Shown one piece after another: positions 1-64,000 of a stretch of DNA of 64,000 nt. This DNA comes from Fimbriimonas sp. Lineage in GTDB: Bacteria; Armatimonadota; Fimbriimonadia; Fimbriimonadales; Fimbriimonadaceae. Under the pieces are notes generated by a model. That model made no database searches. It was not told the DNA's origin and saw only the letters and a list, made by a program, of their open reading frames with translations. The first letter of the stretch is position 1, and each line of letters opens with the position of its first letter. The stretch is from assembly GCA_031292555.1 (NCBI GenBank), contig JARLGV010000085.1:1-64000 (forward strand), written 5' to 3'. The translations under genes were made by a program, and so were the position numbers.

Positions 1-73
1 ATCTTTCGTCGATACTAGGGTCGGAGCAGGACCCCCACGGAGTGGTCCTGTGAGAGTAGCCAGGGCGTCGAAG
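1..73 (+). rRNA. rrf: 5S ribosomal RNA, 3' part (probable, cut by left edge)
   Basis: Bases 10-18 (CGATACTAG) and 51-59 (TGAGAGTAG) match the two strands of the conserved 5S loop E. Between them CAGGACC (27-33) pairs perfectly with GGTCCTG (44-50), as expected for helix IV. The 5' half would lie left of the window, so helices I-III cannot be checked. The 3' end at about 73 is a guess. A hairpin (72-77 with 85-90) follows. The call rests on motif recognition only. Confidence 0.5.
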
Positions 74-174
74 CCCCCTGGACAGGGGCTATGCATCCAG
101 GAGATTGATTCGTCCGTTGAACTCCATCTCCTAATAGAATCTAGAAACAGACCAATCTAGTCGCCAAAACGAAC

Positions 175-1242
175 CTAGTGTTCTGAGTTTTTAGTCTCTC
201 GGCATCTCTTAACCTTGTCGATTATTGATTCTGCGGATGCCGTCCACTTGAACGGCTTGGCATCTCGGTTGTGCAGTTTCAAGTAGTTGTTGATCGTCTC
301 CACGAGTTCAGTGACGGAATCGAATGCGCCTCGTCGGATTGCTTTGTTGGTCATTTCGGCGAAGAACCTCTCGACCAAGTTCAGCCAGGAGCAAGATGTT
401 GGAACGAAGTGAAGGACGAATCTTGGGTGGTCTTTGAGCCAAGCCCTAACGTTGGCGTGCTTGTGGGTGCCGTAGTTATCGAGTACGACATGGACGTCCA
501 GGTCCTTGGGCGTCTTTCTGTCGAGTTCCTCGAAGAAGGCAAGGAACTCCTCGTGCCGGTGCCTCTTCTTGCACGAGCCGATGACCGTTCCGTCAAGGTC
601 GTTCAAGGCGGCGAACAAGGTCGTGGTCCCGTGGCGTTTGTAGTCGTGAGTCATCGTCCCACACCTCCCTTTCTTCATCGGCAAGCCAGGTTGGGTTCGA
701 TCAAGCGCCTGGATCTGGCTCTTTTCATCCACGCAAAAAACGAGCGCCTTCTCAGGCGGGTCCAGATACAACCCGATGACGTCGACCAGCCTCTCTTCGA
801 ACTGCGGATCGTTGCTGAGCTTGAACGTGCGAACCAAGTGCGGTTTGTTGCCGTTTGCCGACCAGATGCGCTGCACAGACGATTGGCTCACGCCGGCAAC
901 CTTGGCCATCTCCCGTGTATTCCAATGAGTCGCGTTCTCCGGTTTGGTCTGGCACGCCAGCATGATGACTGCCCGTTTACGCTCGGCCGGTATCATGGCA
1001 GGACGCCCAGGACGTGGAGCATCGTGCGTAAGAGCCTGAATGCCGCCCTCCAAATAACGAGTCCGCCACACGCGAACGGTATCGGCATCAACACCCTGCT
1101 CACGACTCACTTGGGCCAGTGTCTTGCCATCGCCAAGCGCCAGTAGCATCTTCGCCCTACGGGCACGTCGCTGCTCACCGCTCGACTTGCGAACCCAACC
1201 CACAAGCGTTGAGCGATCCGATTCCGACAGCTCGACTTCCAT
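175..1242 (-). CDS. IS630-family transposase
   Basis: This 355-residue protein has the full length of the family. The N-terminal third is a helix-turn-helix region (AQVSREQGVDADTVRVWRTR, about residues 43-62) followed by a winged-helix-like segment (TREMAKVAGVSQSSVQRIW). The C-terminal DDE/RNase H-like domain shows the three acidic positions in VDEKS, LDNYGTHK and SWLNLVERFF. It cuts and joins DNA at TA dinucleotides. The frame is uninterrupted, so the copy may be active. Its TAG stop codon is completed by the target TA plus the flanking host base, so different insertion sites would give different C-termini. Confidence 0.95.
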   Translation of the reverse strand: MEVELSESDRSTLVGWVRKSSGEQRRARRAKMLLALGDGKTLAQVSREQGVDADTVRVWRTRYLEGGIQALTHDAPRPGRPAMIPAERKRAVIMLACQTKPENATHWNTREMAKVAGVSQSSVQRIWSANGNKPHLVRTFKLSNDPQFEERLVDVIGLYLDPPEKALVFCVDEKSQIQALDRTQPGLPMKKGRCGTMTHDYKRHGTTTLFAALNDLDGTVIGSCKKRHRHEEFLAFFEELDRKTPKDLDVHVVLDNYGTHKHANVRAWLKDHPRFVLHFVPTSCSWLNLVERFFAEMTNKAIRRGAFDSVTELVETINNYLKLHNRDAKPFKWTASAESIIDKVKRCRETKNSEH

Positions 1243-1301
1243 ATCCGAAAGTCGAAATAGTGAGCCGAAGCGTACCGGAGAATTAGTGACTCAGAACACT
1301 A
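176..1301 (-). mobile_element. IS630-family insertion sequence, complete
   Basis: The ends carry a perfect 13-bp inverted repeat, TAGTGTTCTGAGT at 176-188 and its complement at 1289-1301, decaying into weaker similarity inwards. The outermost TA on each side (176-177 and 1300-1301) fits the TA target duplication of IS630/Tc1-mariner elements. One transposase gene fills the element. The insertion lies in the TA of a TAG stop codon of the gene at 1299-2069, and that stop is regenerated. Confidence 0.9.
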
Positions 1302-2069
1302 ACCTCTTCCGGTCGTCTTCACGCGAGTGACCCGATCCCGAAGTAACTGAAGATCGTACTTGAGCCGCTCAATATCCTTGATATCAGCACCCTGCGCAGC
1401 GTCGAGATGCGATTGGACATTAGAGATCATGCCCGAGACCTCATCCAGAAAGGGTGAGAAGCGATATCTTGGGACATACATCAGCACATCAACCGCATTA
1501 ATCAAACCGGGTAGATTGCGAGCGTTTGATGGTTCGGTAGTTGCGAGGACTACTTGGCTTATGAAGCCGACATCTTCTGAGTGAGAGTCCTTCAGAACAT
1601 TGAGCGTTCTTTTGCCGACTGACCGATCGGCACTAAACATTTTCTTGATCAGCGACGCTAGTTCACTAACGGGAGCGCTTTGCACAGGTTCCTTCGGCTG
1701 CTCTTTCGTATCCGAGATCCTTGCCTGGATTCTTAGAATCTGGTCGGGCGTAACTGGCTTATTGGGATCGCTCGGAAACTCCTGAATGATACTGTCCTTT
1801 TTCTGGTTCTTGCGCTCCTCAACCGTTACCTTCTTCTTCTCGATCGCTGTTTGTGCTTTAGCCTCTCGTGTCTGCTGTTTTGCCACAACCACAGGCTGCA
1901 AGATGCCAGACCAAATGAGGGTTCCGACGGTAATGAGGGCCGAGATGTTGGTGAGTGGCCAAAGGTAGCGCTTCTGCCAGCGGTCGGTCTTGAGAATCTG
2001 TATCTCCAGACGTCGTTTCTCCACGTCGAGCGCGTCAATGTCTGACGTTTGGGACGGCGCACTGCTCAT
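1299..2069 (-). CDS. Hypothetical membrane-anchored protein
   Basis: The family is not recognised (256 residues). One hydrophobic segment at about residues 36-58 (LWPLTNISALITVGTLIWSG) is followed by a charged, probably coiled-coil stretch rich in K, E and Q (about 62-95), a proline-rich linker near 100-130 and a mixed globular C-terminus. It is probably a single-pass inner-membrane protein. The start has no Shine-Dalgarno site but a perfect TATAAT six bases upstream, suggesting a leaderless message. The IS630 element lies exactly in its stop codon, yet the TAG is regenerated and the protein is unchanged. It is divergent from the toxin gene. Confidence 0.7.
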   Translation of the reverse strand: MSSAPSQTSDIDALDVEKRRLEIQILKTDRWQKRYLWPLTNISALITVGTLIWSGILQPVVVAKQQTREAKAQTAIEKKKVTVEERKNQKKDSIIQEFPSDPNKPVTPDQILRIQARISDTKEQPKEPVQSAPVSELASLIKKMFSADRSVGKRTLNVLKDSHSEDVGFISQVVLATTEPSNARNLPGLINAVDVLMYVPRYRFSPFLDEVSGMISNVQSHLDAAQGADIKDIERLKYDLQLLRDRVTRVKTTGRG

Positions 2070-2075
2070 GCAATT

Positions 2076-2081
2076 ATTATA
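2076..2081 (-). promoter_or_regulatory. Leaderless-type -10 element for the gene at 1299-2069
   Basis: On the minus strand TATAAT, preceded by TGG (extended -10), lies six bases before the ATG at 2069, and no ribosome-binding site fits between. Transcription would begin at or next to the start codon. Confidence 0.65.
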
Positions 2082-2091
2082 CCAGAGATAC

Positions 2092-2106
2092 CTGAATGAT
2101 ATTCAG
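2092..2106. promoter_or_regulatory. Inverted repeat CTGAAT-GAT-ATTCAG, candidate operator
   Basis: A perfect 6-bp inverted repeat with a 3-bp spacer lies between the divergent gene at 2069 and the toxin gene. Type II antitoxins with Xre domains commonly repress their own promoter through such sites. That it binds the downstream antitoxin is inference. Confidence 0.4.
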
Positions 2107-2190
2107 CCAATCTCAGAACCGAACAACATTCACGTAGGCAACCACTTCAGGTTCTCGAAAGTATATCTCTTAGTGTGGCAGAATAAGTTG

Positions 2191-2598
2191 GTGGTCCAGA
2201 CACCGATCTTCATCGATCCTGACACAGACAAGTACGCTCGAAAACAGCGATGGACCGACGATCTGCTCGTCAAAGCCGTCGATGACGTTGAGCAGGGGCT
2301 GAACGACGGCCCGCTTGGATCGGGCGTATACAAACCGAGAGTCGCTCGGGAGGGAGCAGGAAGCGCCGCAGGCTACCGTGTGGTCGTTGTCATACGTATC
2401 GGTGAGAGAGCGTTCATTGTTGAGGCCTTTGCCGAAAACATGAAGAAGACGCACACGCCTCCGGAGATTCGGGCGCTCAGGTCACTTGCGGATAGCCTTC
2501 TGCCCATGGCCGACGAGGCATTTGTACTGGCCTTGAATGCTGGACACCTAAGGGAGTTGAAACGGAATCATGAGACAGACGAAGACACGGAACTCTAG
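2191..2598 (+). CDS. RelE/HigB-like toxin of a type II toxin-antitoxin pair
   Basis: The protein resembles the RelE family of PF06296: YARKQRWTDDLLVKAVDDVE, then GLNDGPLGSGVYKPRVARE, then GYRVVVVIRIGERAFIVEAF (the conserved GYR...F.YGFAK-like core) and a C-terminal helical part with SLADSLLPMADEAF. Members cleave mRNA at the ribosome or block translation. The GTG at 2191 (135 residues) was chosen because it gives the usual spacing of about 15 residues before the ARK motif; the frame is open further upstream and GTG 2173 is possible. Neither has a good ribosome-binding site. It overlaps the antitoxin gene by 29 bases. The toxin-first order is typical of HigBA-like pairs. Confidence 0.8.
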   Translation: MVQTPIFIDPDTDKYARKQRWTDDLLVKAVDDVEQGLNDGPLGSGVYKPRVAREGAGSAAGYRVVVVIRIGERAFIVEAFAENMKKTHTPPEIRALRSLADSLLPMADEAFVLALNAGHLRELKRNHETDEDTEL

Positions 2599-3034
2599 GG
2601 TTCGCCTAGCGAATCCCGTCGGCAAGCCGAAGGGGCCGTTCGAGGGTGTTCTGGTCGTCGACATCGACCCTGAAGGGGCAATGATCGGAACCGGGAATGA
2701 CGGCGAAGAGATGGAAGTGGACGCAGTAAACGGGGGCGATACGCTCTTGACCGTACATCAGATCGCATCTAGGCTCTTCCAGTCGGGCGCGTTCGACAAG
2801 GCGACCATGCGCCAATTCGACGATCTATGCCTTACGCCCATCAAACAGATGAGCGCGGGAGACATTAGGGAGCTTCGAGAGGTAACGGGCGTCAGTCAGG
2901 CCGTTCTCGCACGCATCCTGAACGTCACCGCAAGCACGGTGGGCCAGTGGGAACGAGGGGAAAAGAGGCCCACTGGCTCCGCCCTAAAGCTACTCGCCCT
3001 GATGCAATCGAAAGGTGTCGGGGCAGTCCTTTGA
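2570..3034 (+). CDS. Xre-family antitoxin
   Basis: The C-terminal half is a typical partner antitoxin of PF06296 toxins: FDDLCLTPIKQMSAGDIREL, then a helix-turn-helix ASQAV-like segment (VSQAVLARILNVTASTVGQW, about residues 110-129) and the ERGEKRPTGSALKLL tail. It should neutralise the toxin and repress the operon. At 154 residues it is about 50 longer than usual: residues 1-60 add a segment (GVLVVDIDPEGAMIGTGNDG...) not typical of the family. A shorter start at ATG 2711 would give a near-standard protein but would lose the overlap with the toxin gene. Confidence 0.85.
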   Translation: MRQTKTRNSRVRLANPVGKPKGPFEGVLVVDIDPEGAMIGTGNDGEEMEVDAVNGGDTLLTVHQIASRLFQSGAFDKATMRQFDDLCLTPIKQMSAGDIRELREVTGVSQAVLARILNVTASTVGQWERGEKRPTGSALKLLALMQSKGVGAVL

Positions 3035-3151
3035 GCCGTTTCTCGATCCACGATCTGATAGTACTAGACCCCTAGGTTCAGCCGCCTGGTTGGATGTTGA
3101 CGGGATGACACGGTCCAATAGCGTAATAGCCCTTGGCCACTCCGCCGTCCG

Positions 3152-3265
3152 ACCACGGCGGTTGATTTCAAAAGCCAGCGCCGTTTCATTAACGGATTCG
3201 AGGAGTCTCGGTCCGAGAGCCATTTGGACCTTGATTACGGGGTTAACGACTTCCTTGGCGGTCTT
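3152..3265 (-). pseudogene. Fragment of a GxxExxY-family gene
   Basis: A minus-strand translation contains KTAKEVVNPVIKVQMALGPR directly followed by LLESVNETALAFEINRRG, closely matching the N-terminus of GxxExxY proteins (PF13366, PD-(D/E)XK-like), where the motif reads ALGPGLLESVYE. Here G is R and Y is N, and similarity stops right after the RRG. The rest of the family's about 125 residues is missing. It is best read as a decayed remnant in the gap between the antitoxin and gltX; the remainder of 3035-3378 shows nothing recognisable. Confidence 0.6.
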
Positions 3266-3378
3266 TGCTCCTTTGCGGGCCGCTTTCCCTAACCGTCCCC
3301 TTAGCCGCCCGGGGCGCCCCGCAGGACAAGACACCACCCCCGGTTCTCGTCTCCCGTAGAAGGTGAGGCGGTACCCTT

Positions 3379-4932
3379 ATGGGGATGTCCGTACGTGTTC
3401 GATTCGCGCCCAGCCCGACTGGGATGTTGCATGTGGGAGCGTTGAGGGACGCTTTGTTCAAATCCCTGTTTGCCCGGCATTGGGGCGGACAGAACATCCT
3501 GCGGATCGAAGACACCGATCGGACTCGCTACTCGCCCGAATCGGAGCAGGAGTTCATCGATACCCTGAAGTGGGTCGGCATCGAGTTCGACGAGGGGCCC
3601 CATATCGGCGGACCGAACGCGCCGTACCGCCAGAGCGAGCGAAAGGAAGCCGGCATCTATGCCGAGTGGATCGTCGTGCTCCTTGGGAAAGGGCATGCCT
3701 ACAAGGCGTTCGATACTCCCGAGCAGCTTGAGGAGATGCGCGAGATCCAGATGATCAACAAGCGGCCCAGCGGCTACTTCGGCGGCATCTGGAGAGACGG
3801 CTCGCCTGAGCAGGTCGCCGCCGCCGAAGCCGAGGGAAAGCCGTTCGTGATCCGGCAGCGCATTCCACGGGACACCGCGATCGTGATCGAGGATGCGATT
3901 CGCGGCCGGGTGGAGTGGGACAGCAATACCGTCGACGATCCGGTCCTGATCAAAGCCGACGGCATGCCGACGTACCATTTCGCCTCGATGGTGGACGACC
4001 ACGTGATGGAGATCACCCACATCATCCGCGGCGAGGAGTGGCTCTCGTCCGCCCCCAAGCACGCGTGCCTGTTCGACTCCTTCGGCTGGGACCGGCCCAT
4101 CTTTGTGCATTGCCCGGTCATCGTGGGCACCGACGGGAAGAAGCTCTCCAAGCGACACGGCGCCACCCGGGTGCTGGACTATGCGGCAAGGGGTTTCCTG
4201 AAACAGGCACTGAAGAACTTCATCGCCCTGATTGGCTGGTCGCCCGGCGACGATCGAGAGGCGATGACCGAGCAGGAGTTGATCGAGGCGTTCGATATCA
4301 AGGGCATTCAGCCGTCGCCCGGCAAGTTCGACTATGAGAAGCTGAAGTGGCTGAACGGCTGCGCGATCCGGGCGCTCGACCCCGAGCAGCTTCTGCAGGA
4401 GATCGCGGATTACCTCGCCCGTCCCTACACGACGGAGTACTTCGAGCAACTGGAACCGGAGCCCGGCTCGCCAAACCCGAAGGACGTGCTTCGGACCCTC
4501 CTACTTCTGAGAACCACGATCGAGACCGATCGTGCGTACGCGCTGGAAGCGATCAAGCTGGAGCAGCAGCGCGTGCAGACGCTCGCCGATTTTGGCGAAG
4601 CATGCGAGTTCTTCTTCGTCGATCTGCCACCCATGGATCAGAAGGCAGTCGACAAGTGGTTCAAGGACCCGGTCACCGCAAGTCTGTTCGCCTATCTGCT
4701 CGAGGAGTGCAGTTCGGCCTATCTGTCGGAGTCCGGACCCGAAGTCTACGATGCGTCGCTAAGAGCGTTCCAGGCGGCATACGGACTCGAAAAGCTTGGA
4801 CCCGTCGTCCATCCCACCCGTGTCGCATTGACGGGCAAGACGACCGGACCCGGTCTGTTCGAGCTCATGTCGGTGCTGGGACCGGCTCGAATTGCCGCTC
4901 GCGTCGAGCGAGCGAAGGGGCTGCTGAAGTAA
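3379..4932 (+). CDS. gltX: Glutamate--tRNA ligase
   Basis: A class I aminoacyl-tRNA synthetase that charges tRNA-Glu (or, in a non-discriminating form, also tRNA-Gln). The HIGH-equivalent motif is PSPTGMLHVGALR (residues 11-23) and the KMSKS-equivalent is GKKLSKRHG (about 252-260). IRIEDTDR-like LRIEDTDRTR and the IIRGEEWLSS segment are also clear. At 517 residues it is slightly longer than the usual 470-500. AAGGTGAGG lies about ten bases before the ATG at 3379; the ATG at 3385 is equally possible. hisD follows after two bases, so the genes are probably co-transcribed. Confidence 0.95.
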   Translation: MGMSVRVRFAPSPTGMLHVGALRDALFKSLFARHWGGQNILRIEDTDRTRYSPESEQEFIDTLKWVGIEFDEGPHIGGPNAPYRQSERKEAGIYAEWIVVLLGKGHAYKAFDTPEQLEEMREIQMINKRPSGYFGGIWRDGSPEQVAAAEAEGKPFVIRQRIPRDTAIVIEDAIRGRVEWDSNTVDDPVLIKADGMPTYHFASMVDDHVMEITHIIRGEEWLSSAPKHACLFDSFGWDRPIFVHCPVIVGTDGKKLSKRHGATRVLDYAARGFLKQALKNFIALIGWSPGDDREAMTEQELIEAFDIKGIQPSPGKFDYEKLKWLNGCAIRALDPEQLLQEIADYLARPYTTEYFEQLEPEPGSPNPKDVLRTLLLLRTTIETDRAYALEAIKLEQQRVQTLADFGEACEFFFVDLPPMDQKAVDKWFKDPVTASLFAYLLEECSSAYLSESGPEVYDASLRAFQAAYGLEKLGPVVHPTRVALTGKTTGPGLFELMSVLGPARIAARVERAKGLLK

Positions 4933-4934
4933 CC

Positions 4935-6233
4935 GTGGGTCTCTGCCGATTCGTCGATGCTCGAACCGAGGACCCCTTCGCCCTGCTTGCAGCCCGCCAA
5001 GTGGGCAGGGATGCCCAGATCGAGAAGGTCGTCGCCGAGATCATCGAGGATGTGCGCGTTCGGGGCGATGCCGCCCTCCTCGATTCGGCACGCCGGTACG
5101 ATGCCCCCAATTTGGCGTCGATCGAGGTCCCACCCTCCGACATCGATTCGGCCGCCCTGCCGGCTCACTTCGAGAATGCGATTCGATTCGCAGCCAATCG
5201 AATCGAGCAGTTTCACACGCTGCAATTGAGCCACTTCACGGAAGGATTGGTTCCGGAGGCCGGATCCTTTGGCTGGGAACACGCCGGACTTGGACAGCGG
5301 GTGATGCCTTTGGATCGAGTCGGAGTGTATGTGCCGGGCGGCAAAGCTACCTACCCGAGCTCGGTTCTGATGAACGTGATTCCGGGCCGGGTCGCCGGCG
5401 TCGGAAGCGCTTTCGTGACCACTCCGGCTCGGGCCGACGGGTCACTGGCCCCGTCGGTATTGTTCGCCCTGAAGACGGCCGGAGTGGATCGAGCCTACCG
5501 GGTCGGGGGCGCGGCGGCGATCGCCGCTCTGGCCTTCGGCACCGAGTCGGTTCCCCGAGTCGACAAGATCGTAGGCCCCGGCAACCGGTTCGTCAACGAG
5601 GCGAAACGCCAACTTTGGGGACGGGTAGGCCTCGACGGATACGCGGGTCCGAGCGAAGTCTGCGTTCTGGTCGACGAAACGGCAAACCCGAAGTGGGCGG
5701 CGGCCGATCTGTTGACACAGATCGAACATAGCGACGATAACTCGGCGTTTCTCGTCTCGACCTGCGAGGAGACCCTTCGAAGGGTGCTGGATTGCGTAGA
5801 GATTCAGCTTGCCGGCGCGCAAGCGGAAGCCACGATGCGAAATGCGCTCGCCGATCAGAGCATGGCGATTCTGGCCAAGGACGTGAGTCACGCCGTCGAT
5901 ATCGTGAACGCGATCGCGCCAGAACACCTGACGATATCGACCGCGAATCCCGAGGCCGTTCTCGGCAAGGTAAAGAACGCGGGCGCCGTGCTCCTCGGCG
6001 ACTACACGCCGGAAAGCGCGGGCGACTTCGTGCTGGGACCGTCGCACACCCTGCCCACGTCGGGCGCGGCCCGCTTTGGCAGCCCAGTCAACGTGCTCGA
6101 CTTCCTCAAGATTCAAAGCGTCAGTCAGATCTCGTTTGACGACCTGGCCGGGCTGATTCCGACCATCGAGGCTTTCGGTCAGATGGAGGGCTTTCCGACT
6201 CACGCGCGAGGCGCCACCATCCGGCAGGAGTAG
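4935..6233 (+). CDS. hisD: Histidinol dehydrogenase
   Basis: Catalyses the last two steps of histidine synthesis, L-histidinol to L-histidine with two NAD+, using Zn2+. Clear motifs are VGVYVPGGKATYPSSVLMN, KIVGPGNRFVNEAKRQLWG, GYAGPSE, the zinc-ligand segment LLTQIEHS, the catalytic APEHL (Glu-His pair), GDFVLGPSHTLPTSG and the terminal THARGATIR containing the last histidine ligand. GTG 4935 gives 432 residues, the normal length, and starts two bases after the gltX stop; the frame remains open upstream inside gltX but that would add nearly 200 unrelated residues. No other his gene is in the window. Confidence 0.93.
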   Translation: MGLCRFVDARTEDPFALLAARQVGRDAQIEKVVAEIIEDVRVRGDAALLDSARRYDAPNLASIEVPPSDIDSAALPAHFENAIRFAANRIEQFHTLQLSHFTEGLVPEAGSFGWEHAGLGQRVMPLDRVGVYVPGGKATYPSSVLMNVIPGRVAGVGSAFVTTPARADGSLAPSVLFALKTAGVDRAYRVGGAAAIAALAFGTESVPRVDKIVGPGNRFVNEAKRQLWGRVGLDGYAGPSEVCVLVDETANPKWAAADLLTQIEHSDDNSAFLVSTCEETLRRVLDCVEIQLAGAQAEATMRNALADQSMAILAKDVSHAVDIVNAIAPEHLTISTANPEAVLGKVKNAGAVLLGDYTPESAGDFVLGPSHTLPTSGAARFGSPVNVLDFLKIQSVSQISFDDLAGLIPTIEAFGQMEGFPTHARGATIRQE

Positions 6234-6295
6234 CCTCCGGGGTGCGAGGGTATCTCGATTCCTTTCGAACCGGGCCATCGAACTTGCTCGACTGG

Positions 6296-6301
6296 TACGA
6301 T
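6296..6301 (+). promoter_or_regulatory. Leaderless-type -10 element (TACGAT) for the gene at 6309
   Basis: TACGAT, preceded by TGG, lies seven bases before the GTG start; no Shine-Dalgarno sequence is present. Confidence 0.5.
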
Positions 6302-6308
6302 AACGCTC

Positions 6309-7175
6309 GTGTCTAGCAGAGTAGGATTTGTCGGCCTGGGCGTGATGGGAGGGCCGATGGCCGGGCACCTCGTATCGGCCGGCTACAACGTCGTCGTTTG
6401 GAACCGAACCCCGTCCAAGGCCAACGCCCTTGTCGAGCGAGGAGCCACGCCGGCCGATTCGCTATCGGCTCTTGCAGGGCTGTGCGAGGTCGTCTTCCTC
6501 TGTGTGAATCGCTCGGAAGATGTGCGCGAATGTCTCGATCAGCTAGTCGTTTCCGCGAAACCAGGAACGCTCTTCGTCGACCACTCCACGATCGCACCCA
6601 CCGCCGCGACCGACATCGAGAAGTGGCTCGCCGATGGCGGCTTCCGGTTTGTGGATGCGCCGATCACGGGTGGAAGCATGGGCGCCCAAAAGGGGCAGCT
6701 CACGATTTTCTGCGGCGGCGCCGAAGCGGACGTGAATGAGGCGCTGCCGTATCTGAACGCGTACGCCAAACGGGCCGAGCGAGTCGGTGGACCGGGCGCC
6801 GGTCAGATGATGAAGATGGTGAACCAAATCGCGGTGGGCGGGGCGCTCCTCGCCCTTTGCGAGTCGCTCTCGTTTGCCAAGAAGGCGGGCCTCGATCTGG
6901 CTCAGACGAAGGAACTCGTCGGCGGAGGCGCGGCCGGGAGCTGGGCCTTCGATAACTACGGACTCAAGATCCTCGCCTCCGACTGGACTCCCGGCTTTAG
7001 CATCAAGAACCAGTTGAAGGACTTCGGCTACTGCGCCGAGGCGGCCAAGGCGATCGACGCCGCAATCCCGGGAACGATGCTGGTGGACAAACTGCTGAAA
7101 CAAGCCGAAGCGGAAGGCAAGAGCGAATTGACGACGGCCGTCCTGTACGAGACGATTTTGGGGATGGGCGCCTAG
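6309..7175 (+). CDS. NAD(P)-dependent beta-hydroxyacid dehydrogenase (3-hydroxyisobutyrate dehydrogenase family)
   Basis: The 288-residue protein has the family layout. An N-terminal Rossmann fold has GFVGLGVMGGPMAGHL (residues 6-21), and the substrate-binding signature is FVDAPITGGSMGAQKGQLTI (about 115-134). The catalytic lysine region is GAGQMMKMVNQI (about 165-176). It would oxidise or reduce a small hydroxyacid such as 3-hydroxyisobutyrate, tartronate semialdehyde or succinic semialdehyde; sequence alone does not tell which. GTG 6309 is chosen because the glycine-rich loop must sit near the N-terminus and a TACGAT -10 lies seven bases upstream. The ABC transporter genes follow after two bases, suggesting one operon. 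Confidence 0.88.
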   Translation: MSSRVGFVGLGVMGGPMAGHLVSAGYNVVVWNRTPSKANALVERGATPADSLSALAGLCEVVFLCVNRSEDVRECLDQLVVSAKPGTLFVDHSTIAPTAATDIEKWLADGGFRFVDAPITGGSMGAQKGQLTIFCGGAEADVNEALPYLNAYAKRAERVGGPGAGQMMKMVNQIAVGGALLALCESLSFAKKAGLDLAQTKELVGGGAAGSWAFDNYGLKILASDWTPGFSIKNQLKDFGYCAEAAKAIDAAIPGTMLVDKLLKQAEAEGKSELTTAVLYETILGMGA

Positions 7176-7177
7176 GA

Positions 7178-8677
7178 ATGAGCTTCGCCGTCCGGATGCG
7201 AGGCATCACGAAACGGTTTGGATCGGTGACGGCGCTCGACCGGGTGGACCTCGACGTCGAACAGGGCATCATTCACGCGATCGTCGGCGAGAACGGGGCC
7301 GGCAAGACCACCCTCATGCGGGTTCTCTACGGGGCGCTCAATTCAGATGAGGGCTCGCTAGAGGTCGAGGGTAAGCCAGTCAAGTTCGGTACCTCCCGGG
7401 AAGCGATTCAGGCGGGAGTTGGCATGGTGAGCCAGCATTACGGGATCATTCCGGAGTTGACCTGCCTTCAAAACCTGATTCTCGGGGCGGAAGGCGGTCC
7501 GATCCTACGCAATCGCGCTGCGGAAGAGCGTGCGAATGCACTGGCCACGAAGATGGGCTTCGAGTTCGACTGGCAGGCGGATGCATCGTCGCTGAGCCCT
7601 GCCGGAGCCCAGAAGCTGGAGATCCTCAAACTGCTTTGGCGGGAGGCGCGCGTCATGATCCTCGACGAACCGACCGCAATGCTGTCCCCCGCCGATGCCG
7701 GTGCGCTATTCGAAAGTCTCGACAGCCTGGCGAGAGACGGCGCCACGATTCTCCTGGTCACTCATCGTCTCCCTGAGGTCCTCGAGCACTGCCGGACGGT
7801 GACGGTCCTTCGTGCCGGAAAGCGGATCGACGAAAAGGCAGTCGCGGGCACGAACGGATCGGAACTGGCCCAGCTCATCGTCGGTGGGGCGCTTGAAGCC
7901 TCGACCCATACCGCGCCGTTCAGGCCCGGCGCGCCGGTGCTTGAGGTCTCGAACCTCTCGGTGAAGGGCGATCGGGGCGAGATGGCATTGAAGGGGGTCG
8001 GCTTCCAACTCCGGTCGGGCGAGATCCTGGGAATTGCCGGGGTGGACGGAAGCGGGCAGCGAGAGCTGTTCGAGTCGATTGCCGGTTTGACGAAGACGGT
8101 CGAGGGAAGCATCGTTCTGGAAGGGAAGAGCGTGGACGCGCTTTCTCCGTCCGATCGAATCGCGGGAGGCATGAGGCTGATCCCGGAAGACCGCCACGCT
8201 CAGGGAGTGGTCGAGGAGTGGAGCCTGAACGAGAACGCCGCTCTCGGCCTTCAGCGCCTCAGCCCGTTTGCGAGGGGTGCGACGATCGATGGTTCGGCGC
8301 GGCACGAAATGGCGTCAAAAATCGCCGAACGATTCGACACCAAACACGGGGGGCTGAATTTGCCGATGTCCAGCCTGTCCGGTGGGAACCAACAGCGTTT
8401 TGTCGCCGCCCGCTCGCTGTGCCTGGACCCTCGGCTGGTGCTCGCGTTCCAGCCGGCTCGTGGCTTGGATATCAAGGGCACGTTGAGCGTATACGAGGGC
8501 ATCCGGGAAGTTTGCCGGAATGGGGCCGCCGCTCTCGTCGTCAGTTTTGATTTGGACGAACTCCTCGAGCAGTGCGACCGGGTGGTCGCCATGAACCATG
8601 GGCGGATGCATGAACCTCCGGCCGACCGATCCAAAGACCGGGACACGATTGGACGGCTGATGGTGGGAGCCGAATGA
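7178..8677 (+). CDS. ABC transporter ATP-binding protein, nucleoside/simple-sugar type (double NBD)
   Basis: Two fused nucleotide-binding domains (499 residues) as in RbsA/YufO-type proteins serving BMP-family nucleoside importers. NBD1 has Walker A GENGAGKTT (37-45), a degenerate signature LSPAGAQKLEIL, Walker B VMILDEPTA (about 158-166) and the switch His in THRL. NBD2 has the usual weakened P-loop GVDGSGQRELFE, a good signature SSLSGGNQQRF and a Walker B lacking its acidic residue (LVLAFQPARGLD), as is common in this subfamily. It is followed by two permease genes with overlapping ends. No periplasmic binding protein gene is nearby. Confidence 0.92.
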   Translation: MSFAVRMRGITKRFGSVTALDRVDLDVEQGIIHAIVGENGAGKTTLMRVLYGALNSDEGSLEVEGKPVKFGTSREAIQAGVGMVSQHYGIIPELTCLQNLILGAEGGPILRNRAAEERANALATKMGFEFDWQADASSLSPAGAQKLEILKLLWREARVMILDEPTAMLSPADAGALFESLDSLARDGATILLVTHRLPEVLEHCRTVTVLRAGKRIDEKAVAGTNGSELAQLIVGGALEASTHTAPFRPGAPVLEVSNLSVKGDRGEMALKGVGFQLRSGEILGIAGVDGSGQRELFESIAGLTKTVEGSIVLEGKSVDALSPSDRIAGGMRLIPEDRHAQGVVEEWSLNENAALGLQRLSPFARGATIDGSARHEMASKIAERFDTKHGGLNLPMSSLSGGNQQRFVAARSLCLDPRLVLAFQPARGLDIKGTLSVYEGIREVCRNGAAALVVSFDLDELLEQCDRVVAMNHGRMHEPPADRSKDRDTIGRLMVGAE

Positions 8678-9669
8678 TCTGGCGTTTGGTCGCCATGGTA
8701 GCCGGCGCCTGTGCGATCTTGGCAGGGGCGATCCTTGTGGCGCATCAGAGTCCCATCGAGAGCCTCACGACGCTGATACACGGAAGCCTCGGTTCGCCGA
8801 CGGCGATCGCCGGGACGCTCCGCGAGTCGACGCCTCTGCTCATCTGTGGGCTGGCCGTATTCATCGCCCTGCGGGCCGGGCTCTTCAATATCGGAGTCGA
8901 GGGCCAATTGCTGGTCGGCGCCTGCTCGTGCGCGGTGGTCGCCGTTCGTTTTCCTGGTCCGCTCGGGATGGTCTTAGGCGTGTTGGTCGGGATGGTTGCC
9001 GGCATGGTCTGGGCGTTGCCGGCGGCCCTGATCAAGGCGTACCGGAACGGGCATGAGGTCATCACGACGATCATGCTGAACAACGTGGCCCTGTTTCTGA
9101 CCAGCGCGCTCGTTTCCGGTCCGATCAAGGACAAAACCCAATCGGATACCGCAACCTCGTTCGTGGCGCAGACCACTCGATTGCCGTTTGTGTACAAGAC
9201 CCAGACGGTCGAGATCAATTGCGCGCTCGTTCTCGGAATCGTTCTGGCGGTAGCGATGGCGATCTGGCTGAAGAAGACGGTCGCCGGTTATGAGCTGCAG
9301 GCGGTCGGCGCCAATCGGGTAGCCGCCCGGTTTGCGGGAATCTCGCCGCAAAAGGTGACGGTCTTGGCGATGTCGATCTCAGGCGCCTTGGGTGGCCTGG
9401 CGGGGGCGGTCCAGATCCTGGCCTACGAAGGGCGGTTCTACGATGGGTTTTCCCCCGGTTATGGTTTTGACGCCCTGGGAGTGGCCCTGCTTGCCGGCGG
9501 CAGCGCGTACGCCGTCCTGCCGTCGAGCCTCCTGTTCGGGATTCTGAGCAAGGGAGGAACCGCGCTCCAGATCGACGGGGTGCCCAAGGGGATCACTACC
9601 GTCGTCCTCGGGCTCCTCATCTTCATTGCCGCCGCGATCCGGTATCGAAAGGTGACGTCCGATGCTTAA
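8674..9669 (+). CDS. ABC transporter permease (nucleoside/sugar type), subunit 1
   Basis: A polytopic membrane protein of 331 residues of the BPD_transp_2 family, YufP-like. Typical segments are FIALRAGLFNIGVEGQLLVG (about 64-83), YRNGHEVITTIMLNNVALFL (the cytoplasmic EAA-like coupling region) and the C-terminal GYGFDALGVALLAGGSAY. It forms the translocation pore together with the next gene product. The ATG overlaps the stop of the ATPase gene by four bases (ATGA), indicating translational coupling. Confidence 0.9.
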   Translation: MIWRLVAMVAGACAILAGAILVAHQSPIESLTTLIHGSLGSPTAIAGTLRESTPLLICGLAVFIALRAGLFNIGVEGQLLVGACSCAVVAVRFPGPLGMVLGVLVGMVAGMVWALPAALIKAYRNGHEVITTIMLNNVALFLTSALVSGPIKDKTQSDTATSFVAQTTRLPFVYKTQTVEINCALVLGIVLAVAMAIWLKKTVAGYELQAVGANRVAARFAGISPQKVTVLAMSISGALGGLAGAVQILAYEGRFYDGFSPGYGFDALGVALLAGGSAYAVLPSSLLFGILSKGGTALQIDGVPKGITTVVLGLLIFIAAAIRYRKVTSDA

Positions 9670-10501
9670 TCTCCTCGTCCTCACCATCCTCTTCTCGACG
9701 CCGCTGGTTCTCGCGGCGATGGGCGGCTATACGAGCGAACGCGGTGGCGTCATCAACATCGGTCTCGAAGGGATGATGCTGATGGCGGCGTGCGTTGGGG
9801 CGCTGGCCTCGGCCCGTTACGGACCGGTCGGCGAACTGGTTGGCGGCATCCTTGCCGCAACCGTCATGAGCCTTCTGCACTGGCTGATGACGCAGGTCTA
9901 TCACATCGATCACGTGATCTCCGGGATGGCTCTGAACGCGGTCGCTGCCGGAGGAACCAACTTCCTCTATCTCAAACTCGGAGACCCCGCTCACGGAAGC
10001 GGTCTTCCGCACCTTCCGATCACCTTCTTCTGCATCAGCGCCATCGTCGTGCCCTTCGCGATCTGGATCTACTCCCGGCATACCCGGGGCGGACTTCGGC
10101 TCCTCGCGGTGGGCAGCGATCCGGACAAGGCCCGTCTGATGGGGATTCAGCCGGTGCGCGTTCGGTTCTTTGGCCTCCTTTGCACCGGTGTGCTTACCGG
10201 CTTGGCCGGCGTGGAACTTGTGGCGTACACCGGGGTCTTTACGGACAACATGACCTCGGGACGGGGCTATATCGCCCTCGCCGCCTTGATCTTGGGCGGC
10301 TGGCGCCCGGTTCCGGCTCTGATCGCCTGCGTGGCGTTCGGCTTCTTCAGCGCGCTTCGTCTGCAACTCCAAGGAACGCCGCTCTTCGGCGCCCAACTGC
10401 CATCCCAACTCTGGGCGGCATTGCCGTATCTCGTCACGATCATCGCACTGGCGGGCCTGATCGGCCGGAACCGTACGCCGGCCGGGTTAGGGAAGCCGTA
10501 G
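9662..10501 (+). CDS. ABC transporter permease (nucleoside/sugar type), subunit 2
   Basis: The 279-residue partner permease (YufQ-like) has at least seven hydrophobic segments. Family hallmarks are TSERGGVINIGLEGMMLMAA near the N-terminus, the coupling segment VYHIDHVISGMALNAVAAGG and a C-terminal GRGYIALAALILGGWRP. It overlaps the preceding permease gene by eight bases. With the ATPase it should form an importer for nucleosides or a related small molecule; the solute-binding lipoprotein would have to be encoded elsewhere. Confidence 0.9.
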   Translation: MLNLLVLTILFSTPLVLAAMGGYTSERGGVINIGLEGMMLMAACVGALASARYGPVGELVGGILAATVMSLLHWLMTQVYHIDHVISGMALNAVAAGGTNFLYLKLGDPAHGSGLPHLPITFFCISAIVVPFAIWIYSRHTRGGLRLLAVGSDPDKARLMGIQPVRVRFFGLLCTGVLTGLAGVELVAYTGVFTDNMTSGRGYIALAALILGGWRPVPALIACVAFGFFSALRLQLQGTPLFGAQLPSQLWAALPYLVTIIALAGLIGRNRTPAGLGKP

Positions 10502-10506
10502 CGGGG

Positions 10507-10512
10507 TAAATT
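10507..10512 (+). promoter_or_regulatory. Leaderless-type -10 element (TAAATT) for the gene at 10520
   Basis: TAAATT lies seven bases before the ATG at 10520, in the 18-base gap after the permease gene; there is no Shine-Dalgarno site. Confidence 0.5.
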
Positions 10513-10519
10513 CGGTCGG

Positions 10520-11800
10520 ATGATAGTTGCGACCCTTCTGTTGACCGCCGGAATCCCCCAATCGCAAACGGTGTTCGATGCGTGCCTACGGTCACAGAGT
10601 CGGCTGAGTTCCTACAGCGTTCATGTCGAGACCGATTCAGCCATTCCGGGGCGCAAGGACCAGTCGCAATTCGACTTCTCGGTCAGCGGGTCCAATGCGC
10701 TGTTTCGCATGCGCGAACCGGCGACGAGTGCCCTTGAACGTTCGGATCGCAGCATTCAGTTTCGGAAGAACAAAGTCCTGGCATACGACGCGGTGGCCAA
10801 TGAGACGCTGAGCCGAACGGCTAAAGCCAATGCCGGATACCTCGCTCGACTGACCGATGTCCTTGGGCCGCTGCCGGAAGCGCTTGCCGTCGCCATCGAC
10901 CCCAATGCGATGAAAGCATTTCTGGGGCGGTTCCGTGGGTTTGCCGATTGGTCTATCAAGAAGCGCTCCGGCGCCACCACTCTGTATCGAGCGACCAAAG
11001 GCGCCGCGACCATGTTCCGATTCGACGGTGATCGGGGTCTCCTTCGTGAAGTGATGATCACGATTCCCAAGTCGCGGCTACATTGGACGTTCCGGTTCTC
11101 CAAATCAGCGAACACGGCTTTGGAGATCCCGTCGGACGCCAGTACGGTCTACACGTTCACTTTGCGGGCGGCGCCGCCAAAATACGCGAGCGCCGATGCG
11201 AAGCAAACCATGGACCGCATGCTGTCCGCCTATACGCATCTCAAGAGCGGCATCATCCTCGTCAGCAGCCGGGACGGCAACGAGAAGCTCTATTTGAGCG
11301 GCAGGAAGCTTCGAGAGGAACGGGCGGGCTTCCAGTGGACCTACGATGGAGCGATCCTCTCCGTTTGGAACAAGAAGACGAACCGGTTCTACCGGGGGAA
11401 AGCGACCCGAGTCGTGCTCTCGGAATATGTCGTTGCCGTCGGCGCCGAAGTCGACCCAATCCTCCGCCGCAACCTGGCCCACCGGGTGCCGTTCGCGGAC
11501 CTGTTGGTGACTGGGTCCACCGTGAAATCGGTGGGCAGCTCGATGACGAACGGGGTTGGCACCGAGATCCTTCAAATCTCTGGCATGGGACCGAATACCT
11601 CGATCTTCGTGCGGAAGGACAACCATCTGCTTCAAAGCATCGCGGCTGAGACAGTCGATAAGGCGGGCAAGATGCTCACCCAGAGCACCCGCGAGTATAC
11701 GTACCGGAATATCGGAGAGCTGGCGCCGTCGAGCGTTTTCGAGCTTAAGCCGCCCGACGGCAAGGTCCTGCCTCTCCCCAATGTCAAGCTGACGAACTAA
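10520..11800 (+). CDS. Secreted protein, LolA/DUF2092-like
   Basis: Residues 1-17 form a short hydrophobic signal (MIVATLLLTAGIPQSQT). The mature part appears to hold two similar beta-rich halves: residues about 20-210 (SQSRLSSYSVHVETDS..., FRMREPATSALERSDRSIQF) and about 225-420 (LSAYTHLKSGIILVSSRDG, YLSGRKLREERAGFQWTYDG). Both have the LolA/LppX style of alternating strands describing film-like binding of hydrophobic ligands. The family assignment is by style, not by a diagnostic motif. It is convergent with the thioredoxin-like gene, and their last four bases overlap. Confidence 0.55.
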   Translation: MIVATLLLTAGIPQSQTVFDACLRSQSRLSSYSVHVETDSAIPGRKDQSQFDFSVSGSNALFRMREPATSALERSDRSIQFRKNKVLAYDAVANETLSRTAKANAGYLARLTDVLGPLPEALAVAIDPNAMKAFLGRFRGFADWSIKKRSGATTLYRATKGAATMFRFDGDRGLLREVMITIPKSRLHWTFRFSKSANTALEIPSDASTVYTFTLRAAPPKYASADAKQTMDRMLSAYTHLKSGIILVSSRDGNEKLYLSGRKLREERAGFQWTYDGAILSVWNKKTNRFYRGKATRVVLSEYVVAVGAEVDPILRRNLAHRVPFADLLVTGSTVKSVGSSMTNGVGTEILQISGMGPNTSIFVRKDNHLLQSIAAETVDKAGKMLTQSTREYTYRNIGELAPSSVFELKPPDGKVLPLPNVKLTN

Positions 11801-12339
11801 CCGGTCTTCTTCGTCGAGAGGAAGGTGACGACCTTGGAGATGTCGTTGCCGGTCATGTGGGGCGCGGTCTTCTGGAGCAGCACCTTGAATGCGGCGACCT
11901 CAGCCGGCTCCGAAGGGTAACCCATGTTCTGCTTGTTCGGCAAGAGGGAGTCTCCGATCTTCTTTCCGTCCGGAGTCAGCACGGCGAAGTAGGGAATTCC
12001 GCTATCCTTGGGGGCGCCGAGTTGGGCCATGAGGTCCATGCCGCCTTCGTTCTCGAGGCTCTTCTTGTCGCCGTTCTCCAAAACTACCACGTGGGTGATT
12101 ACATAGCTGTTATTGAAGATCGACTTGAAGGCGGCGGACTCCAGCATGTCGTCCATCCGATGGCACCATCCGCACCACGAAGCGTGGAAGATGACCATCA
12201 CGTTCTTCTTTTCGGCCCTGGCCTTTGCCGAGGCGCCGGCTAACAAAGCTCGGGCGGAAGCGGTGCCGGGGGTTGCCATCGCCGAGACGGCAGATGCGGC
12301 CAAGAGGGACAGGACGAGCAATTTTGGAGAGAGCTTCAT
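11797..12339 (-). CDS. Secreted thioredoxin-like protein
   Basis: The 180-residue protein starts with a Sec signal peptide (MKLSPKLLVLSLLAASAVSA, cut near 20-22). A thioredoxin fold follows with the active-site motif WCGWC (Cys56 and Cys59) in VMVIFHASWCGWCHRMD, and IPYFAVLTPDGKKIG supplies the cis-Pro strand. It is like the thioredoxin_7/DUF255-type periplasmic disulfide proteins and probably reduces or isomerises disulfides in exported proteins. The start at 12339 was preferred to an upstream in-frame start because it gives a clean signal peptide and TACAAT lies exactly seven bases before it. Confidence 0.85.
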   Translation of the reverse strand: MKLSPKLLVLSLLAASAVSAMATPGTASARALLAGASAKARAEKKNVMVIFHASWCGWCHRMDDMLESAAFKSIFNNSYVITHVVVLENGDKKSLENEGGMDLMAQLGAPKDSGIPYFAVLTPDGKKIGDSLLPNKQNMGYPSEPAEVAAFKVLLQKTAPHMTGNDISKVVTFLSTKKTG

Positions 12340-12346
12340 GAGAACC

Positions 12347-12352
12347 ATTGTA
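12347..12352 (-). promoter_or_regulatory. Leaderless-type -10 element (TACAAT) for the thioredoxin-like gene
   Basis: TACAAT on the minus strand lies seven bases before the ATG at 12339; the same hexamer and spacing precede the GNAT gene at 43669. Confidence 0.65.
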
Positions 12353-12368
12353 GCGCGATTCGCCGAAA

Positions 12369-13286
12369 TCACCCCCTTGGCTTTGCCCAAAGGACGCGCC
12401 AGAATGCCTTCGCCTGCGATCTGGCTCGCTCGTTTCTAAAGCCGGAAGCCAAATGCCGAAGCGACCACGCCAGCACTCTCAGTCCGGCACCCAATCGGTC
12501 GAGGATAAAGCAGAGGAGCGAGGCGAGGCGGCCGTAGTGGATTGCGAAATAGAGTTCCTTGCCTCGGTTGTAACGGATGACGCCGAGGGACGGGTCTTTT
12601 GCGCTGCTGGAACCCAGGTCGTGAACGAACGTCGCCTCCGGTACGTACAGGATCGTTCCGTGCACTTCAAGGCGCCGACATAGGTCGGTGTCCTCGCAAT
12701 AGAGGAAATACCGCTCGTCGAACGCTTCGATCGGCCGGCCTGCGCTGGCACGGACCATCAGCGTCGCTCCCATCACTTGAGGGCTCTTCTTGGGAGTTAA
12801 GTCGACGGCCAGTCTTGCCGTGGTCCAGTAGGGACTAAGCCATGACGACGTTGGGAAGGCCTTCTCCAGGTATGTCTGCTCGCAGAACACGGACCAGAGG
12901 GTGAGCCTGTTCGCCGTGCTGAGCTGCAAGCTCCGGTCAGGGTTAAGTTGCCTGCCTCCTACTGCCACAACGCCGGCATCGGCGAACACGGATGCGAGCT
13001 TTCGAATCGCGCCAGGGTCTGCATAGGCGTCGCTGTTGAGGAAGAGAATCAAATCGCCCGACGCCCGGGTGCAGCCCAGATTGTTTCCTCGTCCGAACCC
13101 GAGATTGGTTGGACTTTCGATCAGCATGACCGACGGAAACTCTTGACGGACCATCGCAGCGGAACCGTCATGCGACGCGTTATCTACTACGACGATCTCG
13201 TGTTCCGGCTCAATACAGCCAAGGCACCGGCGCAACTTGTCGCAGGTGTTGAAGCTGACGATCACTACAGTGACTTTTAGGTCCAA
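12369..13286 (-). CDS. Family 2 glycosyltransferase
   Basis: The 305-residue GT-A enzyme is similar to WbbL/rhamnosyltransferase-type GT2 proteins. It begins VTVVIVSFNTCDKLRRCLG, continues with IVVVDNASHDGS (nucleotide binding), TNLGFGRGNNLG, and a DXD-equivalent LFLNSDAYADPG. The acceptor-side motif is FDERYFLYCEDTDLCRRLE (ED base). It transfers a sugar from a nucleotide donor, probably in cell-surface polysaccharide assembly, but no polysaccharide cluster surrounds it. The start is TTG 13286 with a CAGGAG ribosome-binding site, so this gene uses a conventional leader, unlike its divergent neighbour greA. Confidence 0.88.
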   Translation of the reverse strand: MDLKVTVVIVSFNTCDKLRRCLGCIEPEHEIVVVDNASHDGSAAMVRQEFPSVMLIESPTNLGFGRGNNLGCTRASGDLILFLNSDAYADPGAIRKLASVFADAGVVAVGGRQLNPDRSLQLSTANRLTLWSVFCEQTYLEKAFPTSSWLSPYWTTARLAVDLTPKKSPQVMGATLMVRASAGRPIEAFDERYFLYCEDTDLCRRLEVHGTILYVPEATFVHDLGSSSAKDPSLGVIRYNRGKELYFAIHYGRLASLLCFILDRLGAGLRVLAWSLRHLASGFRNERARSQAKAFWRVLWAKPRG

Positions 13287-13302
13287 AATGCTCCTGAAAT
13301 GC

Positions 13303-13308
13303 TACAAT
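13303..13308 (+). promoter_or_regulatory. -10 element (TACAAT, extended TGC) for greA
   Basis: TGCTACAAT ends nine bases before the greA ATG. The bases between (ATCCCTCCC) offer no Shine-Dalgarno site. The region from TACAATAT to CCTCCCATG is almost the same as that upstream of lysS. Confidence 0.6.
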
Positions 13309-13317
13309 ATCCCTCCC

Positions 13318-13788
13318 ATGGGTAAGGAAATCCACTTCACTCGCGAAGGCTTCGCGAAATTAAAGAAAGAACTGGAAGACCTGAAGGGCCCAACTCGAAT
13401 GGCGATTGCCGACGCGATCCGTGAAGCCAAGTCGCACGGGGACCTGCGTGAAAACGCAGCCTACCACGAAGCGAAGCTGAATCAGAGCCGGCTGGAGAGC
13501 AGAATTGCCGATTTGGAGAAGGCGCTTCAGTTGGCGAAGGTCGTCGAACGCCCCGATGCGTCTGGAGCGACGGCTCATCTTGGCTCGAAAGTGAAGCTCA
13601 TGGATTTGGAGTTTGACGACGAGTTCACGGTGACGCTGGTGGGATCCTTCGAAGCCGATCCCGCGAAAGACCTCATCTCGATCGGTTCTCCGCTTGGAGA
13701 GTCCATGCTCGGAAAGGTCATCGGGGATGAATTCGAGGTCGAAGCCCCCCGTGGCAACAGCCGGTACCGGATCCTAGGGGTGGAGTGA
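13318..13788 (+). CDS. greA: Transcription elongation factor GreA
   Basis: The 156-residue protein has the standard length. The N-terminal coiled coil spans about residues 10-75 with the tip sequence GDLRENAAYHEAK, which carries the acidic pair Asp42/Glu45 that reaches the RNA polymerase active site and stimulates cleavage of backtracked RNA. The C-terminal FKBP-like domain shows GSKVKL, ISIGSPLGESMLGKVIGDEF and the final RYRILGVE. A lipoprotein gene starts one base after the stop. Confidence 0.96.
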   Translation: MGKEIHFTREGFAKLKKELEDLKGPTRMAIADAIREAKSHGDLRENAAYHEAKLNQSRLESRIADLEKALQLAKVVERPDASGATAHLGSKVKLMDLEFDDEFTVTLVGSFEADPAKDLISIGSPLGESMLGKVIGDEFEVEAPRGNSRYRILGVE

Positions 13789-13789
13789 G

Positions 13790-14479
13790 ATGGTGAGGCG
13801 CGCCCTCATCCTCTGCCTGCTGATTTCCGCATTGTGCGGTTGCCAGGGCGGAGATGTTGCCGCTCCTGCCGGGGATTCGACGGTTCAAGAGAAGGCTTAC
13901 ACCGTCGGTGAACCGATCACGAACGACAAGCGAGACGTCAAGGACACCAATGAGATCGCGCTGGTCGTGCGGCACGGCGCCCCCATCACGATCTACTCGA
14001 ATCACGAATCGGCCTTCCAGAGATTTCACGACACCAAGACCGTCGGCTTCGAGTCCGACGATCTGCCGCCTCACTTCCAACCTCCCTACAGCGCCAAGAC
14101 CTGGGAGGAAGATTCTTTGCACCTTGGGTTTGGCGAGATCCTGTACAACGGCGAACTTGTGGCGGCGATCTACGAGGAGGACAAGGCAAACCAGAGTCGG
14201 CTCGACGGGCTCATCCGAGATCACCAAGATCAAGTAGGGGACCTGAAGGACACCTATATCGACGGCCAGCACGTGAAGTACTGGTTCTGGGAGAAGGACA
14301 GCCGCCGGCTCATGATCTGCGCATTCCCAACTGGCCGAGATGAGATCCGCATCACCGTGGCGATGGGTGACGACGTCGTGATGGACGGCCTTGGCATGTC
14401 GATCGCCCGGGCGCACAAGGACCAAGCCGACATTGACAAATCGTACTTCCGGACGAAGGGTTTGGCGGTGCCGGGCTAA
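13790..14479 (+). CDS. Predicted lipoprotein of unknown function
   Basis: The family is not recognised (229 residues). It has a lipoprotein signal MVRRALILCLLISALCGCQG with a lipobox LCGC ending at Cys18, so it is probably lipid-anchored outside the cytoplasm. The mature part is polar, with YTVGEPITNDKRDVKDTNEI, which hints at a DUF4352-like immunoglobulin-type start, and a C-terminal half that looks like a compact alpha/beta domain (RLMICAFPTGRDEIRITVAM). The ATG lies one base beyond the greA stop codon, so it is likely co-transcribed with greA. Confidence 0.7.
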   Translation: MVRRALILCLLISALCGCQGGDVAAPAGDSTVQEKAYTVGEPITNDKRDVKDTNEIALVVRHGAPITIYSNHESAFQRFHDTKTVGFESDDLPPHFQPPYSAKTWEEDSLHLGFGEILYNGELVAAIYEEDKANQSRLDGLIRDHQDQVGDLKDTYIDGQHVKYWFWEKDSRRLMICAFPTGRDEIRITVAMGDDVVMDGLGMSIARAHKDQADIDKSYFRTKGLAVPG

Positions 14480-14524
14480 CCCTCCGGTGAAGCGTTCTGG
14501 GCTTTTCCAACGTATAGAAAAGTA

Positions 14525-14687
14525 TCCAATCAGGCGGAGGTGGTGCCGTTCAATGAATTCCAAACGCAGTGCCCCAAGAGGTCCACGGTTTTAGCAATTG
14601 GCCGAGTCGACTTGATGGCGCGCAATGAACCAAGCTAATTGGGAGCACGTTGTAAAAGCCCCGCCGGAGTGCGGGGCTTCCTTTTTT
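14525..14687 (+). ncRNA. Candidate structured small RNA, possibly 6S-like
   Basis: The gap between the lipoprotein gene and lysS has no ORF but can form a nested long hairpin. AAC (14562-14564), GTGC and CCC near 14568-14574 pair with GGG, GCAC and GTT near 14641-14652. Inside, TTAGC..TTGG (about 14592-14602) pairs with CCAA..GCTAA (14630-14638). The segment ends in a strong intrinsic terminator, and a TATAGA hexamer at 14513-14518 could start it. The long helix with asymmetric bulges recalls 6S RNA, but no conserved 6S motif was recognised. The 5' end is a guess. Confidence 0.35.
14656..14687 (+). terminator. Strong intrinsic terminator, probably bidirectional
   Basis: AAGCCCCGC (14656-14664) pairs with GCGGGGCTT (14671-14679) across a 6-base loop, followed by CCTTTTTT on the plus strand. 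On the minus strand the same hairpin is followed by TTTTAC, so it can also end lysS transcription, whose stop codon lies at 14686-14688. Confidence 0.85.
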
Positions 14688-16260
14688 AGGCTTCGGCGCC
14701 TTCGGTTGCCGTTTCCTCGCCTGGTTTGGTCGGTTTCATAGTGGGGAAGAGCAGTACCTCACGTAAGTGGCTCGCTCCGGTAAGCATCATCGCCATCCGG
14801 TCGATCCCGATACCGCAGCCACCGGTCGGCGGCATGCCGCCTTCAAGGGCGAAGAGGAACTCCTCGTCGAGCGGATGCGCTTCGTCGTTCCCCGATTCTC
14901 GCTGAGCCATCTGCTGAACGAATCGCTCACGCTGATCGATCGGATCGTTGATCTCGGAAAACGCATTGCAGACTTCCCGGCCGCGCACGTAACCCTCGAA
15001 ACGACGCGTCATTTTGGGATTGTTAGGATCCTTCTTGGCAAGTGGAGACGTTTCGATCGGGTACCCCACGAGGAACGTAGGCTCGATGAGCGTCGGTTCC
15101 ACGAACTTCTCCAGCAGCTTTTCGATGATGCCGCCTAGGTTGTTCTCCTTCTCGGTCGGTAGACCGACCCGCTCCATCGCCTTCTTCGCCGATTCGTATT
15201 CGCTCAACTCCTCTCTCGTGACACCCGCCCGCTCCTCAAGCGCGCTCATCAGGTCGAGACGATGCCATGGCTTGCCGAAGTCGAGAACGACCGGTTCGCC
15301 CTTGGCTTCTTCGTCGTGCTTGCTGCGGTCGGCCACCTCTTCGTTGGGATCGACGGCTACACTTACCTTCGTGTCGCCGAACACTTCGAGTGCGACGGAC
15401 TTAAACATCTCCTCGACGATCACCATCACCTCTTCGAGATTGATGTACGCCTCGTAGAACTCAAGCAGCGTGAACTCCGGATTGTGCCGGTTATCGACGC
15501 CTTCGTTCCGGAATACACGACCGATCTCATACACCTTCGGGATGTCGCCGCAGATGATCCTCTTGAGATACAACTCCAGCGAGATGCGCAGCTTGACGTC
15601 CAAGTCGTAAGCCTTGTACTTGGTTACAAACGGCGTAGCCATCGCTCCGCCCGCCACCAGTTGGAGGATCGGCGTTTCTACTTCCAGGTACCCGCGTCGA
15701 TCCAGAAACCGGCGAACCGCCGAAGTGATCTTCATTCGGTTGATGAGGGTTCGCCGGACCTCCTGGTTGCAAATGAGGTCCAGATGCCGATGCCGGTACC
15801 GGAGATCGACGTCAGCAAGGCCATAGAACACATGGCCGTCCTTCTCCTTGCCGAGGGGAAGGGGCTGCAGCGACTTGGTCAGCGGAACGTACTCTTCGAC
15901 GTGGATCGATTTCTCGCCAGTTTTGGTGACGAACAGATAGCCTGAGACGCCGACGTGGTCGCCGATGTCGAGCAGCTTGAATAGTTCCCAGGCGGTGTCG
16001 CCGACTTGGTCCATGCGAACGTAGCACTGAATCTTGTCGTCGCCGTCGCTAACATGTGCGAACCCCGCCTTACCCATCAGTCGGTAGGAGTGCACGCGTC
16101 CGGCAAACTTGATCTTCTTGCCCTCTTCGAATTCGTCAAGCATCTGTTTCGCCGTGTGAGTTCGGTCAAAACGTTCGATCCGGAAAGGATCATGGCCAAG
16201 CTCGCGCATTCGCTCGAGCTTCTGTAGCCGCACATCGCGGAGGGATAGATCTTCTGTCAT
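14686..16260 (-). CDS. lysS: Lysine--tRNA ligase, class II
   Basis: The 524-residue enzyme has an N-terminal OB-fold anticodon-binding domain (about 50-150: FAGRVHSYRLMGKAGFAHVS). The class II catalytic core follows: motif 1 around FLDRRGYLEVETPILQ, motif 2 FRNEGVDNRHNPEFTLLEFY, and motif 3 GCGIGIDRMAMML near the C-terminus. It charges tRNA-Lys. ATG 16260 (MTEDLSLRD) was chosen: the frame extends three codons to a TTG, but TACAAT lies ten bases before the ATG. It ends at a bidirectional terminator. Confidence 0.95.
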   Translation of the reverse strand: MTEDLSLRDVRLQKLERMRELGHDPFRIERFDRTHTAKQMLDEFEEGKKIKFAGRVHSYRLMGKAGFAHVSDGDDKIQCYVRMDQVGDTAWELFKLLDIGDHVGVSGYLFVTKTGEKSIHVEEYVPLTKSLQPLPLGKEKDGHVFYGLADVDLRYRHRHLDLICNQEVRRTLINRMKITSAVRRFLDRRGYLEVETPILQLVAGGAMATPFVTKYKAYDLDVKLRISLELYLKRIICGDIPKVYEIGRVFRNEGVDNRHNPEFTLLEFYEAYINLEEVMVIVEEMFKSVALEVFGDTKVSVAVDPNEEVADRSKHDEEAKGEPVVLDFGKPWHRLDLMSALEERAGVTREELSEYESAKKAMERVGLPTEKENNLGGIIEKLLEKFVEPTLIEPTFLVGYPIETSPLAKKDPNNPKMTRRFEGYVRGREVCNAFSEINDPIDQRERFVQQMAQRESGNDEAHPLDEEFLFALEGGMPPTGGCGIGIDRMAMMLTGASHLREVLLFPTMKPTKPGEETATEGAEA

Positions 16261-16270
16261 GGGAGGCAAT

Positions 16271-16276
16271 ATTGTA
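16271..16276 (-). promoter_or_regulatory. -10 element (TACAAT) for lysS
   Basis: TACAAT on the minus strand lies ten bases before the lysS ATG at 16260, with ATTGCCTCCC between. There is no Shine-Dalgarno sequence. Confidence 0.55.
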
Positions 16277-16446
16277 CTTTGTCGCGAGAAGCGAGAGGCG
16301 CGTCAAGGCGATGAGCAAAGGGGTACGGCGCCACAACGGTCGGTCGTGCTCCCTCTCAGTACGTCCGCTTCGCGGGGGACGAGAGAACCCGACTACAAGA
16401 CTCCGAGGAGATCTTGCGGCAAGGGTGATACACATATTGCGAACGG

Positions 16447-16478
16447 GGAGCGGGCGAAGTGTCCACTTCGCCCGCTCT
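16447..16478. terminator. Perfect hairpin downstream of the giant surface-protein gene
   Basis: GAGCGGGCGAAG (16448-16459) and CTTCGCCCGCTC (16466-16477) form a perfect 12-bp stem, 13 counting the T-A pair, with a very short loop. It lies just after the stop codon of the 2476-residue gene and lacks a T-run. The left arm GGAGCGGGCGAAGTG recurs at 26947-26961 after another transcription unit, so it may be a dispersed palindromic repeat rather than only a terminator. Confidence 0.5.
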
Positions 16479-16483
16479 TGCAG

Positions 16484-19400
16484 CTACGGATTCACGGTCA
16501 ACGTCACGGTTGCAGACTTGCCCCCGCCGGTTGCGGTAATCGTTACGGTCTGAGCCGATGCGACTGGATGGGTCGTGACGGTGAAGGTGGCGTGCTTGCC
16601 GTTTTGGGTGACGGTTACGGAGGCTGGAACCGCCGCGGATGACGTGTCGGAACTCGACAGCGTCACCACGACTCCGGACGGACCGGCGTCGCCGTTGAGG
16701 TTCACCGTACCGGTCACGGAACCGCCTCCGGTTACCGACGAAGCGTTCAGTGTGACCGTATAGATCGCCGCCGGCAAGAGAGTCACCGTGCAAGTCTTGG
16801 ATGTCGATCCAAGCGTTGCGGTGAGCGTCACCGGCGTGCTGGAATCGACTCCAAGCGTGGGCACGCTGAATGTCGTGCTCTTCGACCCAGCAGGCACTGT
16901 TACCGATGCCGGCGGTGTGATGAGCGCGTTGTTCGAGCCAATGGAAACGACGGTTCCTCCCGGAGGTGCGGGCACGGTCAGAGTAACGGTGCCAGTGGGG
17001 TAGTCGCCTCCGACGATGCTTGTCGGAGAAGTCGTGATGCTGGCGAGCGACCCCGGGTTGACGGTGAGGGCCGTGGTAGCCGATGTGCTTCCGGTCTTTG
17101 CCGTAATCGTCACCGATTGTGCGCTGGCCACGGAATAGGTCGTCACGGTGAAGGTGGCGTGCTTGCCGTTCTGAATGACGGTCACCGAAGTGGGAACCGT
17201 CGCAATCGCCATATTCGAAGTCGACAGGCTGACCACCGTTCCCGAAGGACCGGCGTCTCCGTTGAGCGTCACCGTACCGGTGACGACCGTCGATGAACCG
17301 CCGACCACCGAAGTTGGAGAAACGGCGACTGTATAGATGCTGGCCGGGAGCAGTGTCAGCGTGCACGTCTTCGACGATCCGCTGAGAGTAGCCGTGATCG
17401 TCACCGGCGTACTGGAATCCACTCCGAGGGTCTGCACCGTGAACGTGGCGCTGGTGGAACCTGCGCTTACCGTAACCGTCGAAGGCACGCTGACAAGCGA
17501 GTTCCCAGAGCTGAGAGACACTGCCGTGCCCCCGGCTGGCGCCGGATTATTCAATGTGACCGTGCCGGTCGGATAGTCGCCTCCGACGATACTCGTCGGA
17601 GACGTCGATACTCCAGCCAGACCCGATGGGTTGACGGTGAGGGTGGTTGTAGCCGAGTTGGCCGAGATGGTGACCGTCTGGGCAGACGCGACGTTATGGG
17701 TCGTCACGGTGAAGGTAGCGTGCTTGGTGTTTGCCGCGACGGTGACGGTGGCAGGAACGCTCGCCGCACTTGTATTGGAACTGGACAGGTTGACGACAAC
17801 ACCCGAGGGGCCGGCACTGCCGTTCAAATTCACGGTTCCAGTGACCGTCGTCGACGACCCCCCGATAACCGAGGCAGGCGATACCGTCACAGACGTAACT
17901 GAAGCGGGAAGCAGGGTCAGTGTGCAGGTCTTGGACGTCGAGTTTAGGGTCGCCGTGATGGTCGTCGCTGTGCTGGAGTTGACTCCGAGGGTCGGTACCA
18001 AGAACGTCGTCGATGTCGTGCCGGCGGGAATGGTTACCGTCGATGGCAAATTCAAGCTCGAACTACCTGAGCCAAGCGAGATGACCGCGCCGCCAGTTGG
18101 TGCAGGACCGCTGATGGTCACCGTTCCGGTGGGATAGTCGCCCCCGACGATGCTAGTGGGCGAAGTCGAAACACTTACCAGGCTCGCGGGATTCACCGTC
18201 AGAGTCGCCGTTGACGACTTGCCCTGGTTCGTTGCGGTTATCGTCACCGTTTGAGCGGTCGATACCGAATAGTGAGTGACGCTGAACGTTCCGTGCGACG
18301 ATCCGGCTGCAACTGTCACCGACGCCGGCACGGTTGCCGCGCTCGTATTCGAGCTTGAAAGCGTTACTACCGTTCCCGATGGCCCGGCTTTGCCGTTCAG
18401 GTTGACGGTTCCCGTCACCGACGTCGAAGAACCTCCGAGCACTGATGCGGGAGACACCGTAACCGACGCGACCCACGCCGGGAGCAAAGTAAGCGTGCAG
18501 TTTTTGGATGTTGAGTCTAGGGTCGCCGTAATTGTCACCGGTGTGTTGGAGTCGACTCCAAGGGTGGGAACACTAAACGTTGCAGAGGTTGCTCCGGCGG
18601 CTATGGTCACCGTCGATGGCGGAGCGACGCTTGACTTGCTTGCGCTCAACGCCACAACCGTCCCGCCAAGAGGGGCAGGCGCGGCTAGAATCACGGTACC
18701 GGTTGGGTAGTCGCCACCAACGATCGATGCCGGCGAAGTTGAGACGCTCAACAGACCACCTGCTCCTACCGTCAGGTTGGCGGTAACTGAGGCTCCATTG
18801 AAGGTCGCCGTGATCGTTGAACTGAATGGAGTTGAGGATGGCGAAGTTACCGCAGTAAAGGCGAAGCTTGACGAATCCGATGTCGAGGATATCGACGAAG
18901 GAACTTGGCACAACGGATTGGAAGAAGATAGAGCTATGGGGGTGTTTGCAGGCACGAGGCCCAGGAAGGAGACTGTCCCCTGCGAGGAGCCTCCGGCCGT
19001 TATTGAGCTTGGAGTGAACGAGAAGTTACTGAATACCGCAGCATTCACTACAAGGCTCGTGCTAACTGGAACCGCTACTTCGCTCGTGATGGCCTGAATG
19101 GTGTAGGTTGTATTCGAAAGCACGACTGGGGCGTTGAACTGGATGACAGTGCTCGAACCTCCAGCCGGAATAGTCATCGTAGTCGGTAGGCCGGGAATCG
19201 CTGGCGTAACATTGAGATACACGGTTTCGCCTCCAGCAGGGGCCGCACTACCGAGGTTGATCGTCAAGGTAGTAGCGGTTCCTGATGCGACGGGTGAAGG
19301 CGTAGCCAACGAGTCTACAAAGCTCGGAACCGGTAAAGCCTCGATGCGTTCTCCAAAGGCATCTGCGACATACAGGATCGAATGATCCGGCGAGAATGCC

Positions 19401-22400
19401 AACAGCGCGAGATTGAACGATGAGCCATGTTCGATGTTGAAACTCCTGATTCCGGTAAAGGAACCGTTGAGGGTCTGAATAACTGCGCCATCCGATGTAC
19501 GCTTAACAACAAGTTGACTAGAAACGGGATTCCCGTATTGGTCCACGTCATGACCTTCCGTGAATGCGACGACCTTTCCGTCGAACGAGATATCGCCGTT
19601 TGCGAAGAAGTCGCCAAAACTGAATGAACCGTCGTATGACGGTTGATCCGGCGGAGTATAGGAATAGGTCTTGTCAAGCGAGATCTGACCGTTTCCGTCA
19701 ATCATGTATGTTGTCCAGCGGAAAGAGTCGAATCCAGCATCGGTGGGTGCGTCTGCAGGGCCAAGACAGGCGACCTCTCCATTCGATAAAGGCACTATCC
19801 GATAGAGGTTCCGAGCAGCGTCCGGAAAGTAGAAGGGTACTGAGGATGTCTGGCCTGCCAACGAACCGTCTAGTGCCACCGCAGTAAGCCCTGAACTCCC
19901 AAGACCAACTGCAAAGTGGGTCGTGCTTGGTTGCCCGTCGCTACCTTGGCCAACGTGGAAGCCAATCGCGCACCCGTAGTAGAACTTCTGAGTTGTGGAG
20001 TTGGTAATCACCAAGCTCGAGCCGTTGAAGCCTACGTCGAGGCGGTTCCAACTAGAATCAAGAGCCAAAAGCCGTGTGTCGTCAATCCAGGCTGTGTCCT
20101 TGTACGAACCTGCCAAGGTCGCAAGCACAGAGCCGTTCGTCGCATCGTAAACAACTAGCTGCTCCGATTGTCCCTGATTGTTCATATAGCAAGTAGCGAC
20201 ATAGGAACCGGAAGGCGAAACGCGGGAGATTGCTTCTCCCGGAAATGTCTGATTCCTCCAAACTGCCGTACCGTCAACTGCGTTGTGGAGGCCAGTGTAG
20301 GTGCGGCTCGAGGCGTGATCCAGGTCTGCAATGGCGCCTCCAATGATCACCCCGTTTGGCGTGGCTGCCAACGAATACACACTGTCCGGGGGGATATTCG
20401 GGAGAGTGCCGACAGCCGTCAGACCGTCGTTCGTAATTGCATATTCGACGAACGTTTGGAGAATGCCGTACGGGCCCACCTCAAAGAGCATATGACCGTC
20501 AGTGAAGGTTGGTGAATTGCTTACGGAAGCATAATCATTGTTTCCATCAAATGGAATGGTAGCGCCTCCCCACGCAAGCGCGCCGGTTTGCCAGTTAAAG
20601 GCCATAACTCCAGTAACATAGCCGGCAGATCCGATCATAAGGCTGCTGGATGCAGAGCCAAGGCTGGACGGAGCATAGAACCCCGAGTTATGCCATGCGA
20701 TTACCGGGTTGCCACTGCTGTCTGGAACGAATCGGTAGGTTCCATTCGAGGTCGATCCCCCGTTCCACATCTGTACGATCAGGCCATTGCCAGGATCAAA
20801 CCCGTCGATCAGCGCGGAAATTGATGATGAAATAGTGGCGATCAATGCGCCCGTCGTAATGTCCCAGATCTGAGTTCCTTGCGCTATTGCGTCATGCCCA
20901 TTCCACGAACCATAGTTAACGTAGTTTCCATTTGCAAAGGTAAGTGTATTAGCGGCAAGGACAGGCAGAAGCGTGTTCGAATCATAGCTTGCGATAGTGA
21001 ATCCGCCGTTATAGCTAATGGCAGCGACAATTTCGTGACCACAGACCTCAAAATAGGAAGTGCCGCCAGGAAGAGCAAGACTTTGAAGCGAGCCAGTCGA
21101 TTGATTCGGGACCGGATTGCCGGTCGTAGCATCGTATTGAGTGACGTATCCGCCGCCTCTGCCCTGCCATATCCAGACGGAGCTACCATCAGGGGCAAAC
21201 TGCGTTTGTGCCGCGAAAGTGCCGTTAATTACCCTGCGTGACCACATGAGCTTGTAGCCAGGATAGCTGAGCATCTTTACGCTGTTACTTGACGAGATCG
21301 CGACTTGGTTTCCAAGAGGTGAGACAGTGATGTTGCCGCTGTTGCTGCCCAAAGACCATTTCGGTGCTTGCGGTGCGGGGCTCGTCGAGATGTTAAGCGA
21401 TGCGTCGATCGAGACGTTTCCGGCTGAAGCGGTAATGGTGGCAGGCGTCGAAGTAAGAACCGTCGTCGTGGTGACGGTGAAGCTCGCCGAAGTTGTCCCC
21501 CATGCCACTGTCACAGTCGGCGGTGGAACCGCGTTTGGGCTACTTGATGACAGACTAACGCTTAATCCGCCCAATGGCGCGGGTCCAGTTAGGGTTACCG
21601 TACCTGAGGACCAGAACCCGCCCGGAACCGACGTCGGATTCAGCGTTAGCCCGCTTAGCGTGCCGGGGGGAGTGATAGCAAGGTTTGCTGTCACTGAATT
21701 TCCGCCGACCGTGGCAGTAATAACTGCCGTTGTTAGCGTCGTGACGGCCGATGTTGTTATCGTGAAGGACGCCGAAGTAGCCCCTGCGGGCACAACGACT
21801 GTCGTGGGAGGCACTGCGCTCGAACTACTAGATGACAGATTCACTGTCGTCCCTCCCGAGGGGGCCGGGCCATTCAGTGTTACGGTGCCAACCGAAGGGG
21901 TTCCGCCGAATACAGAACTTGGCGTCAATGTCACACTCGTCGGAACCGGCGGGTTAACGGTAAGGCTTGCCGTGACGGAAATCCCGCCCAAAGTCGCCGT
22001 AATGGTCGCCGCAGTCGAGGAAACCACAGGGTGAGTTGAAACCGCAAAACTTGCCGAGGTAGCACCAGGCGAGACGGTGACACTCGCTGGCGGAATTGCA
22101 CTACCGCTGCTAGACGCCAAACTCACTACTGCACCGCTCGAAGGTGCTGGTCCATTTAGAGTGACGGTTCCGGTTGACGGTGAGCCTCCCGTTACTGACG
22201 TTGGAGACATGGTTAGGCTCGAAGGGACCGCTGGAGAGACGGTGAGGCCAGCCGTCACCGTCGTAGTTCCCGCCGCGGCGGTGATCGTAGCGGTCGTAGA
22301 AGTCGCGACAGCCCCCGTCGAGATCGTGAATGAAGCGGTCAAGGCCCCGGCAGCCACGGTTACGTTTGGCGGAGTTACAGCAACGGTGCTGTTGGAGGAT

Positions 22401-23914
22401 AGGTTGACTAGGATCCCGCCTGAGGGGGCGGGACCGCTCAAGGTGACAGTACCCGTTGAAGGCGTTCCGCCGATCAATGAAGTTGGTGTCAGCCCTAGAC
22501 TCGACAATCCAACTGGAGGAGTTATCGTCAGTGTCGCAGTTGCAGAATTGCCCCCCGAAGAGGCGGTGATCACAGCGCTTGTGCTAGTCGAAACCGGGGT
22601 CGTGGCAATTGTGAAGGTAGCTTGGGTCGCGCCACCAGGGACAACAATGAAAGCAGGTGTCGTGGCTGAACAACTGCCGCTCTTGAGTGTTACGATGTCC
22701 CCTCCAGCAGGAGCAGCACTCGACAAGGACACCGTGGCGATTGAACTGGCTCCGCCGGTCACGATGCCCGGATTCAGGCTCAAGTTTGATATGGCAATCG
22801 TGTTAACCTCAGTACCTACAGCATAGAGGTTGCCATCATTGGACCCTACGTAGATGGTGCCGTCCGATCCAATTGACGGCGACGAATACAGAAGATCACC
22901 TAGGCCGCCTAAGGTCCATTGCATTGTTCCGTTAGCGCCAATAGCGTAGAGATTTCCATCATGGTTCCCCACGTAGATCGTGCCATCCGAACCGACAATC
23001 GGAGAACAGAAATAAATGGACCATGTTGTTAAGAAGCTCCACTTCGCAGACCCATCCGGATTCACTGCATAGAGGTTGTCATCCGCGGACCCTATGTAAA
23101 TGGTCCCATCCTTACCGATGGCGGGCGAGCTCTCTATCGGGCCCGACGTTGGAAATGCCCACTTCCTCGAGCCATCAGGGTTGATGGCATAGAGTTTGCC
23201 GTCCTCCGATCCCACGCAAATCGTGCCATCCGACCCAATGGCTGGCGATGAGAAGATGTTGCCTCCGGTCGCATAGGTCCATTTCTTGGAACCATCCGTA
23301 TTCAATGCGTAAAGACTGCTCCCCGCTCCCGCATAGATGGTTCCGTCTGGCCCGATTGCGGGCGACGTTTCGATGGCGCTTCCCGTGTCATACTTCCACT
23401 TCTCAGAACCATCCGGATTCACGGCGTGAAAGAGGTTGTCATCAGAGGACCCCACGTAGATGGTCCCATCCAGACCGATAGCGGGCGAACTCTCGTCAAT
23501 TGCACCGCTCACGAAGCTCCATTTCTCCGAGCCATCCGGATTGACTGCATAGAGATGACCATCCTGAGATCCTATATAGATAGTGCCATCGAGGCCGATA
23601 GCTGGTGACGAGGCGACAAAGCCGCCGGTCAAGAAGCTCCACTTCTTAGTTCCGTCAGGGTTCACCGCGTAGAGGCTCAAATTCCCCCCGACATAAACCG
23701 TGCCGTCTGCAGCTACTGAGGGTGAAGACGCCACGATGTTTCCTGTGGCAAAGCCCCATCTCTTGAGCCCATTTGACCCTCCGTACGCGCCCACACCAGT
23801 ATTGAGGGCGTTCCGGTGGAACTTGGGCCAAGGAGAGTTGGCAAGCTGGCACAGCGCAGAAATGCAAAGAGCCAGCATCAAAAAAGGAATGAGGAGGATG
23901 CGGATGGACTTCAT
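16484..23914 (-). CDS. Giant secreted PQQ-propeller / Ig-like repeat protein
   Basis: The protein has 2476 residues and begins with a Sec signal (MKSIRILLIPFLMLALCISA). Residues about 30-360 hold eight PQQ-type blades (DGTIYVGS.DGNLYAVNPDGS.KW), enough for one full propeller. Residues about 365-850 hold five Ig-like units (NPTSV.GG...GTVTL.GPAP.GG). A second, WD40/YVTN-like propeller region spans about 855-1525. Residues 1525-2476 hold ten more Ig-like units, the last eight alternating two types: A (SPTSIVGGDYPTGTVTL) and B (SVVGGSSTVVTGTVTLNGDA). No anchor, sortase or PEP-CTERM signal ends it. It is probably an extracellular or outer-surface adhesive or scaffold protein; function unknown. 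It is divergent from the STAND/Crp genes, and base composition in its middle part is less GC-rich than that of the neighbours. Confidence 0.85.
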   Translation of the reverse strand: MKSIRILLIPFLMLALCISALCQLANSPWPKFHRNALNTGVGAYGGSNGLKRWGFATGNIVASSPSVAADGTVYVGGNLSLYAVNPDGTKKWSFLTGGFVASSPAIGLDGTIYIGSQDGHLYAVNPDGSEKWSFVSGAIDESSPAIGLDGTIYVGSSDDNLFHAVNPDGSEKWKYDTGSAIETSPAIGPDGTIYAGAGSSLYALNTDGSKKWTYATGGNIFSSPAIGSDGTICVGSEDGKLYAINPDGSRKWAFPTSGPIESSPAIGKDGTIYIGSADDNLYAVNPDGSAKWSFLTTWSIYFCSPIVGSDGTIYVGNHDGNLYAIGANGTMQWTLGGLGDLLYSSPSIGSDGTIYVGSNDGNLYAVGTEVNTIAISNLSLNPGIVTGGASSIATVSLSSAAPAGGDIVTLKSGSCSATTPAFIVVPGGATQATFTIATTPVSTSTSAVITASSGGNSATATLTITPPVGLSSLGLTPTSLIGGTPSTGTVTLSGPAPSGGILVNLSSNSTVAVTPPNVTVAAGALTASFTISTGAVATSTTATITAAAGTTTVTAGLTVSPAVPSSLTMSPTSVTGGSPSTGTVTLNGPAPSSGAVVSLASSSGSAIPPASVTVSPGATSASFAVSTHPVVSSTAATITATLGGISVTASLTVNPPVPTSVTLTPSSVFGGTPSVGTVTLNGPAPSGGTTVNLSSSSSSAVPPTTVVVPAGATSASFTITTSAVTTLTTAVITATVGGNSVTANLAITPPGTLSGLTLNPTSVPGGFWSSGTVTLTGPAPLGGLSVSLSSSSPNAVPPPTVTVAWGTTSASFTVTTTTVLTSTPATITASAGNVSIDASLNISTSPAPQAPKWSLGSNSGNITVSPLGNQVAISSSNSVKMLSYPGYKLMWSRRVINGTFAAQTQFAPDGSSVWIWQGRGGGYVTQYDATTGNPVPNQSTGSLQSLALPGGTSYFEVCGHEIVAAISYNGGFTIASYDSNTLLPVLAANTLTFANGNYVNYGSWNGHDAIAQGTQIWDITTGALIATISSSISALIDGFDPGNGLIVQMWNGGSTSNGTYRFVPDSSGNPVIAWHNSGFYAPSSLGSASSSLMIGSAGYVTGVMAFNWQTGALAWGGATIPFDGNNDYASVSNSPTFTDGHMLFEVGPYGILQTFVEYAITNDGLTAVGTLPNIPPDSVYSLAATPNGVIIGGAIADLDHASSRTYTGLHNAVDGTAVWRNQTFPGEAISRVSPSGSYVATCYMNNQGQSEQLVVYDATNGSVLATLAGSYKDTAWIDDTRLLALDSSWNRLDVGFNGSSLVITNSTTQKFYYGCAIGFHVGQGSDGQPSTTHFAVGLGSSGLTAVALDGSLAGQTSSVPFYFPDAARNLYRIVPLSNGEVACLGPADAPTDAGFDSFRWTTYMIDGNGQISLDKTYSYTPPDQPSYDGSFSFGDFFANGDISFDGKVVAFTEGHDVDQYGNPVSSQLVVKRTSDGAVIQTLNGSFTGIRSFNIEHGSSFNLALLAFSPDHSILYVADAFGERIEALPVPSFVDSLATPSPVASGTATTLTINLGSAAPAGGETVYLNVTPAIPGLPTTMTIPAGGSSTVIQFNAPVVLSNTTYTIQAITSEVAVPVSTSLVVNAAVFSNFSFTPSSITAGGSSQGTVSFLGLVPANTPIALSSSNPLCQVPSSISSTSDSSSFAFTAVTSPSSTPFSSTITATFNGASVTANLTVGAGGLLSVSTSPASIVGGDYPTGTVILAAPAPLGGTVVALSASKSSVAPPSTVTIAAGATSATFSVPTLGVDSNTPVTITATLDSTSKNCTLTLLPAWVASVTVSPASVLGGSSTSVTGTVNLNGKAGPSGTVVTLSSSNTSAATVPASVTVAAGSSHGTFSVTHYSVSTAQTVTITATNQGKSSTATLTVNPASLVSVSTSPTSIVGGDYPTGTVTISGPAPTGGAVISLGSGSSSLNLPSTVTIPAGTTSTTFLVPTLGVNSSTATTITATLNSTSKTCTLTLLPASVTSVTVSPASVIGGSSTTVTGTVNLNGSAGPSGVVVNLSSSNTSAASVPATVTVAANTKHATFTVTTHNVASAQTVTISANSATTTLTVNPSGLAGVSTSPTSIVGGDYPTGTVTLNNPAPAGGTAVSLSSGNSLVSVPSTVTVSAGSTSATFTVQTLGVDSSTPVTITATLSGSSKTCTLTLLPASIYTVAVSPTSVVGGSSTVVTGTVTLNGDAGPSGTVVSLSTSNMAIATVPTSVTVIQNGKHATFTVTTYSVASAQSVTITAKTGSTSATTALTVNPGSLASITTSPTSIVGGDYPTGTVTLTVPAPPGGTVVSIGSNNALITPPASVTVPAGSKSTTFSVPTLGVDSSTPVTLTATLGSTSKTCTVTLLPAAIYTVTLNASSVTGGGSVTGTVNLNGDAGPSGVVVTLSSSDTSSAAVPASVTVTQNGKHATFTVTTHPVASAQTVTITATGGGKSATVTLTVNP
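16490..18770. repeat. Tandem repeat of about 570 bp, four units, inside the giant gene
   Basis: The segment TAGTCGCCTCCGACGAT and close variants recur at about 17000, 17573, 18135 and 18710, giving a period of 562-574 bp. Each unit encodes one A plus one B Ig-like module of the giant protein. The repeat probably expands or contracts by recombination. Confidence 0.85.
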
Positions 23915-24113
23915 GAATGGACCCTAGAAATACCGAAGGCAATGCAGTACAGCCGGAGAACTCCAGGTGGACCGTTCAGGTATGGAGCGCAAGACCCATT
24001 CGGCCCAGCTAGTAGACACCCATGATGGTTTCAGTAATATTATGTCACTCGCGTATGGCTGGAATGTTCAGCTTGGCTACCTACGAAATCTAGCGAAAGT
24101 TTTACGGAATGAG

Positions 24114-24131
24114 TGTGATCTGGCCGTCACA
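24114..24131. promoter_or_regulatory. TGTGA-N8-TCACA palindrome, candidate Crp-family operator
   Basis: Perfect 5-bp arms TGTGA (24114-24118) and TCACA (24127-24131) match the half sites of the E. coli CRP consensus, though the spacer is 8 rather than 6 bases. The site lies in the 321-bp gap between the giant surface-protein gene and the STAND/Crp genes, next to a TATTAT hexamer. Binding by the Crp-like protein at 25579-26778 is inference. The rest of the gap shows nothing else recognisable. Confidence 0.45.
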
Positions 24132-24137
24132 TTTCGG

Positions 24138-24143
24138 TATTAT
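24138..24143 (+). promoter_or_regulatory. Candidate -10 element (TATTAT) for the STAND/Crp genes
   Basis: TATTAT lies 92 bases before the ATG at 24236. The TGTGA-N8-TCACA palindrome covers the position where its -35 element would be, an arrangement suited to repression or promoter-proximal control. No good TTGACA is seen. Confidence 0.35.
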
Positions 24144-24235
24144 TTTTGCTTCTCGCTTCGGCAACTTAGTTCTGCAACGTCAGTTTGCGTCTGAGTAAGC
24201 GCCCGACGAACTTGAATTCCGGTGGTTGAAGAGCA

Positions 24236-25582
24236 ATGCCCATCTGGCTAACCGGGCGTAAGGAAGAATTGACTCAGGTCTCCCGAGCGTTGCGTCCGGG
24301 GCGTATCGTAACGCTAGTCGGTCCAGGAGGAGTGGGTAAGAGCACTCTGGCTCGAGCGGTAGTCGAAAGGTTTCGCAGGGCGGGGTTTTGGGCGGACCTA
24401 GCGCTCGTCGACGATCTGGATCTGTTGAGATCGACAATCCTATATGCGTTCAACGCGAGTTCGCTAGGCGATGCCGCGACTCGAGTCGGTCAGTCTCGAT
24501 CCCTTCTGGTCCTCGATAATTGCGATGGCGCGGACCCTGACTGGCACAAGGCGATTCAAGAAATTCGACTGACCTTGCCCAGGATCAGCATTCTGGCTAC
24601 GAGCAGGAGACGGTTGGGATTCCGAGAGGAACTGACTATTCCAGTCAATCCCCTGGCCACCGAATCCACGCCGGGACTCCGGGTGGCTCCCGCAACCGAT
24701 ATGCTTGCTTTGCGCGTTAGCTCTGCACGACGGGGGCTGTGGCAGCCCAATGCCGCGGATATGGAACGGCTAGCAAGACTCGCCCGCATAACGGATGGCT
24801 TGCCTTTGGCCCTGGAGCTGATAGCAGCCCGATCTCAGACACTAACTCTCTCAGAACTTGAGTCGGTCTTTGCGAACATAGAACCTGGATCCACGGAGAC
24901 GTCATTTGGAGCATTGAGCGGTGTCTTTCGACGATCGCTAGTGTATTTGCCCACAAACGAACGGGACGCACTCTTCCGGCTGACCGCCTTCCCGGATTCC
25001 TGGGATGAAGACGCCGCCCGTGCACTAGACGTCTCTCGCTCGGAGTTGGATGGGCTAGTCGAGGCATCGCTTGTCGTGGCGTTGTTTGAAGACGATACGA
25101 TTCGATACCGCCTACTTGACCCAATTCGTGAAGCGATTCAGGCCGAACTCTCCGATAGTAGCTCCGTGGAGGAATGGCGGTCTCGACTGGCACTTCACTT
25201 CCTCGAACGTGTACAGCCTCAAGGAGTGAGGCCATTTAGAGAGTCGCCCACCGACCCCTTCAAGATCAGAAAGGACTTGGCGAGCTACATTCAGGCACAA
25301 CGCTGGTTTGGCCGGCGACAGATGACAGAGCAGTGCTCTATCATTACCATCGGACTGGCGATTACACATCTCCTTCAGGAACCGCGAAGTCAGTCGTATG
25401 AATGGATTCGTGCACAGCTGACTCAATCAGAAGCCGATCATGCGGCATTTGGACATGTCCTGTGTTGTGGCGCCCTTGCCGCGATGAACATGGGTGAGTT
25501 TGATGAGGCTAAGGCTTACCTATACCGCGCAACGACAATTGCCGAGACTCAGAAGAGCCGTTTCTATGGTCCCGCTGCATGA
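24236..25582 (+). CDS. STAND (NB-ARC-like) ATPase with TPR start, N-terminal part of a split regulator
   Basis: The 448-residue protein has a P-loop GPGGVGKST (residues 29-37), Walker B LLVLDNCD (Asp94), a sensor-like ILATSRRRLG (about 120-129) and the GLPLALELIAARS signature (about 190-202) of MalT/AfsR-type STAND NTPases. A winged-helix region follows, and from about 405 a first TPR (GALAAMNMGEFDEAKAYLYR). No DNA-binding domain is present. The reading frame ends in the middle of a TPR, and its TGA overlaps the next start (ATGA). Sequence similarity continues without a break in the next gene when the frame is shifted by one base. Such proteins are ATP-dependent molecular switches triggered by a ligand. 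Confidence 0.85.
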   Translation: MPIWLTGRKEELTQVSRALRPGRIVTLVGPGGVGKSTLARAVVERFRRAGFWADLALVDDLDLLRSTILYAFNASSLGDAATRVGQSRSLLVLDNCDGADPDWHKAIQEIRLTLPRISILATSRRRLGFREELTIPVNPLATESTPGLRVAPATDMLALRVSSARRGLWQPNAADMERLARLARITDGLPLALELIAARSQTLTLSELESVFANIEPGSTETSFGALSGVFRRSLVYLPTNERDALFRLTAFPDSWDEDAARALDVSRSELDGLVEASLVVALFEDDTIRYRLLDPIREAIQAELSDSSSVEEWRSRLALHFLERVQPQGVRPFRESPTDPFKIRKDLASYIQAQRWFGRRQMTEQCSIITIGLAITHLLQEPRSQSYEWIRAQLTQSEADHAAFGHVLCCGALAAMNMGEFDEAKAYLYRATTIAETQKSRFYGPAA

Positions 25583-26778
25583 CGTTGCTGGGCCACCTAA
25601 GCGCCTATAGTCGTCAACCGATGGAACGCGAAGAGCGCCTCATCGAGGCCATCCGCTTCATGCGTGAGACCGGAAGCTGGCGCGAGCCTTCGGTTCTGTT
25701 GGGCACTGGCTACGCTTCCCGGGCCAGAGGAGACCTTTCTGGCGCAAGAAAGTGGTTTCAATCTGGAATTGATTTCGATTCCAGAGGTAACGTTTCAGCT
25801 GGCGCGAACCACTTGGCGCTTGCGGAAGTGGCCTTTCTCGAAGGGTCCTACCTAGAGAGCGCAAGGCTGTGGCGAGACATGTTTGTCGTTCATTCAGACC
25901 TAAGGTTTTGGAACGAAGCGACCTATTGCGCTATGGGCTTGGCCGCCTGTGCAACTCGGCTTGGTTACCCCGAAATCGGTCTTCGGTTTGAAGGGTTTGC
26001 GAAGTCTCTGTCCAAGCGCATGCTCGTTCCACCTAGCCCGTTTGAATCGGAATGGACGCCCGCGTATTTAGAGGCGAGATTGGTCGTGGGTTCGGATGCA
26101 GAACGGCTGGTTCGTGCCGGGGCGTCCGTGTCGCATGATACGGCCATCGGAGAAATTGCGGGATGGCAGCCCAAAACCGAATCTTCCCGCATTGCGAGAC
26201 GCCTGCGTAGCTTTCCGCTTATGGCGCCCATTGAAAGAACGGAAATGCAAGCGGTTGTTTCGGCATGCAAGATTGAGAGATTCCCGCCAGGAAGTCTAGT
26301 TGTTGCCTCCGGGCAGATCAGCGATGGATCGCTTCGCTTGGTGTTGGGTGGGCAGGTAGCACGTCGAACTGCGCAGGGCGATGTTCCTATTGGAGATAAA
26401 GAACCCATTCTGGATGGCGTATTCCTTAAGGGCTCGTCACTCTACGACACCCTTGTCGCTTCGGAATCGGCAGAAGTCGCTCTCGTCGATGCCGAGACCA
26501 TTGAGGCTGTGGCTGGCCTGCGCCGCCTGGTGGTCAGCGCTTTGGCGGTTCGCGCCCAACATAGCGCCGGATCACTTGGAAAGTTGGACGATCGCTTGCT
26601 TCTGTTCGCAAGGTCACATGTTGCAGGCGGCGTCGGAACATTTCGCGTTCCTCTCACCCAAAACGAACTTGCGACTCGGTTCGGTGTAACACGGGAAAGC
26701 GTCGGCCGCGCCTTGTCCCGGCTCGAAGGCAAGGGCCTAATAATCCGACACAAGAACTCTCGATGGACGGTTAGGTAG
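25579..26778 (+). CDS. TPR / Crp-Fnr family regulator, C-terminal part of a split regulator
   Basis: Residues 1 to about 200 are TPR-like helical repeats (TGYASRARGDLSGARKWFQS, LAEVAFLEGSYLESARLWRD). Residues about 208-330 form a cNMP-binding-like jelly roll (FPLMAPIERTEMQAVVSACK, PPGSLVVASGQ), followed by the long dimerisation helix. The C-terminus is an HTH_Crp domain (VPLTQNELATRFGVTRESVG, then RALSRLEGKGLI). The phosphate-binding cassette of true cAMP binders is not evident, so another ligand or none is likely. Because the first residues complete a TPR begun in the previous gene, the two products probably work as one switch: STAND sensor, TPR ligand sensor, Crp output. Confidence 0.85.
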   Translation: MTLLGHLSAYSRQPMEREERLIEAIRFMRETGSWREPSVLLGTGYASRARGDLSGARKWFQSGIDFDSRGNVSAGANHLALAEVAFLEGSYLESARLWRDMFVVHSDLRFWNEATYCAMGLAACATRLGYPEIGLRFEGFAKSLSKRMLVPPSPFESEWTPAYLEARLVVGSDAERLVRAGASVSHDTAIGEIAGWQPKTESSRIARRLRSFPLMAPIERTEMQAVVSACKIERFPPGSLVVASGQISDGSLRLVLGGQVARRTAQGDVPIGDKEPILDGVFLKGSSLYDTLVASESAEVALVDAETIEAVAGLRRLVVSALAVRAQHSAGSLGKLDDRLLLFARSHVAGGVGTFRVPLTQNELATRFGVTRESVGRALSRLEGKGLIIRHKNSRWTVR

Positions 26779-27079
26779 GCATCTCGGCGAACGGGCGATT
26801 AGGGAAGTCGTATGGCGCCACAAGGTACGTCGTGACCGAGTGGCTTGGAGCCCGGTCAGCCGCTCGGGTTCGCCGCAATCGGGCCAGCCCTCGTGCAAGG
26901 CTCCTAGGTGGTACAGAAACGAGAGCCTTACATTTACAGGGTGCAAGGAGCGGGCGAAGTGGCAAAGAGCCTCTGCCCGCAAACTTGCTTCGTTCGGCGC
27001 GCAAAGATCGTCCATTATCGCAAGAAGGCGAGATTCTCTTCAGAATATGCTCGCGTTGCCAGGGCCTGAGTGTCGGCCC
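26779..27079. other. Gap without genes between the Crp gene and the ribosomal cluster
   Basis: No convincing ORF. The only clear structure is a hairpin, GCGGGC (26950-26955) with GCCCGC (26975-26980), enclosing GGC/GCC. It begins with GGAGCGGGCGAAGTG, the same 15 bases as the hairpin after the giant gene. It may end the STAND/Crp transcript. Confidence 0.5.
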
Positions 27080-27109
27080 TTGACATGCGGTTGACTTCAA
27101 AGTCATAAT
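27080..27109 (+). promoter_or_regulatory. Main promoter of the ribosomal protein cluster
   Basis: TTGACA (27080-27085), 18-base spacer, CATAAT (27104-27109), the best consensus promoter in the window. Transcription would start near 27116 and give a leader of about 200 bases before rpsL. Confidence 0.7.
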
Positions 27110-27130
27110 TCCTCACTGTCTGGAGATCCT

Positions 27131-27268
27131 GTGTCTTCAGTCACTCATCACGTCAGGAGGCGCAGAACCGGGTTCGTCGGGACTACGAGACAACGCAAAG
27201 AGCGAAGGCTGTCGGACCAGTGTGCCCCTTGCCGCGTGAGTTGGCAGAGGGGTTTTTTGTTGCTTTAG
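27131..27268 (+). CDS. Candidate arginine-rich leader peptide upstream of rpsL
   Basis: A 45-codon frame starts at GTG 27131 with GGAG five bases upstream, about 15 bases after the predicted transcription start. It contains HHVRRRRTG near the N-terminus and runs through the attenuator hairpin to a TAG just beyond. No homology is recognised. A run of arginine codons before a terminator fits a leader peptide, but chance is possible. Confidence 0.25.
   Translation: MSSVTHHVRRRRTGFVGTTRQRKERRLSDQCAPCRVSWQRGFLLL
27225..27258 (+). terminator. Attenuator in the rpsL leader
   Basis: CCCCTTGCC (27225-27233) pairs with GGCAGAGGGG (27243-27252) with one bulged base, followed directly by TTTTTT (27253-27258). 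It lies about 60 bases before the rpsL start and downstream of the cluster's promoter. Full termination here would shut off the whole cluster, so regulated read-through is expected. Confidence 0.7.
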
Positions 27269-27318
27269 GGCAGCCCCACAGGCAGAAGTAAGGAAATACG
27301 AGATGAATAGAGGTGTGA

Positions 27319-27726
27319 ATGCCGACCGTTAACCAACTGGTACGCAAGGGCCGCAGTGCCCCCAAGGTGAAGTCTAAGTCGCCCGCGCTAAAGAGCAATC
27401 CGTTCAAGCGCGGTGTCTGCACGGTTGTGCGGACCATGACGCCGAAGAAGCCGAACTCGGCCCTTCGGAAGACCGCCCGTGTGCGTCTGACCAACGGTAT
27501 CGAGGTGTCGGCATATATCCCCGGTGAGGGGCACAACCTTCAGGAGCACTCGGTGGTTCTCGTTCGAGGCGGCCGCGTGAAGGATCTGCCGGGCGTACGC
27601 TATCACATCGTACGCGGCACGCAGCAGACCGCCGGCACCGCCAAGCGGATGCAAGGCCGGTCGAAGTATGGGACCAAGCGGCCGAAGCCGGGTCAGCCCG
27701 CCGCCGCAGCCGGTAAGAGAAAGTAG
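27319..27726 (+). CDS. rpsL: Small ribosomal subunit protein S12
   Basis: Decoding-centre protein. The conserved segments [13 protein letters not shown] (with the streptomycin-contact lysine), [20 protein letters not shown] and [12 protein letters not shown] are intact. The 135 residues are about ten more than usual, from a short basic, alanine-rich tail ([11 protein letters not shown]). First gene of the cluster; its leader contains an intrinsic terminator. Confidence 0.97.
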
Positions 27727-27753
27727 CGCTTCACGCGAATTTAGGGAAAACTA

Positions 27754-28224
27754 ATGCCAAGAAAAGGACCAGCAGTTAAGAGAATAACCGTTCCCGATCC
27801 GATTTACGGGTCGGAACTCATGACTCGGTTCATCAACCGAATGATGGTTGATGGAAAGAAAGTTACGGCCGAGAAGATTTTCTACGGCGCCATGGCGATC
27901 TGCGAGCAGAAGTCAGGCGTTCCCGCGTTGGAGGTGTTTGAAAAGGCCCTCACCAACGTGATGCCCGCCGTGGAAGTTCGCCCTCGCCGTGTCGGTGGCC
28001 AGACCTATCAGGTACCGATGGAGGTACGACCCGACCGTAGGCGCACATTGGCGTTGCGCTGGATGATCGGGGCCGCCCGAAAGAGGTCAGGGAAGACGAT
28101 GGTCGATCGTCTTGCCTCTGAAATCCTCGACGCGTTTAATGGAACAGGAAGCACGATTAAGAAGCGCGAGGACACGCACCGTATGGCGGAGGCCAATAAA
28201 GCCTTCGCCCACTATCGTTTTTAA
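27754..28224 (+). CDS. rpsG: Small ribosomal subunit protein S7
   Basis: Primary binder of the 16S rRNA 3' major domain, 156 residues, standard length. Clear segments are [17 protein letters not shown]-like [39 protein letters not shown] and the C-terminal [15 protein letters not shown]. Lies 27 bases after rpsL and 12 before fusA, the usual str order. Confidence 0.97.
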
Positions 28225-28236
28225 CAAGGACTGAAG

Positions 28237-30366
28237 ATGCCCCGTAGCCACGCCCTAGAACTGGTCAGAAATATCGGAATCGCCGCTCACATCGACGCGG
28301 GTAAGACCACTACAACTGAGCGAATCCTGTATTACACAGGTAAGTCCCACAAAATGGGAGAAGTGCATGATGGCGCAGCTACGATGGACTGGATGGAGCA
28401 GGAGCAGGAGCGAGGGATCACGATCACCTCGGCCGCCACGAGCTGTTTCTGGAAGGGAAGCAAGAAGGACAAGCCCGAGCACAAGATCAATATCATCGAC
28501 ACGCCCGGTCACGTCGACTTCACCGTAGAGGTGGAGCGATCGCTCCGCGTCCTCGACGGCGCCGTTTGCGTGCTCTGCGCGGTCGGCGGCGTCCAGCCGC
28601 AGACTGAGACGGTCTGGCGTCAGATGAACAAGTACGGCGTGCCCCGAATCATCTATGTAAATAAGATGGATCGCTTGGGCGCCGACTTCTTCTCGGTGCT
28701 TGCCCGTGTAAAGGAGCGACTTGGCGCCAATGCAGCGCCCATCCAGCTTCCGATCGGTGCGGAGTCGCTGTACTCCGGCTACGTCGATCTGATCCGGATG
28801 AAGGCCACGATCTACATCTCCGATGACGGAAAGGTCAGCGAAGAGCGAGAGATCCCGGCCGACATGGTGGATCTTGCCGCCGAATATCGTGAGAAGATGA
28901 TCGAGTCCATTTCGGACTTCGACGATTCGATCATGGAGCGGTTCTTGGACGGCGAAGAGATTTCCGAGCAGGAAATCCAGGCGGCTCTGCGAAAGGGCAC
29001 CTTGGCCAACAAGATCGTACCGATGTTCTCCGGCTCGTCGTTCAAGAACAAGGGCGTCCAAGCGATGATCGACGCGGTGGTGGACTACTTGCCGTCGCCG
29101 TTGGATGTCGCCGTCGTGAAGGGTGTGCACCCGCGAACGGAAGAGGTCGTCGAGCGAAGCGCTAACGACAAGGAGCCGTTCGCCGCGCTTGCGTTCAAGA
29201 TCATGTCCGACAAGTACGTGGGTCGTCTGACGTTCCTGCGGCTTTACTCCGGTGTTCTCAAGAAGGGAACGTCGGTTGCGGTGACGTATCGAGATCCGCA
29301 GACGAACGAGTTCCGGGTGAGGCACGAGCGAATCGGCCGTATCCTCGAAATGCACGCGAATAGCCGAAACGACATTGACGAGGTTTACGCCGGCGAGATC
29401 GTTGGCGTGATCGGTCTGGGCGACGTGAATACCGGGCACACAATCTGCGACGAGAACAACCTGATTGCGCTGGAAAGCATCAAATTCCCAGAGCCGGTCA
29501 TCCAGATTGCGATCGAGCCGAAGTCGAAGGCGGACCAAGAGAAGCTTGGTTCTTCGCTTCAGCGCTTGGCGCAAGAGGATCCGACGTTCCGTGTGTTTAC
29601 TGACCAAGAGTCGGGACAGACGATTATCTCGGGAATGGGCGAGCTTCACCTCGAGATCATCGTGGACCGTCTCAATCGAGAATTCGGTGTCCAAGCGAAC
29701 CAAGGTAAGCCTCAGGTCGCCTACCGCGAAACGGTGCGAATCAAGGCGAAGGGCGAAGGCCGCTTCATCAGGCAGACCGGCGGTTCCGGCCAATACGGCC
29801 ACTGCTGGATCGAGATGGAGCCGCTGCCACCCGGATCCGGCTTCGTGTTCGATAACAAGGTTGTCGGCGGTTCAATTCCGAAGGAATACGTGCCGGCGAT
29901 CGAAAAGGGCGTGCGCGAAGGGTTGCTGGCAGGCGTGCTTGCCGGATATCCGGTCGTCGATATCAAGGTGTCGCTGCTGGAAGGTTCGTACCACGAAGTG
30001 GACTCGAACGAAAACGCTTTCAAGCAGGCTGGAATTCTCGCTTTCAAAGAGGCGATGAAGAAGGCGAATCCTGTGCTCAAAGAGCCGATTATGCATGTCG
30101 AGGTCACCACGCCGGAACAGAACGTTGGCGACGTCATTGGAGACATGAACGGGCGGCGGGGCAGGATTGAAGGAATGGAGAACGCAATGGGTGGGGTGAC
30201 AATTGTCAACGCACACGTTCCGCTTTCCGAAATGTTTGGGTATGTTACGACGTTGCGGTCGCTAACACAGGGCAGAGCGCAACCGAATGTAACGCCTTCT
30301 CACTACGAGGAGGTCCCGAATAGCATCGCAGCCGAGATCACGGCTAAGGCGCAAAGCGGCCGCTAA
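28237..30366 (+). CDS. fusA: Elongation factor G
   Basis: GTPase that drives translocation, 709 residues with the five normal domains. G1 is AHIDAGKTT (17-25), switch [12 protein letters not shown]3 DTPGH (about 88-92) and G4 NKMD (about 142-145). Domain IV shows [15 protein letters not shown] and the tip region [16 protein letters not shown]. It starts 12 bases after rpsG and is followed by tuf. Confidence 0.97.
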
Positions 30367-30403
30367 AGGCGTGGCCGGATTAGATTAGGTAGGAGCAATA
30401 AAA

Positions 30404-31612
30404 ATGGCAAGAGCTAAATTCGAGAGAAAGAAGCCGCACGTCAATATCGGCACCATCGGCCATGTTGACCACGGCAAGACGACGCTTACGGCTGCGATTA
30501 CGGGCGCCCTGGCATTGAAGGGCCTGTCGAAGAAGGTTTCCTATGCGGAAATCGACTCGGCGCCGGAAGAGAAGGCACGCGGTATCACGATCAACATTTC
30601 GCACCAGGAGTATGAGACGGCTACGCGCCACTATGCGCACGTCGACTGTCCTGGCCACGCGGACTTTATCAAGAACATGATCACCGGCGCCGCCCAGATG
30701 GACGGTGCGATCCTGGTCGTCTCCGCGACGGACGGTCCGATGCCCCAGACGCGAGAGCACATCCTGCTCGCCCGTCAGGTCGGCGTCCCCTACATCGTGG
30801 TGTACATCAACAAGGTTGACCTCGTTGACGACCCCGAGCTGATCGAACTCGTCGAGATGGAGTGCCGCGACTTGCTGAGCAAGTACGGTTTCCCGGGCGA
30901 CGACACTCCGATCGTCAAGGGCTCCGCGACTCAGGCTTTGGCCGCCGTCGAGAAGGGCCTTCCGATCGAAAGCGAGGAGTTCAAGTCGGTTTTCGAGTTG
31001 ATGGATGCGGTCGACAGCTTTATCCCGACTCCGACTCGCGACAAGGACAAGCCGTTCTTGATGGCCGTTGAAGACGTCTTCACAATCACCGGCCGCGGCA
31101 CGGTTGCCACCGGCCGTGTCGAGCGCGGTCAGCTGAAGTCGATGGAGGAAGTTGAGATCGTTGGTCTCAGCGCCGCTCCTCGAAAGACGGTCTGCACCGG
31201 TATCGAGATGTTCCGCAAGACCCTCGACTACTGTGAAGCCGGCGACAACGTCGGTCTCCTTCTTCGAGGCGTCGACCGAACGTCGATCGAGCGCGGAATG
31301 GTCTGCTGCAAAGTCGGCTCGATCAAGCCGCACACCAAGTTCAAGGCTGAGGTTTACGTCTTGTCGAAAGACGAGGGCGGACGCCACACCCCATTCGTTT
31401 CTGGCTACCGCCCGCAGTTCTTCTTCCGCACGACCGACGTGACCGGAACGCTGTATCTGCCGGATGGCGTCGAGATGGTTATGCCTGGTGACAACATCAC
31501 CATGACTATCGAACTGATCGCCAACGTCGCCATGGAGCAGGGTTCGAAATTTGCTATTCGTGAAGGCGGCCGAACGGTCGGCGCCGGAACGATCACGGAG
31601 ATCGAATTCTAA
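30404..31612 (+). CDS. tuf: Elongation factor Tu
   Basis: GTPase that delivers aminoacyl-tRNA, 402 residues. G1 GHVDHGKT (19-26), switch [15 protein letters not shown] (commonly NTAHVEYET), G3 DCPGH (about 81-85) followed by [20 protein letters not shown], and G4 NKVD (about 136-139). Domain 2 has [13 protein letters not shown] and domain 3 [13 protein letters not shown] and the ending [12 protein letters not shown]. The ATG is preceded by AGGAGC. A stable hairpin follows the stop. It is the only tuf copy in the window. Confidence 0.97.
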
Positions 31613-31620
31613 GATAAATC

Positions 31621-31648
31621 GAAGCCTCCGCCTTCAGGCGGGGGCTTC
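31621..31648 (+). terminator. Hairpin between tuf and rpsJ, partial terminator
   Basis: GAAGCCTCCGCC (31621-31632) and GGCGGGGGCTTC (31637-31648) form a 12-bp stem with one G-U pair and a TTCA loop. Only TT follows, so termination is probably partial. It separates the str-type genes from the S10-type genes. Confidence 0.6.
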
Positions 31649-31663
31649 TTAATGAAAGCAACT

Positions 31664-31975
31664 ATGGCAGGAATAAAAGTCAGAATCAGGCTTCGCGCTT
31701 TCGATCACCGGATCATCGACCAATCGGCCGAGAAGATCACGGACACCGCAAAGCGAACCGGAGCGAGAGTGGCCGGCCCGACTCCGTTACCGACGAACAT
31801 TCGCCGGTTCTGCGTGATCCGCGGTCCGCACATCGACAAGGAGTCCATGGAGCATTTCGAGCTTCGGACCCACAACCGGCTCATCGATATTCTTGAGCCG
31901 ACCAACAAAACGATTGATGCGCTTATGAGGCTTGACCTCCCAAGCGGCGTCGACATCGAAATCAAGAGCGCGTAG
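31664..31975 (+). CDS. rpsJ: Small ribosomal subunit protein S10
   Basis: 30S head protein, also NusE in antitermination complexes. ATG 31664 gives 103 residues ([20 protein letters not shown]), matching the family; the in-frame ATG at 31652 lies against the upstream hairpin and would add four unneeded residues. Conserved segments: [29 protein letters not shown] and the C-terminal [10 protein letters not shown]. Confidence 0.95.
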
Positions 31976-32024
31976 GCGTAGATTTCGGAAGGATCAAATA
32001 ACTGGCGCTTCAAAGGCGAGGATC

Positions 32025-32096
32025 GTGCGTCCCGACGGCAAAGAGGGCAACGCGCAAAACGACCCAAACACAGTGGAAGCGAAGAAGGTGGAATAA
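32025..32096 (+). CDS. Possible 23-codon small ORF before rplC
   Basis: GTG 32025 is preceded by GGCGAGGA and encodes a polar peptide ([20 protein letters not shown]..). Its TAA is immediately followed by the rplC ATG. It could be a coupling peptide or simply an open stretch in the 121-base gap after rpsJ; no homology is recognised. Confidence 0.2.
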
Positions 32097-32723
32097 ATGT
32101 TGCCAGGAATTCTAGGCACGAAAATTGGGATGACCCACGTCTTTACGGACGAGGGGAAAATGGTGCCGGTTACGGTCGTTCAGGCCGGACCCGTGTACGT
32201 AACACAACTGAAGTCTGAGGAAACGGACGGCTATACCGCCGTCCAGGTCGGCTATGGCGAGGCGAAGGAGAGCAAACTCACCTTCCCGAAATACGGCCAT
32301 TTGAAGAAAGCCGGCCTGAGTAAGAACCTCAAGACCCTGAAAGAGTTTCGAGTGGAGTCGACGGATGGTTTGGCCCTTGGCCAAGAGATCACCATCGACA
32401 TCTTTGCAGAGGGCGAAAAGGTCACGGTTACCGGCAACAGCAAGGGCCGGGGTTTTGCCGGCGGCGTCAAGCGCTACCACTTCAAAGGACAGCACATGAC
32501 ACACGGTTACATGACCCACCGTCGGCCGCTGTCAAACGGCGCAACTGGCCCGCAGAGGGTTTTTAAAGGCAAGCGTGGACCTGGTCACATGGGTGACGAG
32601 ACGGTTACGCAGAAAGGTCTCAAGGTCGTCAAGGTGGATGCCGAGCGCAACCTCATCCTGATCGACGGTAGCGTGCCTGGTCCAAACGGCGCCCAAGTCA
32701 TTATCTCGAAGGTGGCGAAGTAA
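32097..32723 (+). CDS. rplC: Large ribosomal subunit protein L3
   Basis: Early 50S assembly protein, 208 residues. It starts [16 protein letters not shown] and shows the central loop [15 protein letters not shown], then [13 protein letters not shown] and [24 protein letters not shown] lies before the ATG. Three bases separate it from rplD. Confidence 0.96.
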
Positions 32724-32726
32724 ACC

Positions 32727-33398
32727 ATGGCAGAACTACAGATTCACGGAAAGGACGGCAAGAGCGTCGGCACGCACAGTTTGAGTGCGGCGATCTCTGG
32801 CGCCAAGGTCAACGCCGTTACCGCTCATCGCGCAGTCGTCTCGGAAGAGGCCAACAAGCGACAGGGCACCCAGTCGGCCCTCACTCGTTCGGAAGTGCGA
32901 GGCGGCGGCCGGAAGCCGTATAAGCAGAAGAAGACCGGTAATGCCCGACAGGGAACTGTCAGCGCGCCGCACTATACCCATGGTGGTATGGCGATGGCGG
33001 TCAAGCCTCGCGACTACGAAAAGAAGATCAACAAGAAGGAGCGGAGAGCCGCTCTGCTTGGGGCCTTCGCAGCACAGATCGCAGCCGGCAACGTCACGAT
33101 CGTCGACTCGATCGTGTTTGCCGAGCCAAAGACGAAGGATGCCGTCGCGCTCATCAGTGCGCTGGGATTTGCCAATCAGCGACGTCTGCTCATCGTGTTG
33201 CCAGTATATGACGCGGTCACGTACAAGTGCTTCCGGAACCTGCCGAACGTAACGGTGCGCACCGCGCCGTCGTCGTCTGCCGGCGGAGCCGAAGCGGCCA
33301 AGACCGCCGTCTTCTCGACTCGCGATCTCCTGCTCGCTCAGAAGATCGTGGTCGCACAGGACGCACTCACCAAGATCGAGGAGGTCTGGGCTAAGTGA
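32727..33398 (+). CDS. rplD: Large ribosomal subunit protein L4
   Basis: Tunnel-lining protein, 223 residues. The extended loop shows GTQSALTRSEVRGGGRKPYK followed by QKKTGNARQG, and the globular part LLIVLPVYDAVTYKCFRNLP. In E. coli the L4 protein represses its own operon; no similar leader was recognised here. The TGA stop overlaps the rplW start (GTGA). Confidence 0.95.
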   Translation: MAELQIHGKDGKSVGTHSLSAAISGAKVNAVTAHRAVVSEEANKRQGTQSALTRSEVRGGGRKPYKQKKTGNARQGTVSAPHYTHGGMAMAVKPRDYEKKINKKERRAALLGAFAAQIAAGNVTIVDSIVFAEPKTKDAVALISALGFANQRRLLIVLPVYDAVTYKCFRNLPNVTVRTAPSSSAGGAEAAKTAVFSTRDLLLAQKIVVAQDALTKIEEVWAK

Positions 33399-33736
33399 AA
33401 AACCCATACGATATCATCGTCCGTCCGCACATTACGGAAAAGGCAGTCGCCCTTTCCTATGGCGACCCGCGGATTCGGGATGAGGAACTTCTCGCCCGAA
33501 AATACACCTTTGAAGTGCGCACCGATGCAAACAAGATCGAGATCAAGGCTGCAATCGAGGCGATCTACAACGAGGGCAAGAAGAAGGATCAGGCCATCAC
33601 CGTCGAATCAGTCCGGACCATCAAGATTCTGGGCAAGAAGCGCCGACGTGGTCGCAGCGTGGGATACGAGCCAAACCGCAAGAAGGCTGTAATCACACTC
33701 GGAAAGGGCCAGATGCTCGAGGATTACGGAGTCTAA
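33395..33736 (+). CDS. rplW: Large ribosomal subunit protein L23
   Basis: Tunnel-exit protein that docks trigger factor and SRP, 113 residues. It starts at GTG ([20 protein letters not shown]) within the GTGA overlap with rplD. The family core [20 protein letters not shown] and [20 protein letters not shown] is present. Ten to fifteen residues are added between the first helix and the core ([16 protein letters not shown]). Confidence 0.93.
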
Positions 33737-33737
33737 G

Positions 33738-34571
33738 ATGCCAACACGACAATATAAACCGACTTCGCCGGGTCGACGCCACATGATTGGCTCGACCTAT
33801 GCCGAAGTAACGAAGGGCAAGCCGGAAAAGACGCTTACCTCGGCCAAGCCGCATACCGGCGGCCGAAACAGCAGCGGCCGTTTGACCTCCAAGAATCGAG
33901 GCGGCGGTAACAAAACCCAGTATCGCGTGGTCGACTTCAAGCGAGACAAGGACACAGTTCGGGCCAAAGTGGTCGCGATCGAATACGATCCGAATCGAAC
34001 TTGCCGAATCGCCCTCGTTCACTACCTGGACGGCGAGAAGAGATATATCCTCGCGCCCAAAGGTCTTTCGGTCGGAACGCTGATCGAAAGCGGGGAAGGC
34101 GCCGACATTCTCCCGGGCAACGCGCTTCCGCTCAAGAACATCCCGCTTGGTACGCTCGTGCATAACATCGAGCTGCAGCCAAAGAAGGGAGGCCAGATGG
34201 TTCGTTCGGCCGGCGCCTCCGCGCAGGTCATGGCAAAGGAAGGGAACTACGTGACCCTCCGACTGCCCAGCGGTGAAATGCGCATGGTGCACAACACCTG
34301 CCGCGCAACCATCGGCGAGGTCGGCAACTCCGAGCACGAGAACGAGTCGATCGGAAAGGCCGGTAAGAATCGGGGTCTTGGAAAGAAGCCGCACGTTCGC
34401 GGTGTCGTCATGAGCCCGCGCGACCACCCACACGGTGGTGGTGAAGCGAAGTCCCCCGTTGGACGCAAGAAAGGCCCAGTCGACCGATGGGGCAATAAGG
34501 CTCTCGGTCAGAAGACCCGGCACAACAAGCGCACGGAGAAATACATCGTTCGTCGGAGGGAGTCCAAGTAG
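33738..34571 (+). CDS. rplB: Large ribosomal subunit protein L2
   Basis: Peptidyl-transferase-centre protein, 277 residues. [40 protein letters not shown] and the catalytic-centre loop [20 protein letters not shown] with the conserved histidine are intact. A 171-base structured gap separates it from rpsS, whereas the two genes are usually close together. Confidence 0.97.
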
Positions 34572-34577
34572 GCAAAG

Positions 34578-34674
34578 GCTTCTCGGTTGGAATTGGCCGA
34601 GGAGCATAGCTCTACACGAAGGATCTATGACCGGGAAAGGGTGCGATCTGCTTACCGAACCCCGACCGTAGATC
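34578..34674 (+). other. Structured spacer between rplB and rpsS
   Basis: GCTTCTCGG (34578-34586) pairs with CCGAGGAGC (34597-34605). GATCTATG (34622-34629) pairs with CGTAGATC (34667-34674), enclosing GGGT/ACCC (34639-34642 with 34659-34662). No ORF is present in the 171-base gap (34572-34742). It may be a binding site for an r-protein or a processing site; no known leader family was recognised. Confidence 0.4.
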
Positions 34675-34742
34675 GACTTCCCAATTAGCACGTGCACTGC
34701 CCACTCGGGTGAAACCGGGTCCAGGGGCACCACTGGAGAAAT

Positions 34743-35030
34743 ATGGCAAGAAGCTTAAAGAAAGGATTTTTTGTCGACGACCATCTCATGAAGAAGGTTA
34801 TCGATCTGAACAGGAAGGGCGAAAAGCGGCTGATCAAGACTTGGAGCCGCCGATCGACCATCACGCCCGACATGGTCGGACACACGTTCGCCGTACACGA
34901 CGGCCGCAAGCATGTGCCGGTTTTCATCACTGAGAACATGATCGGTCACAAGCTCGGAGAGTTTGCTCCGACACGGACGTTCCGTGGCCACGCCGGTGGC
35001 CTCGCCGAGAGGGGGACCAAGCTAAGGTAG
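34743..35030 (+). CDS. rpsS: Small ribosomal subunit protein S19
   Basis: 30S head protein, 95 residues, standard length. [39 protein letters not shown] and [18 protein letters not shown] are all conserved. Its ribosome-binding site is CTGGAG. Confidence 0.96.
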
Positions 35031-35097
35031 AGCCCTGACGGGTAAAATAAGCGGCTTTGCGCGAATTTGGCGCGGTAACCGCTTGAGGCAACAGACG

Positions 35098-35685
35098 ATG
35101 GAAGTAAGAGCAATCGCAAAATATGTAAGAGTGCAGCCGCGCAAAGTGCGGATTATCGCGGACGAGGTCCGCGGCAAGTCCGCCGTACACACGGCGAGTC
35201 TGCTGCGCTATCACACCTCAAAGAGCGCCCAGGCGCTTCACCAGGTGTTGATTTCGGCCATGGCAAACGCCCAGGAGAATCACAACCTGTCCCCCGATCA
35301 GTTGAAAATCGCCGCCATCACGGTGGACGAGGGACCGCGACTCAAGCGGATGCAGGCAAGAGCTATGGGCCGAGGCAATCGGATCGTCAAGAAGACCAGC
35401 CACATCACGGTGGTCGTTGAGGATTACGAAGCGCCCAAAGCCGTAAAGCCGCATGGCAGCAAGCCCAAGCCGCGGCCGACGTTCGCTGCTCCTACCAAGG
35501 GCAAGAAGAAGAGCGCTGCTCAGCCGGTCGCTGCCGATGATCCGGTAGTCGAGGCGACTGATGTCGTCGCTGCGCCGGTAGAGGCGTCCGAACCGATTTC
35601 GACGACGGAAACGGCCGAACAGGCCCCTACGACTGAGTCCACCGAAGGCGGAACCGCCCCAACGGACGAGAAAGGAGCGGAATAA
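35098..35685 (+). CDS. rplV: Large ribosomal subunit protein L22 with long C-terminal tail
   Basis: Residues 1 to about 112 are a normal L22: VRAIAKYVRVQPRKVRIIAD, tunnel hairpin and GRGNRIVKKTSHITVVVED. Residues 113-195 form an extra low-complexity tail, first basic (KPHGSKPKPRPT..KGKKKSAA), then acidic and rich in A, V, E, T. ATG 35098 is preceded by TTGAGG; an in-frame TTG at 35083 is less likely. A short GCGC-rich hairpin (about 35051-35081) lies upstream. Confidence 0.93.
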   Translation: MEVRAIAKYVRVQPRKVRIIADEVRGKSAVHTASLLRYHTSKSAQALHQVLISAMANAQENHNLSPDQLKIAAITVDEGPRLKRMQARAMGRGNRIVKKTSHITVVVEDYEAPKAVKPHGSKPKPRPTFAAPTKGKKKSAAQPVAADDPVVEATDVVAAPVEASEPISTTETAEQAPTTESTEGGTAPTDEKGAE

Positions 35686-35687
35686 CT

Positions 35688-36470
35688 TTGGGTCAGAAGA
35701 TTCATCCAGTAGGCTTTCGCGTTGGGGTCATTCGTGGCTTCGACAGCCAGTGGTATTACGGAAAGAAGGGCTATGGCAATGCCCTCCTGCAGGATCACGA
35801 GATTCGGCAGTTCATCAAGAGGCGCACCGGTCTTGGCAACGTCAGCCGAGTCGAGATCGAGCGCGCTGCCAACCGCGTCAAGGTGACCATCTTCACCGCG
35901 CGCCCCGGTGCGATCATCGGACGCGGCGGTAAGGGCATCGACGAGTTGACCGACACGCTGAACCGGATGGTTCGCGCCAAGGACAAGACGATGGTCGTTC
36001 AGGTCAACGTCACCGAGGTTCGCCAGCCGGAGTTGGACGCGCAGCTCGTCGCAGAGAACGTGTGCCAGCAGCTCGAAAAGCGCATCAGCCATCGCCGGGC
36101 CATGCGGCAAGCGATGACCCGCGTGATGCGAATGAACGGACGTGGGATTAAGATCCAGGTCTCGGGACGGTTGGGCGGTTCGGAAATCGCTCGCCGCGAG
36201 GGAGACAAGATCGGCAAGATCCCGCTCCACACTATTCGCGCCGACATCGACTACGGCCAGGCAACCGCTCACACGGTCTATGGCTCGGTCGGATGCAAGG
36301 TGTGGATCTACAAGGGAGAGGTTCTTCCCGAGCGACGGTTGCGAGATATCGAGCCCCAGCCGCAGCCAGCCCGCCGACCTCGTCCTCCGCGAGAGGACTC
36401 GTCGCAGCAGGCATTCGCTGCCACTCAGGCTCCGGCGCCGGTCGCACCCGTTGAAGGAGGTCAAGCCTAA
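35688..36470 (+). CDS. rpsC: Small ribosomal subunit protein S3 with C-terminal tail
   Basis: Protein at the mRNA entry site, 260 residues. It starts at TTG with AAAGGAGCGG upstream: [20 protein letters not shown]. The KH motif is [20 protein letters not shown], followed by [20 protein letters not shown] and [20 protein letters not shown]. The last 40 residues are a proline-, glutamine- and alanine-rich tail. Its TAA overlaps the rplP ATG by one base. Confidence 0.94.
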
Positions 36471-36961
36471 TGTTGATGCCCAAGAGAGTCAAGCATCGAA
36501 AGATGCACCGTGGAAGGATGAAGGGCCACGCGACCCAGGGTAACCGGATCTCTTTCGGTGAATTCGGAATCGTAGCCCAAGAGCCGGCGTGGATTACCTC
36601 CCGCCAGATCGAAGCCGCTCGTATCGCCATGACCCGCCACATCAAACGTGGTGGAAAAGTGTGGATTCGAATCTTCCCGGACAAGTCGTACACTAAGAAG
36701 CCTCTCGAAACCCGTATGGGTAAGGGTAAGGCTCCAGTCGAAGGCTGGGTCGCAGTCATAAAGCCGGGCCGCGTTCTGTTCGAGATGGACGGAGTCCCGG
36801 TGGAAGTGGCCAAAGAGGCCATGAGGCTCGCGATTTTCAAACTGCCGATCCGCTGCAAGTTCGTCACCAAGGCCGAACTGGAGGCTGCTGCCGCCATCGC
36901 CGTGGTTGAGACAGGAGACGATGCGGTCGTCGCAGAAGCGCCGGAGAGCGTTCAGGAATAG
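36470..36961 (+). CDS. rplP: Large ribosomal subunit protein L16 with C-terminal tail
   Basis: Protein near the A-site, 163 residues against about 140 usually. [40 protein letters not shown] and [20 protein letters not shown] are typical. An extra acidic tail of about 22 residues ends in [14 protein letters not shown] lies nine bases before ATG 36470; ATG 36476 would match the family start better. Confidence 0.94.
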
Positions 36962-36970
36962 CATAACAAG

Positions 36971-37177
36971 ATGAAGGACACGAAAATATCAGAACTGCGA
37001 GAGAAGAGCGTTCCTGAGCTGGAGGCATTGGTTCTCGAAGAGAGGGCAAACCTCTACAAGGCTCGAAGGGACCTCGTTTTTCGACGGATGACCGACACGG
37101 CCAGCGTCAAGGTGCGGCGACACAACATCGCCCGCATGCTTACGCTGATTGCCGAGAAGAAGCGAGGTAACGCGTAA
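36971..37177 (+). CDS. rpmC: Large ribosomal subunit protein L29
   Basis: Helical-hairpin protein at the tunnel exit, 68 residues. [20 protein letters not shown] and the [18 protein letters not shown] second helix match the family. The TAA overlaps the rpsQ ATG (TAATG). Confidence 0.93.
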
Positions 37178-37461
37178 TGGCAGATACAAACAAGGAAGCT
37201 GTTGTTGAGGAGTCTCGCGGCAATCGAAAGGTCCGTCAAGGAATCGTCGTCTCCAACAAGATGGAGAAGACGGTCGTCGTGAAAATTGAGCGCCGCGTTC
37301 AGCACCCGATCTACGGAAAAGTCGTGTTGCGCACGAAGAAGTTCAAGGCCCACGACATCATCGGATGCGACGAAGGAGACCGAGTCGAGATTATGGAGAC
37401 CCGCCCGATCAGCAGAGACAAGTGCTGGCGAGTCACCCAGATCCTTGAAAAGGTGAAGTAA
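37177..37461 (+). CDS. rpsQ: Small ribosomal subunit protein S17
   Basis: OB-fold 16S-binding protein, 94 residues. [40 protein letters not shown] and [18 protein letters not shown] are typical. About ten extra acidic residues precede the family start. It overlaps rpmC by one base. Confidence 0.95.
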
Positions 37462-37470
37462 CTCGTTTAG

Positions 37471-37525
37471 GGCAGCCGGTTGGCTGCCAACGTGTTTGAG
37501 GCTGAGTTCGCTCCGCCTCAAACGC
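37471..37525 (+). other. Tandem hairpins between rpsQ and rplN, one with a UUCG tetraloop
   Basis: Hairpin 1: GGCAGCC (37471-37477), GGTT loop, GGCTGCC (37482-37488). Hairpin 2: GTTTGAGGC (37494-37502) with GCCTCAAAC (37515-37523), continued inside by GAG-TTCG-CTC (37504-37513), giving a UUCG tetraloop after one mismatch. Neither is followed by a T-run. They fill the 123-base gap before rplN. Confidence 0.6.
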
Positions 37526-37584
37526 ATGTCAAGCCTCCTCCGGAATGCCGGAATGGCCTCTGAAACAGTACAAGGAATAAGACA

Positions 37585-37956
37585 ATGATTCAGCAATTTA
37601 CAAGGCTCAAGGTGGCCGACAATTCGGGAGCGCGCGAAGTGATGTGTATTCGCGTCCTGAAAGGATCTCAGCCCCGGTACGGCGGCATCGGCGACGTCAT
37701 CGTGGCTGCCGTGAAAGTGGCAACCCCCAACATGCCGGTCAAGAAGGGCGATGTGGTAAAGGCGGTCATCGTGCGGACGAAGCACCCGGTCCGGCGCGTC
37801 GATGGCTCGACCCTGCGATTCGACGATAACGCATGCGTCGTCATCAACCCGTCCAACCTCGAGCCCCGAGGTACGCGCATCTTTGGGCCGGTGGCTCGCG
37901 AATTGCGCGACAAGAACTTCATGAAGATCGTATCGCTTGCACCGGAGGCCCTTTAA
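37585..37956 (+). CDS. rplN: Large ribosomal subunit protein L14
   Basis: Subunit-interface protein, 123 residues, standard. [40 protein letters not shown] and [20 protein letters not shown] are conserved. CAAGGAA lies before the ATG. The TAA overlaps the rplX ATG. Confidence 0.97.
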
Positions 37957-38366
37957 TGCCAACAAAAGCAGAACTTAAGCAAAAGGCCACGCACATCAAA
38001 CTGAAGATCCGTAAGTTTGACAAGGTGGTCATCATTTCCGGGAAGGACAAGGGCGAAATCGGATTTGTCGCCGCCGTCTCGCCCAAAGAGCAGAAGGTCC
38101 TCGTACTCAAAGAGAACGAGGAGAATCCGGAGCAGCCGCTGCCGCTCAACGCTGCGATCAAGCATCGCAAAGCGAAGACTCAAGGGCAGCGATCGGTCCG
38201 GATGAAGATCCCGGTGCCCATTCACATCAGCAATGTGATGGTTTTGGATCCGGCAACCAATCAGCCGACCCGTGTCGGACGGCGAGAGGAAGACGGCAAA
38301 CTCGTGCGCTACGCCAAGAAGAGCGGCACCAAACTCGTCGATGTTCCTGTGATCGAGCCCAAGTAA
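37956..38366 (+). CDS. rplX: Large ribosomal subunit protein L24
   Basis: Assembly-initiator protein, 136 residues, about 25-30 longer than usual. The KOW motif is in FDKVVIISGKDKGEIGFVAA; PLPLNAAIKHRKAKTQGQRS and IHISNVMVLDPATNQPTRVG follow. The insertion lies between KOW and the HISNV strand. ATG 37956 overlaps the rplN stop by one base; the frame is open further upstream but inside rplN. Its stop codon lies in the loop of a 14-bp hairpin. Confidence 0.92.
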   Translation: MPTKAELKQKATHIKLKIRKFDKVVIISGKDKGEIGFVAAVSPKEQKVLVLKENEENPEQPLPLNAAIKHRKAKTQGQRSVRMKIPVPIHISNVMVLDPATNQPTRVGRREEDGKLVRYAKKSGTKLVDVPVIEPK

Positions 38367-38403
38367 GGGTTCGATCACAGCGTCGCCTGGTCAGAAATCA
38401 GGC
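38347..38403 (+). other. Hairpins spanning the rplX stop codon
   Basis: CTGTGATCGAGCCC (38347-38360) pairs with GGGTTCGATCACAG (38367-38380) over 14 bp with one G-U pair; the 6-base loop AAGTAA contains the rplX stop codon. A smaller hairpin, GCCTG/CAGGC (38385-38389 with 38399-38403), follows before rplE. No T-run is present, so a processing or coupling role is more likely than termination. Confidence 0.6.
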
Positions 38404-38419
38404 AAAGTAAGGAAGACTA

Positions 38420-39016
38420 ATGGCAAGAAAAGAAAAAGAAAAAGTCGTGGCCGGTCCGATCACCCTGCCCAAGCCACGGCTGAAGGCAAAGTATCAGAGC
38501 GACGTCCTACCAAAGCTCACCGAGCAGTTTAAGTACAAAACGGTGATGCAGGCTCCCAAGTTGGACAAGATCGTCATCAACATGGGGACCGGCAGCAAGG
38601 AAAAGAGCGGCGACAAGAACCTGGAGAATTCCATCCGGGACATGACACTGATCTCGGGCCAGAAGCCGATCATCACCAAGGCGAAGAAGGCTATTTCGAA
38701 CTTCAAACTCCGTGAAGGCATGGAGATCGGTTGCAAGGTCACCCTCCGCGGCGATCGCATGTACCACTTCTTCGATAAGCTGGCAACCGTCGTGCTCCCC
38801 CGTATCCGAGACTTTCAGGGCCTTTCGCCGAAGTCTTTCGATGGACGCGGCAACTACGCCCTCGGTTTGAAAGAGCAGTTGGTCTTCCCCGAGATCCCGT
38901 ATGACACGTTCGACCGCATCCGCGGTATGGACATCGTGATCTGCACCACCGCCAAGACCGACGAAGAAGCCCGCGTCTTCCTGAAGGCCATGGGCCTTCC
39001 CCTCCGAGAGAAGTAA
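38420..39016 (+). CDS. rplE: Large ribosomal subunit protein L5
   Basis: 5S rRNA-binding protein, 198 residues. [20 protein letters not shown], the [20 protein letters not shown] strand, [20 protein letters not shown] and [20 protein letters not shown] are typical. A basic N-terminal extension ([12 protein letters not shown]..) is slightly longer than usual. It is the last ribosomal gene here: rpsN/rpsZ, rpsH, rplF and the rest of the spc operon do not follow. Confidence 0.96.
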
Positions 39017-39030
39017 AACCACCCTCCCCC

Positions 39031-39567
39031 AAGGAGCGCGGACTTCAGTCCGCCCAAGTGCCCCGGGCTTCAGCCCGGGGTTCCTTTCTTAAGCAAGAGC
39101 CTCCACTGGACAAGGCGCCGTGCCCTGGAAGAAACCTCCTGCCTCGGGCAACGAACTCCTGCCCCCGGCGATGGCCCCTTGCCTATGGAGATGATCCGAC
39201 GTTCGGAGAGTGCATCAACTTTCCAGCACGACTTCGCTCCGTAGCGATCCACCAGGCCCATCGAAACGAATCCGTCTTCTATGAAGTAGCTGAGACATCT
39301 GCGATCCAGGTTGCTGTCAGCGGATCGCTACTTTCTCCAACCGACTCGCCCATTTCCACCTTGGCTACAGGTTCGATAGCGTGCAGGTTCCCCCCAAATA
39401 TGACGCAACCCACCGTTGTAGAGTCCACCTTGTACGGTGCTCGCCAGCCTAGCTAAGGAGGCGTCGTCGGCCATTGCCTGCCAGACCGTGCTTGAGGCTC
39501 AATGCGGGCTTACACCGAGCCGGACTGAAGTCCTGGATACTTGGGCGGACTGAAATCCGCGCTCCTT
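39031..39567. repeat. REP-bounded inverted repeat, MITE-like, 537 bp
   Basis: A 29-bp terminal inverted repeat (39031-39059 and 39539-39567) matches at 28 of 29 positions. Each end also carries two short palindromes with a CTTCAG or CTGAAG core (left 39038-39053 and 39061-39080; right 39522-39533 and 39545-39560). The interior (39081-39510) has no convincing gene; short open frames on both strands look decayed. It separates the ribosomal cluster from the ABC-2 permease gene. Confidence 0.6.
39061..39080 (+). terminator. Terminator of the ribosomal cluster
   Basis: CCCCGGGCT-TC-AGCCCGGGG is a perfect 9-bp stem with a 2-base centre, followed by TTCCTTTCTT. Directly upstream lies another perfect palindrome, GCGGACT-TC-AGTCCGC (39038-39053). 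Both look like dispersed REP-type repeats also serving as terminators. Confidence 0.65.
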
Positions 39568-39612
39568 GGAGGGGTTGCGAAGTTCCGACGCCTATTTGGT
39601 GGCGGGATGGGC

Positions 39613-39618
39613 AATAAT
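39613..39618 (+). promoter_or_regulatory. Leaderless-type -10 element (AATAAT) for the ABC-2 permease gene
   Basis: AATAAT lies seven bases before the ATG at 39626; no Shine-Dalgarno sequence is present. Confidence 0.45.
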
Positions 39619-39625
39619 GCATCCC

Positions 39626-40426
39626 ATGCGGTGGACGTTGCGGAAATGGAGGGCAGTGTTCTCCATTTACTTCCAGGACGGAATCGCGTACCGGGCTAGC
39701 GGGCTCATCTGGGTGACTACAGACCTGGCTACCGCGGTTACAATGCCGCTCGTTTGGGCTGCCGCAAGCAAGAGCGGACCGATCGGCGGGTTCACGTCGA
39801 GCGACTTCATCCTTTACTACCTCTGTATGCTGTTTCTCGGCAGCTTCGTGATGAGCCACATCATGTGGGAACTCGCGATGGAGATTAAGGAAGGGCAGTT
39901 CTCGACGATGCTTCTGCGGCCGATGAGCTTCTACCAACTCAACTTTTTCCGGAATCTCTCCTGGCGCGTGATCCGGCCCGTCCTATTCGCGCCGTTCTTC
40001 GTCGCCCTACTCCTCGCCTATCACAGCTACCTCAAACACGTCGACATCCATCTCGGTTGGCAGTTTTGGGCATCCGTGATCATGGGGCACCTGGTCAGCT
40101 TCTCTTTCGTGATGATGATGTCGATGCTCGCCCTGTTCACACAGGAGGTCACTTCGATCTTCGAGCTGTATTACATTCCGATGCTGTTCTTGTCTGGTCA
40201 GCTCTTTCCCATCGCCATGCTGCCAGATTGGGCGGCCAAGCTCGCCAAGATGTTCCCTTTTTACTTTATGACCGGCGCCCCGACCGAGATCCTTATAGGA
40301 CGAATCGGCGGCGGCGCCGTCTATCAGGTCCTTGGAATTCAGGTCATGTGGGTCACCGTCTGCTACGGCGTTTCGCGCATCCTCTGGAGAGTAGGTCTCA
40401 GGCATTACACCGGCGTAGGCATGTAG
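39626..40426 (+). CDS. ABC-2 type transporter permease
   Basis: A membrane protein of 266 residues with six hydrophobic segments, of the DUF990/ABC2_membrane_6-like group. Recognisable parts are FQDGIAYRASGLIWVTTDL near the N-terminus, WELAMEIKEGQFSTMLLRPM (the coupling helix before the second membrane segment) and LFLSGQLFPIAMLPDWAAKL. Such permeases normally pair with a second permease and an ATPase; neither is adjacent. ATG 39626 was preferred to 39617 because of the -10 spacing; an open frame continues upstream into the repeat. Confidence 0.8.
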   Translation: MRWTLRKWRAVFSIYFQDGIAYRASGLIWVTTDLATAVTMPLVWAAASKSGPIGGFTSSDFILYYLCMLFLGSFVMSHIMWELAMEIKEGQFSTMLLRPMSFYQLNFFRNLSWRVIRPVLFAPFFVALLLAYHSYLKHVDIHLGWQFWASVIMGHLVSFSFVMMMSMLALFTQEVTSIFELYYIPMLFLSGQLFPIAMLPDWAAKLAKMFPFYFMTGAPTEILIGRIGGGAVYQVLGIQVMWVTVCYGVSRILWRVGLRHYTGVGM

Positions 40427-40449
40427 TAGGTAGGGTTGATGATCGCCGG

Positions 40450-40455
40450 TAGACT
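40450..40455 (+). promoter_or_regulatory. Leaderless-type -10 element (TAGACT) for the SDR gene
   Basis: TAGACT lies six bases before the ATG at 40462; no Shine-Dalgarno site is present. Confidence 0.5.
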
Positions 40456-40461
40456 CTAGGC

Positions 40462-41205
40462 ATGCGTTTCAAGCGGGTGTTAGTGACGGGGAGTTCGCGG
40501 GGAATCGGCCGGGCTATCGCTCAGAGGCTGGCTCAAACGGGTTGGTCGGTTGCGATCCACTACACGGCATCCGAGAAAGAAGCCGCCCAAACGGAGCGCC
40601 TGCTTGGCAGTGCATGCTCGGGTGTCTATCGGGCTGATCTTTCGGCCCCGAGCAAGGCGAAGGGTCTGATCGAAGCGGCCCTTGCAGACGGGCCGCTCCA
40701 AGCATTAGTCAACAACGCAGGCGTCTATATGCCTCTGGACTTCATTCAATCGGGAGACGCCGCATTCAGCGCGAACTTCCATAAGACGTTCTCGATCAAC
40801 TTCGAGTCGCCGGTGGCAATGATGCGTGCTGCCGCAAAGCATTTCGACCAGAACGGCGGTGGCAAAATCCTCAACGTGGCCAGCCGAGTGGGTTTCAAAG
40901 GAGAAGGAGGCGCAGCGCTATATGCATCTTCAAAGGCAGCGCTGATCAACCTTACTCGGAGCCTGGCCGTGGAGTTGGCGCCACGCAACATCCAGCTTTT
41001 CGGCATCGCTCCCGGTTGGGTCGATACCGCCATGGTCAGGGAAGGTATGAACGAGCGTTTGGCAGAGATCAATGAGTCGATTCCGCTTGGGCGCATGGCA
41101 ACGCCCAAGGACTGCGCCGCCACCGCTGCGTTCTTGCTCTCGGACGATGCCGCGTATCTAAGCGGTGTAGTCATCGATATCAATGGCGCCAGCTACTTCC
41201 ACTAA
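40462..41205 (+). CDS. Short-chain dehydrogenase/reductase, FabG-like
   Basis: The 247-residue classical SDR has the cofactor motif TGSSRGIG (9-16), the structural NNAG motif in LVNNAGVYMP, the catalytic Ser region VASRVGF and the Tyr-Lys pair in YASSKAAL (Tyr154 and Lys158). The end AAYLSGVVIDINGASYFH is like the FabG C-terminus. Arg at position 13 after TGSS suggests NADPH. The substrate cannot be deduced; no fatty-acid genes are near. Confidence 0.9.
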   Translation: MRFKRVLVTGSSRGIGRAIAQRLAQTGWSVAIHYTASEKEAAQTERLLGSACSGVYRADLSAPSKAKGLIEAALADGPLQALVNNAGVYMPLDFIQSGDAAFSANFHKTFSINFESPVAMMRAAAKHFDQNGGGKILNVASRVGFKGEGGAALYASSKAALINLTRSLAVELAPRNIQLFGIAPGWVDTAMVREGMNERLAEINESIPLGRMATPKDCAATAAFLLSDDAAYLSGVVIDINGASYFH

Positions 41206-41273
41206 CCGACCGGCCCGGATCTTCGATCGCTTGGCGCTCCCCGCCGGTCAGGCGTCATACTTGTAGTCGTTCG

Positions 41274-42419
41274 ATGCTCGCCTATCTTGCCTGTCTCCTT
41301 GTGACCCAGGCGCCGGTTTTGCAGCCGGCGCGCTTGCGGACGATCCTTCCTAACGGAGCGGCGATCCTTGTGGAGAATATTCCAGGGGCGAAAAGCCTAT
41401 CTGTCCAGCTCTTTGCCGCCTCCCGAGGGACCGAGGAAACCCCGATCTCGAACGGCCTGAGGCACTTACTGGAACATATTGTGGCGAAGGGACCCAAGGG
41501 CGACCTCGACCGGAGGCTGGAAACAATTGGTGGATTCTTGACAGCCGAGACCTCGCGAGACGCGATGGCCTTCCGGCTCAGCCTTCCGACCAATCGACTC
41601 GCTGAGGGCCTTCAGTTCTGCGAAGAACTGATGCATATGCCTTCGGTTACGCCAGACGACATCAGGCACGAAGCGTCGATCCTGGAGCAGGAGGGTCTTC
41701 TTCGTTCGGATAGCACTCGGTTCTCCTCCGTAGCCTGGGCCAAGGCGTATGGGGACAAAGGTTTGGACCCGTTTGGCAACCTGGACGTGATCCGAAATGC
41801 CACGCCGGCCATGCTCGACGCCATCCACAAGGTCCAATTTGCCGGCCCCAACTTGGTCGTGTCGGTCGCCGGCGACGTTGACTTGGATGTAGCCACCAAG
41901 GCTTGCAGCGACCTGGTTGGCAGAGCGCCGAAACTGAACGTCACGCCCCAAGAGCGGCCCAAAGGGGAAGGTGGTCAGGCTGCGATCGACTTGCCCGGTA
42001 TTGCATATAGTGTGCCCGTTCCGGGTTTCCGTCTACCGGAAACTGCGGCGCGTTTGGCGGCCGCCCTAGCGTTGGCATCCGAAGCCGACCGATGCTATGT
42101 ACTCTACACTCCATCGGCGAATCCCGGCATGATCACTCTGGGGAGAAGCGACGACAAGGCGGGTCTAGTCAGGGTCCTGTCGAAGGCCGATGCGAACGAC
42201 CTTTTTGCCCGGGGGCTGATCATGGCACGCGCCTGGCTTCGGAGGTCGCTCGACACTCCGGAAGACATTGCCGCGACCAGGGGCCTTCTGATCGCGAGCG
42301 CCGTCGATCTCAAGCCAGATGTTCTGATCGAAAACCTAAACGCGATGACCCATAGGCAGTTTGCAGCCGCGATCGAGTCTTTCCGGTCGAACGAAGCGGT
42401 GGTGGTGACCGGCAGATGA
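41274..42419 (+). CDS. M16 family zinc peptidase, catalytic subunit
   Basis: The 381-residue protein has a short hydrophobic N-terminus (MLAYLACLLVTQAPVLQPA), so it is probably exported. The inverted zinc motif HxxEH is present as HLLEH (64-68) and the distal glutamate lies in HEASILEQEG (about residues 132-141). The second domain lacks metal ligands, as usual. It overlaps the next M16-like gene by four bases (ATGA), so the two probably form a heterodimer like bacterial PqqL/YmxG-type or mitochondrial MPP pairs. Confidence 0.88.
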   Translation: MLAYLACLLVTQAPVLQPARLRTILPNGAAILVENIPGAKSLSVQLFAASRGTEETPISNGLRHLLEHIVAKGPKGDLDRRLETIGGFLTAETSRDAMAFRLSLPTNRLAEGLQFCEELMHMPSVTPDDIRHEASILEQEGLLRSDSTRFSSVAWAKAYGDKGLDPFGNLDVIRNATPAMLDAIHKVQFAGPNLVVSVAGDVDLDVATKACSDLVGRAPKLNVTPQERPKGEGGQAAIDLPGIAYSVPVPGFRLPETAARLAAALALASEADRCYVLYTPSANPGMITLGRSDDKAGLVRVLSKADANDLFARGLIMARAWLRRSLDTPEDIAATRGLLIASAVDLKPDVLIENLNAMTHRQFAAAIESFRSNEAVVVTGR

Positions 42420-43591
42420 TCCCAATTCTGCTCGGATGGGTGGTTGCCACGATGCCGGTGGTCGAGTTGCCCGATGCCTCGGCAAATGAGATCAGCATCC
42501 AGGCAATCGTGAAGCTCCCGAAACTTGGCGCCAAGGATCTGGCAAAACTCCGCATCCTTGCCCGAACGATGCTGAAACAGACGAGCGACTATCCGCGCCG
42601 GGAGATGCTCATGGTCACGGGCGGGGAACCGATTCGGATCGATATCACGCCCGACGTCATGCGGATCGCCGAGTATGTGCCGGCTGACAATCTCAAGGCC
42701 GGACTCAGCGTGATGGAGTCGCTGCTCCATGGAGCGACGTTCCTCCAGGAGAATCTCGATGCGGCAGTGCAAGAGTCGAGCACCGCCGACTACTGGGCGC
42801 AAGCCTTGGATCCAACCGTGTTGCCGAGCGTCAAACTCGGCCAGGACGAGGCCTTTACGCTCTACCACCGCGTCCTGCGTCCAGAGCGAATCCTTTTGGC
42901 GGTCGGTGGCAAGTTCGTACCTGGGCAGGCGAAGGACCTGTGGGAGAGCCGAATCGATTCATGGAATCCGGAAAGGGAGCCCAGAGGATATTTCGACATC
43001 TCGACCCTCGATCCGCTGAAACAACTGTCTTCTCCGGTGACGACCGTGGACCTGGTCGGCGCCCCCATGCTGCCGGACGATGCTGAGCTCACCACTCAGG
43101 CGCTTGCGCTTTTCGCGCTAGGGAGCGGTAAGGGCGCGTCCATGTTTCGCGTTGTTCGCGAGAAGCACGCGTGGAGCTACCGCCAGGAGGCGATTCTGGA
43201 GCCAACGCTCGACGGATGGCAGCCGCACCTTGTTTTTGCGACGACTCCAGGCGACGATGCGGATCAGAAGGCTGCTGTTGTCAAGGCCGATTTGCTAGCC
43301 GACGTGCAGGCTTGGACGGACGCCGACCTAGCCCGGGCAGTCGGTATGGCCGAGTCGGTTCTCTTGCGTGACGTCTCATTCAGTCCGCTGTACGTCCTGG
43401 GCAGCGCACCTGTAGGGGGATCGTTGGGCGATCGGACATTCATGGCCGGCTACTGGCAACTGAAGACGGGCCAGCCTTGGGATCCGAGCGCTTTGCTTGA
43501 CGCGATGAAGCATGTGACGCTTGCCGATCTGAAGGACCACGCCACCACGATTCTGAATTCCACCAGACCACGCATTCTCCCAGGCAGCTAG
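42416..43591 (+). CDS. M16-like peptidase subunit, non-catalytic
   Basis: The 391-residue protein has a hydrophobic N-terminus (MIPILLGWVVATMPVVELP) and the M16 fold, but no HxxEH motif. The C-terminal domain keeps the substrate-binding segment GSGKGASMFRVVREKHAWSY, matching the G..SRLF..LRE..GL.Y element of non-catalytic partners. Translationally coupled to the catalytic subunit by an ATGA overlap. Together they would degrade or process small peptides outside the cytoplasm. Confidence 0.82.
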   Translation: MIPILLGWVVATMPVVELPDASANEISIQAIVKLPKLGAKDLAKLRILARTMLKQTSDYPRREMLMVTGGEPIRIDITPDVMRIAEYVPADNLKAGLSVMESLLHGATFLQENLDAAVQESSTADYWAQALDPTVLPSVKLGQDEAFTLYHRVLRPERILLAVGGKFVPGQAKDLWESRIDSWNPEREPRGYFDISTLDPLKQLSSPVTTVDLVGAPMLPDDAELTTQALALFALGSGKGASMFRVVREKHAWSYRQEAILEPTLDGWQPHLVFATTPGDDADQKAAVVKADLLADVQAWTDADLARAVGMAESVLLRDVSFSPLYVLGSAPVGGSLGDRTFMAGYWQLKTGQPWDPSALLDAMKHVTLADLKDHATTILNSTRPRILPGS

Positions 43592-43632
43592 CCACTCGGT
43601 CAGGCAACCCTTGATTCGAGTCCCTTCAGACG

Positions 43633-43661
43633 TTGGATATCCGGTCCGACTGGATTACAAT
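43633..43661 (+). promoter_or_regulatory. Complete leaderless promoter for the GNAT gene
   Basis: TTGGAT (43633-43638), 17-base spacer, TACAAT (43656-43661), then exactly seven bases to the ATG at 43669. It is the clearest two-element leaderless promoter in the window. Confidence 0.7.
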
Positions 43662-43668
43662 GAATCTT

Positions 43669-44142
43669 ATGTCGATAACGAGGATCAAACGGACGGATTC
43701 GGAGGATACTGGTTTTGTTACCCTCACTCAAGAGCTTTCGGCGGTGCTCGCCATTCTCAACGGTGAGCAGAACGACTTTTACGTCCAGCACAACCGGATC
43801 GACACGATTCGCAACGCCATCGTCGCCTATTCGGGCGACCAACCGATCGCTTGCGGAGCGTTTCGCGCCGTCGACGGGGAAGTTGTCGAGATCAAGCGGA
43901 TGTATGTGCAACCGGAATTGCGCGGCACTGGCATCGGCTGGGCGGTGCTTCAGGCTCTCGAGGAGTGGGCCGGTGAACTGGGGTACTCCGCCGCAATTCT
44001 TGAGACAAGCCGGCGGCTCGAACCGGCGGTTCGGCTGTACACGCGATCTGGCTATGCGCTCATCCCCAACTACGGCCCCTACGTCGGCGTTGACGACAGC
44101 GTCTGCATGCGAAAGGCCATTGAGTCTTCGGTGACCCGATAG
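43669..44142 (+). CDS. GNAT family N-acetyltransferase
   Basis: The 157-residue acetyl-CoA-dependent transferase has IACGAFRAVDGEVVEIKRMY (strand beta4), the pyrophosphate-binding loop LRGTGIGWAVLQAL (about 84-97) and the C-terminal LYTRSGYALIPNYGPYVGV. This arrangement is shared with GNATs acting on small molecules or amino acids. ATG 43669 was chosen over the in-frame ATG codons upstream because of the promoter spacing. Confidence 0.88.
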   Translation: MSITRIKRTDSEDTGFVTLTQELSAVLAILNGEQNDFYVQHNRIDTIRNAIVAYSGDQPIACGAFRAVDGEVVEIKRMYVQPELRGTGIGWAVLQALEEWAGELGYSAAILETSRRLEPAVRLYTRSGYALIPNYGPYVGVDDSVCMRKAIESSVTR

Positions 44143-44202
44143 AATTCTGATCCCTATCCGTACTTCTCTCTTGAGCAGTACGCTCTAGGGAGAATTGGGA
44201 CT

Positions 44203-44730
44203 TTGATCGATACCGCCCGAGCAGAGAAAGCCGTCGCAGGCCGCATGTCCTTCGAGGAGGCACGCGATGTCTATGAATCGCTCGTCTTTGCCTATGTATC
44301 CAGGCGAATCCGGCCCATTGAAGAGGCCGAAGACATCGTCGCACACATCTTTGTGGATGCCTATATGCAATGGCGTCGCCTTCGAGGCGAACCTAAGCAC
44401 TGGCTCCTCGGCATAGCTCGCCGTAAAGTTTGCGACGCCCTGCGAAAACGTAGGCGCTCCGTTCCGCTTCGGGACGGAGACGCGGTGAGGTGCGCTCTTG
44501 GCGGCTTCATCCAGGCCATCGAAGCCAGGCAAGCGGTTGAGATCGTGATGCAGCTTCCAGACGACCAAAGGGACGCCTTCCTGCTCCAGATCCTGGAGCA
44601 GTTTTCGATCGAGGAGATCGCGGTAGTTATGGGGCGATCTACTGCATCGGTCAACAGTCTTCTCCAAAGAGCCCGGGCTCGCATCCAAAGAACGCTGGAT
44701 GGCCAGCGTCGAGAAGGAGTCATCGAGTGA
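44203..44730 (+). CDS. ECF-type RNA polymerase sigma factor
   Basis: Region 2 is FEEARDVYESLVFAYVSRRI plus AEDIVAHIFVDAYMQW, and region 4 is LPDDQRDAFLLQILEQFSIE plus EIAVVMGRSTASVNSLLQRA. At 175 residues it is a normal ECF length. The start is uncertain: TTG 44203 or the ATG at 44245 (MSFEEARDV). It shares a GTGA overlap with the next gene, which encodes a membrane protein with a cytoplasmic N-terminus, the usual sigma/anti-sigma arrangement. Confidence 0.88.
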   Translation: MIDTARAEKAVAGRMSFEEARDVYESLVFAYVSRRIRPIEEAEDIVAHIFVDAYMQWRRLRGEPKHWLLGIARRKVCDALRKRRRSVPLRDGDAVRCALGGFIQAIEARQAVEIVMQLPDDQRDAFLLQILEQFSIEEIAVVMGRSTASVNSLLQRARARIQRTLDGQRREGVIE

Positions 44731-46208
44731 ATCTCAACGAATTTGAAAACCATCTGAATGGCGAGTTGACGCCGTTGGAACCGACCGTTGAACTCTCAGG
44801 CAAAATCGATCGAGCGATCCGTGCCGCGACCGGTGGCCAGAGACGTCGCCTTAGGATGAGAATCGCAACTGTATCAACCGCATTGATTGCGGTCGGATTG
44901 TTCGCGCTTCCCACGATCCGAACCCATGCCGAGCTTCAGCGCATGGTGGGTGCAATGGACAATGTGCAAAGTGTGATCATGAGGAGACAGACGGTCTTGC
45001 CGGACGGAACTCGGAAGGACGCGGGAACGATCTCCTACCTCAATGGTCGTTGGCGAGTCGAGGAGCCCTTTGGCGCCCTGACGTATTTCCTGAACGGGAC
45101 TCGGTATCGCCTCGACAAACCCACCGGCCGGTTTATCGAGGAGATCGGGTTGGCCGGGCCGTTTCGCAACAACACCTCGTCGCTGACTCTCTCGTCAGCC
45201 TTGGGCGACCTGCAGAAGTGGGATCCAAGCGTGCATGTGGAGGTCGATCGTACGACCTGGAATGGGAGGGAAGTTTCGCGAGCCACCATTTCGGAACCTA
45301 GCCCCCTGAATCGAACGGTCTTGTATGCCGACGCCGATACCGACTTGCCGATCGAGATCGATACCGAGATGCTCAGGTCGGGTCGATGGCTGCCCGAGGA
45401 GATCCAAACGTTCGACTATCGAACCAAGCAGGACGTGACGACATTTGTTCCCGACCTCAAGTCGTTCCCGCCGATCTCGAAGGGAGATTGGGAGGCCGCC
45501 ATGGTGCAGCGCTATGTCATGCATGACCTTGGCGAGATCCCGTTGAAGAACGGCCGGCTGGTGGTCAGGGCGATCGACGTCGCCAAGGATGGAACCGTCT
45601 TCGTGGCATGCCAAGCCGGAGACCGTGTCGCCCAATGGGACCGTGGCTATCCGGTGGACCTTTCAGACGGCCGTGGCACAAAGTATGCGCTCGTCGACTT
45701 CCTAAGCCGAACGGACAAAGAGTTCATCGACCACTCGAAAGACGGCAAGTTGGAGGTCTGCGTCTTTGTACCGACTGAGCCAACTACTGACTGGAGCCCT
45801 CGGGAATTGACGGTCACCGCGCGTTTGACCGCCTCCCGCTCGCTCGCCCGTCACTTGGTGAGCTATGCAGGGAACCGGAAGGGCGACATCACATCGACGC
45901 TGTGGTATTTCGACGACACCAAGCCGATCAAGGTCGTGACGGTCGCCCAAAAGGCCGTCAAGTCTCCCACTGTCCAGAGCGTTCCCGATTACGCGGTGCG
46001 CATCGAGCCTAGCATTTTCGGCGATCCCTTCCGCTGGGAGATCAAGAAGGCCAAGGCGCGTGCAGATTACTATCGGTCAACTCAAGACGAGACGATGGAA
46101 AGGAGTTGGCTGTCGAAAACTATCGGCCTGTCCGCATCCGGCCTTAACTCGCTCAATGCCGACAAACGTTTGGAGGAGCTGAACCAGCCGCGCCGCGTTC
46201 CGAACTAG
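44727..46208 (+). CDS. Membrane sensor, probable anti-sigma factor with LolA/MucB-like exterior domain
   Basis: The 493-residue protein has a short cytoplasmic part (about 1-44, charged, no HxxxCxxC zinc finger), one membrane segment (about 45-64, RIATVSTALIAVGLFALPTI) and a large exterior part. Residues about 70-260 resemble the LolA/DUF2092 fold (SVIMRRQTVLPDGTRKDAG.., FLNGTRYRLDKPTGRFIEE). The rest is unassigned. The GTGA overlap with the sigma gene points to direct control of that sigma factor by an envelope signal. The missing zinc finger makes the anti-sigma role an inference. Confidence 0.65.
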   Translation: MNLNEFENHLNGELTPLEPTVELSGKIDRAIRAATGGQRRRLRMRIATVSTALIAVGLFALPTIRTHAELQRMVGAMDNVQSVIMRRQTVLPDGTRKDAGTISYLNGRWRVEEPFGALTYFLNGTRYRLDKPTGRFIEEIGLAGPFRNNTSSLTLSSALGDLQKWDPSVHVEVDRTTWNGREVSRATISEPSPLNRTVLYADADTDLPIEIDTEMLRSGRWLPEEIQTFDYRTKQDVTTFVPDLKSFPPISKGDWEAAMVQRYVMHDLGEIPLKNGRLVVRAIDVAKDGTVFVACQAGDRVAQWDRGYPVDLSDGRGTKYALVDFLSRTDKEFIDHSKDGKLEVCVFVPTEPTTDWSPRELTVTARLTASRSLARHLVSYAGNRKGDITSTLWYFDDTKPIKVVTVAQKAVKSPTVQSVPDYAVRIEPSIFGDPFRWEIKKAKARADYYRSTQDETMERSWLSKTIGLSASGLNSLNADKRLEELNQPRRVPN

Positions 46209-46288
46209 ATCCAATGCGGTGGGCCACTCCCGCCGCCGATCTGTCCCAAAACCGCCTGCCCCGTGTCCCGTGAGGATTGTCGATGCGG

Positions 46289-46294
46289 TAACGT
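46289..46294 (+). promoter_or_regulatory. Leaderless-type -10 element (TAACGT) for the gene at 46300
   Basis: TAACGT lies five bases before the first ATG (46300) and eight before the second (46303); no Shine-Dalgarno site. Confidence 0.4.
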
Positions 46295-46299
46295 CGGGG

Positions 46300-47334
46300 A
46301 TGATGGGTACCTTACGATCAGTCGTTTCGGTGGGATTGGTCGCAGTTGCGGCTTGGGCGATGGCGGATGGGGAGCAGCGGTTCGCCGATATTGGCGACCT
46401 AAAGCTTCGATCCGGGGCCGTCCTTCGGGATTGCCGGATCGGTTACCGGATCTACGGCAAACTCGACGTCCAGAAGGACAACGCGGTGCTTGTACCGACG
46501 TGGTATTTGGGCACAACCCAGGACCTTCAAGGCTCGTTCAAATCGGGCGGCTTGGTCGACAGCGGCAAGTACTACGTCATCGCGGTGGACGCCCTGACCA
46601 ACGGAGTCTCCACGTCTCCCTCAAACAGCCGCAAACAGCACGGCGCCAAGTTCCCGACGGTCACGATTCGGGATATGGTGGAGAGCCAGCACGCAATGCT
46701 CCTTCGCATGGGGATCCATCATCTCCGCGCCGTGCTTGGGATATCGATGGGGGGATTTCAGACCTTCCAGTGGATCACCGCCTACCCGACGTTCATGGAC
46801 CGGGCGGTACCGATCGTCGGCTCACCCCTTCCGACATCGTATGACCTGATGTTCTACGGTTCGGCACTCAAGACGATCGACGCCGCGATCAAGAACCGAT
46901 CGGCCCGCGCGGCCCTTATCCGCTCCTATGCCGACTTCTTCTGGTTGGCGCTCAACACGCCCTCCTATTACGTCGAGCACACAAGGAGGGCCGGGGCGGT
47001 CGATAGCCTGCTCGGTTTCGAGAAGGCACTGCTTGCCTGGGACCCATTTGACATGGCGACGGGGATGAGCGCGCTTCTGACTCAAGACATCTTCAGTGCG
47101 TACGGAGGAAGCGAGGCAAAGGCCGCTGCGGCCGTCCGAGCGAAGGTTCTGGTGATTTCGGCAAGCCAAGATCACTGCGTCAATCCGGCCCCCGCACTGG
47201 CTTTCGCGAAGACCCTGGGTTGTGAGACGATCGTTCTCACTGGCAACCCGGGCCACTCGTCTCCCGGCGCCGAGATGTCGCGAATCGGGCCCGCCATCGA
47301 CCGATTCCTTAGTGGGGTTAATCAGGACCGATAG
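46300..47334 (+). CDS. Secreted alpha/beta hydrolase, homoserine O-acetyltransferase-like
   Basis: The 344-residue protein is related to MetX/DmpD-type alpha/beta hydrolases. It has a signal peptide (MMGTLRSVVSVGLVAVAAWA), unusual for MetX, and the nucleophile elbow GISMGGFQTFQW (Ser about 149). The acid lies in ISASQDHCVNP and the histidine in GNPGHSSPG. LVPTWYLGTTQDLQGSF replaces the usual oxyanion segment. Export and changed active-site loops suggest an esterase or other hydrolase rather than methionine synthesis. The frame is open upstream, but the signal peptide fixes the start at 46300 or 46303. Confidence 0.8.
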   Translation: MMGTLRSVVSVGLVAVAAWAMADGEQRFADIGDLKLRSGAVLRDCRIGYRIYGKLDVQKDNAVLVPTWYLGTTQDLQGSFKSGGLVDSGKYYVIAVDALTNGVSTSPSNSRKQHGAKFPTVTIRDMVESQHAMLLRMGIHHLRAVLGISMGGFQTFQWITAYPTFMDRAVPIVGSPLPTSYDLMFYGSALKTIDAAIKNRSARAALIRSYADFFWLALNTPSYYVEHTRRAGAVDSLLGFEKALLAWDPFDMATGMSALLTQDIFSAYGGSEAKAAAAVRAKVLVISASQDHCVNPAPALAFAKTLGCETIVLTGNPGHSSPGAEMSRIGPAIDRFLSGVNQDR

Positions 47335-47335
47335 G

Positions 47336-47341
47336 TAGACT
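47336..47341 (+). promoter_or_regulatory. Leaderless-type -10 element (TAGACT) for the leader ORF
   Basis: TAGACT lies seven bases before ATG 47349, the same hexamer as upstream of the SDR gene. Confidence 0.45.
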
Positions 47342-47348
47342 TTGGGCG

Positions 47349-47447
47349 ATGCTTGGGGCCCCTGCTAAACTCACCGGTTATCCCTTTGCTTCACTCCTAA
47401 ACTTGCTCCTTCCCGATTCCGCGATAGCCGGACGAGACCTCGTATGA
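47349..47447 (+). CDS. Candidate 32-residue leader peptide coupled to the MFS gene
   Basis: An uninterrupted frame from ATG 47349 (MLGAPAKLTGYPFASLLNLL..) ends at TGA 47445-47447, which overlaps the ATG of the transporter gene at 47444. TAGACT sits seven bases upstream, the leaderless pattern of this genome. The transporter start itself has no Shine-Dalgarno site, so coupling through this ORF would explain its translation. No homology is known. Confidence 0.4.
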   Translation: MLGAPAKLTGYPFASLLNLLLPDSAIAGRDLV

Positions 47448-48565
47448 CGGCTCGCGCAGCTGTCTCGCTCGCGTTTTTCGTTTTAGGCGGCTGCTTTGCT
47501 TGCATTGCATGCCGGATTCCGGATATTCAGCGCAGTCTTGGGATGGACGAAGCGCAGGTCGGCCTGGCGCTCATGTCCTGTGCGGTGGGCGCTTTGGCGG
47601 GAGTTGCCGTTGCCGGTGGCATTTGCGCACGAAACGGCAGCCACAAGGTGACGGTTTGGGCGGGCGTCGGGTGCTGCGTTTGCTTGGCGGGACTGAGCAT
47701 CGCGTGGAATCTCTGGGTTCTTTTCGGGGTCTTTCTCTGCTACGGGGCGCTGTCCGGCGTGATGGATGTCGCGATGAACACGAATGGAGTTGCAGTCGAG
47801 AAGCAAATCGGCCGTCCGATCATGTCCTCGCTTCACGGCATGTTCAGCCTGGGCGGCCTGGTTTGGGCAGGCGTCGGCTGGGCGCTCGTCAAGATGGGAA
47901 TCTCGGTCCCGGAGCACTTTGTCGGGGCCTCGGTCTTACTTGCCGGAACGATGCTCTGGATCCTTCCGTCGATGCAGGTCGCCATACCGCCGAAGGACAA
48001 ACTCACTCCCGCTTTTGTTCTCCCGGAGCGAGCGGTCCTGTTGATCGGGATCATCGCGTTTTCGGCGTTCCTGTCCGAGGGGGCGATGGGAGACTGGAGT
48101 GCGATCTACCTTCGAAAGGTGCTTCATCAATCAGACGCAGCATCGACGCTCGGGTACTTCGCGTTCTCACTGGCGATGACCACGACTCGGTTCGGAGGAG
48201 ATAGCGTGCTGCGCCGGTTCGGCCCGACGGCGACCTTGCGCGTGTCCGGCTTGATCACCGCTGTCGGATTGGGGTCGGCGCTCTGGTTCGGCATTCCGTG
48301 GCTGACCATCCTCGGGTTCGCCACCGTCGGTCTCGGTATGGCGACGGTCGCCCCCATCGCCTTCAGTGTGGGAGGCCGGATGGGGGGCGACAATCCGGAC
48401 CATGCGATCGGTTCGATCGCAACGATGGCCTACATCGCGTTCCTCGTCGGACCGTCCGCCATCGGCTTCATCGCGAAGTCGTCCTCTCTCCGCGAGGCTC
48501 TGATTGTCGTGGTCGTCCTAAGCCTGACGATCGTCGCCCTCGCCGGCGCGGCGACTGAGCGGTAG
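47444..48565 (+). CDS. MFS transporter, YbjJ-like
   Basis: The 373-residue protein has about 12 hydrophobic segments. It shows RIPDIQRSLGMDEAQVGLAL after the first helix, the loop 2-3 region GICARNGSHKV, and the subfamily signature MDVAMNTNGVAVEKQIGRPI followed by MSSLHGMFSLGGL. Related proteins are putative sugar or drug exporters; the substrate is unknown. The ATG lies in an ATGA overlap with a possible leader peptide. A cysteine-rich first half (GGCFACIACR, GCCVCL) is unusual. Confidence 0.85.
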   Translation: MTARAAVSLAFFVLGGCFACIACRIPDIQRSLGMDEAQVGLALMSCAVGALAGVAVAGGICARNGSHKVTVWAGVGCCVCLAGLSIAWNLWVLFGVFLCYGALSGVMDVAMNTNGVAVEKQIGRPIMSSLHGMFSLGGLVWAGVGWALVKMGISVPEHFVGASVLLAGTMLWILPSMQVAIPPKDKLTPAFVLPERAVLLIGIIAFSAFLSEGAMGDWSAIYLRKVLHQSDAASTLGYFAFSLAMTTTRFGGDSVLRRFGPTATLRVSGLITAVGLGSALWFGIPWLTILGFATVGLGMATVAPIAFSVGGRMGGDNPDHAIGSIATMAYIAFLVGPSAIGFIAKSSSLREALIVVVVLSLTIVALAGAATER

Positions 48566-48886
48566 AACGGCGTTTTCCTTTGGGTCACGGCGGCGTCGCC
48601 TGCGACCAGAAGTAGGCGCATAAGCGATCCCACAACCCCCGGATCCGGGGCCTTGGCCGGCTTGTCCGCATTCGCGCCGAGCGATTCCGTAGGAAATCCA
48701 CAGGAACGTGGACCGGGCGACCACCCCAATCCCATTCCGTACCGTAGCCCATCGTTGCCTTTGAGACAACCATGGGCCACATTGCGAATCCCTTCGGAAT
48801 TGGGAGATCGGCCCTCCGAGTCTCGCGCTCGACCCCTGGACAACAATGGGGGATTCGAGTGGAGCGATCGGATGACCGCAACGGGA
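48566..48886. other. Gap without genes between the convergent MFS and sulfatase genes
   Basis: Short minus-strand frames exist but have no recognisable product. A perfect 14-bp palindrome CCCCGGATCCGGGG lies at 48637-48650. No T-run follows it. Nothing else stands out. Confidence 0.5.
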
Positions 48887-50380
48887 TCAGGCTTCTGACA
48901 GGAGCGACTCGATGTCGAGAGGATCGTCTAGCTCCTTTTGGAATCGGCGGAGCCGGTCGACCAGGACCGACTTGATCGGGGCTGAGGCTGGGTCCTGACT
49001 GAGGTCATGGATCTCCCACGGGTCGTGCTCCACGTCGAAAAGCTGCATTCGTCTAGCTTTCGGATAGACGATCAGCTTGTGCGTCTTCGTCCGAACGCTG
49101 CGCTGATAGTTCAGGTAGTAGCAAAAGACGGCATCGTGCTCAGGTGGGGCATCTCCGCGAAGTAGTGGCACAAGACTTGGGAACTCGACGGTCGACGGCG
49201 CCGGAATCCCCGCCAGTTCGCAGGTTGTGGCATACATACTGTGCTGATACACGAGTTCGTCGACTCGCCTGCCGGCGGGTACGCCAGGACCCGAGATCAG
49301 AAGGGGCATTCTGACGCTGCAGTCGTAAAGGTTCTGCTTCCCAAAGAGCCCGTGCTCACCTACCGCCAATCCGTGGTCGGCGGTCAGAATCACGTAGGTG
49401 TTGGCGGCTTGGCCGGTATGTTCGAGCGCATCGAGAATGCGCCCGATCTCGTGGTCCAAGTGGCTGATGATCGCGTAGTACTCCCGTCGATGAAGGCGCA
49501 CCGCCTCCTCGGTTCGAGGAAAGGGCGCCAAGACCTCGTCTCGCACCTTGGCGTCGCCTTGGTCGAATGGGTGGCTGGGCAGGTAGTTGGGAGGTATCTC
49601 GATCTTGTCCTCGGGATAGAGGTCCAGAAACTCCTTTGGCGCCTGACGGGGATCGTGGGGGGCGTTGAAGCCGATGTACAGAAAGAACGGCTGCTTGCGA
49701 CTTGGCGCCACATGGGTCAGGTATCGGATCGCCTGGTTCGCATAGAGCTCGCTCGAATGCTCCACGCGGTCCGGCGACTCGTCAAGCCAAAGATTCGTAT
49801 GAATCCAGTGGCCCTTTTGCTCGAGATCGGAAGGGTCCCAGGTGTCGCCGGCATGCGGTCGGTGATAGGCATCGCCGTTTTCGGGTGTCGATTCCAGGAA
49901 GCCGGGAGCGACGATAACGTTCTCCCGGAAGCTTCGACCAAGCTCGACCGGGTCGAGGTGCCATTTCCCGCATATCGCGGTCCGGTAGCCGGCCGCGCCA
50001 AAGGTCTGACCCCAAAGGCGAACGCGCTCGATCCCATGTTCGGCGTGAAACGCGGAGAGCCCGCTGTTCAGCATCGTACGGCTAGGGATGCACACTGCGC
50101 CGGACCAGGAGCCTTGATGGAAGCAATGAGTGAAAGCGCACCCCCGCTGAGCTAGCCGATCTAGGTTCGGAGTGTGGATCTCGTGGTTGTTGAGGGCGCG
50201 AATAGTGCGGAACATCAGATCGTCCGCAATGATGAAGAGGATGTTCGGGCGGGACTTCCTCTCGTCCGATCCGGTAGCCACTGACGACAAGCCAAGTTCC
50301 AACACCGATGCAACTCCTCCGCTCGAACCGGCCGCCGCAAGCCCCGAAGCTACCGATCCGATAAATGCCCTTCGATTCAT
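48887..50380 (-). CDS. Sulfatase, exported
   Basis: The 497-residue type I sulfatase begins with a Tat-like signal (MNRRAFIGSVASGLAAAGSS). The metal site starts with PNILFIIADDL, and the formylglycine motif is CIPSR with Cys97 as the residue to be converted. GKWHLDP, APHDPRQAP and LTADHGLAVGEHGLFGKQ complete the active site. It hydrolyses sulfate esters, probably of polysaccharides, outside the cytoplasm; a sulfatase-modifying enzyme is needed but not encoded here. AGAGGA precedes the ATG. It lies downstream of a glycosidase gene on the same strand, consistent with use of sulfated glycans. Confidence 0.92.
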   Translation of the reverse strand: MNRRAFIGSVASGLAAAGSSGGVASVLELGLSSVATGSDERKSRPNILFIIADDLMFRTIRALNNHEIHTPNLDRLAQRGCAFTHCFHQGSWSGAVCIPSRTMLNSGLSAFHAEHGIERVRLWGQTFGAAGYRTAICGKWHLDPVELGRSFRENVIVAPGFLESTPENGDAYHRPHAGDTWDPSDLEQKGHWIHTNLWLDESPDRVEHSSELYANQAIRYLTHVAPSRKQPFFLYIGFNAPHDPRQAPKEFLDLYPEDKIEIPPNYLPSHPFDQGDAKVRDEVLAPFPRTEEAVRLHRREYYAIISHLDHEIGRILDALEHTGQAANTYVILTADHGLAVGEHGLFGKQNLYDCSVRMPLLISGPGVPAGRRVDELVYQHSMYATTCELAGIPAPSTVEFPSLVPLLRGDAPPEHDAVFCYYLNYQRSVRTKTHKLIVYPKARRMQLFDVEHDPWEIHDLSQDPASAPIKSVLVDRLRRFQKELDDPLDIESLLSEA

Positions 50381-50570
50381 GAAGACGATCCTCTACGCGG
50401 CGGTTTACCTGTATCCGAGCACCTAATGCGAAGCGCTTCTGCCATTGCGGAGTCTGATATCGTCTTCGTCGCCATGCATGAAATGTACACGAAAGAGGGG
50501 AGAGGGTCTCTGGAGGCTGTCAAGATGGGCGCAACCTGCAATTCTGCATGGCTGATTGATGGACCTTGTC

Positions 50571-52487
50571 CTATCGGCGAGAATAGAATTCGAGGATCGC
50601 TTCGGCAGTGATTCCGCTCTCGAAGACCCGGAAGTTGTGGCCGTTGGGAGTGCCGTTCGGTCCGTAGAACTCGGAGACGGTTCCCCAGCAGCCTAGTTCG
50701 CCCGAGGTAGCGATCGTCTTGAGTACCTCTTTTGCCTTCGGATCGTGCAGGACCGACAAGTCGTAAAGCAGGTATCCGAGGTTATGTCCGCAGAAGCCCA
50801 TGACATCGGGCGGGGCGGTGGGTAAGAACCCCGTCGACGGAATCACAAGACCTTTCGTGGCCAACGCGTCGCCCTTTTGTCGATCCCAATTGAGTTTGGC
50901 GCCGACCCAGAGAGGGATCAGGTCGTAGTTTGGCACTGCCACACTCGGCCATGTTCCATCCCGATAGCGGGCCCATACGTGGTGGGCGGGAGCAACGTCA
51001 GCCTTCCAGAATGTCGCATCTATCGAGTCCCTGAGTGCCTTGAGCTTGGCCTCGTATTCGGCCGCCTCGCGGTCCCGATGCTGCGATTTGAGCAAGTCTG
51101 CATAGAACTGAGCCGAGGCGACCGCGATGGCGGAAGAAGGGAAGGACCATGCGTCGTTGTGCCACTGGGGAAACGCTGGGAAGCCGCCATATTCGGTTCC
51201 GTCCTTCTTCACGCAGTACTGTTCAGTCTCGTCGCCGTTGAAGCCGATCCGCCACTGGTTCGCTTCAAGGGCCCTCAATTGGGAGTCGATGGCGAACTTC
51301 AGGGACGGACCGGCCCAGAGGAGGATGTCCATGTCATGGGTCGCCGCCAAGTAGCCCCGAATCATCAACGCGTAGTAGCCTGTTATCTCCGAGCTTTCGT
51401 TTGCAAACGAATGCCCAATAAAGGAGTCGGAGCCCATCGACCAGTAGTTCGGGATGAACCCGGCAATCGACCACTTGTGGTGGATCGTCTCGATCGCCTG
51501 GTAGACCTCGGCGGTGTGGCCGGTCGCGAGGAACAATCGGACCGCGCCGTGAGTGTCCCGCACGTAGGAGTTGGCATACCGCCGAGTTCCTGCGATCGTG
51601 CCGCCATCGCGATTCTGCTGCATCTTGCAGGCGATGAGGCTTCCTTCGACCGCATCCCGTTCAACCGGATCGATCACGCGGTTGAGCGACTTCTCACTGA
51701 GGCGCATCCATTTCCGCCATGCTTCGAGACTGGCGTCCAGTTCGATCTTCGGTCTTTGGTTTCGGATGCGAGCGGTATAAAACGCCGCCGACCGGCCCTC
51801 AGTGTAATGCAGCCAGTGGAATAGCCCGGTTTCAAACGTGCCTAGTGGAGCAAGCCGATGGTCGCGCGTTCTCAGTCGGAATCGCTTTCCGACTTGCTCC
51901 ACTGAGCAGGGCTCGGAGAACGAAATCTGCGCATAGCGGTCGGCCCAGTTCTTCGTCTCTCCGCCGAAGCAAAACACTCCTTCCATAGCAGATAGGGTGA
52001 GGGCGCTCTCATGATCGATCTGCCCGGTTGCCGCATCGGGGGTCACCTCCGCCTGGACGACGATATTGGCGGAGATCGTCTTCGACTGATTCGTGCAGGC
52101 GACCAAGCGTGCAATCCACGGGGCTTCGGGCATAGAAAAGTCCGTGACCGAGACCTTGAGATCGCCAATCCGCTGGATTCCGGTGAAGACCCCCGCCCCA
52201 CGAACGCGGTGCATCTGAAAGGTGAGGTCGACCGGTTTACCGTCGACTACCAGACTGAGCGTTTCCTGCGAGATGTAGTTGGGCGAAGTGTAGTCCGGGC
52301 CGATAAGGAAGTCCCATGTTCCGTTCGTCGTTCCTCCAGCACCCGCCAAACCGTTGCCAAAGAAGTACGGTTCCTCCCGGCCCAGATACGGAACGGTTGG
52401 CATGTCCGATCCCGCCGTAGCAAAGCCAATCGCTGCTCTCGCCATGAACCACAAAATGCCTACCATTCGAAATACCTGAGTTGCCAC
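50571..52487 (-). CDS. Exported (alpha/alpha)6-barrel glycoside hydrolase-like protein
   Basis: The 638-residue protein has a hydrophobic N-terminus (MVGILWFMARAAIGFATAG, starting at 52466). The N-terminal half is a beta-sandwich (YISQETLSLVVDGKPVDLTF), like that of GH15/GH65/GH94-type enzymes. The C-terminal half is a six-hairpin barrel (GTRRYANSYVRDTHGAVRLF, FIPNYWSMGSDSF, ESSEITGYYALMIRGYLAAT, GELGCWGTVSEFYGPNG). The aspartate in YVRDTHG and the glutamates in NESSEI or SEFYG are candidate catalytic residues. GTG 52487 is the longest start; ATG 52466 is possible. The substrate is unknown. Confidence 0.7.
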   Translation of the reverse strand: MATQVFRMVGILWFMARAAIGFATAGSDMPTVPYLGREEPYFFGNGLAGAGGTTNGTWDFLIGPDYTSPNYISQETLSLVVDGKPVDLTFQMHRVRGAGVFTGIQRIGDLKVSVTDFSMPEAPWIARLVACTNQSKTISANIVVQAEVTPDAATGQIDHESALTLSAMEGVFCFGGETKNWADRYAQISFSEPCSVEQVGKRFRLRTRDHRLAPLGTFETGLFHWLHYTEGRSAAFYTARIRNQRPKIELDASLEAWRKWMRLSEKSLNRVIDPVERDAVEGSLIACKMQQNRDGGTIAGTRRYANSYVRDTHGAVRLFLATGHTAEVYQAIETIHHKWSIAGFIPNYWSMGSDSFIGHSFANESSEITGYYALMIRGYLAATHDMDILLWAGPSLKFAIDSQLRALEANQWRIGFNGDETEQYCVKKDGTEYGGFPAFPQWHNDAWSFPSSAIAVASAQFYADLLKSQHRDREAAEYEAKLKALRDSIDATFWKADVAPAHHVWARYRDGTWPSVAVPNYDLIPLWVGAKLNWDRQKGDALATKGLVIPSTGFLPTAPPDVMGFCGHNLGYLLYDLSVLHDPKAKEVLKTIATSGELGCWGTVSEFYGPNGTPNGHNFRVFESGITAEAILEFYSRR

Positions 52488-52563
52488 GATGGAATGAGTA
52501 CCATTCTATACCAGGGGACAGAACTAACGAAGACCTTCACGCCGCTCGCTTTGCCTCGTCTGC

Positions 52564-52751
52564 AGCCCCCGTAGCCGCTGCCTCCGTGGCAGCGCAACAT
52601 ACTCGCGGGACACGGGACAGGCGGATAGGCGACGGGATGGGGGATTGCGGACCTGTCGGTTATCCAGTGCGTGAGAAGTGCCGTGCCTATCCGGACTATC
52701 GAGCCATAGGCTCTTCCCTGCGCTGCCACGGAGGCAGCGACTACGGGGGCT
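52564..52751. repeat. MITE/REPIN-like element, 188 bp
   Basis: A 33-bp terminal inverted repeat (52564-52596 and 52719-52751) matches at 32 of 33 positions. Each arm contains its own palindrome, GCTGCC-N5-GGCAGC, so each arm is a REP-like hairpin and the pair resembles a REPIN. The 122-bp interior has no gene. It lies between the glycosidase start and the YjbR-like gene end. CACGGGACAG occurs near 52610 and inverted near 52808, hinting at an older related insertion. Confidence 0.65.
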
Positions 52752-52780
52752 ACTGGCGGGACCCAGCCGGTGGCATGCGG

Positions 52781-53176
52781 TCAATCACCATTTCTGTCCA
52801 CTGTCCGACTGTCCCGTGCCCCGTGGGTTGGGGCCTTGCATCTCCAGGCTTGCACGATCAGGAACTCCAGTTCGTGGAGGTCAACTCTATCGATGTGGAC
52901 GAGGATGGCGGGGAAGCCGTTGTAGTGAGGTTCGGTGAGGTACGCGACCGTGTTCGACGCCAAAAGCTCGTCCTTGGTCTCCAGGTCGGGTACTAGAAAT
53001 GCAATGACGTCCAGATTGGGCACCTTCGGCTTTTTGGGGTGGATTCGCTCCATCCATGGCCACAGGAAACCCTTATGCTTGCCTTTGACCAGGACGGAGA
53101 AACCGAACCCTTCCGTCGACTGTTCGGCTCCCGGCAGTTGAGACGCGATCCGTCTGATGTCTTCGAGGTCGGCCAT
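52781..53176 (-). CDS. MmcQ/YjbR family protein
   Basis: A 131-residue small alpha/beta protein of the YjbR superfamily, with a fold similar to the double-stranded DNA-binding CyaY-like/MotA-C type. MADLEDIRRIASQLPGAEQS, FSVLVKGKHKGFLWPW, VIAFLVPDLETKDELLASN and FLTEPHYN-like YLTEPHYNGFPAILVHIDR are family features. Function in cells is unclear. ATG 53176 was chosen over 53215 because homologues start there and TAGAAT lies five bases upstream. The last dozen residues run into repeat-like DNA and may be altered. Confidence 0.8.
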   Translation of the reverse strand: MADLEDIRRIASQLPGAEQSTEGFGFSVLVKGKHKGFLWPWMERIHPKKPKVPNLDVIAFLVPDLETKDELLASNTVAYLTEPHYNGFPAILVHIDRVDLHELEFLIVQAWRCKAPTHGARDSRTVDRNGD

Positions 53177-53181
53177 AGAGC

Positions 53182-53187
53182 ATTCTA
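53182..53187 (-). promoter_or_regulatory. Leaderless-type -10 element (TAGAAT) for the YjbR-like gene
   Basis: TAGAAT on the minus strand lies five bases before the ATG at 53176; no Shine-Dalgarno sequence. It sits in the 44-base gap after the phosphofructokinase gene. Confidence 0.5.
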
Positions 53188-53220
53188 GCCGAGCGATTGC
53201 CTCCGACCCAAACACGGAAG

Positions 53221-54711
53221 CTACTCCACGTGAGGTTGTCCGGTGCTTTCTTCAGCCTGTCTCCAGAACGTGTCCTTCGGGTCGACTTGTTTGATGCCGC
53301 GAGTGACCAAGGACAACGGCACCATCACGTATTCGGTCAGCCACTGTGAGATCATGAAGTCGGTGTAGCCGGCCAACGCATTGTCGACGGCGAGCGCGCC
53401 CAAGCGCTGGCAATACACATTGTCGTGCGAATTGGCTGGCATCGACCGGATCAGGTACCGAGGCTGGAACTCGAAGTGCTGGCCGACATTTGGGATGTCC
53501 TCGATGAACTTGAGGAACTCAAGCCGGAAGTTCTGCTTGGTGATAGGTATGCGAGGATGCAGCTTGACTCCCGCCTTTCCTAGAACTGCCCCAACCCCCT
53601 CGGCCGCAACAATGATCAGGTGCGGCTTCTTGGAGTCGACCTTTCGCTGCACCTCACGGAACAGGAACTCGCGGTACTCGTGCAAAATGGCGAGGCACTC
53701 TTCCTTGGACCGTCCTTGAAATGCCTCGGGGATCATAACGAGATCGACGTGGCCGTTTGCGAACGCGGCGTTGGCGGCAACGAACCCGGACGATGCACCA
53801 AAGAATTCGATGAAGCAAGTGCGCCGCGTCGACTCGGCTTCACAGTGAATCGAGTTGATAATATTCGTCGCCTGCTGAACCGCAGACTCGAAACCGAACG
53901 ATTGAGATACCCACAACACGTCGTTATCCATCGTCTTGGGGATACCCACAACGATCAAGCGCTTGTTCTGCGGATGAATGGCAAGCTGATGCGCGAAGTT
54001 AAGCGACCCGTCTCCACCGACCACGTACAGAATGTCAATCAACGAATTCTGTAATCGGGTCAAAACCAACTCCACTTCCTCTGCTCGGGTTAGCGCGTCC
54101 TTTGCGCCGCGACCCGCCCCAAGTTCGGAGCCGCCACTTTCGAGCCACTTCGCGGTCTTATCGCTGTCCAACTCGATCCGCTCGCCCGACTTGAGCCCGT
54201 CGATTCCATTGAGATAGCCCCATACGACGCCGTTTGGGCCCATAAGGCGGTGATAGGTTCTCATGTGCCGGTAGACGATCGCGTGAACGACCGCATTCAG
54301 TCCGGGAGCCAACCCACCCGTCGTAACAACTGCGGCCTTGAGACCGTCGGCGGAATCGAAGGCAAGCTGTATACGCGGCGCCGCCTCCATAAATGCGGGG
54401 ATGGGCAATCGTGAGCCGTGGCATTGAGCGATGATTTCGTGGTCGATGGTCGCCAGCTTCAAGCAGGACTGTTCGCGAAACTGGCCCAACACCTTCTCGG
54501 GTACTTGGTTCGGGTACGCCGCCGTCTTTGCAGGATGGGCGTGGATGGTGAGGTCAAGGCTCTTCCGGTTGGTAGGGTACTCGTCGATCAACTCCAACAG
54601 AATGCGCCGTTCGTCTGTCACATCCTCTATGATGTCAGACTCGGAGCGGATTCGGTGGCCCCGCAGTAACGGCACGTGCCGTGGGCCCGTTCGCGTACAG
54701 CAACGCCGCAC
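53221..54711 (-). CDS. 6-phosphofructokinase, plant-type group
   Basis: The 496-residue frame has a long N-terminal extension (about 130 residues) before the catalytic core GGLAPGLNAVVHAIVYR. YVVGGDGSLNFA and IPKTMDNDV are the active-site loops: glycine after GGD suggests ATP use, while PKT is shared with pyrophosphate enzymes. This combination is seen in plant-type ATP-PFKs, so the phosphate donor should be checked. It phosphorylates fructose 6-phosphate in glycolysis. The start is uncertain: GTG 54711 is the longest, and a GTG about 30 codons further in (VTDERRILL) is possible. It lies 44 bases upstream of the YjbR-like gene on the same strand. Confidence 0.85.
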   Translation of the reverse strand: MRRCCTRTGPRHVPLLRGHRIRSESDIIEDVTDERRILLELIDEYPTNRKSLDLTIHAHPAKTAAYPNQVPEKVLGQFREQSCLKLATIDHEIIAQCHGSRLPIPAFMEAAPRIQLAFDSADGLKAAVVTTGGLAPGLNAVVHAIVYRHMRTYHRLMGPNGVVWGYLNGIDGLKSGERIELDSDKTAKWLESGGSELGAGRGAKDALTRAEEVELVLTRLQNSLIDILYVVGGDGSLNFAHQLAIHPQNKRLIVVGIPKTMDNDVLWVSQSFGFESAVQQATNIINSIHCEAESTRRTCFIEFFGASSGFVAANAAFANGHVDLVMIPEAFQGRSKEECLAILHEYREFLFREVQRKVDSKKPHLIIVAAEGVGAVLGKAGVKLHPRIPITKQNFRLEFLKFIEDIPNVGQHFEFQPRYLIRSMPANSHDNVYCQRLGALAVDNALAGYTDFMISQWLTEYVMVPLSLVTRGIKQVDPKDTFWRQAEESTGQPHVE

Positions 54712-54845
54712 GTTGGGCTTGCACCCAAGGCTTCAAATCGCCTACTCGATCTGCTGCTCGCAACGCAACGTGTCGACACGGGCCCAGAGTTTCGCTAAGT
54801 ATCAGCTCCTAGTGTTCGATTACTCAGAACATGCGGATCTCTCTT

Positions 54846-57800
54846 TCACGAGTTCGCCTGTGTTGTTGCGGCAATCGAAACTGCGTGGGCATTCGGTTTC
54901 GGCTTTTCCAGATATCGGTTGTTCGGTGCGGCAGGGTCGATGAGCTTCGGACCGGTCACTTCGACCGGCTTCAAGCCGTGCTTTTGGAGCAAGGCGTTGA
55001 GCGCGAGCAAGTCCTTCGCCAGCAAGGCGCGCCACCGATCCGAAACGGCCTTAAGTTTCGACCAATCGGCCGCGTAAGTCTCCAGCATCGGTTCGGTCGG
55101 CGCGACGTCGCCATAGTCGAACGAGTCGAGTCTTGCAAGCAGGTAACCGTTGAGGCCGGCAAAATTCGACGGGTCGGGTGGTCCGTAGAAGCGGCGAATA
55201 TGGCTTACAGTGCCGGCGACCTTTGTCAACTCGCCTTCGAACGAATTGGCTGCCTTGAGGACGTCGTCAGGGGGCTTGGAGGCAATTACCGAAGAAACGG
55301 AAGATCGTACTCTCTCAATCTGATGGTAGCCGGCCCAAGCCTCCTCGATCCCGGCAACGAGATCCATCCGGTATCGATTTTCGAGCACCATATCACGCTC
55401 AGTGGCCAGTGAGCGAGGATCGTTTCGAACGATCAGTGGCTGCGTTACGGACTTGCCATCCACGATCAGGCGAACCGTGTAATTGCCGGGCAGGGCAAGC
55501 GGACCTTCGATCGCTTCAGGGGTATCGCCCGGGATCGCTCCCATCACGTCTCCGACATCGTGAGTGAACGCATGCGGCGTGTCATAGCGAATGTTCCAGT
55601 TAATCCGGTTCAGTCCCACGTTCGCCGGTATCGGTTGGCGCACCTCCGGCCAGTACGTCGCGACCGGCGGGGCGGGATCGTCATACGGCTCGATTGGAGC
55701 GCTCGTAAAGTGTCGAACGACACGTCCGCCACTGTCGACGATCTCCACCTTGACGTCGCCGACCGGCTTTGCGGTCAGTGAATAGTAAATCACGGCGCCA
55801 AGGGGCGGGTTCTCCGCGTGGGGCATCTCGGGTGGAAGCGGGGTGTCGTCGTTGACATTGCGGCGCAACCGAAAGGCGATGGATGGCCGATACAAGTGAG
55901 CCGATTCAGAAACCGTAGCCTTTGAGATCTGGCGCAAAGGCGCATAGTCGTCGAGAATCCACATGCCACGCCCGAACGTGCCGAGCACCAAGTCGTTTCC
56001 ATGGATGACCAGATCCGAGTACGCGGTCGTCGGCAGGTTCAAGGTTAGTGGTTGCCAGCTATCGCCGTCGTCGAACGACACGAAGACATGGCGCCAGGAC
56101 AAAGCAAAAAGCAGCCCTGGTCTTCCAGGATCGGAACGCACAAGCGAGAGGAACTCGGGTGCATCGGCGTTCTGCTTGAGCAACCCCTTGGCGGTCTCGG
56201 TCCAGGCAAGGCCGAAGTTATGAGTGCGAAACAGATGGCTGGAACTCCCGGCGCCGGTAGTGATCGTGACGACGGCGTAAGCACCACCCGTATCGACGCT
56301 CGATGCCTCGATATGGGAGACCATCATTTCCTTCTGTCCGGGCTGGCGCGGCAGACTCACGTCTAGCCAGGTTTTGCCATGGTCTTTCGTGAGCCGGATA
56401 AGCCCGTTGCTTGTCCCGGCCCACAGGATATTTGGCGAGAGAGCGGACGCCGAGAAAGTGACGATGGCGGCTCCCTTGTCCCGTTCCTTTTCCGATGGAG
56501 CCCGAGTGTAGGGAGCGACTGTCAGATCGGGGCTGATCTTATTCCAATGCGACCCTCCGTCGGTTGTGGACAGGATGTACTGGAATGCCATCAGGAGCTC
56601 GTGCGGGTTCGACGGGTTGAAGGTTAGCTGGCCCGACCATCCGCGCAGGTCGGAGCCCGGATTCATGTTCGGCTCGACCTGAACCCACTGGCCGCTTGGA
56701 TAGGTCACCCTGATGATGCCGCCAACCGGACCCACTGCATAGCTGATTGCCGGATTGAGAGGGTCGACCACGATATAGCCCCCTTCGTTGCCTGGATGAG
56801 GAAGCCAGTCGAATGCGGTGATTGCTCCGAGGTTGCCTCGGCTGCTGGTCCCGATGCATCCACTGTCCTGTTGGGTGGCATAGACCCAATACGGGAATCG
56901 GTTGTCGGTGCTGACGTGATAGACCTGACCGGTGGCCTGGTTATACCAAGATCCCCATGTCTTGCCTTTGTCGAGGCTCACGGTTGCGCCCTGATCGCCA
57001 CCTAGGATGATGTGGTTACTGTCGCTCGGATTGATCCACAACTGATGGGGATCGTCTCCGCCGGGCGCCCCCTTGAATCCCTGAAACGTCTCGCCGCCGT
57101 CGAGAGACCGATACACGCACGTTGCCAGCGTGTAGACGATGTCGGGATTTTGGGGGTCCACATAGACGCCCGACGAATAGTCTCCCTGCCCGTTTGCGAT
57201 TCGTGAGTCGCCGGCCGCCATCTGCCGCCAGGACGTACCGCCGTCGTCCGAGCGGTAGAGGCCGAATGTTCCGATCAGAAATAGACGTTGAGCATGGGTG
57301 CCTGCTGCCACCGCGACAGTAACGCGGCCACCGCTCTTCGGCAATCCCGTCGCCTTGATCTTCTTCCACGTTACGCCTTCGTCCGTCGACCTGTAGATCT
57401 CGGGACCGCTCGATATCGAAGAGTCGACCACCGAGCCCTGCCCACGAAACCGCTTCCATGGACTTGCGAAGATAACGCTGGGCTGGTCGAATGCCCATGC
57501 GAGGTGTTGGATGCCAGTTCTGTCGTCGATAAACAAGACGCGCGTCCAGTGGTCCCCGCCGTCGGTGGTTCGGTAAACACCCTTTTCGCTATCGACGGCG
57601 CCTCCAAGGGCGGCGGCCAAGACAACTCTATCGTTGTGGGGATCCACGAACACGGAAGGCACCAGTTTGCTGTTTGTCAGGCCGATGTGACTCCAAGTCT
57701 TTCCTGCGTCAACCGATCGGTACATTCCCGTCCCTTGGCCACCGCCGCTGATCTCACCGGTTCCCGCGTAGACGACGTTTGGATTCGACTGGGCGACCTG

Positions 57801-58109
57801 AATCGAGCCGATCGTGGCCGTGTCTTTGACGGCGTCAAAGATCGGGTCCCATACCTGGCCGGCACTCGTGGTCTTCCAGATGCCGCCTTCAGGCAGCCCG
57901 ATGTAGAACGTATCCGGCTGATTGATGACCCCGGTTACGGCCGAGACCCTTCCCCCTCGAAAAGGGCCGATGTTGCGCCACTTCAATCCGGCCAAATGCG
58001 CCGCATCGATAGTCTGGGCGCCGACAACTCCTATCGAACCAAAGCACAAGATTGCGACCCGGATGGTATTCAGACTCAAGCGAGATCGCAGCAGGTACGG
58101 GTGTCTCAT
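54846..58109 (-). CDS. Secreted VPS10/sortilin-type beta-propeller protein
   Basis: The 1087-residue protein has a signal peptide (about residues 14-31, LNTIRVAILCFGSIGVVGAQ). Residues about 40-740 contain many BNR/Asp-box blades of the form S.D.G.TW (MYRSVDAGKTWSHIG, VYRTTDGGDHWTRVL, LYRSDDGGTSWRQM, TVSLDKGKTWGSW), giving a ten-bladed VPS10-like propeller. An Ig/fibronectin-like part (PVGDVKVEIVDSGGRVVRHF) and a helical C-terminus follow. Such proteins are common in soil bacteria, often annotated as glycosyl hydrolase with BNR repeats, but no sialidase catalytic residues were recognised. Function unknown. Confidence 0.85.
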   Translation of the reverse strand: MRHPYLLRSRLSLNTIRVAILCFGSIGVVGAQTIDAAHLAGLKWRNIGPFRGGRVSAVTGVINQPDTFYIGLPEGGIWKTTSAGQVWDPIFDAVKDTATIGSIQVAQSNPNVVYAGTGEISGGGQGTGMYRSVDAGKTWSHIGLTNSKLVPSVFVDPHNDRVVLAAALGGAVDSEKGVYRTTDGGDHWTRVLFIDDRTGIQHLAWAFDQPSVIFASPWKRFRGQGSVVDSSISSGPEIYRSTDEGVTWKKIKATGLPKSGGRVTVAVAAGTHAQRLFLIGTFGLYRSDDGGTSWRQMAAGDSRIANGQGDYSSGVYVDPQNPDIVYTLATCVYRSLDGGETFQGFKGAPGGDDPHQLWINPSDSNHIILGGDQGATVSLDKGKTWGSWYNQATGQVYHVSTDNRFPYWVYATQQDSGCIGTSSRGNLGAITAFDWLPHPGNEGGYIVVDPLNPAISYAVGPVGGIIRVTYPSGQWVQVEPNMNPGSDLRGWSGQLTFNPSNPHELLMAFQYILSTTDGGSHWNKISPDLTVAPYTRAPSEKERDKGAAIVTFSASALSPNILWAGTSNGLIRLTKDHGKTWLDVSLPRQPGQKEMMVSHIEASSVDTGGAYAVVTITTGAGSSSHLFRTHNFGLAWTETAKGLLKQNADAPEFLSLVRSDPGRPGLLFALSWRHVFVSFDDGDSWQPLTLNLPTTAYSDLVIHGNDLVLGTFGRGMWILDDYAPLRQISKATVSESAHLYRPSIAFRLRRNVNDDTPLPPEMPHAENPPLGAVIYYSLTAKPVGDVKVEIVDSGGRVVRHFTSAPIEPYDDPAPPVATYWPEVRQPIPANVGLNRINWNIRYDTPHAFTHDVGDVMGAIPGDTPEAIEGPLALPGNYTVRLIVDGKSVTQPLIVRNDPRSLATERDMVLENRYRMDLVAGIEEAWAGYHQIERVRSSVSSVIASKPPDDVLKAANSFEGELTKVAGTVSHIRRFYGPPDPSNFAGLNGYLLARLDSFDYGDVAPTEPMLETYAADWSKLKAVSDRWRALLAKDLLALNALLQKHGLKPVEVTGPKLIDPAAPNNRYLEKPKPNAHAVSIAATTQANS

Positions 58110-58164
58110 GAAGCATCCATCTTAGCGTATCGAGAGCGGAACTTCTAGCACGGGTTCGATCAGA

Positions 58165-58170
58165 TAAAGT
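58165..58170 (+). promoter_or_regulatory. Leaderless-type -10 element (TAAAGT) for the gene at 58179
   Basis: TAAAGT lies eight bases before the ATG at 58179; no Shine-Dalgarno site. Confidence 0.45.
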
Positions 58171-58178
58171 ACACGGCA

Positions 58179-58820
58179 ATGCTCGCTCTCGCCCTTGCAT
58201 TCCTTCAGGCGTCGACAAGCGCCTCGCCCCAATTTCCGTATCTGGCATCGGAGATCAATTCGATGGCGAAAGTGGACCAGGAAATTCGGACGAAACTGAT
58301 CGAGGAATCGGGCGGAGGGAAGAAGTTCTCGATGACAACCCTCAACGCAATGCGGGACATCGACAAAAAGGACACCGAGCGGATGAAGTGGGTCGTCGCT
58401 CGCTTCGGTTGGCCGACTCCGGCAATGGTGGGCGAGGAGGCATGCGGCAACGCCTGGCTTCTTGTCCAGCATGCAGATGCCGACCATCCGTTCCAAAAGC
58501 AATGCCTGGCGTTGATTGAGCCGCTTGCGCGGAGCCACGTGATCGAAGGGAAGTACTATGCCTACCTTTTCGACCGGGTACAGGTTGGCGACGGCAAATT
58601 ACAGCATTTCGGCACCCAGGGCAAGGACGAGAACGGCGTGATGTTCATCGACCCGGTCGAGGATCCGCGCACCGTCGATATCGAGCGCAAAAAGTATGGC
58701 CTGACCCCGCTGGAGACCTACGCCAAGCAGCTTGCTGAGGCGTACGGAGAGAAGCTCGCGCCAGACTGGAAGGATCGGCTCATCTCAAAGAAAGCTGTGA
58801 AACCCAAGCTGGGCCACTAG
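58179..58820 (+). CDS. DUF6624-type protein, probably secreted
   Basis: The 213-residue protein has a short hydrophobic N-terminus (MLALALAFLQASTSASPQ). The conserved domain shows RFGWPTPAMVGEEACGNAWL, LLVQHADADHPFQKQCL, YAYLFDRVQVGDGKLQHFGT and a C-terminal LTPLETYAKQLAE, as in DUF6624 proteins of Bacteroidetes and others. No enzymatic function is established for the family. It is divergent from the VPS10-type gene with about 70 bases between. Confidence 0.75.
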   Translation: MLALALAFLQASTSASPQFPYLASEINSMAKVDQEIRTKLIEESGGGKKFSMTTLNAMRDIDKKDTERMKWVVARFGWPTPAMVGEEACGNAWLLVQHADADHPFQKQCLALIEPLARSHVIEGKYYAYLFDRVQVGDGKLQHFGTQGKDENGVMFIDPVEDPRTVDIERKKYGLTPLETYAKQLAEAYGEKLAPDWKDRLISKKAVKPKLGH

Positions 58821-58919
58821 CCCACCCGCCTCTCACTTAGCGATGTTAAATTCCTCACCACGAGGGACCAAAAGCGGTATATGATGATGCCTGGAACCGT
58901 GCCTTGCGGCGACCTCGAG

Positions 58920-58950
58920 CGCACCTGTAATCGTTGACTCGACAGGTGCG
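58920..58950. promoter_or_regulatory. Inverted repeat CGCACCTG-N15-CAGGTGCG
   Basis: Perfect 8-bp arms (58920-58927 and 58943-58950) lie 40 bases upstream of the DUF3142 gene; the spacer holds TTGACT (58934-58939), a possible -35 element. It could be an operator over a promoter or a hairpin ending the previous transcript. Confidence 0.35.
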
Positions 58951-58989
58951 AGCCAGGGGTAAGAACGCGGTCCACTTCCGCTGACTTCG

Positions 58990-60597
58990 GTGTTCACTTT
59001 GAGATCGCGTGCGCGAACAGGTTTGATTATCGTTGTCGCCATCATGCTGGTGACGTGGTTCGCTTTACGTACCTTGAGGCATGGTCCTCCGCCCCCGATG
59101 AAAGTGGGTATCTGGTACTGGCACACGCCCTTTCAGGTCACCAATGAGGAACTCGGCTGGCTGAAGAAGATCGGCGTGTCGACCATCTACGTGCGAACCG
59201 CAACCTTCACCACGGACGGCGTCCACGTGAAGACGATGATCCCACAGTCGTGGAAATCGGATGCGCACGGCATGCCGGTGGTTCTGACTTTCAACTTCGA
59301 TACCGGTCTGCGCTCGCACTTTGAGAAGTTCGCGAATGCAAGCATGGCCGCCGATATCGCACCGGCGATCGCCCGCTTTCGAAGTTCGGCGAAGTCGAAG
59401 GGGATTCGGGTCACCGGAATTCAAATGGACGTCGACTGTCCGACCCGGCTTCTCCCCAAATACGCGTCGTTGATTCGCGATATTCGGAGTCGATTGGAGG
59501 TAGACGGGGCGCTTGGCGCCCACGACTCTTTCTCGGCAACCGCCCTCCAGACCTGGCTCAATTCGGGGCACTATCAAGAACTCGCCGATGCCTGCGATTT
59601 CGTGGCCCCTCAATTTTATGAGGGCCGGATCGGTCGTACGATCGACACGATGCAACCGGCAGCCGACGCTGAGAACCTCGCTAACGGGATGGCGCGTGCC
59701 GAGTCGGCCGGACGACCCTACTTCGTCGGCATCGCGACCTACGGTCACGCCTTGCTCTTCAACCGCGGCGGTCAGCTTGTGGCAATGTATCACGGCATGC
59801 AGCCCGAAGATGCCCTTCGCCACCCTTCGCTGCAGTTCGAAGTTACTTACCCAATGGCGGCGAACGGGAAACGGGCAGGACCGAACGAGGGGATCGGCGA
59901 GAATCTTCTGGTTGTCAAAGCGGTCCACCCCGACATCAACGGGCGTGGTCTGGGATTCCGAATCGCCTACGTCCTGCCGACCGCCGAAATGCTGGCGCGC
60001 GAACTCAAGATCGTGCGTGAAAGTGCTTCCTCAAACTGCCAGGGCGTCATTTTGTATCGCTTTCCGGAAGCAGCCGACGAACTGAACCTGCCTTTGGAGA
60101 CGATGGCCCAGAGCTTTGCCGGCAAGCCCACGTCGGTGGAGATCGACCCAAGCCTCGCCCGACGGTCGGTGCCTTGGTCGCTCATCGGGACGGGTCGATC
60201 GGCAAAGAAGGTCCCATGCGATTACACTTTGACCGTGAAATCAACGGGTACGGCCCCGACGATGGCGGCTCCCGGGGCGGTATCGGTGGTGGTTGCATTC
60301 GACGGGATCGGCTTGGAGGGGGTTGAGCCGGGCGACTTCGATCGGGCTCAGACCGGGGTCTTGACGCCGGATCGGAGCTTTCAGCCGTGCGCCCCTGCCC
60401 ATGCCAACGCGGTGCTCTTCGAGCGGAATCAGATGCTCCCCGGAGCTAAGCTGAGGGCAGGCGCCATCGAAGTTGGAGCTGACGGACCGAGTCCGGTCAA
60501 GATGTCGTGGGTCGTCGATTGTCCGAACGGCAAGGATCATGTCCAGGGATCGCGCGACCTTGGGAGTCAGCACGCATCCAAGGTGGTGGGGAAGTGA
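58990..60597 (+). CDS. DUF3142 domain protein, membrane-anchored
   Basis: The 535-residue protein has an N-terminal membrane anchor (TGLIIVVAIMLVTWFALRTL). A TIM-barrel-like DUF3142 domain follows: VGIWYWHTPFQVTNEELGWL, VTGIQMDVDCPTRLLPKYAS with an acidic cluster, DFVAPQFYEGRIGRT and GIATYGHALLFNRGG. Family members are predicted glycosidase-like barrels of unknown substrate. The C-terminal 150 residues form a beta-rich domain. GTG 58990 is the start used; no clear ribosome-binding site. Its TGA overlaps the next GTG (GTGA). Confidence 0.75.
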   Translation: MFTLRSRARTGLIIVVAIMLVTWFALRTLRHGPPPPMKVGIWYWHTPFQVTNEELGWLKKIGVSTIYVRTATFTTDGVHVKTMIPQSWKSDAHGMPVVLTFNFDTGLRSHFEKFANASMAADIAPAIARFRSSAKSKGIRVTGIQMDVDCPTRLLPKYASLIRDIRSRLEVDGALGAHDSFSATALQTWLNSGHYQELADACDFVAPQFYEGRIGRTIDTMQPAADAENLANGMARAESAGRPYFVGIATYGHALLFNRGGQLVAMYHGMQPEDALRHPSLQFEVTYPMAANGKRAGPNEGIGENLLVVKAVHPDINGRGLGFRIAYVLPTAEMLARELKIVRESASSNCQGVILYRFPEAADELNLPLETMAQSFAGKPTSVEIDPSLARRSVPWSLIGTGRSAKKVPCDYTLTVKSTGTAPTMAAPGAVSVVVAFDGIGLEGVEPGDFDRAQTGVLTPDRSFQPCAPAHANAVLFERNQMLPGAKLRAGAIEVGADGPSPVKMSWVVDCPNGKDHVQGSRDLGSQHASKVVGK

Positions 60598-62906
60598 ATT
60601 TGAGACTGAGATGCCTGATCGGAGGACTTACGACGATCATTGGAGCGCTTGCGTTGGCTTGCATGTCAGCGTACGAGGAGTCCGTGCATTTCAAGGGGGT
60701 TCGAGTCGACTTTGGCGCGCCGCCCACTCGATACGCGATGAACTACGCCGAGTTGCCCGGTTTCGGTATTGGTTGGCGTCCGGGGACCGAATACTATGGT
60801 CGCTTTCCCGGGGACGAGGATCTGGCCCGTCGGCATGAAGAGAACAGAACGCACCGCCTATTCGGGCAAGCGATCGACGCGGAGACTCATCGGGACTACG
60901 TGACTGCCTTGGCGATATGGATTCGCTGCCAAAAATATGGCGTTGGCGAGCCAGGCCCGGTCCGCCGACGCATCGATTTGCTTCGGATCCTCGTGAGACA
61001 ACCCAACCTTCGCCTTGCTTCGACCTTGCTCCGTGCAACGAGACTGAACAAGCCCATTGGCCTCCTGCCTGAGCGGTGGGAACTCGACTCCAAGTTGGCT
61101 CCCTTCGCCCAATATGCGAAGGCGCTTAGAATAAAGGTTCCTCGCCAGGGCGCGGCGGCCTTCCGGCAAATCGCCGATGAGTATCCGCATTCGCCACTGG
61201 CCGAGCCGTCGCTCATCACGGTTCCGCGACTGCTCCTTTGTGAGGGCGCCAAGCCGAATTCAGCCGACTATGCGACGGCCGGTTCAGCGCTGGACCGGCT
61301 CCTGGCGGTCTATCCGAAATCGCGATTCACGTTCGATGCCTTGGGTTGGAAAGCGCGCGTGCTCTTTCTGCATGGGAAGTACCTACCGGCTCTCCTGGAT
61401 TACCGCAAGCAGTTCGCTATGTCGACCCCGGCGGCCGGAGCCGAGGGACCCCTCGATTCGATCATTTTGTGCGAAGAACAGCTCCATCGTAGGGCGCGAG
61501 TGGCAGCCGCCTATGTTCTTCGGTACGGGCTTACCGAGGAAAGGAAACTTCGGTTCGACTCGATCACCGCCTTGGCCGACTGTTTTGCCTCCTTTTCATC
61601 GGCGGACGGAAAGGCGTTTTGGAGGCTCTTGAAGGGCGATCCCAAGCTGCTCCCGTTCTACCTGGACTATCGTCTCGACAACACGACGAAGCTGACTGGG
61701 CTCCTTGACCTGGCAGAGCGAAATGACGAGGCGGTGCTTGGCTCGCCCTACCGGGCGCGGTTCTTGGCAAGAGCAGCCGAAGCGGCATACCGACTCCGTA
61801 GCCTCCAATTGGCCGCTCGCTATGCCCGGCAGGCACTGGATTCCCGACCGTCCAACGACGATGCGGCACGCGCCGAATTCGTGCTCGGAGCAGTTGCCCG
61901 GCGCTATGGCCGGCCGAACGAGGCGATCCTCCACTTCGTTCGAATCGTGCGCAGGTATGGAAGCAGCTATCTCGTTGGGGGCGCCCGGGAGAACCTTGCG
62001 CTGCTTTACGAGCACTTGGGACGATTGGGAGAGGCGTTGGACGCCTATCGTGCCCTCAAATATGACTACGACGTCGCCTACCTGCTCGACGTGAGGATGA
62101 AGCCGAGCGAGATCGTCGAGTACTTGACGTCGCACAAGCACTTGGCTGACCGAGTAGGCATCGTCTATAGTTTAGGGCTTCGATATCTGCGCAAGCACCA
62201 GTGGTCGCTCGCCGAGAAAACGTTGGCGAAGGTGCCCCAACACCAGCGGGATTCGTACCGCAAGACCGCCGAGCCGTACCAGTTCGACGAAGTGGGCCAG
62301 CAAGATCCGCTCGTCTCGGTCCGCGACCTCGCCAAACTGGATGGTCGAATACAGTCGGCAAGCTCGGGCGGCGCAAAGGCTTCGGCGACCTTTGCGATGG
62401 CGGACTATTACTACGGCCATCGAAACCTGATGCTTTACAACGGTTGGTTGTGGAAAGGCCTACGTGCCATTATGTTCGCTTACCAGTGGAATGCAGGTAT
62501 CTCGACACCGAAAGACGACGATGCCGTATGGACGCACCATTGGGAGCATGAGTGCTTGGCTCAGAGCCTCTTGCTTTGCCGGAAGATCGTGGCGGAGTAT
62601 AGGCACCCTCCAATCCGGTACCGTGCCGCATATCTGGGCGCCTGCGCCGCCGCACGACTAAGCCGGTTCAACGAGTACTGGCGATGGCAGAGCGAACAGA
62701 CGAATCTGAATAACGAGGCCGTGCGGCTCATGAAGATCGCTCGTAAGTCGCCTAATCCCCGTCTCGCCGCCAAGGCACGAAAATTCGCCGCAGTCTTTGC
62801 CGAGGGAGTCGACACATCCAAGATCTTCGACGAGGGACGGCACGCTAATCGGTACAAGACGGGATTGGACGAGCCAGAAACGAAAGGTGACGAGCAGACG
62901 CCCTAG
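60594..62906 (+). CDS. TPR lipoprotein, partner of the DUF3142 protein
   Basis: The 770-residue protein starts at GTG 60594 (MNLRLRCLIGGLTTIIGALA) with a lipobox ALAC (Cys23), so it is probably a lipoprotein. The mature part is mostly helical with TPR-like units (GAAAFRQIADEYPHSPLAEP, AAYRLRSLQLAARYARQALD, AVARRYGRPNEAILHFVRIV, ALLYEHLGRLGEALDAYRAL). Translational coupling with the DUF3142 gene implies a shared complex at the cell surface. A longer upstream frame exists but lies inside the DUF3142 gene. Confidence 0.75.
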   Translation: MNLRLRCLIGGLTTIIGALALACMSAYEESVHFKGVRVDFGAPPTRYAMNYAELPGFGIGWRPGTEYYGRFPGDEDLARRHEENRTHRLFGQAIDAETHRDYVTALAIWIRCQKYGVGEPGPVRRRIDLLRILVRQPNLRLASTLLRATRLNKPIGLLPERWELDSKLAPFAQYAKALRIKVPRQGAAAFRQIADEYPHSPLAEPSLITVPRLLLCEGAKPNSADYATAGSALDRLLAVYPKSRFTFDALGWKARVLFLHGKYLPALLDYRKQFAMSTPAAGAEGPLDSIILCEEQLHRRARVAAAYVLRYGLTEERKLRFDSITALADCFASFSSADGKAFWRLLKGDPKLLPFYLDYRLDNTTKLTGLLDLAERNDEAVLGSPYRARFLARAAEAAYRLRSLQLAARYARQALDSRPSNDDAARAEFVLGAVARRYGRPNEAILHFVRIVRRYGSSYLVGGARENLALLYEHLGRLGEALDAYRALKYDYDVAYLLDVRMKPSEIVEYLTSHKHLADRVGIVYSLGLRYLRKHQWSLAEKTLAKVPQHQRDSYRKTAEPYQFDEVGQQDPLVSVRDLAKLDGRIQSASSGGAKASATFAMADYYYGHRNLMLYNGWLWKGLRAIMFAYQWNAGISTPKDDDAVWTHHWEHECLAQSLLLCRKIVAEYRHPPIRYRAAYLGACAAARLSRFNEYWRWQSEQTNLNNEAVRLMKIARKSPNPRLAAKARKFAAVFAEGVDTSKIFDEGRHANRYKTGLDEPETKGDEQTP

Positions 62907-62956
62907 ATGGATCAAGACCCGAGCGCGGTTGCTAGTCGAACCGATCGAGATAGTTC

Positions 62957-64000
62957 CTAGCTGCGTTCGTCGATAACCCTGATTTGCCAGGGCGAGAAGC
63001 GGAGCCGGGTCGTTGCTTCGACCGTTTCGCCGCTCACGAGGTCTTCGCCCTTCTGCCATACCGCCTTAGTAAGCGTCGTGCCCTTGTCGCTCATGTTCGC
63101 AAGAACAAGAACGGCGTGCCCGTCGACCTGGCGGCGAAACGCCAAGACGGTTTCCGACAGGGAGTCGATAACTTCCTGACTGCCTGACATCAGCGCCTGG
63201 CTCGACTGCCGGATCGCGATCATCTTTCGGTACCAGTTGAAGAGCGACTTGGGATCGTTTTCTTGTTCCTCCAGACTGCGGCCGTCATCGTCACGCGAGT
63301 AGCGCAGACTCCACCAGGGGCCAGTGTCCTTGTACCATAACGCAGTTCCCGCGGCGTCCAGCTTTCGGTTCCAGCGGTAGGCCAAGCGAACCGGAATGTC
63401 GTTTCCGTCGCTGTTCCATTGGCCTTGTTCACCCTTCATGCCGATCTCCTGGCCGTAATATAAGATGGGCGCGCCCTTTGCGAAGATCATCAATGCAGCG
63501 GCCAACCGTTGCCGGACCGGATCGAGTTCCTCACTCGCAAACCGGTTCATGTCGTGGTTCTCTAGGAACGACAACTGGAGTCGGCCCGGGTTGGTGAAGT
63601 AGCGATAGCCCTGGAGGTTCTTGGCGATGAACCCCTTTTTGAAAGTCAGTAGCGCGTCGCGAAGCCGGAAGTTATAGCAGGCGTCGGTCGGCGTGCCTTC
63701 GAACATCTCGACTGAGCTTCGATACGCCTCCCAATCCGATTGTTCACCGACGAAGAACGTGCCGGGATAGTGCAGTTTGATATCTTCTTCGACTGGCTTC
63801 CATAGCCGTGCGTAAAGGTGGGTGCTCTGTCCTGTCCAGTCCAAATCGTCCATCATGTGATCGATCCGGTAGCCGTCGACCCCACGCGCCGACCAAAACC
63901 GAAAGACCTTGCCGATCTCCTCAATCACATGAGGGTTGTTCAAGTTGACTGACGCCAACTGGATCTTCGCATGGTCGTACCAGGGCGAGAGTGCGTCCGG
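62957..64000 (-). CDS. GH13 alpha-amylase family enzyme (C-terminal part, cut by right edge)
   Basis: The frame runs off the right end; the visible C-terminal part has about 347 residues. From the edge it reads DALSPWYDHAKIQLASVNLN. Catalytic motifs are GVDGYRIDHMMD (nucleophile Asp), TFFVGEQSD (acid/base Glu) and FLENHDMNRF (His-Asp). The C-terminal beta-sandwich includes AFRRQVDGHAVLVLANMSDK. It hydrolyses or rearranges alpha-glucans; exact specificity and cell location need the missing N-terminus. Confidence 0.9.
   Translation of the reverse strand, partial: PDALSPWYDHAKIQLASVNLNNPHVIEEIGKVFRFWSARGVDGYRIDHMMDDLDWTGQSTHLYARLWKPVEEDIKLHYPGTFFVGEQSDWEAYRSSVEMFEGTPTDACYNFRLRDALLTFKKGFIAKNLQGYRYFTNPGRLQLSFLENHDMNRFASEELDPVRQRLAAALMIFAKGAPILYYGQEIGMKGEQGQWNSDGNDIPVRLAYRWNRKLDAAGTALWYKDTGPWWSLRYSRDDDGRSLEEQENDPKSLFNWYRKMIAIRQSSQALMSGSQEVIDSLSETVLAFRRQVDGHAVLVLANMSDKGTTLTKAVWQKGEDLVSGETVEATTRLRFSPWQIRVIDERS

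Follow-up and report, generated by a model that had tools for sequence, protein, structure and literature searches.

Attenuators in front of rpsL have been described before. Naville and Gautheret (2010) reported a multiform rpsL-leader that combined terminators with alternative antiterminators in several genera (PMC2965389). Such rpsL-leader attenuators were found in Listeria, Xanthomonas, Pseudomonas and Rickettsia, and S7 was suspected as their ligand (PMC2965389). According to the authors, their own rpsL-leader forms shared no common feature, and we found no mention of Armatimonadetes or Fimbriimonas in the text of that article. In Bacillus subtilis, control by competing antiterminator and terminator structures is established for the L10 and L20 leaders (PMC10931766). 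The S7 protein of E. coli represses the str operon translationally through a site between rpsL and rpsG (PMC10931766). Outside the well-studied phyla, little is known about the control of ribosomal-protein operons.

We analysed a window of 64,000 nucleotides from the 6.46-Mb genome of Fimbriimonas sp. (Armatimonadota), in which a leader preceded a ribosomal cluster of 18 genes. Similar to the rpsL-leader attenuators, this leader had an intrinsic terminator between the promoter and rpsL, as well as an alternative antiterminator predicted to exclude the terminator; the likeness to the forms of Naville and Gautheret was one of architecture. The rplJL (L10-L12) and infC (L20) leaders of B. subtilis were likewise long and placed competing structures before ribosomal genes. 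However, they belonged to other genes and had known protein ligands, and, unlike in them, an anti-antiterminator was not found here because our candidate failed a permutation test (see below). The E. coli S7 system controlled the same genes as those of the present cluster. In that case, the control was translational and used the rpsL-rpsG site, whereas the control predicted here would be transcriptional and would act ahead of rpsL. The gap between rpsL and rpsG was 27 bases in the window, leaving little space there for a site of the E. coli type. On our best reading of the compared sequences, this leader belonged to the known kind of rpsL attenuator and was a form specific to its clade. More precisely, the leader ahead of the str-S10-spc cluster was likely (probability about 0.8) to act in cis as a transcription attenuator that chose between a terminator and an antiterminator. 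It would represent a defined and testable switch ahead of 18 genes, with exact bases that could be mutated, in a phylum that has hardly been studied, and a case where one gene kept its attenuation while the switch itself changed in sequence.

The promoter, the elements of the leader and the cluster were all on the forward strand. The cluster occupied positions 27319-39016 and had the gene order rpsL, rpsG, fusA, tuf, rpsJ, rplC, rplD, rplW, rplB, rpsS, rplV, rpsC, rplP, rpmC, rpsQ, rplN, rplX, rplE. These were open reading frames, of which rpsL was confirmed by Pfam, while the 17 other names were read from the translations. On the 3' side of rplE, at the end of the cluster, we observed an inverted repeat of 53 bases (39026-39078 and 39520-39572) with 87% complementarity and a separation of 441 bases. 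Upstream of the leader, the region 24236-26778 contained two overlapping frames, a STAND/AAA-type ATPase followed by a protein with a C-terminal Crp-like helix-turn-helix; they looked like either a single regulator that a frameshift had split or a pair of coupled genes.

The cluster was preceded by the promoter TTGACA-18-CATAAT at 27080-27109, matching the consensus at 11 of 12 positions. A near-consensus promoter had been proposed at this place by a sequence-only reading of the window, and the site was indeed conserved across the leaders of the class. Although it was the single promoter-like site identified by a scan of 27000-39700, shuffled sequence yielded 3.7 such sites. We then read the sequence upstream of rpsL across the class, in roughly 100 genomes. 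In nearly all of them, the promoter ahead of rpsL had a spacer of 17 or 18 bases (mostly 18), and it was separated from rpsL by a leader of approximately 160-300 bases.

The terminator, a hairpin followed by a TTTTTT tract, was located at 27224-27258, with the arms GCCCCTTGCC and GGCAGAGGGG and a free energy of -16.7 kcal/mol in the energy scan. On the window sequence alone, a simple terminator scan produced one site versus 1.6 expected, which was within chance. Across the class, however, 84 of the 94 leaders included in this count had a strong intrinsic terminator between the promoter and rpsL; when the same leaders were shuffled, three such sets contained 3, 8 and 6. A clear terminator was not found in some lineages among the class leaders read. 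Thus, both the promoter and the terminator stood out beyond chance because of their conservation across the class, and the terminator with its T run could be retained from the sequence-only reading.

The competing structure was absent from that earlier description and was found in the present analysis. The strand CACGUCAGGAGGCGCA at 27149-27164 could pair with UGUGCCCCUUGCCGCGUG at 27221-27238, the latter being common to the 5' arm and the loop of the terminator, so that the two structures would exclude each other. When the leader of the window was cut ahead of the terminator 3' arm, its predicted fold consisted of the antiterminator and of P1, a 5' hairpin (27117-27143) near the presumed transcription start that belonged to the minimum-energy fold. 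The fold predicted for the complete leader contained the terminator. Similarly, among the 66 leaders that could be anchored on a GGNGG core, the anchor was paired with the terminator arm in 50 of the cut leaders, and most of the terminator was retained in 43 of the complete ones. For the window, the fold energies of neither the cut nor the complete leader were better than those of shuffles, and therefore the case for an attenuator rested on comparison.

For the comparison, each left strand was paired with its own or with a swapped partner. With one leader per genus of the class (n=23), the cognate partners had a mean of -20.4 kcal/mol versus -16.9 kcal/mol for the swapped ones. The cognate mean was not reached in any of 5000 permutations for these genera, nor in any of 5000 when 11 other members of the phylum were added; these and the following counts keep the relatedness among leaders and hence are not strict probabilities. 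Masking the GGNGG core left a signal in the flanks alone (24/5000), while two control segments from the same leaders gave 545/5000 and 2128/5000. The signal was weaker for the 11 phylum members on their own (232/5000). An earlier version of the pairing test, also with one leader per genus, had a z of -6.9. Additionally, GC, CG, AU and UA pairs were all observed at flanking positions of the antiterminator. As judged from these pairings of partners, relatives preserve the predicted antiterminator pairing through compensatory change.

For the P1 region (the 5' 46 bases), the mean z of the class was -1.81, and that of the window itself was +0.46. The fold of the complete window leader gave us the idea that P1 could pair with the AGGAGG strand as an anti-antiterminator. 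This candidate was rejected because cognate partners had no advantage in the genus set, which comprised 16 leaders (L013 of a sister genus among them) and in which 1391 of 2000 permutations were equally good. Such an advantage was also not found in the genera set or in the phylum set.

Taken together, the comparison showed that the promoter, the terminator and the antiterminator were all conserved, the last of these being predicted to exclude the terminator by using its 5' arm. The attenuator that the sequence-only reading had placed ahead of the ribosomal cluster was supported, with alternative structures in front of all 18 genes. According to the proposed mechanism, P1 would form first after RNA polymerase leaves the promoter. 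CACGUCAGGAGGCGCA would then pair with UGUGCCCCUUGCCGCGUG once the latter was transcribed, and polymerase would read on into rpsL. If the AGGAGG strand was occupied or removed, the terminator would form instead and transcription would end near 27258. By analogy with known systems, the signal was probably feedback by a surplus product of the operon or another measure of ribosome supply, with S7 of E. coli as the precedent for an operon product. Protein-controlled read-through of the leader, as suggested earlier, was among the possible forms of control.

A rival explanation would be that the hairpin was a mere terminator that shielded the cluster against transcription arriving from upstream and had no regulatory role. 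Insulating terminators are common, and on the window sequence alone the hairpin was not beyond chance. However, a strong promoter lay ahead of it in one genome after another, and its 5' arm coevolved with an upstream strand, which made insulation very unlikely as the full explanation. Another possibility was attenuation through translation of an arginine-rich peptide of 45 codons, as proposed from the sequence of the window. The corresponding frame did exist: it ran from a GTG at 27131 to a stop at 27268, had GGAG five bases upstream at a usable distance, and contained the arginine run VRRRR, which is how the antiterminator strand GTCAGGAGGCGC reads in translation. Its product had no Pfam match. 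In L003, the closest relative, whose RpsL was 98% identical, the position of the GTG start was occupied by GCG. No start codon with a ribosome-binding site was found in the same place and frame in the other members of the genus that were read, and hence no conserved small frame of this kind was seen in the genus of the window. Moreover, the GTG was inside the P1 hairpin, roughly 15 bases from where the transcript presumably begins. Since it was missing from every other congener read and was found in the source genome only, we judged this frame to be a chance one, and the proposed leader peptide was not borne out. Control through its translation appeared highly improbable, and the leader peptide is not needed for the switch in the source genome.

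A point in favor of a peptide came from a sister family, f2. In this family, 13 genomes (L044, L046-L051, L134, L140, L143, L144, L146 and L147) had an arginine-rich frame that followed GGAGG, opened with ATG and was 27-29 codons long, at a position equivalent to that in the window, with the consensus MNRT..ERGFARGxR..KRRRKRRCE. Two other members, L045 and L132, were without it. Among the nine most similar genomes, pN/pS was 0.58 in this frame versus 1.4 and 1.6 in the other two. The column test counted 9, 9 and 16 variable columns and gave a P of 0.02 or 0.065 depending on the count, so its signal was only suggestive. The spacing from GGAGG to ATG was long, the ATG was located in a GGUUCAU..AUGAACC hairpin, and hairpins in this stretch could imitate part of the coding signal. 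The f2 frame thus had a modest, suggestive coding signal. Its conservation meant that the leader-peptide idea was not absurd for the wider group, but the frame began elsewhere than the GTG frame of the window.

The left strand of the antiterminator contained AGGAGG (27155-27160), a Shine-Dalgarno-like motif lacking a start codon. It could be a decoy: surplus free 30S subunits would bind to it and block the antiterminator, and synthesis would stop. The 3' end of the 16S rRNA from the source genome, GGATCACCTCCTTAA, was complementary to AGGAGG, and most genus leaders retained the motif, mostly lacking a start codon at a usable distance. Its middle A was unpaired in 23 of 37 antiterminators, even though a G at this position could pair with the facing C. 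An unpaired A in a start-less AGGAGG is compatible with binding of either 30S subunits or a protein, and the bulge might serve a protein instead. Furthermore, some phylum members had AGGGGGC in place of the motif, and several genera without AGGAGG still kept the terminator and the antiterminator, which indicated that the motif was not the sole way of reading the switch. For these reasons, we considered the decoy unlikely. An extension of this idea was that a phylum-wide RNA with a start-less Shine-Dalgarno sequence in its antiterminator gauged free 30S subunits and set the transcription of the cluster, and that this spot became the start region of an arginine-rich leader peptide in one of the sister families. 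We regarded it as speculative and also rather improbable. Attenuation by terminator and antiterminator, whichever signal it would respond to, remained our preferred reading.

The distribution of the leader was followed by sampling 20 genomes from elsewhere in the phylum. Most of them had the same order of elements, namely the promoter, (A)AGGAGGC or AGGGGGC, and a terminator, often of the type GCCCCUCCUGUGUGUGAG. This order was not clearly seen in L192, L193 and L203. In the leaders of these other classes (L191-L210), we also noticed a recurring (C)AGGUU at the apparent transcript start and terminator loops that were often GUGUGUG. Within our class, three genomes of one genus (L156, L165 and L166 of g40) had lost the leader, and their rpsL began about 20 bases past the -10 box; L163 of the same genus retained it. 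Since the leader was lost in a few genomes and the terminator was unclear in some lineages, the leader was dispensable.

A covariance-model search identified one copy in the source genome, ahead of rpsL, and across 40 relatives no additional site was convincing; the model was weak, as only 6 base pairs were kept owing to a poor MAFFT alignment. The weak extra hits that we inspected in relatives were within the fusA coding sequence, at an ordinary terminator, or in stretches without any apparent link to ribosomal genes. No leader family of Rfam matched the window at the gathering score, and a search of ten relatives at an E-value of 1 returned nothing beyond tRNAs and some hits to unrelated families that stayed below the threshold. 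Separately, in four Bacillales genomes (L073, L080, L084 and L100), rpsL was preceded at a distance of about 70 bases by hairpins that resembled terminators, had GUUUUUGC arms and were similar to each other.
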